From Candidatus Oscillochloris fontis (lineage in GTDB: Bacteria; Chloroflexota; Chloroflexia; Chloroflexales; Chloroflexaceae): 38,472 nucleotides of DNA. Each line of letters starts with the position of its first letter. The first letter of the stretch is position 1. The translations under genes and the position numbers were made by a program. The notes below the pieces were generated by a model. That model saw only the letters and a list, made by a program, of their open reading frames with translations, did no database searches and had not been told where the DNA came from. Location of the stretch: positions 1-38,472 of the forward strand of contig NZ_RYFD01000044.1 in NCBI RefSeq assembly GCF_004138135.1. The letters run 5' to 3'. This document shows, piece after piece, positions 1 through 38,472 of the stretch.

Positions 1-163
1 CGCTACGGGCGACGCAAGGAGCATGATCTGGCACGAAAGACCGTCTTTATCCGTACATACGTACTGCGTAAGGTGAGATAATCACTATAGAGGTCGAACA
101 GTTCATCGTTTTTCATAGTTCAGATTGTAGCATATCCCTGATTTTCTGGGTGCGTAAGGTGAG
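1..163 (-). mobile_element. Remnant of an insertion sequence end
   Basis: The 13-base motif TGCGTAAGGTGAG occurs at 65-77 and again at 151-163 in the same orientation. Read on the minus strand, 163 to 151 looks like an insertion-sequence terminus, followed about 35 bases later by a start codon at 116 for a peptide resembling a transposase N-terminus. The inner motif copy interrupts that peptide after about 14 residues, as if a second end of the same kind were nested there. The rest of the element lies outside the window or is lost. The motif and the peptide are seen directly. The assignment to an IS rests on remembered similarity of the peptide to IS4/IS701-like transposases. Confidence 0.5.
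75..116 (-). pseudogene. Truncated transposase N-terminus (IS4/IS701-like)
   Basis: Translation from the ATG at 116 gives MKNDELFDLYSDYL, which resembles the conserved start of IS4/IS701-type transposases in Chloroflexota and cyanobacteria. The expected continuation (a stretch rich in T, A, G, L and S) is missing. Instead the frame runs into the repeated motif CTCACCTTACGCA and reaches a stop at 3-5. Only about 14 residues are recognisable, so this is a broken remnant. The short length limits confidence. Confidence 0.45.
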
Positions 164-233
164 TAACTATGTTGAGCAACTTTCTGGTGGCTTCAGGCGT
201 TTAATAAATCGAAAGAGCATGGTATGATGCTAC

Positions 234-262
234 TTGATCCCTTTCATAACCACTTTTATACA
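234..262 (+). promoter_or_regulatory. Candidate sigma-70-type promoter for the zinc-finger gene
   Basis: TTGATC (234-239) and TATACA (257-262) are separated by exactly 17 bases. A transcript would begin near 270, downstream of the upstream ATG at 224, so this promoter favours the start codon at 320. No experimental support. Confidence 0.5.
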
Positions 263-319
263 AATGGTGTCGTGCATATACTCGGTGCTGGCTCATCGTT
301 GAGTGGCAGCGTGAATAAT

Positions 320-1057
320 ATGAAGAAATTTTCTTGTCGCAATCTGGAAGCCTATATCGCCGATCATCCCGATCTTGCGCTGCCTCAGGATGTGCAGTAT
401 CTGCGGTTGATCGATCACGTGGCAAGTTGTGCGCGCTGTCAGCACGTGTTGCTCGATCAGGTGGCGGATCGCTTGGGTGCGCCGCTGGATCTTCAGCCGG
501 TGGATTGTGATGCCTGTGATGAGGATTTGCCGGCCTATATTGATACCGAGTATGATGAGGGGACGCTGGCGGCAATTAAGTCCTATCCGCATGTCTGGTG
601 GCATCTCTGGACGTGTCGTGAGTGTGCGTCGTCGTATCAGATGATTCTGGCGCTTCAGGCGGCGGAGGCAGCCGGTGAGTTGCCGCCGATTACGTTTGCG
701 AGTCTCCTTACGCCGCAGCCGATTATTCCGCGTTTTGTCTTGCAGCGCTCGGTCTTTGTGCGCACCCTCGTGCCCCAGTTTGGGGTGATGTGGGGCGGTA
801 AGCCGACTGAGACGGTTATTCATGATGATGACCACGCTGATTTTGAGGTGCGTGTGAGTGTTCGCCAGACGGCGGGGCGCTGGGCGGTGGTGGTTCTGGT
901 TGATCCGCCGGTGGTGGGCCACGCGGTGGTGACAATCGGGGCGCATGTTTTCCGCGCTCCGTTTGATGCCCATGGCTGCGCGAGTCTGGAGCCGATTCCG
1001 CAGGAGTTGTTGACCAGTTCGGTCGGTGCGGATATGGTGGTGGGGGTTGAGCGGTGA
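320..1057 (+). CDS. Zinc-finger (anti-sigma-like) protein of unknown partner
   Basis: This encodes about 245 residues. Two H-x3-C-x2-C motifs (H33/C37/C40 and H95/C99/C102) match the zinc-binding anti-sigma signature of zf-HC2 proteins. A C-x2-C pair (C63, C66) lies before a D-L-P-A-Y-I-D stretch that is also typical of that family. The C-terminal half (about 140-245) looks like a beta-rich domain. No membrane segment is evident, and no sigma factor gene lies nearby. I chose the ATG at 320 because a promoter at 234-262 would start transcripts after the alternative ATG at 224; neither start has a strong ribosome site. The stop overlaps the GTG of the next gene (GTGA), so the two are probably translationally coupled. 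The role is inferred: binding a sigma factor or another regulator through zinc-stabilised helices. Confidence 0.65.
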   Translation: MKKFSCRNLEAYIADHPDLALPQDVQYLRLIDHVASCARCQHVLLDQVADRLGAPLDLQPVDCDACDEDLPAYIDTEYDEGTLAAIKSYPHVWWHLWTCRECASSYQMILALQAAEAAGELPPITFASLLTPQPIIPRFVLQRSVFVRTLVPQFGVMWGGKPTETVIHDDDHADFEVRVSVRQTAGRWAVVVLVDPPVVGHAVVTIGAHVFRAPFDAHGCASLEPIPQELLTSSVGADMVVGVER

Positions 1058-2007
1058 TTCTGATTACGGGTTGTGCCGGGTATATCGGGCGTGCCTTGGC
1101 GCGGGCGTTGCGCGCTGATGGCCTCGCGGTGCGCGGGATTGATCGCGATGCGGCGGGGCTGGCGGAGTTGGCTGATCTGGGGGTGGATGCGATAACCGCC
1201 GATGTGACGAATCGGGTGGTGTTGCGCTCTGCCTTGCAGGATGTGGAGGTGGTCTTTCATCTCGCTGGTTCGCCGTTGGGGACGCCCAAGGAGATTGTGC
1301 GCGGTAATGTGGATGCGGCGCAGGCGGTGGCTGAGGAGTGCGCTGGTCGCTCCTCGCTGCGGGCGCTGGTCTTTGCGAGTAGTGGCGCGCTCTACCCCAG
1401 TGGTGATGCATGGCTCACCGAGGATGTCGCGCCTGCTCCGGCGTTCCACTATGCCTACGCTAAGGCCGAAGCGGAACGGGTGTTGCTCGCTGCCGCCGCT
1501 TCCCAGGCGCTGCCGGTGCTGATTGCGCGCATTGCCGGGGTGTATGGCCCGCACGCTCCGGCGTTGATGATCGATCAGGTGCGCCAGGGTCGCTTTCCGC
1601 TGATTGGTGGCGGGATTGGTTTTGCCTCGTATATCCATATTGAGGATACGGTGGCGGCGCTGCGCGCACTGGCGGAATGTGGAACTCCTGGCCAGATCTA
1701 TAACTTGGCCGATGATCGCCCGGTGCTGATCTGTGATTTTTATGCGGAACTGGCGCGGCTCTTGGGTGGCCCGCCGCCACGTTCATTCTCGCCTACACTG
1801 GCTCGCCTCATCCTGGGTGTGGTTACACGCCTCGCTCGTCTGCGCGGTCGCCCGTTGCCCTTGCCGCCCGATTTGGTGGATATGGCGGCGGTGTCGCATC
1901 GCATGGCCAACCGCCGTATGCACGCGGAGTTGGGTGTGTCGCTGCGCTATCCGTCGTATCGCGAGGGGTTGCCGACGTGTATCCCCCCGAACCCCCACCG
2001 GAGGTGA
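1054..2007 (+). CDS. NAD-dependent epimerase/dehydratase (extended SDR)
   Basis: This 317-residue extended short-chain dehydrogenase starts with GTG, overlapping the previous stop by four bases. The Rossmann motif is T-G-C-A-G-Y-I-G at residues 5-12. S-S-G and Y-A-Y-A-K (Y-x3-K) supply the catalytic Ser/Tyr/Lys, followed by R-I-A-G-V-Y-G-P typical of sugar-nucleotide epimerases and related reductases. The substrate cannot be read from sequence; nucleotide sugars or sterol/hopanoid-like ketones are possible. The last residues (P-P-N-P-H-R-R) and the TGA stop are encoded by a 25-base segment (1983-2007) that recurs at the right end of the repeat before ftsH, so the native C-terminus seems to have been replaced by repeat-derived codons. 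Confidence 0.8.
   Translation: MILITGCAGYIGRALARALRADGLAVRGIDRDAAGLAELADLGVDAITADVTNRVVLRSALQDVEVVFHLAGSPLGTPKEIVRGNVDAAQAVAEECAGRSSLRALVFASSGALYPSGDAWLTEDVAPAPAFHYAYAKAEAERVLLAAAASQALPVLIARIAGVYGPHAPALMIDQVRQGRFPLIGGGIGFASYIHIEDTVAALRALAECGTPGQIYNLADDRPVLICDFYAELARLLGGPPPRSFSPTLARLILGVVTRLARLRGRPLPLPPDLVDMAAVSHRMANRRMHAELGVSLRYPSYREGLPTCIPPNPHRR
1983..2007 (+). repeat. Partial copy of the right end of the modular repeat R3
   Basis: The bases ending in ACCCCCACCGGAGGTGA are nearly identical to 2219-2243, the right end of the full element before ftsH. The fragment encodes the C-terminal tail and stop codon of the epimerase. Confidence 0.75.
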
Positions 2008-2040
2008 TCCAGATTACATAGTGGTTGTGATCTGGTTCCC

Positions 2041-2069
2041 TTGAATGGCGCGATTCCTAATGTTATAAT
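2041..2069 (+). promoter_or_regulatory. Promoter for ftsH
   Basis: TTGAAT (2041-2046) and a perfect TATAAT (2064-2069) are separated by 17 bases. Transcription would start near 2076. That leaves a leader of about 247 bases before the ftsH ATG, and the whole R3 repeat lies inside it. Confidence 0.75.
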
Positions 2070-2127
2070 ACACACGCTATCGGGATGTAGACACCCCCGA
2101 TGAGGCTTCAGGACATGTGCAACGTCC

Positions 2128-2244
2128 TTGGGGCTGTGCCCCAAACCCCATTTTTGTTGTTGTTTGGCGGCGAAGCCGCCAAACAACAACAAAAAAGATC
2201 TTCGGGGGCGACGAAGCCGCCCCCGAACCCCCACCGGAGGTGAC
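2128..2244 (+). repeat. Modular palindromic repeat R3, copy a
   Basis: Modules in order are: a small hairpin (TTGGGGCTGTGCCCCAA, 2128-2144), a spacer, a large perfect hairpin (left arm 2151-2171, loop 2172-2174, right arm 2175-2195, 21 bp), and a GC-rich hairpin (about 2200-2226) followed by ACCGGAGGTGACT. The inner stem TTGGCGGC/GCCGCCAA is shared with copies at 29246-29370 and 35524-35648, but the distal arm differs. The element makes up much of the ftsH leader. The gene-free stretch 2008-2322 otherwise holds only the promoter and the ribosome-binding region. Confidence 0.85.
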
Positions 2245-2322
2245 TTTGCACATTCCCTGGAGGGGGCTTTGTCCCTTCTTCGTGTACGGGGTCATTGGCT
2301 CACAGAGAGGCGGATTGGGCGT

Positions 2323-4251
2323 ATGAGCGATAATCGCTGGCTCAAAAATAGTTTTGTCTATCTGATCATTCTTGTTGCGGCGCTCGCGCTCTTCTTTCAG
2401 TATTTTGGTCAGACCTCGAACCAGAATACGGAGACGGGTATTGCGGAGGTGATCACCGCCGCTAAGGCCGGGAATGTTGAGAGTATCGAGGCTCAGGCGG
2501 GCGATGAGCAGATCATCGTGACGTTTAGCGATAATACGACGGTGCGCTCGCGCATGGAGAGCGGCGATAGTATTATGTCGCTGTTGGCCGATTATGGCGT
2601 TGATCTCACCAAGAGTGATGGCAAGGAGTTGAAGGTAACGGTGAAGCCCGCTCCGGCATGGGGTGGCTTGCTGAGTATCTTCACGATTCTGTTGCCCACG
2701 ATCCTGTTGATTGGCTTTTTTATCTTCTTCATGCGCCAAGCCCAGGGGAGCAATAATCAGGCGCTCTCCTTCGGCAAGAGCCGGGCGCGGATGTTCGCTG
2801 GCGATAAGCCGACGATTACCTTCGCGGATGTGGCTGGTCAGGAGGAGGCCAAGCAGGATCTCACCGAGATTGTGGAGTTCCTCAAATTCCCCGATAAGTT
2901 CGCCGCCCTCGGTGCGCGTATTCCGCGTGGTGTGCTGATGGTTGGCCCTCCCGGTACTGGTAAGACGCTGCTCTCACGCGCGGTTGCCGGTGAGGCCGGG
3001 GTGCCCTTCTTTAGTATCTCTGGCTCGGAGTTTGTGGAGATGTTTGTGGGTGTGGGTGCTTCCCGCGTCCGCGATCTCTTCGATCAGGCCAAGCGAAATG
3101 CCCCCTGTATCATCTTTATTGATGAGATTGATGCGGTGGGCCGTCAGCGCGGTGCTGGATTGGGTGGTTCCCACGATGAGCGCGAGCAGACCCTCAACCA
3201 GATCCTGGTCGAGATGGACGGCTTTGATACGAATACGAATGTGATCGTCGTCGCCGCCACGAACCGCCCCGATGTGCTCGATCCGGCGCTCATTCGCCCC
3301 GGTCGTTTCGACCGTCAGGTGGTGCTTGATGCGCCCGATGTGCGCGGGCGGATGGATATTCTCAAGGTGCATGTCAAGGGCAAGCCGCTCTCTGAGGATG
3401 TGAACCTCGAAATTATCGCCCGTCTGACCCCCGGTTTCTCTGGTGCCGATCTGATGAATGCGGTCAATGAGGCGGCGATCCTGGCGGCGCGCCGCTCCAA
3501 GAAGCGGATCGGGATGTCCGAGCTTCAGGATTCGATTGAGCGTGTGGCGTTGGGTGGCCCCGAACGGCGCTCGCGGGTGATGAGCGACCGCAAGAAGTTG
3601 GTGGTGGCCTACCACGAGGCGGGTCATGCGGTGGTGGCGGGTGCCTTGCCCCGCGCCAATAAGCTCCAGAAGGTGACGATCATCCCGCGTGGGCGCGCTG
3701 GTGGCTATAACCTCTTCCTCCCTGATGAGGATAACCTGGGCTTGCAGAGTATTGCCTACTTTAAGGCTGATATGACCGTCGCCCTCGGTGGCCGCGCCGC
3801 TGAAGAGATTGTCTTTGGCCCTGAAGAGGTGACGACGGGGGCCTCCGGCGATCTGGTGAGTGTCACCCGGACGGCCCGTTCGATGGTGACGCGCTATGGG
3901 ATGAGTAACCAGCTTGGCCCGATTGTCTTTGGTGAGAAGGAGGAGTTGATCTTCCTTGGCCGTGAGATTAGTGAGCAGCGCAACTATGGTGATGCGGTGG
4001 CGCGCCAGATTGATGAGGAGGTACGGCGTCTCGCGGGTGAAGCCTATGAGACTGCGTTCCAGATTCTCATCACCAACCGCGCTGTGCTTGATGATATGGC
4101 CAATACGCTGCTGGAGTTTGAGAGCATTGAGGGTGAGCAACTGGCTGAGTTGCTGGGTCGGGTCAAGCGGCTGACGTTGGATATGCCGCGCCCGGTGAGT
4201 GGGACGAATCAGACGTCGTCGTTGGGGAGTTCCGACGCGATGTCGGCGTAA
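2323..4251 (+). CDS. ftsH: ATP-dependent zinc metalloprotease FtsH
   Basis: This 642-residue membrane-bound AAA+ protease degrades misassembled membrane proteins and short-lived cytosolic regulators. A first membrane helix lies at about residues 9-26, an extracytoplasmic domain follows to about 105, and a second helix lies at about 110-132. The AAA module has Walker A G-P-P-G-T-G-K-T (208-215), Walker B with I-F-I-D-E-I-D, and the second region of homology (R-P-G-R-F-D-R). The zinc site is H-E-A-G-H at 431-435 in the M41 peptidase domain. I chose the ATG at 2323 because it places the first helix at the usual position and gives normal family length; a purine-rich AGAGAGG lies 12 bases upstream. 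It has its own promoter at 2041-2069. In many bacteria ftsH follows tilS-hpt; here those genes are about 32 kb away. Confidence 0.97.
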
Positions 4252-4260
4252 AAAATTCGG

Positions 4261-4305
4261 CCCTCACCCCCCCTGCCCCCCTCTCCCGCGTGCGGGAGAG
4301 GGGGG
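4261..4305. repeat. C/G-rich palindromic repeat between converging genes
   Basis: CCCTCACCCC is followed by a strong hairpin built on CCCCTCTCCCGC and GCGGGAGAGGGG. An inverted, related copy lies at 23095-23145. It sits between the stops of ftsH and the aldehyde dehydrogenase, so it may help terminate or stabilise both messages, but no T-run follows the stem. Confidence 0.75.
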
Positions 4306-4319
4306 TATTGGTTGCAAAT

Positions 4320-5816
4320 TTACCCCACATTATCTATCTGCGCCCGCTGCAAACTACCACTGAAATCCACGTAGACGCTCTTCCACTCGCTGAAGACATC
4401 GAGCATGGTTGGCCCGGCTTCGCGGTGGCCGTTGCCGGTGGCTTTGACGCCGCCAAAGGGCAGGTGGATCTCGGCACCGATTGTGGGCGCGTTGATGTAG
4501 ACGATGCCGGCCTGGAGTGCCAGCATGGCGCGGTAGGCGGCGTTGATGTCGCGGGTGTAGATCGAGGCCGAGAGGCCATACGCAACATCGTTGGCCACGG
4601 CTATCGCCTCTTCCAAACTCGCCACTTCGATCACGCTCAACACCGGCCCGAAGATCTCCTCGCGGGCGATGCGCATCTGTGGGGTGACGCCGGTGAAGAC
4701 GGTGGGTTGCACGAACCAGCCGTGGGCCAGATCGCCCTCGCTCATGCGCCCGCCGCCACACCGCAGTGTGGCGCCCTCCTGCTGGCCGAGTTCAATATAG
4801 CCCAGGACGCGCTGCATCTGTTTCTCGTTCACCAATGGCCCCATCTCGGTCGCTGGGTGTAGCCCGTTGCCCACCCGCAGGTGCTGGGCACGCTCGATGA
4901 TGCGGGCAACCAGTGGTTCAGCTACGTCTTTATGCACGATCAGGCGGCTGGTGGCGGTGCAACGTTGCCCGGTGGTGCCAAAGGCGGCCCATACGACGCC
5001 TTGCATCACCAGATCCATGTCGGCGTCGGGCATGACGATGAGCGGGTTTTTGCCGCCCATCTCTAGGCTGACGCGCTTGATCTGCCTAGCCCCCAGTTCG
5101 TAGACGAGCCGCCCAGTGGTGGTGCTGCCAGTAAACGAGATGAGCGGTACGTCGGGGTGTTCGACGAGCGGTTGGCCCGCGCCGGGGCCGTAGCCGGTGA
5201 CGATGTTGACCACGCCGGGGGGTAGGCCCGCTTCCATCAGCGCTTCGACCAGGTTGTAGGTGCTGACCGCCGCGTCTTCGCCGGGTTTGATCACCACGGT
5301 GTTGCCCGCCACCAGTGCGGGCAGCATCTTCCACGAGGCGATGGCCATGGGGAAGTTCCAGGGGGTGATCAGGCCCACGACCCCCAGCGGTTGGCGGATG
5401 CTCATCTGGAATTTGTTGGGCATCTCCGAGGGGGTGGTGACGCCGTGCATGCGCCGTCCTTCGCCCCCGGCATACTGGGCCATGCCAATCGCCTCGACAA
5501 TATCGCCTCCGGCCTCAAAGAGGGGTTTGCCCATCTCGCGGGTCAGGTCGTGGCTGTAGCGCTCCTTGCGCGCCTCAAGGATTGTCGCCGCCCGCAATAG
5601 GATCTCACCACGGCGCGGAGCCGGAATCTGGCTCCACGTCGGGAAGGCGGCCTTCGCCGCTGCCACCGCCACATCAACATCCTCGGCGTTACTCTCCTGA
5701 AAGACCCCCACAATGTCGCGGGTATCAGCGGGATTGCGCCGCTCGAAGGTCTGGCCGCTGCGGCTGGGGAGAAACGTACCACCGATCAGATTCTGAAAGA
5801 TACGCGGATTGGACAT
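4320..5816 (-). CDS. NAD(P)-dependent aldehyde dehydrogenase
   Basis: This 498-residue ALDH-superfamily enzyme oxidises an aldehyde to the acid. The catalytic residues are clear: N154 in P-W-N-F, E252 in L-E-M-G-G-K and the nucleophile C286 in G-Q-R-C. The cofactor-binding segment F-T-G-S-T-T-T-G is at 228-235. The C-terminal sequence [14 protein letters not shown] followed by [11 protein letters not shown] resembles semialdehyde dehydrogenases such as 2-oxoglutarate semialdehyde dehydrogenase, but the exact substrate cannot be fixed. Start: AAGGAG seven bases before the ATG at 5816. It is downstream of the cardiolipin synthase on the same strand with the R1a repeat between them, and it converges on ftsH. 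Confidence 0.93.
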
Positions 5817-5835
5817 GGGTCTGCTCCTTGGTATA

Positions 5836-5909
5836 GTTGGGGCGAAGCATCGCCTACCATGTAGCCTTGGGAACCCGGACAGAATTGGTGGGCGATGCTT
5901 CGCCCCTAC
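5836..5909. repeat. R1 inverted-repeat element, copy a
   Basis: A 74-base element has termini GTTGGGGCGAAGCATCGCC and, inverted, GGCGATGCTTCGCCCCTAC. Related copies are at 12633-12702, 21595-21667 and 23550-23622. The right end supplies the TAG stop of the cardiolipin synthase gene. The terminal inverted repeats and size resemble a miniature inverted-repeat element; no transposase is linked. Confidence 0.9.
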
Positions 5910-7162
5910 AAAAACGGCCAGAGGGGTGAGAGCAACAACTCCGAGGCGCGCGCCGCCCAGGAGCGCCGCGCCCAGACATGGGGCATGATCTCATCCGCAT
6001 TGCTCAGATCGCAGTGGAAGATCGCCTCCATCGAGTGGGCCACATGGGTGTTGAAGATCTCCATATTCACCTCGTAGTTCCCGGCGAGGCTCAGCCGATC
6101 TAGGTTGGCGGTGCCGATCATTGACCAGATCGAGTCAATTGTCGCCGATTTGGCGTGAATCATCGCGCCTTGGTAGGCAAAGATGCGAATCCCATTGCGC
6201 AGGCAGAGATCAAAGGTATGACGCGCCAACCAGTCGGTGATGACGTGGTTGCTCTTCCATGGTACCAGCACGCGCACATCCACGCCGCGCCGCGCCGCCC
6301 GAATCAGAGCATTCAGAATGGCCTCGTCGGGAATAAAGTAGGCTTGGGTCATGAAGATGTGGCGCTGGGACTGCTCAATCGCCTCGATATAGATCGAGCG
6401 GATGGGGAAGATCATGCGGACGGGGTCGTTGCGGTAGGCGCGTAGCTCGGACGACCAGGATCGGGGTGGCATGGGGATTTTGGGCTGGCGTGCGGTACGG
6501 TTGACGTTCCAGAAGTCTACAAACGAGGCGCCCAGATCATCGGCTTCGGGGCCAACCAAGCGTAGATGGGTGTCGCGCCAATGTACGCGGTAGAGCTCGC
6601 CGATGTTGTAGCCGCCCACAAAGGCGATGCGATCATCCACCACCAGGATCTTGCGGTGGTCACGCCCATAGCGGCGGAAGTCGAAGATATGCCAGGGGCG
6701 GCGCCATGCGCGGTAGGGTAAGACGTGGACTGTGGGCGGGAAGCGGAAGAAGCGCGATGGCACCACCATGTTGGCGAAGGTATCGTAGATGAGGTAGACC
6801 TGCACCCCCGCTTGGGCCTTGCGGATGAGCGCCTGTTTGAAGCGTTCGCCGAGCTCATCGCCCTTCCAGATATAGGTTTCGAGGTAGATCGTCGTAGTGG
6901 CGGCCTCGATAGCCTCCAGCATAGCAGCGAAGAGCCGATAGCCCTCGCTATAGATCTGCACCTCGGTACACGAGACAATGGCGGGTGGGGGATGGAAATG
7001 GGGGAAGCCTTTGGGCGGCACACGGTTGCGCCGCACCTTCGCTTCTGCCATGAGCACAATGATGAGGAGAACTTGGAGCGTGAAGATGCCACCAAAGACC
7101 AGCAACGGTATGCGCCAGACCGTCACATCCACGGCTACTCCGCGAGGCGTTCGGTTAGCCAC
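5906..7162 (-). CDS. Cardiolipin synthase-like phospholipase D family protein
   Basis: This 418-residue membrane protein probably condenses two phosphatidylglycerols to cardiolipin. An N-terminal membrane helix spans about 17-39. Two HKD motifs are present: H169-x-K171 with D176, and H336-x-K338 with D343, each followed by G-G-Y-N or G-T-A-N as in ClsA-type enzymes. The C-terminus ends [10 protein letters not shown], close to the usual family end, and the stop TAG lies in the R1a repeat. The start at 7162 overlaps the esterase stop by 28 bases, so the two are likely co-translated. Other phospholipase D-like activities are possible, but length, single helix and motif spacing favour cardiolipin synthase. 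Confidence 0.88.
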
Positions 7163-7782
7163 GCCTGAATCAGCCGCAACCCGTCCATGCTGATCGAGTG
7201 GCCAATCGGGTACTCCTGGTAGGTGTGGCGCTGCGCCAGCGCACTCAACATCTCCTGGGTGCGCCGGGCGGCATTGATCGGGATGACCTCGTCCACCGTA
7301 CCGTGCATTTGCAGGATCGGTAACGTGGCTAACCCCGGTGGCAAGGGGGCATCCAACAAGCCCGGATCGAGGTAGCCGCTGATCGGGATGATCCCGGCGA
7401 ATAGTTCCGGCTGCATAGCGGCGAGCGCAAAGCTCATGATCGCGCCCTGGCTGAAGCCGAGCAAGTAGGTGCGCTGCGGGTCGGTGCCGAGGCGGGTGGG
7501 CAGATCGGCCACGAACTTGGCCAGGACGCTGCGCGCCTGCGCACGGCTGGCCGCATCGGGCACGAGGTTGCCGGGGACGCCGCCCAGGTGGTACCAGGCA
7601 AACCCGAAGCCCAGGTTGAGGATGCCACGCGCACTGACAATATGCAGGCGGGGATCGAGATACTCGCCGAGTTCAAAGAGATCATGCTCGTTGCTGCCGT
7701 AGCCATGCAGCATGATCAGCAACGGCGCGGGGGTTGTACTCTCTACCTGTGGACGGCGCTCAATGGTGTGGATCTTTGTCAT
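7135..7782 (-). CDS. Alpha/beta-hydrolase, phospholipase/carboxylesterase family
   Basis: This 215-residue serine esterase resembles the YpfH/EstB-like carboxylesterase group. The oxyanion region is L-H-G-Y-G-S (25-30). The nucleophile is S111 in G-F-S-Q-G, with D164 (H-G-T-V-D-E-V-I-P) and H195 (Y-P-I-G-H) completing the triad. No signal peptide is seen, so it is probably cytosolic, hydrolysing short acyl esters or lysophospholipids. Its stop overlaps the cardiolipin synthase start, and the LysM gene ends six bases before it, which suggests one transcript for envelope and lipid functions. Confidence 0.88.
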   Translation of the reverse strand: MTKIHTIERRPQVESTTPAPLLIMLHGYGSNEHDLFELGEYLDPRLHIVSARGILNLGFGFAWYHLGGVPGNLVPDAASRAQARSVLAKFVADLPTRLGTDPQRTYLLGFSQGAIMSFALAAMQPELFAGIIPISGYLDPGLLDAPLPPGLATLPILQMHGTVDEVIPINAARRTQEMLSALAQRHTYQEYPIGHSISMDGLRLIQAWLTERLAE

Positions 7783-7788
7783 AGTTGG

Positions 7789-8370
7789 TTATGGGATGAT
7801 CAACTCCTGGCCGACCCGCAAGGCATCGCCTTGAGCGGGCGTGAGGTTATTGGCCTGGAGAATGGCTTCGATTGAGACCCCAAACTGTTCGGCAATACTG
7901 CGCAGGCTATCCCCAGACGCGACGGTATAGGTACGGCCACCCGGCGGCGGTTCGGGGGTTGGCGTGGGAGGCTCCGGCGTCGGCGTGGGGGTTTCGGTGG
8001 GCGTCGGCGTGGGTAGCGGGGTGGCGGTTGCCGTCGGGGTCGCCGACGGGCGCGGGGTGAGGGTCGGCAGCACCGAGGGCAGTGGCGGTGGGGCATCGCT
8101 GCCATCGGGGGCCAGATCGGCAGGCACGACGACCGGCGCGCCCGAATGGGTACCGGGCAACAGGATGCTCACGTCGCCAATCCGAATCAGCGCCACATCA
8201 CTCCGGCTGAGCGCCAGCACACTGAGCATGGCGAGAGCAAAGAGGGCGGCGGTGGCACTCAGAAGTTGGCGCTGATCTAAGCGGGGCGCAATAACGCGCA
8301 GCCCGATAGCCCCGAAGACGGGCAAGACCAGGGCCAAGAAGAGTAGGAGGTAGGCAAGTAGCTCAGACAT
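7789..8370 (-). CDS. Membrane-anchored LysM protein with Thr/Pro linker
   Basis: This 193-residue protein has two predicted membrane helices (about 3-25 and 36-54), an extracellular Thr/Pro-rich linker (about 85-150) with repeated P-T-P-T-P, and one C-terminal LysM domain (about 152-193; T-Y-T-V-A-S-G-D-S-L, ending V-G-Q-E-L-I-I-P). LysM domains bind N-acetylglucosamine-containing glycans, so it probably links the membrane to peptidoglycan or another glycan. I chose the ATG at 8370 because the upstream extension is not helix-like; no strong Shine-Dalgarno is visible. A TACAAT at 8380-8385 (minus strand) could drive a nearly leaderless message. It lies 25 bases after mutS2. Confidence 0.78.
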   Translation of the reverse strand: MSELLAYLLLFLALVLPVFGAIGLRVIAPRLDQRQLLSATAALFALAMLSVLALSRSDVALIRIGDVSILLPGTHSGAPVVVPADLAPDGSDAPPPLPSVLPTLTPRPSATPTATATPLPTPTPTETPTPTPEPPTPTPEPPPGGRTYTVASGDSLRSIAEQFGVSIEAILQANNLTPAQGDALRVGQELIIP

Positions 8371-8395
8371 AGCGCAGCCATTGTACCATGCTTGG

Positions 8396-10870
8396 CTACC
8401 GATCCACCAGATTGGCCACGGTAACACGATCCCCGCCGTCGCGCCCAGCCGCCGAGTGGAACCCGGTTACCAGCGGGTGGCCTTGCAAAACATCGCGCAC
8501 CACTTGGCGCAAGGCTCCGGTGCCCTTGCCATGCAAGAGGCGGACTTGGGGTAATCCGGCCAGATAGGCATCGTTGAGGTAGCGATCCAGTTTGTCGGCC
8601 ACATCATGGGCGCGCCAACCGCGCATGTCGAAGGTCATGGCGACATCATGCACAGGGGGCAGGTTGACGCTACGCGCCGCCGGGCTGTAGTCGCGCTGCG
8701 CGGGCTGGTTGGGGTTGGCCTTCTCGCGGCTCAGTTCGCGCAGGTCAACATTCATACGGAAGCCGCCGCACTGCACTGCCGCACTGCCCTCTGCGGTATC
8801 AATCGCGACGATCTCGCCCTTGAGGCCCACCGAGCGCACCATAACGGTATCGCCGGGTTGCAGCGGGCGCGGCGCGGTCGGGGCGGGTTGGGCCGGTTGG
8901 GCCGGGCGTGGCTTGATCTGTTTGGCCACCGCCGCTTTGGCTTGGCTACTCACCTCAGTCATGCGCTGCTCGGCCTGTTCGAGCCACTGGCGCGAGAGCG
9001 ACACGCTGCGGAACTCGTCGCGCAGACGGCGCAGTTGCCCACGCACCTCGCGCAACTCATCCTCAAGCTCCTGGTGCGCGGCGGCGATCTCGGCCTCGCG
9101 TTGCGCTTCAAACTCGCGCAACTCCGCCGCGAGGCGGTCGCGGTACTTCTCACTATCGGCGCGTAGTTCCTCGGCGCGCCGGATCTCCGCCGCTGCCGCC
9201 TCGCGCTCCTGGTGTATCCCGGCCAGCAGATCCTCGATCTGGGCCGCCTCGCGGGTGATCGTGCTGCGTGCGCGCTCGACCAACTCCGAACTCAGCCCCA
9301 GACGACTGGCAATCGCCAAGGCGTTGGAGCGCCCTGGCAGGCCGATACTCAGGCGGTAGGTGGGGGCGAGCGTCTCAATATCAAACTCGACCGAGGCGTT
9401 TTGCACGCCGGGGGTGTTGTAGGCAAACGCCTTGAGTTCGGCATAGTGGGTGGTGGCCACCCCAAAGACCTCCAACTCCAACAGGCGCTCAATGATCGCC
9501 CGCGCCAACGCCGCCCCCTCCACCGGATCGGTTCCCGCGCCTAGCTCGTCCAACAAGACCAGCGCCAATGGAGGTTCGCTATTCAGCAGATCATAGTGAT
9601 CAGCGTGCCACACCTCCGGGGCCACCTGTGGCTCCTCCAGCGCTCGCAAGACGCGGATGATATTGCTCATGTGCGAGGAGAAGGTACTGAGACTCTGCTC
9701 AATACTCTGCTCATCGCCAATATCGGCGAAGATATGCCCAAAGACCGGCATACGAGCGGGCAAACTAGCCGGAATCTGCAAACCAGCCTGCGCCATCAAC
9801 ACGAGCAGGCCGGTAGTTTTGAGGGCGACCGTCTTCCCGCCGGTATTTGGCCCGGTAATCAGCAGCAGGCGGAAGTCGCCCCCCAACCAGATCGAGGTCG
9901 GCACGACAGTGCGCGAGTCGAGCAGGGGATGGCGCGCTTCAGTGAGGAAGAGCGGGGCATCGGCACCCGCCGCAGCCTCCACGATCTCTGGGCGCACCGC
10001 ACGCAGGGCGCAGGAGTAGCGGGCACACGCCAGCGCCAGATCGATCACCGCGAGCGCCTCCACGGCGGCCACGATCAGCGGTGCGCTCGTCGCCACCATC
10101 TGCGAGAGCGCGGCCAGGATACGCTGCACCTCCTCGGCCTCCGCCGATTGCAGTTCGCGCCAGCGGTTGTTCAGTTCCAGCACCGCCATCGGCTCGATAT
10201 AGAGCGTCGCCCCACTACTCGACTGATCATGCACGAGGCCGCGCACATCCTTGCGGTGGCTGGCCTTCACCGGGATCACATAGCGCCCATTGCGTACCGT
10301 AATGATCGGTTCCTGGAGCGCACTAGCATAGGACGACGAGCTAATCAGGTGTTGCAACTTCTCTTGCAGACGCCCAAAGGCAACCCGCACCTCGCGGCGT
10401 AGATGCGCCAATTCGCTACTGGCGCTATCGAGCACCGCACCATCCTCGCCAATCGCGCCGATGATCTCGGCTTCCAGATGCGGCAGCGTGGGCAAGAAGG
10501 TGGCCTGTTCGATCAGCCGAGGAAAGAGCGTGGGATCGAGACGTACCAACCGCGCACGCAGCGCATGGGTAGCGGTGAGGGTAGCGGCAACCTCCAAGAG
10601 ACTCTGGCCATCCAGGATACCGCCGCGCTCGGCGTGGCGGGCGGCCCGGCGCACATCACGCGCCCCACCAATCGAGAGATCCGGCAACGTATCAATCAGA
10701 GTACGCGCCTCGCCGGTGAGCGCTTGGCGTTGGCGTACCTCAGCAATATCGGTGCTTGGTAGGAGCGCCAGCGCCAACTCGCGTGAGGCGGAGAAGGCGG
10801 TATGGCGGGCTAACTGCTCGCGGATCTTGGGGAATTCGAGTGTGTGCAGGGTTTGGGATGCAATTGGCAT
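8396..10870 (-). CDS. mutS2: Endonuclease MutS2
   Basis: This 824-residue MutS2 protein acts on recombination intermediates and, in some bacteria, on collided ribosomes. It lacks the N-terminal mismatch-recognition domain of MutS. Walker A G-P-N-T-G-G-K-T lies near residue 336, followed by Walker B L-L-D-E-L-G-A-G-T-D-P and the T-T-H-Y-A-E-L-K switch. A long charged coiled coil spans about 510-650, and the C-terminal Smr nuclease domain (about 740-824) has D-M-R-G and L-H-G-K-G-T-G-A-L-R. The ATG at 10870 gives the normal family N-terminus; in-frame codons further upstream run through a palindromic repeat and are not coding. Gene order cvpA-mutS2 is also seen in Firmicutes. Confidence 0.96.
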   Translation of the reverse strand: MPIASQTLHTLEFPKIREQLARHTAFSASRELALALLPSTDIAEVRQRQALTGEARTLIDTLPDLSIGGARDVRRAARHAERGGILDGQSLLEVAATLTATHALRARLVRLDPTLFPRLIEQATFLPTLPHLEAEIIGAIGEDGAVLDSASSELAHLRREVRVAFGRLQEKLQHLISSSSYASALQEPIITVRNGRYVIPVKASHRKDVRGLVHDQSSSGATLYIEPMAVLELNNRWRELQSAEAEEVQRILAALSQMVATSAPLIVAAVEALAVIDLALACARYSCALRAVRPEIVEAAAGADAPLFLTEARHPLLDSRTVVPTSIWLGGDFRLLLITGPNTGGKTVALKTTGLLVLMAQAGLQIPASLPARMPVFGHIFADIGDEQSIEQSLSTFSSHMSNIIRVLRALEEPQVAPEVWHADHYDLLNSEPPLALVLLDELGAGTDPVEGAALARAIIERLLELEVFGVATTHYAELKAFAYNTPGVQNASVEFDIETLAPTYRLSIGLPGRSNALAIASRLGLSSELVERARSTITREAAQIEDLLAGIHQEREAAAAEIRRAEELRADSEKYRDRLAAELREFEAQREAEIAAAHQELEDELREVRGQLRRLRDEFRSVSLSRQWLEQAEQRMTEVSSQAKAAVAKQIKPRPAQPAQPAPTAPRPLQPGDTVMVRSVGLKGEIVAIDTAEGSAAVQCGGFRMNVDLRELSREKANPNQPAQRDYSPAARSVNLPPVHDVAMTFDMRGWRAHDVADKLDRYLNDAYLAGLPQVRLLHGKGTGALRQVVRDVLQGHPLVTGFHSAAGRDGGDRVTVANLVDR

Positions 10871-10904
10871 AGGAGTCTCTTGTATTGCTGATTGTGGCGG
10901 CTGT

Positions 10905-10978
10905 GCCGCGTTCGTAGGAGCGCGTCGCGACGCGCCCCTACGCCGCGTTCGTAGGGGCGCGTCGCGACGCGCTCCTAC
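10905..10978. repeat. R2 palindrome pair (tandem 37-base units)
   Basis: Two 37-base units (10905-10941 and 10942-10978) each contain GCCGCGTTC followed by a 28-base near-palindrome with core GCGCGTCGCGACGCGC and ends GTAGG...CCTAC. The units differ at only two mirrored positions, which makes each palindrome the reverse complement of the other. A single related copy is at 22480-22506. Confidence 0.85.
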
Positions 10979-11028
10979 AAACCATAACATAGCTACCCCG
11001 CTTCCCCATCCATCGGGCGGCTGATCCG

Positions 11029-11580
11029 CTACTGGGCCATAAAGATGATCTGAGCCGCATCTGGGAGGATCGGATCAAGAATTGAGTAGACCAAACCCAA
11101 CAGATCGCGGGCAAAATATTGCAGCACTAGCGAGGTCGCCACCGAATCGCCCAACCAGCGCATGATCGGGAAATCAATGCGGGCACCACCGCGCACAATC
11201 ATCATGTTGTAGAGCACCGCTGCAAAGGTACCAATAATGAACGTACCCAGGATCATGCCCAAGAACATGCCCCCAGCATGATCGAGGTGCCGAAAGCCAC
11301 CAGGGAGTTGCGCATAGCGGAAGGTGTACAATCCAGCGGCGGAGAGCGCCAGGAAGCCAAAGAACAAGACGAGAGTGAAGCCAATATACTGGCCCACAAA
11401 GCGATCCGCACTAAAGGTCTTAACCAACCACAGACCCATTGCGGTGTAGTAGAGGCTGGCCAATACCAGGCTCAGGTAGAGAGTCACGAGCAGAACTGTC
11501 AGCCGGATCATGCCCTGGAAATAGCCAGCGACGAGGCTGCCAACAAAGAGCAGCAGGAAGAGGATATCTATAATATTCAT
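11029..11580 (-). CDS. cvpA: CvpA family membrane protein
   Basis: This 183-residue protein has four likely membrane helices (about 3-22, 27-46, 64-85, 100-125) and the CvpA-type start M-N-I-I-D-I-L-F with G-Y-x-x-G-M-x-R in the first loop. CvpA proteins are linked to colicin V production in E. coli and to envelope homeostasis; the molecular activity is unsettled. GGAGG six bases before the ATG at 11580 decides the start. An extended -10 promoter lies upstream. mutS2 follows on the same strand after 158 bases that include the R2 palindromes. Confidence 0.85.
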   Translation of the reverse strand: MNIIDILFLLLFVGSLVAGYFQGMIRLTVLLVTLYLSLVLASLYYTAMGLWLVKTFSADRFVGQYIGFTLVLFFGFLALSAAGLYTFRYAQLPGGFRHLDHAGGMFLGMILGTFIIGTFAAVLYNMMIVRGGARIDFPIMRWLGDSVATSLVLQYFARDLLGLVYSILDPILPDAAQIIFMAQ

Positions 11581-11623
11581 GGATGCCTCCAGACGTGCGT
11601 GCAAGTGCCGAAAGAGTGTAGCG

Positions 11624-11632
11624 ATTATAGCA
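11624..11632 (-). promoter_or_regulatory. Extended -10 promoter for cvpA
   Basis: On the minus strand TGCTATAAT (11632 to 11624) is a perfect extended -10 element. No good -35 is visible. It would give a leader of about 35-40 bases before the cvpA ATG. Confidence 0.6.
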
Positions 11633-11657
11633 TAGGCCCATGCAGTGAGACTAACAA

Positions 11658-12593
11658 TTAGCTCTCTACTGTCCCCTGCTCATCTTTTGGTTGCTCCTCT
11701 TCCTCACGGAAGATACGTTCAATTGCGGCGCGACTGAGGGCGCGGTAGATATTGCGCAAGGCCAGTTCGCTATTGGCGGGAGGTACGCCATAGCGCCGGA
11801 TGAGCGCTAGTTCCACTTCGGGGGCAACGATATGCGGCACAACCGTGTGCAACTCTGGGCCGGGTTCATCAAAGGTGGCGATCTGATCGGCCAGGGTGGG
11901 TACTGGATCAACGCGGGCAATCGGGGTTTTGACTGGCCCGGTGGCTTCGGCGCGCCGCGCCCGCAGTGCGGCGATGATCTGCTCCTTCGTTCGCCCACGC
12001 AGTTCAAAGATCAGGAACGGATCTTCATCGAAACGCTCACCCAACAAAAAGTAGACCGCCGCAATATGCTTGCACGGGTTGGCGAAATCGGGGCAGGAGC
12101 AACTCGTCTCCAGATCGCCCGAACGGGTTGGAAAGAGGGCCACGCGAGCGGCGGCGAAGGCTTCTTCGATCTCATGCGGCATCTCACCGGCCAGCAGTTT
12201 AGCGGTGAAGAGCGCCTGCTCGGCCATCGCTTTGATCGCGTGACGCCACTGGGCATCGGTGAGCGGCGCGATGGAGAGCGTGACTTTGTAGGGGGTGCGT
12301 TGGCTACCCTGCACCCGCGCCGTCACCCGACCGGGTGTGATGTCAATATTGAGCACTGCGCCATTGCGGGCATAGTTACGCCCACGGGTCAGGCGGGTAC
12401 CATACCCGAAGCCCTCCAGAATCTCGATCCACCGCTTGGCCCACCACGATTCGCCAAAGTCACCGCGCTGGCTCTTGGCGCGGATGCCATTGGCCGGGAT
12501 GCGCGGGCGGCGCTCTGGGCGGCGTTCTGGGCGACGCTCTATGCGGCGCTCCGGCTTGTTCTCGTTGGTTCTAGCGCCTCTGCGTCGAGACAT
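11658..12593 (-). CDS. SWIM zinc-finger protein paired with SNF2 helicase
   Basis: This 311-residue protein carries a SWIM zinc finger: C165-x-C167, C174-x-H176 (C-S-C-P-D-F-A-N-P-C-K-H). The N-terminus is very basic with a repeated E-R-R-P unit (residues 15-31), probably a disordered nucleic-acid-binding tail. A family-typical W-W-A-K-R-W-I segment lies at 50-56. SWIM domains bind DNA or proteins and in bacteria often neighbour SWI2/SNF2 ATPases; here the SNF2 gene is directly upstream, separated only by the R1b repeat. A likely joint role in chromatin-like DNA remodelling or repair is an inference. Start at 12593 is supported by AGGAAGGG about six bases upstream. Confidence 0.85.
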   Translation of the reverse strand: MSRRRGARTNENKPERRIERRPERRPERRPRIPANGIRAKSQRGDFGESWWAKRWIEILEGFGYGTRLTRGRNYARNGAVLNIDITPGRVTARVQGSQRTPYKVTLSIAPLTDAQWRHAIKAMAEQALFTAKLLAGEMPHEIEEAFAAARVALFPTRSGDLETSCSCPDFANPCKHIAAVYFLLGERFDEDPFLIFELRGRTKEQIIAALRARRAEATGPVKTPIARVDPVPTLADQIATFDEPGPELHTVVPHIVAPEVELALIRRYGVPPANSELALRNIYRALSRAAIERIFREEEEQPKDEQGTVES

Positions 12594-12632
12594 TCGCTAC
12601 CCTTCCTACTCGGCCTCTTCACCATTGTCTTG

Positions 12633-12702
12633 AAGGGGCAAAGCATCGCCCTAAGCCAGCCACTCTTCCCCTACCACATGGCGGACGATGCTTTGCCCCT
12701 AC
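12633..12702. repeat. R1 inverted-repeat element, copy b, with flanking 13-base duplication
   Basis: A 70-base element has arms GGGGCAAAGCATCG and CGATGCTTTGCCCC. The 13-mer CCTACTCGGCCTC occurs at 12605-12617 and at 12698-12710, flanking the element. The right end overlaps the TAG stop of the SNF2 gene. Confidence 0.85.
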
Positions 12703-15700
12703 TCGGCCTCGCGGCGCAACGCCACGAGTTCGCGCAACTGATCGGTGCTCAACTCGGTCAGCCAGGCTTCACCCGCCCCCAAGACCTGCGCCGCGAGAGC
12801 GCGTTTGCCCTCGATCATCTCATCAATCTTCTCTTCAAGCGTACCACTAGAGACAAACTTATGCACCTGGACGTTGCGCGTCTGGCCAATGCGGAAGGAT
12901 CGGTCGGTGGCCTGATCCTCCACCGCCGGGTTCCACCAGCGATCAAAGTGGAAGACGTGCGAGGCCCGCGTGAGGTTGAGGCCGACCCCACCAGCTTTGA
13001 GCGAGAGAATGAAGATCGGCGGCCCCTCTGGGGCTTGGAAGCGGCGGACCATTCCATCACGCGATTTGGGCGGGGTGCCACCATGCAGGAAGAGCACCTC
13101 TTGGCCTAAGCGCTGGTTTAAGTGGGCCTGAAGCAGCGTCCCCATCTCGGCAAACTGGGTGAAGATGAGGGCGCGATCTTCAGCCGCGATCACCTCTTCC
13201 AACATCTCGTCCAGGCGCGCCAGTTTGCCTGAGCGCTCGGCCAACTTGGAGCCATCCTTGAGGAAGTGGGCCGGGTGGTTGCAGATCTGTTTGAGTTTGG
13301 TGAGCATCGCCAGCACCAAGCCGCGCCGACGGCTCTGCGCGGCTTCACTATCGGCATCGGCGATCTCGCTCAGCGCCTCGCGCACCGTCGCCTCGTAGAG
13401 CGTGGCCTGCTCCTGGGTCAGCGGCACAAAGACCCGCATCTCCAACTTCTCCGGCAGGTCACTGATGATGCTGCGGTCGGTTTTGAGGCGGCGCAGAATG
13501 AATGGCGCGGTGAGGTGGCGCAACTGCGCGGCAACCTCCGCATCGCCGGTGCGCTCGATGGGGCGGGCGAAATTGCGCCGGAACTCGGTCTCGCCGCCCA
13601 GGTAGCCGGGGTTGAGGAAGGCCATGATGCTCCACAACTCAGACAGGCGGTTCTCGACCGGAGTGCCGGTGAGGGCTACCCGCGCCTCGGCGCGGATGGC
13701 ACGCGCCGACTGCGCCTGGCGGGTATCACTATTCTTGATGTTCTGGGCCTCATCGAGGATGGCCATGCGCCAATCGAGCGCCGTCAGGCTCTCGCGGTCG
13801 CGGGCCAGCAGGGGGTAACTGGTGATCACCACATCGTGGGCGGCGGCCACCTGTTCCAACTCATCACCCCGGTGGCGCTCGGCACCTTGGTGGAGATGCA
13901 CGCGCAGTGAGGGGGCAAAGCGCGCTAACTCGCGCTGCCAGTTGCCCATTACTGAGGTCGGGCAGACCAGCAGGGTCGGGCCGGCCTTGGGGGCGATACG
14001 GCGATCATGCAGGAGCAGCGCAATCGCCTCGGCGGTCTTGCCAAGGCCCATATCATCAGCCAGACATGCGCCCATCCCAAAGCGGCGCATAAAGGCCATC
14101 CAGGCCAGACCGCGCAACTGGTAGGGGCGCAGGGTACCCTGAAAATCGGCGGGCTGCGGGAGTTGTTCGATGGTCTCGGTATTGGCGAGCGCACGCAGCA
14201 GATCGCCCAGATCTCCTTCAGCATCCACGCCACCAAAGGCGAGGCCGGGCGGCAGATCATCGGCCACCCCAGCCAGCCCCATGCGCAGCAGTTCGGCCAT
14301 GGTCAACTCGCCGCCGCCCTTGGCAAAGAGATCGAGCGCCTTGCGGGTCTGATCGGGATCGAGCACCACCCACTCACCACGCACCTGCACGAGCGGTTGC
14401 TTGAGCGCCACGAGGCGTTCAAATTCGGCCTGATCAATCGGCTCCTCGCCCACACTCAATTCCCAGCGGAAATCAATCATGCTCTGGAAACTGAGCCGAC
14501 TCGGCCCACGTCCATTTTGGCGCTTCATCTTGCGCGGCGTTGCCTTGGCACGCGCCTTGAGCCGCCCCGCATCACCCCACCACGCAGGCACCAGTACACC
14601 AAAACCGCTCTGTTCGAGCAGCGGGGCACCATCCTTGAGGAAGGCGAATGCCTCCTCAATACTTAGGCTGGCATGGTCGGGAGCCTTATCGCGCAGACTA
14701 CGCTCAATCGCCGGAACCAGCCGAGCGGCAAAGGCGAGCGCCCGCAGCATACGTTCCTGGGGATGCGTAAAGCGGCGATCCAGATAGATAAAATGCTGGC
14801 CGCGCTCGCGCCAGATCTGGGTCGCCGGAACCAGCAGGCTGGGATCATCAATCGCCTGGAGCATATAGCGCAGCGCCCACGGCGAATAGGCATCACTCGG
14901 AGCCTCAAGGCGGAAGGTGATGCGGAAGGTCTCATCCCCGGCCACTTGTTCCTGGCCCGCCCACGCATTCCAGGCACGAAAGAGTTCATCCGCCTCGCGG
15001 CCACGCAGATGGAGACTAGAATCGCGATCAAGCAGCGCCACCATCCAAGCCGCGCCGGGCGAAGGCGGTAAGCTGCGCCATGCTGCGAGTTGCGCCGAGG
15101 CTGCCGGGTCATTGATTGCCACTTGGCGAACCAGCGCATCCACACTTGCCGTCAGGAAGGCATCGAGCAACATACGCGGAGCCGGAGCCGCCTCCAGGCT
15201 ATCGGTCACAGCGCGACAGAGCGGGGGCATCGCGCTGCGCAACGCGGCGATCTTACGCGCCAGCGCAGGCACGGGACGCGGCTCCCAGCATGCCCGCAGG
15301 CCACCACCATCACGGATGAGCGCGGGGAGGATCTGCTGCCCAGCGACCAGTTCCACCGCCAGGAGCGCGGCGACGCGCCACACGCGCAGATCTGCCCCGA
15401 AGCCATGATCGGAGACCGGCGGCAAGAGCAACTCCAACGCCTGAGATGGCGTTAAGAGCAGGCCACGCACGCGCCAGGGCGCAAGCGTCGGCTGCCCAGC
15501 GGGAATTTCGGCACCGGCTTGGCGCAACTCGCGCAGTGGTAAGGGCTGCCCCAGCACCGACGGGAGCCAGATCGTGCGCTCGGCAAAGGGCGGAATGCGC
15601 GCACTCGCCAGCAGATCGGCCACGCGCACCTGAAGCGCGTCGGTATGGGCTTGGGCCGGATGCGGTGGATGACCGGGACGACGACGATGACGCGACCGAC

Positions 15701-15797
15701 GCGGCATCCGTTCCGCCAATTCCCCCCAGACAAAGAGACGGCCCTCAGCGGGCAGCCAGGTGCCGTGCAACACGGCGGGTGGGGCTGCAATCGACAT
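12699..15797 (-). CDS. SNF2-family DEAD-like helicase/translocase
   Basis: This 1032-residue SWI2/SNF2 ATPase has a long N-terminal region (1-550) like the bacterial SNF2-associated domain, followed by two RecA-like domains. Motif I is D-D-M-G-L-G-K-T near 580, motif II D-E-A-Q near 682, and motif VI Q-A-T-D-R-S-F-R-I-G-Q near 970. The family moves along double-stranded DNA and displaces bound proteins; in bacteria it is tied to transcription recycling or repair. The ATG at 15797 has no strong ribosome site. The C-terminus ends R-R-E-A-E with TAG at the edge of the R1b repeat. It is upstream of, and probably cotranscribed with, the SWIM protein. Confidence 0.93.
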   Translation of the reverse strand: MSIAAPPAVLHGTWLPAEGRLFVWGELAERMPRRSRHRRRPGHPPHPAQAHTDALQVRVADLLASARIPPFAERTIWLPSVLGQPLPLRELRQAGAEIPAGQPTLAPWRVRGLLLTPSQALELLLPPVSDHGFGADLRVWRVAALLAVELVAGQQILPALIRDGGGLRACWEPRPVPALARKIAALRSAMPPLCRAVTDSLEAAPAPRMLLDAFLTASVDALVRQVAINDPAASAQLAAWRSLPPSPGAAWMVALLDRDSSLHLRGREADELFRAWNAWAGQEQVAGDETFRITFRLEAPSDAYSPWALRYMLQAIDDPSLLVPATQIWRERGQHFIYLDRRFTHPQERMLRALAFAARLVPAIERSLRDKAPDHASLSIEEAFAFLKDGAPLLEQSGFGVLVPAWWGDAGRLKARAKATPRKMKRQNGRGPSRLSFQSMIDFRWELSVGEEPIDQAEFERLVALKQPLVQVRGEWVVLDPDQTRKALDLFAKGGGELTMAELLRMGLAGVADDLPPGLAFGGVDAEGDLGDLLRALANTETIEQLPQPADFQGTLRPYQLRGLAWMAFMRRFGMGACLADDMGLGKTAEAIALLLHDRRIAPKAGPTLLVCPTSVMGNWQRELARFAPSLRVHLHQGAERHRGDELEQVAAAHDVVITSYPLLARDRESLTALDWRMAILDEAQNIKNSDTRQAQSARAIRAEARVALTGTPVENRLSELWSIMAFLNPGYLGGETEFRRNFARPIERTGDAEVAAQLRHLTAPFILRRLKTDRSIISDLPEKLEMRVFVPLTQEQATLYEATVREALSEIADADSEAAQSRRRGLVLAMLTKLKQICNHPAHFLKDGSKLAERSGKLARLDEMLEEVIAAEDRALIFTQFAEMGTLLQAHLNQRLGQEVLFLHGGTPPKSRDGMVRRFQAPEGPPIFILSLKAGGVGLNLTRASHVFHFDRWWNPAVEDQATDRSFRIGQTRNVQVHKFVSSGTLEEKIDEMIEGKRALAAQVLGAGEAWLTELSTDQLRELVALRREAE

Positions 15798-15815
15798 ACA
15801 TCTGTTTCATACTAC

Positions 15816-15890
15816 GAGCTTCCGAGAAGCGTGAAGCTTCCCGAAAGCTAACGACGAGCTTCCGAGAAGCATGAAGCTTCCCGGAAGCTC
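15816..15890. repeat. Tandem pair of 35-base imperfect palindromes
   Basis: Two copies (15816-15850 and 15856-15890) of a unit starting GAGCTTCCGAGAAGC and ending near GAAGCTTCCC differ at a few positions. Each can fold on itself (GAGCTTCC with GGAAGCTC in the second). They lie between the htrA stop and the SNF2 start. Confidence 0.8.
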
Positions 15891-15903
15891 CATCAGCGAC
15901 ATC

Positions 15904-17175
15904 CTACGGGCGCGGATCAAGCACCAACTGGACATCCAGCAACTCGTTGTTGCGCAAAACACTCAGGGTGATCGTATCACCCACCTGGTAGTCGGCGTCC
16001 AGATAACCGACCAGATCATCATTACTGGCCACGGGTTTACCGCCAATCGCCAGAATAACATCGCCATCAACCGGGATCTGCGAACCATTGTAGCGTTCGA
16101 GGCGTTCACCTACCACAAGCCCAGCGCGCGATGCAGGGCTGTTGGGTTGTACGCTGGTGATGAGGACACCCTTGGTACTCTCGATCCCAAAGCGTTGGGC
16201 GATCAGAGCATCAAGCGCAAACATACTGATCCCCATCCATGGGTGATCATAGCGCCCCGTGCTGATCAGTGCCGGAACCACCTTAGCCAGCGTCGCCGAA
16301 GGCACCGCATAGCCGACACCTTCAAACGTACTACTCCCCAAACTTACCGCAATCGCGGTATTCACCCCGATCACCTCGCCATTGATGTTGAGCAAGGGGC
16401 CACCCGAATTGCCCGGATTGATCGCCGCATCGGTCTGGATGATATTGGGGATACTGAAGCGGCCAATCTCACGGCTCGGCCCACTAAGGCTGCGCCCCAG
16501 GCCACTAACCACACCCACCGTGAGCGTATTCTGCTCACCGAAGGGATTACCAATCGCCACCGCCGTCTGGCCGACCATAACACTACGCGAATCAGCGAGC
16601 ACCAGCGGCGCGACACCGGGGGGCAATTCGGCCACCTTGATCACCGCTAGGTCGCTATCGGGGTCGGTACCGATGAGACGCGCCATGCTCGTACTACCAT
16701 CATAGAAACGCACTTGGAGCGTATCGGCACCATCCACGACATGATTATTGGTGACAATATAGCCCTGATCATCATACAGAAAGCCGGAGCCTTGCGCACT
16801 CGGCCCATCCGGGAACATGCCCAGTGGCGGGTGGCCTTCGGGCAAATCGGCACTCGGCGCACTCACCACCTCAATACTCACCACCGCCGGGCTGGCACGC
16901 TGATAGATCGCGGTGAGCAACTGCTCCTGAGTACGCAACGCCGACCCCAGCGCCGGATCGAGGGGCAGCGGGGTCGGGATACTCGGCAGCGGTACATCGG
17001 TGGGTTGCGGACCACGCGGGGTCGCCGTCGCGAAGAGCGCAGGCGCGGAGGTAGCCTGCATCGCAGCCACCTCGGTCTGGATCGCAGCGATAGTTGGCTC
17101 CGTACCGTTCGCAGCGGGGGCCACGCTACAACCAACCAGGGCGAATATGGTGAGCAATACCAAGAAAGGGCGCAT
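15904..17175 (-). CDS. htrA: HtrA/DegP-type trypsin-like serine protease, lipoprotein
   Basis: This protein of about 423 residues has a lipoprotein signal: hydrophobic residues 3-14 with cysteine C16 in V-G-C-S. A Pro/Thr-rich tether follows to about residue 75. The protease domain has H145 (T-N-N-H-V-V), D175 (S-D-L-A-V-I-K) and S257 (G-N-S-G-G-P). One C-terminal PDZ domain spans about 320-423. It probably degrades or refolds damaged proteins outside the membrane. I chose the ATG at 17175 because it puts the signal peptide at the N-terminus; an upstream ATG at 17208 would add 11 residues. It follows crtB on the same strand after an intergenic inverted repeat. Confidence 0.94.
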   Translation of the reverse strand: MRPFLVLLTIFALVGCSVAPAANGTEPTIAAIQTEVAAMQATSAPALFATATPRGPQPTDVPLPSIPTPLPLDPALGSALRTQEQLLTAIYQRASPAVVSIEVVSAPSADLPEGHPPLGMFPDGPSAQGSGFLYDDQGYIVTNNHVVDGADTLQVRFYDGSTSMARLIGTDPDSDLAVIKVAELPPGVAPLVLADSRSVMVGQTAVAIGNPFGEQNTLTVGVVSGLGRSLSGPSREIGRFSIPNIIQTDAAINPGNSGGPLLNINGEVIGVNTAIAVSLGSSTFEGVGYAVPSATLAKVVPALISTGRYDHPWMGISMFALDALIAQRFGIESTKGVLITSVQPNSPASRAGLVVGERLERYNGSQIPVDGDVILAIGGKPVASNDDLVGYLDADYQVGDTITLSVLRNNELLDVQLVLDPRP

Positions 17176-17209
17176 AGGGATACCTATCGCAAAGTGGATG
17201 ACATCCATG

Positions 17210-17288
17210 TTCGTGCATGAGCGTTGGCTTCGACAAGCTCAGCCAATGCTCATGCACGAATAGCGTTGGCTGAGCTTGTCGAAGCCAA
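17210..17288. repeat. Nested inverted repeats with GGCTTCGACAAGCTCAGCC
   Basis: TTCGTGCATGAGC (17210-17222) pairs with GCTCATGCACGAA (17248-17260). The core GGCTTCGACAAGCTCAGCC at about 17226-17244 recurs inverted at about 17268-17286. The core is a widely scattered intergenic repeat in several bacterial groups. It lies between crtB and htrA. Confidence 0.85.
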
Positions 17289-17321
17289 CCACACCATCGC
17301 CACTTACCACTGGAAATACAT

Positions 17322-18284
17322 CTAAAACTTCCGCACATCAAACCAGAGCCGTGGCAAGCGCGCCAGTTTCTCTTGGAAGGTCAGGTAGGCACGGCGACTA
17401 TACGAGTCGTAGTTATTGGCCACCAGATTATCCAAAATCCCACGATAGACCTGTGCCGCTGCCGCCACTGAGAAACGGCTATCCTGAGGGAGCAGGCCAA
17501 TCCCGGCCCAACTCTCGTCATACAACTGGTAGGTACGCTCAACTTGGAAGCGCATCATGGCCCGGAACCGATCATCATAGACTCGGTTGAGGATGTCATC
17601 GTAACTCAGGTCAAAGCGCTCCAGATCCTCCAAGGGCAAATAGACCCGCCCGCGCTTCACATCCTCGCCCACATCGCGCAGAATGTTGGTCATCTGCAAG
17701 GCCACACCGAGCTTAATCGCATAAGGTGCGGCCCCAGGGGCAGCCCCCGTCACCTGCATACTGATCAGGCCCACCACCGAGGCGACACGATAGCAATAGA
17801 GCCACAGATCGGCAAAACTGGTATAGCGATTGATTGTCAGATCCATCGCCATGCCCGCCAGCAACTCATCAACCCACGCCGATGAGAGATTGTAGGCAGT
17901 CCGGGTATCGTGCCAGGCCAACAACACCGGGTCATCGGCAATCATCTGGGGCGAACGCACCCGCTGCACCCACTCGGCCAGCGCCCGCACCGGGTCATCG
18001 GTGGCCGAATCGACCGTATCGTCGGTGACGCGGCAGAAGGCATAGAAGGCACGCACGGCGCGCCGTTTGGGGAGCGGCAAAAACTGGGTACTGAGAAAGA
18101 AGCTCTTAGAATGCTCGCGGATGACCTGATCGCAGTAGCGATACGCCTCGGCGATGCGCTGGGGGGGGTGGGGTGGACGCTCATCAGCCCCAACCAGCGG
18201 CGGCAGTTCGGTTAGGTGAAAGAGAAGGGCAAGTTGCTCTTCAGCGGGCAGTGGATGGACTATTGATGAGACCCCTGGTCGCAT
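17322..18284 (-). CDS. crtB: Phytoene/squalene synthase family, probable phytoene synthase CrtB
   Basis: This 320-residue trans-isoprenyl diphosphate synthase joins two geranylgeranyl diphosphates head to head to make phytoene, the first committed step of carotenoid synthesis. The two Asp-rich motifs are D88-D89-x2-D92 and D204-x3-D208 (N-I-L-R-D-V-G-E-D), with the typical R-G-R-V-Y-L-P after the second. AGGAGG upstream of the ATG at 18284 sets the start. It begins 34 bases after the carH stop, so both share the carH promoter. The carH-crtB pairing, known also from Thermus, supports phytoene over squalene synthase. Confidence 0.93.
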   Translation of the reverse strand: MRPGVSSIVHPLPAEEQLALLFHLTELPPLVGADERPPHPPQRIAEAYRYCDQVIREHSKSFFLSTQFLPLPKRRAVRAFYAFCRVTDDTVDSATDDPVRALAEWVQRVRSPQMIADDPVLLAWHDTRTAYNLSSAWVDELLAGMAMDLTINRYTSFADLWLYCYRVASVVGLISMQVTGAAPGAAPYAIKLGVALQMTNILRDVGEDVKRGRVYLPLEDLERFDLSYDDILNRVYDDRFRAMMRFQVERTYQLYDESWAGIGLLPQDSRFSVAAAAQVYRGILDNLVANNYDSYSRRAYLTFQEKLARLPRLWFDVRKF

Positions 18285-18318
18285 ACCCTCTGCCTCCTGC
18301 TAAAGCGGTTACCTCATC

Positions 18319-19263
18319 TTACCTGCCACTCAGAATATCTGCCACTGCATCCACAACCTCTTGGGCATCACGCCCCAAGAAGGTACCCGGCATGCGATTC
18401 GTCAGTTGCGGATTCATATTAAAGGCGCGCCCCCCATAGCCAAAGGCCGGGGTGGGAGAAGCCATCGCCAGTACCGAGCGCCCAACTTCGAGCAACTGGA
18501 TCGCGGTCTCGGTGGTCGAGGCAGCCATACAGACCAGATCGGGCTGGAGTTGGCGGATCGTCTCGATCAGATCGCGCATCGGAACTTCAGAACCGAGATA
18601 GACCACCTGCCAGCCGTGGCGCACCAGGAAGACCGCGATCATCAGGGCGCCCAAGTCGTGCTGCTCGCTCGGCGCACACCCGATCATCACCAACCCGCGC
18701 CCATCGGTAATGTTGTAGGTGTTAAATAGCCCCGACAACTTACGCCGGATGAACTGGGTCGCAAAATGTTCGGCGGTGACACTAATTTTACCACTATGCC
18801 ACTGCTCACCGATCTCGATCATCATCGGCTGCACCAGCTTGAGGAAGACATCCTCCAGCGGGTAGATCGCAAACGCCTCACCCAGGATCTGTTCGGCCCG
18901 CGTGGCATCAAAGTCAATCAGCGCCGCATACAACCGGCTATTCAGGCGATCCCAGGTGTGCGGCTCGGTGTCTACCGCCGTATTCAACCAGCCCAGGCTC
19001 GACTCGGTGCCGTCGGTCATCAGTGCAATCGCTTGGCTGATCGTCAACCCCTCGGCGGTACGGTCACGCAGCCAGCGAATAGTGGCAATATCGCGCTCCG
19101 AATAGAGCCGGTGACCGCCTTCGGTGCGTTGTGGGCGTGGCACTCCGTAGCGACGCTCCCAGGCCCGAAAGGTATCGGCGGGAACCCCCGTCTCTTGAGC
19201 CACCGCCTTCGTATTATAACGCGGCTTGTCAGAGAATTGGGCCAAAAAATGCTGCTGTGCCAT
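18319..19263 (-). CDS. carH: CarH/LitR-type adenosylcobalamin-dependent photoreceptor repressor
   Basis: This 314-residue regulator has an N-terminal MerR-type winged helix (about 14-82), a four-helix B12-capping domain (about 105-180) and a C-terminal Rossmann-like cobalamin-binding domain (about 188-314). The diagnostic W-x9-E-H motif is W155...E165-H166, with H156 directly after the Trp, matching the light-state ligand (H132) of Thermus CarH. The lower-ligand motif E-x-H-x-x-G is E200-Q-H202-D-L-G205. By family knowledge, the dark AdoCbl-bound tetramer represses DNA and light releases it. The ATG at 19263 was chosen; GTG at 19281 is an alternative with GGGGAA between. It is first in an operon with crtB. 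Confidence 0.93.
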   Translation of the reverse strand: MAQQHFLAQFSDKPRYNTKAVAQETGVPADTFRAWERRYGVPRPQRTEGGHRLYSERDIATIRWLRDRTAEGLTISQAIALMTDGTESSLGWLNTAVDTEPHTWDRLNSRLYAALIDFDATRAEQILGEAFAIYPLEDVFLKLVQPMMIEIGEQWHSGKISVTAEHFATQFIRRKLSGLFNTYNITDGRGLVMIGCAPSEQHDLGALMIAVFLVRHGWQVVYLGSEVPMRDLIETIRQLQPDLVCMAASTTETAIQLLEVGRSVLAMASPTPAFGYGGRAFNMNPQLTNRMPGTFLGRDAQEVVDAVADILSGR

Positions 19264-19337
19264 GCCGGTTACTTTCCCCACAAACTGCGGTCAGAGCCAA
19301 TTGCTTAGGTTCCAGAGCGTGCTACAATGATACTCGC

Positions 19338-19366
19338 ATTGTACCACGATGCACAAATTGTGTCAA
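19338..19366 (-). promoter_or_regulatory. Promoter for carH-crtB
   Basis: On the minus strand TTGACA (19366-19361) is followed by a 17-base spacer and TACAAT (19343-19338). This is close to full consensus. Transcription would begin near 19331, about 68 bases before the carH ATG. Confidence 0.85.
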
Positions 19367-19381
19367 TGTAATGCACATACA
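19349..19381 (-). promoter_or_regulatory. Candidate CarH operator: three 11-bp direct repeats over the -35 box
   Basis: On the minus strand three consecutive 11-mers read TGTATGTGCAT, TACATTGACAC and AATTTGTGCAT. The shared pattern is T at position 5, purine at 8, C-A at 9-10 and pyrimidine at 11. The middle unit contains the -35 hexamer TTGACA. Three tandem 11-bp repeats overlapping a -35 is the architecture reported for Thermus CarH. The match here is by eye and untested. The remaining gene-free sequence (19382-19501) holds further TGCAT-rich palindromes such as GTGCATCATGCAC. Confidence 0.6.
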
Positions 19382-19501
19382 TCTTGCGCATTCTAATGCG
19401 CTAAACGCTGTTTCAGCCCTGAGCGGGGCGGGTTCATATGGTGCATCATGCACAGGATTGCACACCGTTCTGTCAGCGGGGACGACTCGGCACTCTCTCT
19501 T

Positions 19502-20464
19502 ATGCGCGCACTGATTACCGGCATCAATGGGTTTGTTGGCGGCCACCTCGCCGAATATCTGCTCCAGATAGGCGGCTGGGAGGTTTGGGGGATCGACCGT
19601 TCATCCAGTTTGAATCTGGCCAGCCTGCACGGGCAGGTGCGGATTATCCAAGCGGATCTCTCCGATGCTGCGGCGACGGCCCAGGCGTTGCGCACAGTTC
19701 GCCCGGAGGTAATCTTCCACTTGGCCGGGCAGGCGGCGGTGCCCGAATCGTTCCGTGATCCAGCGGCGACTTTGGCGACCAATACGCTGGGGGCGCTGCA
19801 TATCTTCTTGGCACTCATTGCCGAGCAGATCGCCGCCCGTGTGGTGGTGGTGGGCACCAGCGAGGAGTATGGCCAGATCCGCGCTGCGGATCTGCCCCTG
19901 CGCGAAGATGCGCCCCTGCGCCCCACCAGCCCCTATGGGGTGAGCAAGGTGGCTCAGAGTATGCTCGCACTGCAATACCACCTCAGCCACCAACTCGATC
20001 TGGTGCGGGTGCGCCCGTTTACCCATATTGGCCCGCGCCAGACTGACCGCTTCGTGACGGCGGCGTTTGCCCGTCAGATCGCCCGGATTGAGTTGGGGCA
20101 CCAGGAGCCGATCATGCGGGTGGGGAATTTGAGTGCGGCGCGCGATTTTACCGATGTGCGCGATATTGTGCGTGGGTATGTCCTGCTGGCCCAGCACGGT
20201 CAGGCCGGCGAGGTCTATAATTTGGGCAGCGGGCGGGCGATCATGATCCGCGACATCCTCGATCAGTTCCGCGCCCAAAGCCAGATCCAGATCGCGGTTG
20301 AGACTGACCCCAACTTGATGCGCCCGGTTGATATTCCGCTGATTACCTGTGATGCGCGTAAACTGCATGCCGCCACTGGCTGGCAGCCGCACTATTCAAT
20401 TGAAACGACGCTAACCGATATTCTCAATTCCTGGCGCGAACACGAACGCACCAATCACGCATAA
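19502..20464 (+). CDS. NAD-dependent sugar-nucleotide reductase, GDP-4-dehydro-6-deoxymannose reductase-like
   Basis: This 320-residue extended SDR has the Rossmann motif T-G-I-N-G-F-V-G at 6-13. S-E-E-Y-G and Y-G-V-S-K give the catalytic residues, followed by R-P-F-T-H-I-G-P-R-Q, F-A-R-Q-I-A-R-I-E and V-G-N-L-S-A-A-R-D-F, a run typical of GDP-4-dehydro-6-deoxy-D-mannose reductase (Rmd). Product would be GDP-D-rhamnose for surface glycans. The ATG at 19502 places the Rossmann strand at the N-terminus; no strong ribosome site is present. It is divergent from carH across a 238-base region and is followed nine bases later by a sugar nucleotidylyltransferase. A GDP-mannose 4,6-dehydratase gene is not in the window. 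Confidence 0.85.
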   Translation: MRALITGINGFVGGHLAEYLLQIGGWEVWGIDRSSSLNLASLHGQVRIIQADLSDAAATAQALRTVRPEVIFHLAGQAAVPESFRDPAATLATNTLGALHIFLALIAEQIAARVVVVGTSEEYGQIRAADLPLREDAPLRPTSPYGVSKVAQSMLALQYHLSHQLDLVRVRPFTHIGPRQTDRFVTAAFARQIARIELGHQEPIMRVGNLSAARDFTDVRDIVRGYVLLAQHGQAGEVYNLGSGRAIMIRDILDQFRAQSQIQIAVETDPNLMRPVDIPLITCDARKLHAATGWQPHYSIETTLTDILNSWREHERTNHA

Positions 20465-20473
20465 GGGAGATCC

Positions 20474-21586
20474 ATGAAAGCCGTTATCCTCGTCGGGGGC
20501 CTCGGTACACGCCTGCGCCCCCTCACATGTAACACGCCCAAACCGATGATCCCGCTGGTCAACCAGCCCTTCATCGAGTCGATGCTGCTGCGTCTGCGCG
20601 ACCAGGGCATTGATGAGGTGGTGCTGGCGGTGCAATATCTGGCCGACCGTTTTATCGCCGCGCTCGGTGATGGATCGCGCCTGAATATGAAGCTGCATAT
20701 CATCGAGGAGCCGGAGCCACGCGGTACCGCCGGTGCGGTCAAGAATGTGGAGCATCTGCTTGATGACACGACCTTTGTCTTTAATGGCGATGTGATGACC
20801 GACCTCGATCTTCAGGCGATGCTGGCTTACCACCGCGAGAAGCAGAGTAAGGTGACGATCTCGCTCACCCCGGTGGATGATCCGACGCAGTTTGGGCTGG
20901 TGGAGATGGGGCGGGACAACCGGGTCAGCCGCTTCCTGGAGAAGCCGCGTGCCGAGGATATTACGACCAACATGATCAATGCTGGTACCTACATTATCGA
21001 GCCAGAAGTGCTGCGCTACGTGCCCCCGGCGCAGTTCTATATGTTCGAGCGTGGCCTCTTCCCGGTCATCCTCCAGACCGGCGACCCCATGTTTGGCTTT
21101 CCCTCCCGCGCCTACTGGACCGACATCGGGAAGCCGCAGACCTACCTCGATGTGCATCACGACATCCTGATCGGTAAGGTACGCTACACCTTCCAAGGCC
21201 AACAGATCGCAGATCGGGTCTGGCTCGAAGGCGACGCCGACATTCACCCCTCGGCGCAGGTGGTGGGGCCACTGGTGATCGGGCATGGCGTGAGCATCGG
21301 GCGCGGGGCGCGCATCATCGGCCCCTCGGTGATCGGCCCCAACTGTACGATTGGCCCTGAGGTCTCCCTCGAAGGGGTGGTACTCTGGGAGGGCAACCAG
21401 ATCGCCGAGGGCGCGGTGCTGCGCAACTGTGTCTTGGGCCGCAACAACCAGATCGGCCCGAAGACCCAGATCAGCGACGGGGCGATCATTAGTGACGAGT
21501 GCAGCCTCGGCGGCGAGAATCGCCTCGAACGCGGCATTCGGATTTGGCCCGGTACCCAATTGGGGGAACAGGCGATTTCGTTTTAA
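20474..21586 (+). CDS. Sugar-1-phosphate nucleotidylyltransferase with hexapeptide C-terminus (probable GDP-mannose pyrophosphorylase)
   Basis: This 370-residue protein has an N-terminal nucleotidyltransferase domain with the signature G-G-L-G-T-R-L-R-P-L-T (8-18) and K-P-M-I-P (about 23-27), then F-N-G-D-V for metal binding. From about 250 on it has left-handed beta-helix hexapeptide repeats (I-G-H-G-V-S-I-G-R-G-A and similar). This layout is typical of mannose-1-phosphate guanylyltransferases and related NDP-sugar synthases; co-occurrence with the Rmd-like gene favours GDP-mannose. AAGGGAG before the ATG at 20474 fixes the start. Gap to the upstream gene is nine bases, so it is an operon partner. 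Confidence 0.88.
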   Translation: MKAVILVGGLGTRLRPLTCNTPKPMIPLVNQPFIESMLLRLRDQGIDEVVLAVQYLADRFIAALGDGSRLNMKLHIIEEPEPRGTAGAVKNVEHLLDDTTFVFNGDVMTDLDLQAMLAYHREKQSKVTISLTPVDDPTQFGLVEMGRDNRVSRFLEKPRAEDITTNMINAGTYIIEPEVLRYVPPAQFYMFERGLFPVILQTGDPMFGFPSRAYWTDIGKPQTYLDVHHDILIGKVRYTFQGQQIADRVWLEGDADIHPSAQVVGPLVIGHGVSIGRGARIIGPSVIGPNCTIGPEVSLEGVVLWEGNQIAEGAVLRNCVLGRNNQIGPKTQISDGAIISDECSLGGENRLERGIRIWPGTQLGEQAISF

Positions 21587-21594
21587 GGTATTCC

Positions 21595-21667
21595 GTAGGG
21601 GCAAAGCATTGCCCCCTAGGTGGTCGGGGCATACCATCATCGTTGGTGGGCAATGCTTCGCCCCTAC
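21595..21667. repeat. R1 inverted-repeat element, copy c
   Basis: A 73-base element has ends GTAGGGGCAAAGCATTGCC and GGCAATGCTTCGCCCCTAC. It lies between the nucleotidylyltransferase stop and the map start, 12 bases before the map ATG. Unlike copies a, b and d it does not overlap a stop codon. Confidence 0.9.
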
Positions 21668-21679
21668 AAGAAGATCTCT

Positions 21680-22462
21680 ATGCCCATCACACTCAAAACA
21701 GCCAAGCAGATCGCCCTCTTACGTGAAGCTGGTCAACTGGTACGTGCCACCTTCGATCTGCTGCGCGACCATGTTCGCCCCGGCGTGAGCACCGCCGAAC
21801 TGGACGCTATCGCCGAGGAGTTTATTCGCAGCCACGGGGCCGATCCGGTCTACAAGGGCTATGTTCCCGCCGGGCGGCGCGGGCCGTCCAAGATTCCACC
21901 CTTTCCGGGCACCATCTGCGCCTCGGTCAATGATGTCATTTGCCACGGCATCCCCAGCAAGAAGGAGCGCCTGCGCCAAGGCGATGTGATCGGGGTGGAT
22001 ATTGGTCTGCGCCTGAATGGCTGGATCGGCGATGCCTGCGAGACCTACCCGGTGGGCGATGTGGATGATGCGAACCATCATCTGATCGAGGTCACCAAGC
22101 AGTGTCTGGCACTGGGGATCGAACAGGCCCACGCTGGCAACACCCTACGCAAGATCGGCGCGGTGATCCAGCAGCATGCCGAGGCGAATGGCTTTTCGGT
22201 GGTACGCGAGTATACCGGCCACGGGCTGGGCCGTAACTTGCACGAAGATCCCTCGGTGCTCCACTATGATGATCCGCGCAACACCCAGAAGATCATGGTG
22301 GGGATGGTCTTCACGATTGAGCCAATGGTGAATGCTGGGATTGCCACGACCAAGCTTGATCGCGATGGCTGGACAGTGCGCACCGGCGATGGGCGGCGCT
22401 CGGTGCAGTTTGAGCATACCCTGGCGATTACCGAGGATGGGCCGATCATTTTGACCGCGTAA
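21680..22462 (+). CDS. map: Type I methionine aminopeptidase
   Basis: This 260-residue enzyme removes N-terminal methionine from nascent proteins. All five metal ligands are present: D107, D118, H181, E214 and E245, and the substrate-binding H89 is in I-C-H-G-I-P. The ATG at 21680 gives the normal length; codons upstream run through the R1c repeat. The ribosome site is weak (AAGAAG). It stands apart from the ribosomal-protein and secY cluster where map is often found. Confidence 0.95.
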   Translation: MPITLKTAKQIALLREAGQLVRATFDLLRDHVRPGVSTAELDAIAEEFIRSHGADPVYKGYVPAGRRGPSKIPPFPGTICASVNDVICHGIPSKKERLRQGDVIGVDIGLRLNGWIGDACETYPVGDVDDANHHLIEVTKQCLALGIEQAHAGNTLRKIGAVIQQHAEANGFSVVREYTGHGLGRNLHEDPSVLHYDDPRNTQKIMVGMVFTIEPMVNAGIATTKLDRDGWTVRTGDGRRSVQFEHTLAITEDGPIILTA

Positions 22463-22479
22463 AGAGATTGGGACATTGC

Positions 22480-22506
22480 GTAGGGGCGCGTCGCGACGCG
22501 CCCTAC
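22480..22506. repeat. R2 palindrome, single copy
   Basis: A 27-base palindrome has the core GCGCGTCGCGACGCGC with GTAGGG and CCCTAC ends. It lies between map and a small gene, and matches the tandem pair at 10905-10978. Confidence 0.85.
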
Positions 22507-22524
22507 ATCAAACAGGAACCCCCC

Positions 22525-22803
22525 ATGAGCGAAGAACTACCACCCGAATTTGATCTGGTAGATGCGTTACTGGCTGGTGATCACGAGGGTGCCCGCGAGA
22601 TTGCTCGCGCCCTCCACCAGCGCGGTTTGGACTACGCCACGATCAACGAAGCCTTGCAGGAATATCCGCATCTGGAAGAGGCACTCTGGGCGGTGCTGAG
22701 CGAGGTTGTGCCGCTCTCACGGCGGGCAGCCAAACGCCGCGCCATCCGTGCCGCCGAAGAGCGCGATTGGGGCGAGTGGCAGGCGGGGAAGAAGAAGCTC
22801 TAA
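22525..22803 (+). CDS. Small acidic/basic soluble protein of unknown function
   Basis: This 92-residue protein is not recognised. It starts with acidic residues (M-S-E-E-L-P-P-E-F-D-L), is mostly helical with A-L-L-A-G-D-H-E-G-A-R-E-I-A-R-A-L in the first half, and ends with a basic stretch (R-R-A-A-K-R-R-A-I-R and K-K-K-L). AGGAA lies upstream of the ATG at 22525. The stop is three bases before the next start, so it is probably cotranscribed with the membrane protein that follows. Possibly an accessory of that protein. Confidence 0.7.
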   Translation: MSEELPPEFDLVDALLAGDHEGAREIARALHQRGLDYATINEALQEYPHLEEALWAVLSEVVPLSRRAAKRRAIRAAEERDWGEWQAGKKKL

Positions 22804-22806
22804 ACG

Positions 22807-23088
22807 ATGTACCGACACCCATTCTTGTTTTTACTGGGGGCCATCGAGGGGTTGTTACTCGCCCGTTTGGTGGCGCGGCTCTTGGCGGCCCGCCCCGATA
22901 GCCCCGCCTTTAACCTGCTCTTCAACCTCACCACACCACTGGTTGCGCCACTGGAGCTGCTCGATCAGTATCAACCACGCTTCGGGGCGGTACTGGAGCT
23001 TTCGACGCTGGTGGTGGGGGTGGGGGTTGCGTTACTCGCGGGGCTGGTGAAGGTGATCGCGAACAGTAGGTACCGTCAGGCATCCTAG
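22807..23088 (+). CDS. YggT-like small membrane protein
   Basis: This 93-residue protein has two hydrophobic segments (about 6-26 and 62-82) separated by a loop containing N-L-T-T-P-L-V-A-P-L, which resembles the YggT family (two-helix proteins with an N-x-x-x-P-x-x-x-P-x turn). YggT proteins are linked to osmotic tolerance and division-site functions; the role here is unknown. It overlaps no neighbour but follows the upstream small gene by three bases. Confidence 0.65.
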   Translation: MYRHPFLFLLGAIEGLLLARLVARLLAARPDSPAFNLLFNLTTPLVAPLELLDQYQPRFGAVLELSTLVVGVGVALLAGLVKVIANSRYRQAS

Positions 23089-23094
23089 AAATGC

Positions 23095-23145
23095 GCCCCC
23101 CTCTCCTGTGAGCGCAGCCCACGGGAGAGGGGTTGGGGGTGAGGG
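23095..23145. repeat. C/G-rich palindromic repeat, inverted copy
   Basis: CCCCCCTCTCC and GGGAGAGGGGTTGGGGGTG form the arms. It is the inverted counterpart of the element at 4261-4305. Confidence 0.75.
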
Positions 23146-23175
23146 CCGATCATCCCCAATACAGTGGAGACTCGC

Positions 23176-23553
23176 ATGATCCAACTCCTCCCCAACGGCC
23201 TCACCGAAATCATCTGGGTTCTGCTGGCCCTGATGGGGATCGCGCTCCTGATCGCGATCATCGGTCTGGTGCTCATCTTCCGCAAGATCCGTGATCTGGA
23301 TGTGCCGGAGGATGCCGACTTCTTCACCACCATGCACTACATCCCGGTCATGCTGGTCATCTTGCTCGATCTGCTCGACTTTGGCCTCGATATTTTGGCC
23401 GCGCCGGTCAGTTGGATTGTGCTGGATCGCATGGGGCTGCGCGGCTTACGCAACAAAGCTGCTATCGAAGCGCTCATCCCGCTCACTCAGCCCATCCCGG
23501 TCTTTACGCTGGGGTGGATGGCGGCGCGGCTCTTGAAGCTGGGGGATGAGTAG
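23176..23553 (+). CDS. Membrane protein of unknown function
   Basis: This protein of about 125 residues has a strong N-terminal helix (about 10-32), a short polar stretch rich in charged residues (R-K-I-R-D-L-D-V-P-E-D), then two hydrophobic segments (about 52-75 and 100-118). No family is recognised. The start ATG at 23176 has TGGAG six bases upstream; GTG at 23164 is an alternative. The TAG stop lies at the left edge of the R1d repeat. Confidence 0.7.
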   Translation: MIQLLPNGLTEIIWVLLALMGIALLIAIIGLVLIFRKIRDLDVPEDADFFTTMHYIPVMLVILLDLLDFGLDILAAPVSWIVLDRMGLRGLRNKAAIEALIPLTQPIPVFTLGWMAARLLKLGDE

Positions 23554-23622
23554 GGGCGAAGCATCGCCCGCCAACCTCGTTCGGGTTCCCCTGCTTCATG
23601 GCAGGCGATGCTTCGCCCCTAC
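23550..23622. repeat. R1 inverted-repeat element, copy d
   Basis: A 73-base element has ends GTAGGGGCGAAGCATCGCC and GGCGATGCTTCGCCCCTAC, perfect terminal inverted repeats of 19 bases. Its first bases supply the TAG stop of the preceding membrane protein. Confidence 0.92.
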
Positions 23623-23672
23623 GCGATGATCGGGGAACCCAGCCATGATGGGGGTTCCTTTGCGCCTTGGCG

Positions 23673-24851
23673 TCACACATCAGTATACCCCTCCAAAAAG
23701 CGCTTCACCGCCATCAGGAAGGCATCGCCCTGCGCACCATCCAGCACGCGGTGGTCGAAGGTGAGCGCGAGGTAGCACATGGGCCTGATGGCCAGCGCAT
23801 CCTGGCCATCCTGGCTCACCACCAGCGGGCGCTTGGTGATCGCGCCGATGCCCAAAATACCCGCCTGGGGCTGGGCGATGATCGGGGTGGCCAAGAGGCT
23901 GCCGGTGCTGCCGTGGTTGGTGATCGTGAAGGTGCCACCCTGGGTCTCGGCGGGTGCAAGCCGCCGGGTGCGGGCACGTTCGCTCAGATCGTTGATCGCC
24001 CGCGCTAGACCGAATAGATTCTTCTCCTCGGCGTGGCGCACGACTGGTACCAGTAGCCCATCGTCGAGTGCCACCGCCATGCCCAGGTGCATGTGGGGGT
24101 AGTGGAAGATGCCCTCTGGAGTAAAGCGGGCGTTGAGTTGGCGCACCGTGCGCAACCCCACCACCGCCGCTTGGAAGAAGTAGGCTGTGTAGGTCAGGCG
24201 CACCCCTTGGGCGGCGAAGGCAGCCTGGTTGGCGTTGCGATGCTGCACCACCCGGCTCAGATCCACCTCGAAGATCGTCGTGGCCTGTGGGGCGCTCCGT
24301 ACCGAGTGCTCCATGTGCGCGGCAATCGCCTGCCGCATCGGGCTGAGCGGGACGAGATCGCCCGTTTCGCGCTGCGCCGTCGGTGCCACCACCTGCACAG
24401 GGATGCTGGGCAATGATGGAGCCGGAACAGGTAGCACCTGGTCGCGCTGCTCCAAAAAGGCCAGCACATCACGCTTGGTGATCCGCCCGCCCTGGCCGGT
24501 ACCCACCAACTGGGCCGCATCAAGCTGGTGTACCTCTAGCATCCGCGCCACCACTGGCGAGAGAAAGCGCCGCTCCGGGGCACTGGGCGGGGTGGGCGTG
24601 ACGCGCTCGGCATCGCCATCCCCAATGTGGGCCAGTACCGTACCGACCAACACCGTTTGGCCAACCGGAACCAGAATGTCGAGCAGGCGGCCAGAGATTG
24701 GTGCGGGTACCTCGGTGTCCACCTTGTCGGTGACAACATCCAACAGTGGCTCGTACTTCTGCACCAGATCGCCCGGTTGCTTATACCAACGCGCCACCGT
24801 ACCTTGGGTGACACTCTCACCGAGTTGGGGCATTTTGATCTCTGTGTTCAT
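23673..24851 (-). CDS. 2-oxoacid dehydrogenase E2 (lipoyl acyltransferase)
   Basis: This 392-residue E2 has an N-terminal lipoyl domain (about 4-77) with lipoyl lysine K43 in T-D-K-V-D, a peripheral-subunit-binding domain (about 97-133), and a C-terminal acyltransferase domain (about 165-392) with the catalytic H367 in D-H-R-V-L-D-G. It moves acyl groups from an E1 thiamine enzyme to CoA. Whether it serves pyruvate, 2-oxoglutarate or branched-chain substrates cannot be decided. The ATG at 24851 follows GAGGTGG. No E1 or E3 gene is in the window. It lies 103 bases after the ABC transporter ATPase gene, with tandem repeats between them. Confidence 0.93.
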   Translation of the reverse strand: MNTEIKMPQLGESVTQGTVARWYKQPGDLVQKYEPLLDVVTDKVDTEVPAPISGRLLDILVPVGQTVLVGTVLAHIGDGDAERVTPTPPSAPERRFLSPVVARMLEVHQLDAAQLVGTGQGGRITKRDVLAFLEQRDQVLPVPAPSLPSIPVQVVAPTAQRETGDLVPLSPMRQAIAAHMEHSVRSAPQATTIFEVDLSRVVQHRNANQAAFAAQGVRLTYTAYFFQAAVVGLRTVRQLNARFTPEGIFHYPHMHLGMAVALDDGLLVPVVRHAEEKNLFGLARAINDLSERARTRRLAPAETQGGTFTITNHGSTGSLLATPIIAQPQAGILGIGAITKRPLVVSQDGQDALAIRPMCYLALTFDHRVLDGAQGDAFLMAVKRFLEGYTDV

Positions 24852-24882
24852 CGCCACCTCTGATGTGTGTGGAGGGGGGAGG

Positions 24883-24955
24883 GAGACGCAAGATTTTGCG
24901 AGACGCAAGATTTTGCGAGACGCAAGATTTTGCGAGACGCAAGATTTTGCGTCTC
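24883..24955. repeat. Tandem repeat, four 17-base units plus closing inverted half
   Basis: GAGACGCAAGATTTTGC is repeated four times without change (24883-24950), followed by GTCTC. The last unit plus GTCTC forms a perfect 9-bp hairpin. The array lies upstream of the E2 ribosome site and touches the stop codon (24955-24957) of the ATPase gene. Confidence 0.95.
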
Positions 24956-25941
24956 TAAAACTCGCCCGCAAAATGGCATGCCGCCCAATGCCCTTTGCGC
25001 TTCTCGGCAAATTCTGGGTCTTGCTCGCTACAGATCGGGCGCGCGATCCAGCAGCGCGGGTGGAAGCGGCAACCTGTGGGTGGGTTGATCGGGCTGGGGA
25101 CATCGCCCTGCAAGACGATCCGCTCGCGCCGGGCGGTCGGGTCGGGGTTGGGGATGGCCGAGATGAGTGCCTTGGTGTAGGGGTGGAGTGGCTCGCGGAA
25201 GAGATCTTCACGGCTGGCCAGTTCGACCATCTTGCCCAAGTACATCACGCCCACGCGGTCGGAGATGTGCTCAACCACACTTAGGTTGTGGGCAATGAAG
25301 AGGTAGGTTAGCCCAAATTCGCGTTGCAGGTTGCGCAGCAGATTGAGCACCTGGGATTGGATCGAGACATCGAGCGCACTCACTGGCTCGTCACAGACGA
25401 TCAGCTTGGGTTCCATAATCAGAGCGCGGGCGATGCCGATGCGCTGGCGCTGGCCGCCGGAGAACTCGTGAGGGAAGCGGTTGGTCTGGCTGGAGTGTAG
25501 TCCGACCTTCGCCAACACCTCGCGCACACGCTCCTGGCGCTCCTTGGGCGTGCCGATACCATGGATCACCAAGCCCTCGGCGACACTCTCGCCCACGGTG
25601 ATGCGCGGATCAAGTGAGGCATACGGGTCTTGAAAGACGATCTGCATATCGCGGCGTAGCGACTTCATCTGGCGACTACTCGCCTTGAGGACATCCTTGC
25701 CCTCAAAGAGCACCTCGCCCGATGTAGCCTGCTCCAAACGCAGAATCGTGCGCCCGGTGGTGGTTTTGCCACAGCCACTCTCGCCCACCAAGCCCAGCGT
25801 CTCCCCTTTGCGCACATGAAAATTCACCCCATCAACCGCCTTAACCGTAGCCACCGTATGGCGTAGGAGGCCACCCTTGATCGGGAAATATTTCTTCAGG
25901 TTATTGACTTCCAGCAGATGCTCACCATTCGCTACAGCCAT
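24955..25941 (-). CDS. dppF: Peptide ABC transporter ATP-binding protein (DppF/OppF type)
   Basis: This 328-residue ATPase powers peptide uptake. Walker A is G-E-S-G-C-G-K-T-T, the signature is F-S-G-G-Q-R-Q-R, Walker B is L-I-V-C-D-E-P with the D-loop S-A-L-D, and the C-terminal oligopeptide-transporter extension has [11 protein letters not shown] with cysteines that may bind an Fe-S cluster as in DppF. GAGGTGA before the ATG overlaps the stop of the preceding ATPase gene. It is last in the transporter operon. dpp versus opp naming is not resolved by sequence. Confidence 0.93.
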
Positions 25942-25947
25942 ACTGCA

Positions 25948-26949
25948 TCACCTCTTCTCGACATAGAGCCAGCAACGTACCCGCCGCCCATCGGCAAACT
26001 CCAGCATAGCTGGATCGTTCTCACACGCCGCAAAACGGTGGCTACAGCGTGAAGCAAAGCGGCAGCCGGTAGGCGGATTGATCAGACTGGGCACAGTACC
26101 CGGAATGACCTCCAACTCATCGCGCACCTGCCCCAGCATGGGCATCGAATTAAGCAAGCCCTGGGTGTAGGGATGTTTAGGGTCGGCAAAGAGCGCACGC
26201 ACACTGGCATATTCCACAATCTGCCCCGCATACATCACGGCGACACTATCGGCCATTTCGGCCACCACACCCATGTCGTGGGTAATCAGGATGATCGAGG
26301 TATTGATCTTCTCGCGCAGCGCACGCATCAGATCGAGGATCTGGGCCTGGATGGTGACATCGAGCGCCGTCGTTGGCTCGTCGGCGATCAGCAACTCCGG
26401 GTTGCAGGCAAGCGCCATGGCAATCATGACGCGCTGGCACTGGCCACCAGAGAGTTCGTGGGGATACTGTCGCATGCGTCGGTTGGGATCGGGCAAGCCA
26501 ACCATCGAGAGCAGTTCGCGGCAACGCCCATTGGCCTCTTCGCCCTTCAGCCCCTGGTGGATCTCCAACGTCTCGATGATCTGATCACCAACCCGAAAGA
26601 CCGGATTGAGCGCGGTAGTGGGTTGCTGGAAGATCATAGAGATGCGGTTGCCACGAATATGACGCATCTCCTCGTCATTCAGCGTCAGCAGATCCACCCC
26701 ATCAAAAAAGACCGTCCCCGCCACCACGCGCCCCGGTCGGCTCACCAGGCGCAGGATCGAGAGCGAGGTGACACTCTTACCGGAACCACTCTCACCCACA
26801 ATACCGAGCGTCTCGCCCCGATGCAACACAAGATCAATCCCATCAACCGCCTGAACCACCCCCTCCTCGGTAAAGAAGTGGGTCTTGAGACCCGTGACGC
26901 GCAGAATCTCCTGGGTTGGTTCGGCTGAACGGTGCGGTGCGGTCGTCAC
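25948..26949 (-). CDS. dppD: Peptide ABC transporter ATP-binding protein (DppD/OppD type)
   Basis: This 333-residue ATPase pairs with the DppF-like subunit. Walker A G-E-S-G-S-G-K-S, signature L-S-G-G-Q-C-Q-R and Walker B L-L-I-A-D-E-P-T-T-A-L-D are intact; the C-terminal P-P-T-G-C-R-F-A-S-R-C extension is present. The start is GTG at 26949, preceded by AAAGGAG, which overlaps the dppC stop. It ends six bases before the next gene. Confidence 0.93.
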   Translation of the reverse strand: MTTAPHRSAEPTQEILRVTGLKTHFFTEEGVVQAVDGIDLVLHRGETLGIVGESGSGKSVTSLSILRLVSRPGRVVAGTVFFDGVDLLTLNDEEMRHIRGNRISMIFQQPTTALNPVFRVGDQIIETLEIHQGLKGEEANGRCRELLSMVGLPDPNRRMRQYPHELSGGQCQRVMIAMALACNPELLIADEPTTALDVTIQAQILDLMRALREKINTSIILITHDMGVVAEMADSVAVMYAGQIVEYASVRALFADPKHPYTQGLLNSMPMLGQVRDELEVIPGTVPSLINPPTGCRFASRCSHRFAACENDPAMLEFADGRRVRCWLYVEKR

Positions 26950-26961
26950 AAAGGCTCTCCT

Positions 26962-27954
26962 TTAAGCACGCTGGTGCGGATCGAGTGCATCACGCAGGCC
27001 ATCGCCAATATAGTTGACCGCCATCGAACAGAGCAGGATAGGCAGAGTTGGGATGAGTGGCATCCAGGGGTGTTGGAACATAAAACTCTGGGCAAAGTTG
27101 ACCATATTGCCCCAGGTGGGGGTCGGATCTTGGATGCCAAAACCCAGCACACTGATCGCCGATTCGGCCACCAGGAAGGAATTCACATTCAGGGTGAAAT
27201 CAACGATCATCGGTGGCAGTGCATTGGGAAAGACATGGCGCGCCATAATACGAGCATTAGAAGCGCCCAGGGCACGCGAGGATTCGATATAGACATTCTC
27301 GCGGACTGAAAGCACCATCCCGCGCATCAGGCGGCATGTGCTGGTCCAACCGAGCAGCGCCAGCACCACAATGATCATAAAGATGATACGTGACTCACGT
27401 TCGGTGACAGCAAACGACCATGCCATAAACGCATTGAGAAAGCCAGGAATAGGGATGGCATTGATATTCTGCACCGCCACGGCGGAGAGAATGAGCAGGA
27501 TGGGTAGGGTGGGGAAACTAGCAACCACCTCTAGGGTGCGGCTGATCGCAATATCAACCCAACCACCGAAGTAGCCTGCCAACATGCCCAGTACGATTCC
27601 AATGGTTGAAGCGATGACCGTTGAAAAGATCGCCGTACCAAGCGAGGTTCGCGAGGCATACAGCAAGCGGGTGAAATAATCCCGTCCGAGATGGTCGGTA
27701 CCAAGCAGATGGAAGTCGCCATCACGATCCACACTCAACGGCGGCAAGGTGGTAGCGAAGATACGTGGAGCATCACGGGGGTAGGGGGCGATGAACGGGG
27801 CCAAGATTGCCAACAGTAAGAAGAAGCCGAGCACCCCAATCGAGATCATCGCGATCTTATGCTTGCGAAAGCGGCGCAGCACAATCGCCATTTGGCTCTC
27901 AGAGGGGCGCTTATCGGCCTCATCATTGGGAAGTGCCGTGGTGGTGGTTGCCAT
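26962..27954 (-). CDS. dppC: Peptide ABC transporter permease (DppC/OppC type)
   Basis: This 330-residue permease has an N-terminal cytoplasmic tail, a first helix at about 35-55, the OppC N-terminal region ending G-T-D-H-L-G-R-D, four or five further helices, and the EAA-like coupling loop E-S-S-R-A-L-G-A-S-N. The start ATG at 27954 has AGGAGG overlapping the stop of dppB, a sign of translational coupling. Confidence 0.93.
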   Translation of the reverse strand: MATTTTALPNDEADKRPSESQMAIVLRRFRKHKIAMISIGVLGFFLLLAILAPFIAPYPRDAPRIFATTLPPLSVDRDGDFHLLGTDHLGRDYFTRLLYASRTSLGTAIFSTVIASTIGIVLGMLAGYFGGWVDIAISRTLEVVASFPTLPILLILSAVAVQNINAIPIPGFLNAFMAWSFAVTERESRIIFMIIVVLALLGWTSTCRLMRGMVLSVRENVYIESSRALGASNARIMARHVFPNALPPMIVDFTLNVNSFLVAESAISVLGFGIQDPTPTWGNMVNFAQSFMFQHPWMPLIPTLPILLCSMAVNYIGDGLRDALDPHQRA

Positions 27955-27963
27955 ACACCCCTC

Positions 27964-29157
27964 CTACGAGATCCTGATACGCGGATCAACGATGGTATAG
28001 AGAATATCGGTGATCAGGATGCCCAAGAGGAGCAAGATCACATTGACAAACAGAATCGCCATAGCCACATTGTAGTCATTGCGTCCGAGCGCATCAATAA
28101 AGAGGCGTCCGATACCAGGCCAGTTGAAGACCGCTTCGGTGATCAGCGCACCGCCGAAGATGGTCGCCAACACCCCGGCCAGCAGCGTCACAAAGGGAAT
28201 GAGCGAGTTACGCAGGGCATGTTTGAGAATAACCACCTGCTCACGCACCCCTTTGGCACGGGCGGTACGGACATAATCTTGTTGCAGCACCTCTAACATA
28301 CTGCCACGCACAAAGCGGCTCCAACCGGCCAGATTGATGATGGTGAGCACCCCACACGGCATCAACACGCGCAAGAAGCGGTCGAGGAACGAACCCGCCT
28401 CGACCATTCCAATCAGGGGGATGGTGTAGTCACGCACGCCAACCGCATCACCGGGCGGCAAATAGGGTAAGCCAGCGCGTTGTGGCAGTACCGAGAAGAG
28501 CAGAATGAAGAAGATACCAAAGACAAAACTAGGCACTGAAGTCCCAATAAAGGCTATCGTAGTAGCAATATAGTCAAAACGCGAATACTGTTTGACGGCT
28601 GAATAGACCCCTAACGGCACCCCTAACAGAATAGCCAGCACAATCGAGCCACCCATGAGGTACAGGGTATAGGGCAAGCGCGACCAGATCAGATCGGTGA
28701 CGGGACGGCCACGCAACATCACCTGACTATCACCAAAATCGCCAAAGACCACCCCACGGCTCACCTTACGCCCTTCGAGATCGGCCAACGTGACCGTCTT
28801 TTCACAACCCTCTTCAACAATTTCAACCCGTCCATCGGGGTAGCGCAGGCGCACTTGGCCGGGAGTAGCACAGCCAACCACCCAATCCGCACCCACTGAG
28901 CCGAAGATCGGCCCCTTGGGCCAACCAACTAGCCAACGGCTAAAGCGAACGGGCATCGCGAGATCAAGTTCAAAGCGCTGCATCACGCGCTGAATATCTG
29001 ATTCGCGGATACGATTGGCACCACTATTCTGGCGCTCAGCGAGCAACACATCAATCGGGCCACCCGGTTGCACATAGAGCAAACCATACGAGAGCATGGC
29101 AGCAACAATCGTCACAAGGATCATTTGGAAGAGGCGTCGGATCAGAAAGGTTGTCAT
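27964..29157 (-). CDS. dppB: Peptide ABC transporter permease (DppB/OppB type) with enlarged extracytoplasmic loop
   Basis: This 397-residue permease is longer than the usual 305-340. The first helix is at about 9-29 and the OppB core begins near 150 with L-P-Y-T-L-Y-L. The EAA loop is R-T-A-R-A-K-G-V, and the C-terminus ends D-P-R-I-R-I-S. An extra segment of about 60 residues (about 76-135), with two cysteines and many charged residues, sits in the loop after the first helix, on the outer face where the binding protein docks. Start at 29157; the ribosome site is weak. It is separated from the binding-protein gene by 223 bases that contain repeat R3b. Confidence 0.9.
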   Translation of the reverse strand: MTTFLIRRLFQMILVTIVAAMLSYGLLYVQPGGPIDVLLAERQNSGANRIRESDIQRVMQRFELDLAMPVRFSRWLVGWPKGPIFGSVGADWVVGCATPGQVRLRYPDGRVEIVEEGCEKTVTLADLEGRKVSRGVVFGDFGDSQVMLRGRPVTDLIWSRLPYTLYLMGGSIVLAILLGVPLGVYSAVKQYSRFDYIATTIAFIGTSVPSFVFGIFFILLFSVLPQRAGLPYLPPGDAVGVRDYTIPLIGMVEAGSFLDRFLRVLMPCGVLTIINLAGWSRFVRGSMLEVLQQDYVRTARAKGVREQVVILKHALRNSLIPFVTLLAGVLATIFGGALITEAVFNWPGIGRLFIDALGRNDYNVAMAILFVNVILLLLGILITDILYTIVDPRIRIS

Positions 29158-29245
29158 CGCAGTCGTGCCTTTAGCATCCCGTAGGGGCGCAGCCGCGCCC
29201 ACATCCAGTGGAGGTTTGGGGGTGACTTGCCCATTGACACTACGT

Positions 29246-29370
29246 TTAGGGCTACCGCCCTAAAACCCATGGTTGGGGCTGCGCCCCAGAGCCTCTTTTT
29301 CTCGTATGTTGGCGGCTTCGCCGCCAACATACGAGAAAACAGCGTTCTTCGGGGGCGGCAAGCCGCCCAC
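29246..29370 (+). repeat. Modular palindromic repeat R3, copy b
   Basis: Modules are: TTTAGGGCTACCGCCCTAAA-like hairpin (about 29245-29264), TGGGGCTGCGCCCCA hairpin (29274-29288), large perfect hairpin (arms 29297-29316 and 29320-29339, loop TTC) and a GC-rich hairpin (29348-29369). Its distal arm differs completely from copy a but pairs perfectly. It lies between the binding-protein gene and dppB, so it may tune the ratio of their expression. A degenerate R2-like palindrome lies at 29182-29203. Confidence 0.85.
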
Positions 29371-29380
29371 AAAGATCATC

Positions 29381-31354
29381 CTACTTGACGAAGAGGTTCA
29401 TATCAACGTGCTCCCAGGTCGGGCTGGCAATCGTAAAGCCCTGCACCTCACCGGCCTCAGCGGCCTTAAGCACCGTCTCAACCTCAGCACCGGCCCCTAA
29501 GGTCTCGGTGCCCAACACGTCCACCTCACCGGTCAGCAACTGCGCCACGGCCTGCTGGGTGTCGGCGATGAACTTGATCACGATCTTCTTCACCTTCGGC
29601 TCACCACCGTAGTAGTTGGGGTTGGCGACAAAGGTCATGCTCTGACCCTTCTCCCAGCTCTCCAACACGTAGGGTCCGATGCTGAGCGGATCTTCGGTGA
29701 TCTCCAACACGCTCTCCCACTCACTGGCAGGCACATCAGCCAGCGTGCGGCCATCGGCCAGAACCTGGTGCGAAGGATACGCGCCCAGAGCATAGATCAT
29801 GTACTCTGGCCACTGCACACCCGGCAGGTAGGTGATGGTGTACGCGGAGTCGCTGGTGAACTCCACATCCTGACGCGACTCACAGACGCTCAGACTGACC
29901 GAACCCGACTCAGGATCGCAGTCAATCTTCTGCGCCAACTCGAAGTCGGCCGCCTTGAGTGGCTCACCATCTTCCCACTTGATGTCATCCTTGTAGGTGA
30001 AGGTGACCGCCAACTGCTTCATCGTGACCGTACCACTCTCGTAGGTGACGGTCTCGCCCGCAGCGTTGACGATCTCGACACCGGGGGCCAACTCGGCCGC
30101 TTCGCCAGCGGTGGTCCAAACCATATCACCAGCGGTGACTTCGACCTCATTGTTGACCGCGCCACCATTCTCCAGCGTCGGCAACTCGGTCAGCGCCTTG
30201 GGCTGGTAGTCGTAGCTATAGCTGGTGAAGGCCCAACCCTGCCCACCGTTATTGCCCGTCAGGTAGCCAGCCACACGCTGCACCGCCGAGCTCTCAATGA
30301 CGGTCCACATCGAGGCAGGCTCCTGGGTCAGACCGATAACGACCGTATCGCCATCGCTGACTTCCCACTCCTCGACATTCCCGGTCTGATACTCGGTCGG
30401 ATCGGGCTTGAAGTTGCTCAGACGGTTGGTAGCAGCAGCAGCCTCACTGCGGTTAAACAGGGGCAAGCTCACCATATCCTTGGTGAATTCCTGCTGGAAG
30501 ATGCCATACTGCTTGACACGTTCCTCGGTATCGAGGGTATTGTTGGCGGCAACAATCGCAGTACTTGCGGTCTGGTTGCACCAACCCATGTAGTTCTGGC
30601 CTTCCCAGTTGTTGCTGGGCAGAGGAATCTGGTTACAGGCATAGAGCGTATTGCCCTTGGGATCAGTCTCACCGACCCAGGCATACGCACCCAACTCAAA
30701 GTCGCGGCGGGCCAAGCCTGTGCTACTGCCGAACCACCACGAGCCAGGGGCATAGGTGGGGATAATCTGGATGCCACAGGCGGACATCTGCTGAATGAAG
30801 ACCGCCGACCACGTCTGGCGGAACTGGGCGTTGGTGGTGGTGAAGCTCAGCGAGAGTGGTTCGCCATCAGCGTTCTCACGCACCGAGGCACCCTCTGGCA
30901 ACGTCCAACCAGCCTCATCGAGCAACGCTGCACCCTTAGTAACATCGAAGGGGTAGGTCGTGATGCCCTCAGTCGCAGCGGCCCAATGGCCTTGGGGAAG
31001 GTTGGTATCCATAACCAATGCCAACTGCTCTTCCTCGCTCAACCAAGGATAGACCGAGGAGATCAGTTCGGGGCGGTTAGTGCAGTAGGCCATTGCCTGA
31101 CGCACCTTGGGATCACTCAGGATGGGGTGGGGGGTGCTAAAGGCTTCGCCAGCTACACCTGCACCGGGATCTGCATTGGGATCAGTGGTTGCCTCAACTA
31201 CCACAGTCTGGATTTCGGGGGCCGTCGTCTGCACGACAACCACCGTCTCTTTGATCGGAGCGGCTGCCGGGGCACCGCCACACGCCGCCAGCACCGGGGT
31301 GAGTAACCCCAGCGTCATCAACTTTGCAATCGAGCGTTTGGAGAACATAGTCAT
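29381..31354 (-). CDS. Peptide-binding lipoprotein (SBP_bac_5 family), apparently circularly permuted
   Basis: This 657-residue extracellular binding protein has a lipobox L-A-A-C (C25). After a short linker, residues 71-335 match what is normally the C-terminal half of the family (H-P-I-L-S-D-P-K-V-R-Q-A-M-A-Y-C, then L-L-D-E-A-G-W). Residues 336-657 match the normal N-terminal half (D-T-V-V-I-G-L-T-Q-E-P, D-I-K-W-E-D-G-E-P-L, G-P-Y-V-L-E-S-W, N-P-N-Y-Y-G-G, E-V-D-V-L) and stop at W-E-H-V-D-M-N-L-F-V-K, just where a normal protein would continue into H-P-I-L. The reading frame is open throughout. AAGGAGG before the ATG at 31354 sets the start. It is first in the operon, with a promoter at 31536-31564. 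Confidence 0.9.
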   Translation of the reverse strand: MTMFSKRSIAKLMTLGLLTPVLAACGGAPAAAPIKETVVVVQTTAPEIQTVVVEATTDPNADPGAGVAGEAFSTPHPILSDPKVRQAMAYCTNRPELISSVYPWLSEEEQLALVMDTNLPQGHWAAATEGITTYPFDVTKGAALLDEAGWTLPEGASVRENADGEPLSLSFTTTNAQFRQTWSAVFIQQMSACGIQIIPTYAPGSWWFGSSTGLARRDFELGAYAWVGETDPKGNTLYACNQIPLPSNNWEGQNYMGWCNQTASTAIVAANNTLDTEERVKQYGIFQQEFTKDMVSLPLFNRSEAAAATNRLSNFKPDPTEYQTGNVEEWEVSDGDTVVIGLTQEPASMWTVIESSAVQRVAGYLTGNNGGQGWAFTSYSYDYQPKALTELPTLENGGAVNNEVEVTAGDMVWTTAGEAAELAPGVEIVNAAGETVTYESGTVTMKQLAVTFTYKDDIKWEDGEPLKAADFELAQKIDCDPESGSVSLSVCESRQDVEFTSDSAYTITYLPGVQWPEYMIYALGAYPSHQVLADGRTLADVPASEWESVLEITEDPLSIGPYVLESWEKGQSMTFVANPNYYGGEPKVKKIVIKFIADTQQAVAQLLTGEVDVLGTETLGAGAEVETVLKAAEAGEVQGFTIASPTWEHVDMNLFVK

Positions 31355-31464
31355 CGTTGTTCGATCCTCCTTGACACAAACACAGATTCCGTCAACGTAC
31401 CGCATGGAACACCGGCACCATGAGGAAGGCCGATGGGTGGAGAGGTATACCCGACGATCACCTT

Positions 31465-31487
31465 CATTCCCAACGTATGTGGGAATG
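31465..31487 (-). promoter_or_regulatory. Hairpin in the leader of the peptide transporter operon
   Basis: CATTCCCA and TGGGAATG form an 8-bp stem around a 7-base loop within the roughly 175-base leader between the promoter and the binding-protein start. It could be a protein-binding palindrome or an RNA hairpin. Confidence 0.55.
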
Positions 31488-31535
31488 GAGGGTACTAGAT
31501 TGCTGCGATGTAATCACGTAGGGTATAGATGAAAA

Positions 31536-31564
31536 AGTATACGGTGGAATAGTAGCGGTGTCAA
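31536..31564 (-). promoter_or_regulatory. Promoter of the peptide transporter operon
   Basis: On the minus strand TTGACA (31564-31559), a 17-base spacer and TATACT (31541-31536). The gene-free stretch 31355-31819 also contains the leader hairpin and the promoter of the divergent M20-like gene; nothing else is evident there. Confidence 0.82.
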
Positions 31565-31751
31565 ATTTTCTAGGCAACAAAGTATGGACATTTATGGCAT
31601 TACAGAGGCGTAACACCGAGGTTGATCTCCATACAATGATGGCGCTTGATGAGCGCAATATAAGCGATTTAATGCAGTAACGCGGTGAGGTCGCTTGTCG
31701 TTCCAAGCACAGCATTGCAATTTAACAGATTGGTAGAGATGGCACGAGAGA

Positions 31752-31760
31752 TGCTATAAT
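31752..31760 (+). promoter_or_regulatory. Extended -10 promoter of the M20-like gene
   Basis: TGCTATAAT is a perfect extended -10 element about 60 bases before the GTG start. A weak TTGGTA lies at 31730-31735. Confidence 0.7.
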
Positions 31761-31819
31761 GCTCTAAAGACTCTCAACGGCGAACCGCTGTTACCAACAC
31801 TGTTGCCAGGAGCATCACT

Positions 31820-33148
31820 GTGTCTGCTCCATCCCTGCCCATGACTGCAAAACTGGCCCAGTGCCTAAGCGCTCTCTGTGCGCAACCCACCGGTACTGGT
31901 CAGCTTGACGACCTCCGGGCAGGCGCGGAGATGGTGGCTGTCCAGTTACGTAGCATTGGGATGCACGTGCGTATGCTGAGCCATGAGGGTGCCCCGCTGG
32001 TGGTTGGCTACCGCCCCGGACGTAGCCCTCGCACCCTCTTGCTCTACCACCACTACGATACCGCCCCGCCCGGCCCCTGGCGCGATTGGTCGCACGAGCC
32101 GTTTCAACTCGCCGAACGGAGCGGGTACCTCTTTGGACGTGGGGTGGTCGCTGGTAAAGGGCCACTGGCCGCCCACATTCAAGCCCTGCACACGCTCATT
32201 CAAGAGGATGGCGATCTACCATGTGGGGTACGCATCGTCGTCGAGGGCCACGGCATCAGCGGGAGTTCACACCTCACAGAACTCCTCAACACCCACCGCG
32301 ATCTCTTCCAGGCTGATGCGTGTCTGGCCAGTCAGGGTGAACGTGATTCCCATGGCGCTCCGCTCTGTTATAGCGGGGCCAAGGGCTGGCTTCAGGTGCG
32401 CTTGCACGTCCAGGGTGGTCCCTACCCATTGCACGCCGGGATGGCCTCTATTCTGCGCAATCCGCTCTGGCGGCTCACATGGGCGCTTGGCTCGATCAAG
32501 GGTGATGATGAGGATATTCGTATCGAGGGCTTCTATGATAGCGTCGAAGGCCCTTCGCGAGCCGAAAACGCGCTGCTGCGCCTCATCCGCATTGATGAGG
32601 CGGGCCGTCTGCAAGCGTGGCAGAGTAAGGAGTTTCTCTTTGGGATGAGTGGTGCGGCACTGGTACGCGCCGAAACGACTCTGCCAACCTGCAACCTGAG
32701 CGCGATCTGTTGCGAGCCACATACCGATCTGGCCTTCATTCCCGCAACCGCCTCGGCAATTATTGATTTTCAGTTGGTGCCCAACCAACGCCCAGAGGTG
32801 GTCTTCGATCTCCTCTGTCGGTACCTAAACGAACGTGGCTTCAACGATGTTCTCGTCGAACGAATGCCCGGTGGCTATCCGCCGGCTCACCAACCCCCCG
32901 ATACCCCCTTCGTCCAACAAGTAGCCGACGCCGGCGCGGCACTCTATGGCAGCCCACTCCATACCGTCCCGACTGGCCCGCTCACCATCCCACTCCACAT
33001 CTTCGCCGAACACCTCGCGATCCCCATCGCCTCGGTAGGTATGAACCGCCCCGATAGTGCCATCTATGGCCCCGATGAGCATGCGCCGCTGGAGGATCTG
33101 ACTCGCCACGCCGCGCTGTTGAGTGAGTTGATGCTGCGGTTTGCCTAA
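31820..33148 (+). CDS. M20-family peptidase-like protein with missing catalytic residues
   Basis: This 442-residue protein has the fold pattern of M20 dipeptidases, including the lid-domain region and a late H in D-E-H-A-P-L-E-D. The first ligand motif is H78-Y-D80. However, in the G-R-G-x-x-D segment the bridging Asp is replaced (G-R-G-V-V-A111-G-K-G), the catalytic Glu-Glu pair is replaced by Gly-Ile (E-G-H-G145-I146-S-G-S), and the next acidic ligand region reads C-L-A-S-Q-G. It therefore probably does not hydrolyse peptides by the standard two-zinc mechanism. The start is GTG at 31820 with AGGAG seven bases upstream. It is divergent from the peptide transporter operon, so a binding or regulatory role for peptides is possible. 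Confidence 0.82.
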   Translation: MSAPSLPMTAKLAQCLSALCAQPTGTGQLDDLRAGAEMVAVQLRSIGMHVRMLSHEGAPLVVGYRPGRSPRTLLLYHHYDTAPPGPWRDWSHEPFQLAERSGYLFGRGVVAGKGPLAAHIQALHTLIQEDGDLPCGVRIVVEGHGISGSSHLTELLNTHRDLFQADACLASQGERDSHGAPLCYSGAKGWLQVRLHVQGGPYPLHAGMASILRNPLWRLTWALGSIKGDDEDIRIEGFYDSVEGPSRAENALLRLIRIDEAGRLQAWQSKEFLFGMSGAALVRAETTLPTCNLSAICCEPHTDLAFIPATASAIIDFQLVPNQRPEVVFDLLCRYLNERGFNDVLVERMPGGYPPAHQPPDTPFVQQVADAGAALYGSPLHTVPTGPLTIPLHIFAEHLAIPIASVGMNRPDSAIYGPDEHAPLEDLTRHAALLSELMLRFA

Positions 33149-33186
33149 CCTGGCCTTGTGGGGGCTTCGCCTAGCATCCCGGTTTT

Positions 33187-33265
33187 GACGCAAAGTTTTC
33201 AACAAAATCTTTGCGTCTCTGCGCCTTTGCGTCAATGCGAGGATTCTGTTTACCCCAAGTGTGAA
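33187..33265 (+). repeat. R4 repeat, upstream of the EtfD promoter
   Basis: The element contains GACGCAAAG and CTTTGCGTC as an inverted pair, then GCGCCTTTGCGTCAAT and TTTACCCCAAGTGTGAA. An inverted relative lies at 38394-38472. The end GTGAA is 21 bases before the -35 box at 33287. Gene-free 33149-33352 holds this element and the promoter. Confidence 0.85.
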
Positions 33266-33286
33266 CAGGTACCTAACCTGATTGGT

Positions 33287-33315
33287 TTGACGGGCTGTGT
33301 CACGGATGCTATGAT
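33287..33315 (+). promoter_or_regulatory. Promoter of the EtfD-like gene
   Basis: TTGACG (33287-33292), a 17-base spacer and TATGAT (33310-33315), with TGC before the -10 (extended). Confidence 0.75.
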
Positions 33316-33352
33316 GCCGCCCTATCAGCCGTTGGTGTAGAAAGGGGCAGGG

Positions 33353-35515
33353 TTGCCGCGTATGGATCAAGAGCAGGTTGTTCTCTTCCGCCAGATCTAC
33401 TGGAATATTGATCACACAATTGGCCCAGCCTTCCTCTACGGGATCATCCTGATTACTTCCATTGTGATGACGTGGGGCATCTTGCGCGATATTGCCCGTT
33501 GGCGCAAGGGCCGCCCTGAGGCACGCATCGGCCAGATCCCCACCCGTGCGTTGGAGTTCTTCGCCCAACTCTTCGGCCAGAAGAAGGTGCTGCGCGACCG
33601 TCGCCCCGGTATGATGCACGCGCTGATCTTTTTCGGTTTCCTCACGCTCTTCATCGGTACCGATGTAATTGCGGTGGAAGAGGATTTTACCATTCCGCTG
33701 ATGGGTGAGGATGCCGGACGCATTCTGGTGGGCGGCTTCTACCAGAGTTTTGAACTGATCCTCGATACGCTCGGCCTCGCGTTTGTGGCCGGGTTGATCT
33801 GGGCCACCTGGCGCCGCTATCGCACCCGCCCCGACCGCCTCGATAATCGGCGTACCGATGGCTGGGTGTTGGGGGTGTTGCTCTTCCTCGGTATGGGTGG
33901 CTTTTTGGTCGAGGGGCTGCGCATTGCCAACCAGCAGTTCAATGGCCTGTGGGTCTATGAGCAGAGTTGGGCGCGACTCTCCTATGTTGGGTTTACCCTA
34001 GCAACAATCTTCCGCGCTATTGGTTTGGGTGAAGGGAGTGCAGTGGGCCTGGGGATTCATCAGGTACTCTGGTACACCCACGCCACCGCCACCTTTGCCT
34101 TCATCGCCACCTTGCCCTTCAGCAAGTTCCGCCACATCTTCTACACCCCACTCAATACCTTCTTCCGCGACACCAGCCCCAAGGGGGCGCTCGATGTGAT
34201 CCCCGATCTGGAGGCCGAGATCGAGAAGGACGAGCCGCGTTTGGGTGTGGCCACGCTGGGCGATCTGACCTGGAAGCGGCGCATGGATTTCGATGCCTGT
34301 ATGCGCTGTGGTCGCTGTCAGAGTGTCTGCCCCGCCCACGCCAGTGGTGCGCCACTCTCGCCCAAGTACATCATCTCCAAACTGGCCGATCTTCAACGCA
34401 GTGAGCCGATCCACTTTAGGGATGGTACGGTCAAGTTGCTGGCCGATCTTGAACCCGCCGAAGATTCGAAGCTGGATATTGAGACCCTGCCGCTCTATGG
34501 CAACCTCTTCAGCGAGCACGAACTGTGGGCCTGTACCACCTGTTACGCCTGTGTCCACGAGTGTCCGGCGATGATCGAGCATGTGGACGATATTGTGGAT
34601 ATGCGCCGCAATCTGACCATGATCGCCAGCGATGTACCCCAGGGCGTCAAGCGCGTCCTCGAAGGCATCGAGCGCCAGGGCAACCCGTGGCGCTTGCCCG
34701 CCCGTGAGCGCACCGCCTGGGCCGATGGCCTCGATGTGCCGGTGATGGCCGAGAAGGAAGAGGCCGAGGTGCTCTACTGGGTTGGCTGTGCCCCCAGTTA
34801 TGACGAGCGCTCCAAGCGGGTGGCGCGCGCCATGGTGCAACTGCTCCAGGCCGCCGGGGTGGACTTCGCCATCCTGGGTGAAGAAGAGACCTGTAACGGC
34901 GACCCGGCGCGGCGTATGGGCGAGGAGATGCTCTTCCAGGCTCAGGCCCAGCAGAATATCGAGACCATGAAGCAGTACACGTTTAAGCAACTTGTGACGA
35001 CGTGCCCGCACTGCTACAACACCTTCAAGAATGAGTACCCGCAACTGGGCGGAGGGGCCGGAGTGGATTACGAGGTGATCCACCACACCGAGATGCTGGC
35101 CGGGCTGATCAAGGCGGGCAAACTCAAGCCGGTGCGCGAGCTTGATGCGAAGGTGGTCTACCACGATCCCTGCTACATCGGGCGCTATAACGATGTCTAC
35201 GCGGCCCCCCGCAGCGCCCTGCGTGCCATCCCCGGCATTACGCTGCTCGAAGCGCCGGAGCGCAACCGCGAACGCGCCATGTGTTGTGGCGGCGGCGGCG
35301 GTAATGTCTGGTTGGAGGGCGAGGGCGAGCGTGACATCAACGCCATCCGCCTCGATCAACTCACCACCGATGAGCCAGATACGTTAGCGCTGGCGTGCCC
35401 CTTCTGTATGGTGATGTTTGAGGACGCAGCCAAGAATAGTGGCCGCGATGAGACCCTCAAACGCCGCGATATTGCCGAACTCTTGCTGGATGCGATAACG
35501 CCAGCACAGAGCTGA
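33353..35515 (+). CDS. etfD: Membrane Fe-S oxidoreductase, EtfD-like (ETF:menaquinone oxidoreductase)
   Basis: This protein of about 720 residues has an N-terminal cytochrome-b-like membrane domain (helices about 25-45, 85-105, 130-150, 182-200, 245-270), two [4Fe-4S] motifs (C316-x2-C-x2-C-x3-C-P and C394-x2-C-x2-C-x3-C-P) and two CCG-type domains, the second with C-C-G-G-G-G-G and C-P-F-C. This layout matches EtfD (Rv0338c-like), which passes electrons from electron-transfer flavoprotein, for example in fatty-acid oxidation, to menaquinone. The first CCG motif has a single Cys (E-T-C-N-G-D-P). The start is TTG at 33353 (AAAGGGG upstream) or ATG at 33362. No etfAB genes are in the window. 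Confidence 0.88.
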   Translation: MPRMDQEQVVLFRQIYWNIDHTIGPAFLYGIILITSIVMTWGILRDIARWRKGRPEARIGQIPTRALEFFAQLFGQKKVLRDRRPGMMHALIFFGFLTLFIGTDVIAVEEDFTIPLMGEDAGRILVGGFYQSFELILDTLGLAFVAGLIWATWRRYRTRPDRLDNRRTDGWVLGVLLFLGMGGFLVEGLRIANQQFNGLWVYEQSWARLSYVGFTLATIFRAIGLGEGSAVGLGIHQVLWYTHATATFAFIATLPFSKFRHIFYTPLNTFFRDTSPKGALDVIPDLEAEIEKDEPRLGVATLGDLTWKRRMDFDACMRCGRCQSVCPAHASGAPLSPKYIISKLADLQRSEPIHFRDGTVKLLADLEPAEDSKLDIETLPLYGNLFSEHELWACTTCYACVHECPAMIEHVDDIVDMRRNLTMIASDVPQGVKRVLEGIERQGNPWRLPARERTAWADGLDVPVMAEKEEAEVLYWVGCAPSYDERSKRVARAMVQLLQAAGVDFAILGEEETCNGDPARRMGEEMLFQAQAQQNIETMKQYTFKQLVTTCPHCYNTFKNEYPQLGGGAGVDYEVIHHTEMLAGLIKAGKLKPVRELDAKVVYHDPCYIGRYNDVYAAPRSALRAIPGITLLEAPERNRERAMCCGGGGGNVWLEGEGERDINAIRLDQLTTDEPDTLALACPFCMVMFEDAAKNSGRDETLKRRDIAELLLDAITPAQS

Positions 35516-35523
35516 GTGGCAGA

Positions 35524-35648
35524 GGAGGCTTCGCCGCCTCCGAAGAACTTTTTTTCGCTCATTTTGGCGGCTTCGCCGCCAAAATGAGCGAAAAAAGCAG
35601 GTCTGGGGCGCTGCCCCAACAGTGGGTTTGAGGGCGGCAGCCCTAAAC
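35524..35648 (-). repeat. Modular palindromic repeat R3, copy c (inverted)
   Basis: The order is reversed relative to copies a and b: GC-rich hairpin (35524-35547), large perfect hairpin (arms 35550-35571 and 35575-35596, loop TTC), TGGGGCGCTGCCCCA hairpin (35604-35618) and AGGGCGGCAGCCCT hairpin (35631-35644). The distal arm again has a new sequence yet pairs over 22 bp. It follows the EtfD-like gene. Confidence 0.85.
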
Positions 35649-35686
35649 TTCATGCCTATGCGGTGCAGCCGTTTACGCCGGAAAAG

Positions 35687-35716
35687 TTGCTCATTGGTAA
35701 TACGATGTTGTATAGT
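35687..35716 (+). promoter_or_regulatory. Candidate promoter of the response regulator
   Basis: TTGCTC (35687-35692), an 18-base spacer and TATAGT (35711-35716). The match is moderate. Confidence 0.45.
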
Positions 35717-35838
35717 ACGAGGAATGACACATATAACCATCAAGATCACGATCTATGAATGAAGCGCCCGTAGACAGATCCGGCCCACGTAGCGACCATG
35801 ACCTCTGGGCCGACCAACCGCCTAACCTTGGAGCCAGC

Positions 35839-36216
35839 ATGATCGGCCCACACCACATCACTATTTTGTTGGTGGATGACGAGCCTAGTGTACGCAACCT
35901 TCTGGTGCGTATCCTCCGCCGCGAAGGCTACCAGATCGTTGATGCCGCTGATGGACTCGAAGCCCTTGACCTCTTCGCTACTTCCTCAGATCACCCCATC
36001 CACTTGTTGATCACCGATCTTGACATGCCGCGCCTCGGTGGCATTGAACTCGCCCGTCATCTACGGGACACCAATCGGGTGCAACGGGTCATTTTTATGA
36101 CCGGCGATACAAATCGGATCGGCCCCCACACGCCCGAACATCATGCGCTGTTGCAGAAGCCGTTTCATCCCCACGTCCTGACCCAAATGGTCAATCAGGT
36201 GTTAGCCCAGCAGTAG
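35839..36216 (+). CDS. Single-domain response regulator (CheY-like receiver)
   Basis: This protein of about 125 residues consists of one receiver domain: acidic pair D13-D14, phosphoacceptor D60 in T-D-L-D-M-P, T88 in M-T-G-D and K107 in Q-K-P-F. There is no output domain, so it probably acts by protein-protein contact in a phosphorelay or motility pathway. The ATG at 35839 with TTGGAG upstream was chosen; an in-frame ATG at 35755 would add 28 residues without family similarity. No histidine kinase gene is adjacent. Confidence 0.88.
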   Translation: MIGPHHITILLVDDEPSVRNLLVRILRREGYQIVDAADGLEALDLFATSSDHPIHLLITDLDMPRLGGIELARHLRDTNRVQRVIFMTGDTNRIGPHTPEHHALLQKPFHPHVLTQMVNQVLAQQ

Positions 36217-36226
36217 TATCCCGCAC

Positions 36227-36769
36227 CTACTCGCTATACACCTCCGGCTTGAGAACGCCAATATAGGGCAGATTGCGGTAGCGCTCGGCATAATCTAGCC
36301 CATAACCCACCACAAACTCATTGGGTATGTCAAAGCCCAAATACTCCACCGGCACATCGGCGGTGCGGCGCTCTGGCTTGTTGAGCAGGGTACAGATGCG
36401 CAGGCTAGCCGGGTTGCGGCGTAAGAGTTGGCTGCGCAGGTAGGCGAGAGTCAGGCCACTATCAATAATATCCTCAACGATCAGTACGTGGCGACCAGCA
36501 ATGTCGGTCTCTAGATCCTTGAGCATCCGCACCACCCCACTCGACTGGGTGCTTTCGCCATAACTGGCCACCGCAATAAAGTCGAAGGTGAGCGGCAGAT
36601 CGATCGTCCGCACCAGATCCATCATGAACATGGAGCAGCCCTTTAGCACCCCGACCAACAACAGATCACTACGCGCACCATAATCGGACGTGATCTGGGC
36701 ACCCAAAACCTGCACCCGTTCCTGAATCTGCTTCTCATCAATCAGCACCTTGGCAATATCCGCCTGCAT
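36227..36769 (-). CDS. hpt: Hypoxanthine phosphoribosyltransferase
   Basis: This 180-residue purine salvage enzyme makes IMP or GMP from hypoxanthine or guanine and PRPP. The PRPP-binding motif is [13 protein letters not shown], with L-K-G-C-S at the N-terminal loop and S-Y-G in the flexible loop. The ATG at 36769 is seven bases after the tilS stop; GAGGAG at the end of tilS serves as its ribosome site. The tilS-hpt pairing is widely conserved. Confidence 0.95.
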
Positions 36770-36776
36770 GATCACG

Positions 36777-38195
36777 CTACTCCTCTTGTACACATCCAAT
36801 CCAGATATGATCCGTATCCGTTGTCACCTGAGCCGCAGTGCGCAGGCCAACAACCCATAGAATCTCCTCACCACGCACCAAAAGTGGCCACGCATCACGC
36901 AGATGTTGGGCGATCTTGCGATCCACAAAGAAATCTTGCAAGCGCCGACTGCCCACACCCCCAGCAGGACGGAAGCGGTCGCCGGGGCGACGGCCACGTA
37001 AGGCCAGCCCCGCCGCCAGCCGGGTGGGCAGCGCCAACCACCACTGGCTCGATGTCGCTGGTGGGGTGGTGCGTAGCTCACAGGCCCAGCCCGCGCCGAG
37101 ATCATAACGCCCCGGCAGGCTCAGATCGAGCCATGGCACAAGCAATTGCGGCACTGTGGCGGCAGGGCAAGATCGCCCAACAACCCAGATTCGCGCTCGT
37201 GTTGGGGCATAGCTCAGACGCAGCCCCTGGGCCAGATCGAGTTGGGGCGGAGCGCCAGCATCAAGGCAGGCGCGCGCCGCTTCGACTTGGGCGAAGCTCA
37301 GTTCTGCGACCCCCAAGCCACTCGCGGCCCGCCGCAACGCATAGCGCCGCAACGCCGGGTGCAACTCGCGCCACACCGTCAGATCGATCTCGATCTGGGT
37401 CGGGGCGACCGCAACCAAGCGCGGCCAGATCTGATCGAGCATGGTTTGAATATAGGCATAATCCTCCGCACAGATCTGGGCCGTCCGGCTGAGGGCGGCC
37501 ACAATCTGGGGATTGTCGCGGGACAGAACGGGCATGATCTGGTGGCGCACGCGGCTACGCGCATAGTGAGGGGAACGGTTACTCGGATCATCCGCCGGTT
37601 CGAGGTGCTGCGCGGCGCAATAGGCCACAATCTCGGCGCGAGTAGTGGTGAGCAACGGGCGGATCAGATCAGCCCCCAGCGCCGCTGTAGCCCCGATCTG
37701 CCACGCATGCCACGCCACATGATCGCGCATCCCGCGTAGCCCCGCCGGGCCAGCCCCACGCAATGCGTGAAGCAACACCGTCTCAGCCTGGTCATCGGCG
37801 GTGTGCGCCACCGCCAAGGCGTGAACCTGCTGCTGCTGCGCGATCTCGCTGAGGAAGGCGTAGCGCGCCTGGCGGGAGGCGGCCATCTTCCCGCGCCGCA
37901 AGCGCCGCGCCAGATCGGGGCCATCCACCTGCCCCAGGGTGATGGAGAGACCCCACGCGGCACACAACCGCGCCACGGCCTCCGCCTCCGCCGCCGATTG
38001 CGCGCCACGAAACCCATGATCAAGATGCGCAACATGCAATGCGGGGCCACCTTGGGCGTGCAGCCGGAGTAACACATGCAGCAGGCAGAGCGAATCGGGG
38101 CCGCCCGAAACTGCGACCAACACCCGACAATGAGGATCAAAGAGCCGCTGGGACTGCAAGAAGGTGTGTACCCGGTTGAGCAGCAGATCGTCCAT
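36777..38195 (-). CDS. tilS: tRNA(Ile)-lysidine synthase
   Basis: This 472-residue enzyme attaches lysine to C34 of tRNA-Ile(CAU), changing both codon reading and amino-acid identity. The PP-loop is S-G-G-P-D-S at 30-35, with H-L-D-H-G-F-R and [10 protein letters not shown] later in the N-terminal domain, and a C-terminal substrate-binding domain with R-R-P-G-D-R-F. Start ATG at 38195. It lies downstream of a tRNA with a CAU anticodon on the same strand, separated by a terminator. Confidence 0.95.
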
Positions 38196-38200
38196 ACAAC

Positions 38201-38248
38201 AAAAAAGAGTGTTGAGTGTTGAGCCTTGTATTACTCAACACCCAACAC
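38201..38248 (-). terminator. Rho-independent terminator after the tRNA
   Basis: On the minus strand a 15-bp stem (arms 38248-38234 and 38223-38209, one mismatch) with a 10-base loop is followed by TTTTTT (38206-38201). It lies just after the tRNA 3' end and before tilS. Confidence 0.8.
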
Positions 38249-38256
38249 CCATAGAC

Positions 38257-38331
38257 TGGTGCCGAAGGCGGGATTCGAACCCGCGACCTAACGATTATGA
38301 GCCGTTTGCTCTACCACTGAGCTACCTCGGC
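38257..38331 (-). tRNA. tRNA with CAU anticodon (elongator Met, or Ile if lysidine-modified)
   Basis: The 75-base sequence folds as a cloverleaf: acceptor GCCGAGG with CTTCGGC (one G-U), D-arm GCTC/GAGC, anticodon loop CTCATAA, T-arm GCGGG TTCGAAT CCCGC, discriminator A and encoded CCA. The anticodon CAU fits elongator Met, initiator Met or Ile2. The first base pair is a standard G1-C72, which argues against an initiator. Met versus Ile2 cannot be decided by eye; the anticodon arm CTCATAATCG also resembles E. coli tRNA-Ile2. Confidence 0.95.
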
Positions 38332-38342
38332 GAACGAGCTAT

Positions 38343-38372
38343 ATACTACCATGGCGGGGCCGGATGCGTCAA
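38343..38372 (-). promoter_or_regulatory. Promoter of the tRNA gene
   Basis: On the minus strand TTGACG (38372-38367), an 18-base spacer and TAGTAT (38348-38343), 11 bases before the tRNA 5' end. Confidence 0.65.
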
Positions 38373-38393
38373 ATTTTATCAGCAACGTAACTA

Positions 38394-38472
38394 TTCACAC
38401 TTGGGGTAAAGGAAGCTTCTGATTGACGCAAAGGCGCGAAGACGCAAAGGGTTGTTGCAGGCTTTGCGCCTT
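38394..38472 (-). repeat. R4 repeat, upstream of the tRNA promoter (runs off the window)
   Basis: Read on the minus strand it contains CTTTGCGTC, GCGCCTTTGCGTCAAT and TTTACCCCAAGTGTGAA, as at 33187-33265. The end GTGAA is 21 bases before the -35 box of the tRNA promoter. Confidence 0.85.

Follow-up and report, generated by a model that had tools for sequence, protein, structure and literature searches.

The window analysed here, the whole stretch of 38,472 nucleotides from Candidatus Oscillochloris fontis, contains a gene whose product is very probably a functional substrate-binding lipoprotein with a natural circular permutation, serving an importer of the Dpp/Opp type (cluster C). The gene corresponds to an open frame at 29381-31405 of the minus strand and gives a protein of 674 aa from the first ATG, or of 657 aa from the ATG at 31354, where the original prediction had placed the start. 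It lies directly before dppBCDF, and the window thus holds the two permeases and the two ATPases with oligo_HPY domains by which a Dpp/Opp operon is recognized. The features of the locus are the following:

29381-31405, minus: permuted substrate-binding lipoprotein (dppA-like, SBP_bac_5), whole open frame, with PF00496 match
31283-31354, minus: signal peptide with lipobox LAAC, lipid Cys at residue 42 of 674, read from the sequence
31130-31282, minus: linker, about 50 residues long, between the lipid Cys and the point where the permuted fold starts, from sequence and AF2
30356-31129, minus: the SBP_bac_5 half that normally comes second (domain III and the old C-terminus), placed first in this protein, from profiles and the 2d5w fit
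30350-30364, minus: join EVSDG between EEW (old C-terminus) and DTVVIG (old N-terminus), from the sequence
29384-30349, minus: the SBP_bac_5 half that normally comes first (domains I and II), placed last in this protein and ending in WEHVDMNLFVK, from profiles
27964-29157, minus: DppB-type permease (BPD_transp_1), by domain match
28735-28923, minus: DppB insert, periplasmic, containing two conserved cysteines and predicted to form a long beta hairpin, from alignment and AF2
26962-27954, minus: DppC-type permease (BPD_transp_1, OppC_N), by domain match
25948-26949, minus: DppD-type ATPase (ABC_tran, oligo_HPY), by domain match
24955-25941, minus: DppF-type ATPase (ABC_tran, oligo_HPY), by domain match
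31820-33148, plus: divergent M20 peptidase gene, from context
31536-31564, minus: promoter-like site TTGACA-17-TATACT with 11 of 12 positions matching, some 180 bases upstream of the ATG at 31354

The original prediction had described a chain that begins with the second-half sequence of this class of proteins and reaches the usual beginning only at DTVVIG (residue 336 in its numbering, residue 353 of the 674-aa protein), and the frame and the profiles bear out this circular permutation. The segment HPILSDPKVRQA occupies residues 93-104 (76-87 in the earlier numbering), five residues stand between EEW, the old C-terminus, and DTVVIG, the old N-terminus, and the protein ends at WEHVDMNLFVK, whose counterpart in the normal-order proteins of loci L100 and L184 leads through a short stretch into a P-S-L-L or H-P-L-L segment. 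PF00496 aligns with the lipoprotein in two stretches whose order is reversed with respect to the usual N-to-C order of the domain, reaching 167.7 bits in all against a curated cut-off of 32.4 bits, and this reversed match is far above chance. The best stretch aligns residues 456-633 with profile positions 8-176, and a search at the DNA level assigns profile positions 167-359 to the first part of the protein (66.2 bits) and 8-176 to the second (101.9 bits). The NCBIfam profiles agree with the reversed order (best Opp4A stretch, residues 95-349 with positions 313-556), as does the sequence of the solved structure 2d5w, in which residues 96-332 correspond to 322-563 and residues 576-672 to 210-311. 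When the halves are put back in the usual order, a single PF00496 stretch is obtained, running from profile position 8 to 359 of 368 with 171.4 bits.

A confident AF2 model calculated from 50 permuted rows (mean pLDDT 86.8, pTM 0.83) is disordered in the first 45 mature residues, corresponding to the tether (pLDDT under 50). Residues 48-312 of the model fit 311-588 of 2d5w (Z 25.0, rmsd 2.1) and residues 51-296 fit 272-496 of 1dpe (Z 22.1), and the first half matches the C-lobe fold of Dpp/Opp/Nik-type cluster C proteins. The VIA rows are almost entirely confined to the first half, mostly residues 48-309 and barely past 309, which is what a permuted chain should give; for the second half, barely covered by that list, a cluster C N-lobe fold is suggested by the sequence profiles, which match PF00496. 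The Foldseek alignments are short and have low whole-chain TM-scores, again as expected for a permuted chain, and are uninformative on other folds. According to the available part of the EppA study, two antiparallel strands flank domain III in that protein, forming the hinge (PMC7312458). In the window protein, alignments and secondary structure suggest that the cut falls at the entry of the chain into domain III, next to one of two such strands, and one of the two covalent hinge links would therefore be missing and one should remain; likewise, the lipid tether would be on domain III instead of domain I. A disulfide specific to the permutation, between C108 and C210, was considered and rejected: both residues are present in 50 of 50 rows of the AF2 alignment and in 41 of 41 permuted rows, and each is also Cys in 7 of the 15 normal rows.

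In this protein, domain III (the C-lobe) follows directly on the lipid-anchored linker, five residues connect the old C-terminus with the old N-terminus, and the chain stops at the strand that normally enters domain III. The usual two-lobed clamp would be formed, with its lobes held by one covalent link together with the packing of the cut strand, and with the membrane tether on the opposite lobe from normal. The clamp would capture a peptide or peptide-like solute and pass it to DppBC, and DppD and DppF would power the uptake. A substrate of this kind is the most likely one because of the complete set of five genes, the oligo_HPY domains of the ATPases and the divergent M20 peptidase gene; the latter recurs beside the permuted genes of some relatives, but L111 and L117 have it near genes of normal order.

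This order, with an identical cut and a join of 5-6 residues, occurs in Chloroflexaceae, Roseiflexaceae and many Anaerolineae. Among 100 genomes (own and near relatives), 62 match the lipoprotein at E<=1e-40; 58 of them were counted as permuted and four (G053, G056, G063, G085) as normal-order matches only, the normal order having been read in L106, L100 and L107, and G056 giving a C-half match and no N-half match. At E<=1e-60, matches were obtained in 28 of 301 phylum genomes and in 35 of 249 genomes in the class of G104, and in 29 of these 35 a single stretch spans both halves (in the others the match is cut, broken or limited to one half). Short exact peptide patterns, searched for in the contigs of GTDB r220, yielded 57 loci, every one with a permuted row; such a scan reaches near relatives only, and the confinement of the permutation to Chloroflexota is thus unproven. 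By their titles, these loci belong to groups that we take to be Chloroflexota, with the exception of L096 ('Gracilibacteria'). Spread beyond the phylum was rejected in this case, because the protein length and match figures equal those of L016 of G021, placed in Chloroflexaceae, and the name looks like that of a mislabelled bin. A six-frame test of 99 loci, some of them overlapping, gave 89 permuted rows, 4 normal-order rows and 13 one-half matches, and a later profile test gave 96 permuted and 40 normal rows, which became 73 and 17 after short, over-long and duplicate rows had been dropped. Permuted genes split across frames, either by frameshift or by sequencing error, were seen at L110:6303-8343 (plus) and G330 C70:4553-6494, and the split gene in G038 sits in a single-contig genome.

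Of 78 permuted rows, 71 show a lipobox-like motif ahead of the first core motif. Among the rows without a match to the pattern, L087, L080, L038 and L098 start at a contig or frame edge, L084 has an LTAC that is visible in the sequence and was missed by the script, and none was seen in L102 and L104. The join has 5 residues in 26 of the 78 rows and 6 residues in 44, the pattern having missed eight rows, some of them cut. The original prediction, which regarded a permuted, open and operon-embedded binding protein as unusual, was right about the permutation and underestimated its extent: the gene belongs to a conserved family and is not a one-off.

When 41 permuted rows were placed in a tree with 15 normal ones, all the permuted ones fell on one side of one branch (SH-aLRT 100), with L100 next to it (90). 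The same branch was recovered in a second tree, to which L183 and L184 were added and from which the long-branch rows L104, L105 and L107 were left out, using the whole protein or each half alone (SH-aLRT 100, 99 and 100); these supports come from a quick method without bootstrap. Judging from the sequences, the permuted proteins are probably a conserved family of single origin. Comparison with five relatives gives a dN/dS of 0.16-0.24 (about 0.2), a rough value because dS is above 1, which at the codon level demonstrates purifying selection on the permuted gene. The permutation may have arisen, as had been proposed originally, through tandem duplication, fusion and loss of the outer halves, and the signal peptide retained at the front and the clean join between the old termini are compatible with this route; no duplicated intermediate was found among the relatives examined.

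Two candidates for traces of that process were discarded. The first is the normal-order gene upstream of the permuted one in some Anaerolineae, taken as the other product of the duplication: the copies of L079, L085, L089, L173 and L177 group with normal proteins, and according to the trees this gene is a distant relative and not the parent. The second is G488, permuted and devoid of the DppB insert, taken as an intermediate: its protein, L183, nests among Caldilineaceae-type permuted proteins (SH-aLRT 100). In this genome (L183:1358-10356, minus), the permuted protein is beside D and F, followed by another binding protein and by distant insert-less B and C. The permuted protein of L183 has apparently moved to a different permease, and by its sequence G488 looks like a later switch, with a long end branch (0.99) that makes the placement uncertain.

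The DppB encoded beside the permuted gene also has a peculiar structure. From the helix after the scoop region to the GDFG motif there are 58-70 aa in 60 of 62 DppB rows beside permuted genes (in the short-insert rows L032 and L054 the frames run to the contig end), 19-24 aa in five rows beside normal-order genes and 7-21 aa in eight other DppB rows. Among four rows beside one-half matches, those of L094 and L110, next to broken permuted genes, have 63-69 aa, and the other two have 7. The insert contains two cysteines that do not vary among 29 aligned DppB, and in an AF2 model of the 397-aa protein (mean pLDDT 78.8 overall) the insert is a long hairpin of strands 93-105 and 111-123, with one cysteine per strand, which might form a disulfide. 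The insert profile was found in 44 of 400 phylum genomes, 43 of which have the permuted gene; in the remaining one, G001, the contig ends just upstream of DppB. Conversely, the insert was found in 89 of 92 permuted genomes, chosen irrespective of the insert (58 own and near relatives, 8 from the phylum set and 26 from the class of G104; G379, G395 and G423, picked for carrying it, were left out), a figure that counts presence per genome and not adjacency, some partners lying on different contigs (e.g., G031, G465, G558). It was not found in G488 (97% complete), G011 (81%) and G020 (88%), and in the last of these the longest permuted copy ends 432 bases from the contig end and the permease may be cut off. 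The insert was absent as well from six normal-order or one-half genomes (G053, G056, G063, G085, G564, G599). When a DppB tree is calculated with the insert columns removed, the 24 rows with a long insert all fall together on one side (SH-aLRT 99), and L100 comes next (92); this tree agrees with the binding-protein tree, and the insert arose on the matching branch.

There is about an even chance that the permutation is neutral, the protein functioning just as a DppA of normal order does, and that the insert arose independently on that long branch and was inherited with the operon. Since each trait is a single change on the trees, their association amounts effectively to one data point, which fits this explanation, as do the three permuted genomes without a detected insert. 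On the other hand, the retention of the insert in the great majority of the permuted genomes tested and the invariance of its two cysteines argue against mere co-inheritance. Its location does so too: according to the available part of the E. coli study, the scoop motif of DppB, between TM1 and a short helix, enters the DppA cleft (PMC12136057), and the insert follows the scoop region by its position in the model, the window DppB and that of E. coli not having been aligned. A coupling of insert and permutation can be hypothesized, and it is conceivable, albeit rather doubtful, that the receptor-channel pair was rebuilt together, the hinge cut and the moved tether having changed the docking, and the DppB hairpin, stapled by its disulfide, serving to hold or open the clamp. 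If true, such a rebuilt pair would be a distinct way of coupling a binding protein and an importer.

The neighbourhood of the permuted genes bears on whether they still serve transport. Among the 57 loci of the scan, 39 have at least 5.5 kb downstream of the permuted gene, and in 34 of these it is followed by B, C, D, and F. The set is partial in L043 and L072, where D or F was not detected, and no DppB was found behind the permuted gene in L061, L062 and L063, which look like second copies because the operon is present in other loci of their record series (L051, L070, L094). It is quite improbable that the protein has left transport, becoming a sensor or a surface binding protein, with the permease being served by other binding proteins. 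The lack of a detected permease near the permuted paralogues L061, L062, L063, L102 and L103, the C-terminal extensions of L102 and L103, and a second, normal-order binding protein just upstream in L079, L085, L089, L173 and L177 would fit such a change, but the window gene has a lipobox and lies directly before dppBCDF, and the complete set follows in most loci with enough flank, where the search for further binding proteins would miss distant ones. The distant normal-order protein of those five upstream cases has the same direction and precedes one permease set, and in L175 the normal-order copy lies downstream, past DppB. Finally, an assembly error or misjoined duplicate copies, which the original prediction had named as a way to fail, can safely be set aside although the window comes from a draft genome split into 139 contigs, because the same order, cut and join appear in independent genomes, including the single-contig genomes G032, G035, G046 and G104, the chromosome CP059258 and named isolates such as Chloroflexus islandicus and Bellilinea caldifistulae.

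The permuted lipoprotein has a precedent in Tp0684 (MglB-2) of Treponema pallidum, a circularly permuted glucose-binding lipoprotein (PMC4990184). Both are natural permutations of lipid-anchored binding proteins of ABC importers, common to a family of relatives. However, Tp0684 has the Type I/cluster B sugar-binding fold and the window protein belongs to cluster C; the permutation of Tp0684 adds a fourth hinge crossing, whereas the window protein would lose one of two covalent links; and the available part of that paper describes no matching permease insert (PMC4990184). With respect to the Type Ic/cluster Bc group, the window protein shares the circular permutation but not the Type I/cluster B fold, given its PF00496 and cluster C matches. 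Both its halves match DppA/OppA/NikA-type cluster C proteins by sequence, and the first half also by fold; it differs from them in the order of the halves, the position of the termini and the lobe that is lipid-anchored. The E. coli DppABCDF system has the same five-gene plan and a periplasmic DppB segment between TM1 and the next helices, but a DppA of normal order, and no comparable hairpin is described in the available part of its report (PMC12136057). The closest normal-order relatives in the second tree are L100 (G063) and L184 (G564), which head A-B-C-D-F genes as well and differ in the order of the halves and in a DppB without insert; L100 is 50% identical to the permuted protein in the C-half and 34% in the N-half. 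No naturally permuted SBP_bac_5 protein was named in the titles or abstract openings among the matches listed, most subscription papers and all bioRxiv preprints being outside the scope of that search. A permuted binding lipoprotein as such has precedent; the DppB insert is new here, as is, within the scope of that search, the Dpp/Opp-class case. The interest of this natural and long-kept permutation in the cluster C (peptide) class, with the cut beside a hinge strand, is that it offers a way to test whether clamp opening and delivery are set by the two covalent hinge strands, by the lobe to which the tether is attached and by the contact with the permease, the L100 and L184 operons being a ready-made normal-order control.

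Several variants of the permuted protein were also observed. L102:5035-7500 (minus) and L103:5603-8185 (plus) encode permuted proteins of 822 and 861 aa with no permease detected nearby and with a C-terminal extension ending in LPIINR/LPLLHR, and their genomes (G037, G040) also have another permuted gene and an insert-bearing permease. Three further genes, L101:6431-7675 (minus), L187:5649-7016 (minus) and L185:5248-7554 (plus), contain only the domain III half and the last WEHIDxNL strand; from their sequences, they look like permuted proteins minus the other lobe. Their C-terminal extensions end in motifs such as LPMVMR, LPAVVR or LPLAIR, and L185 has two domain-III-half units in tandem.
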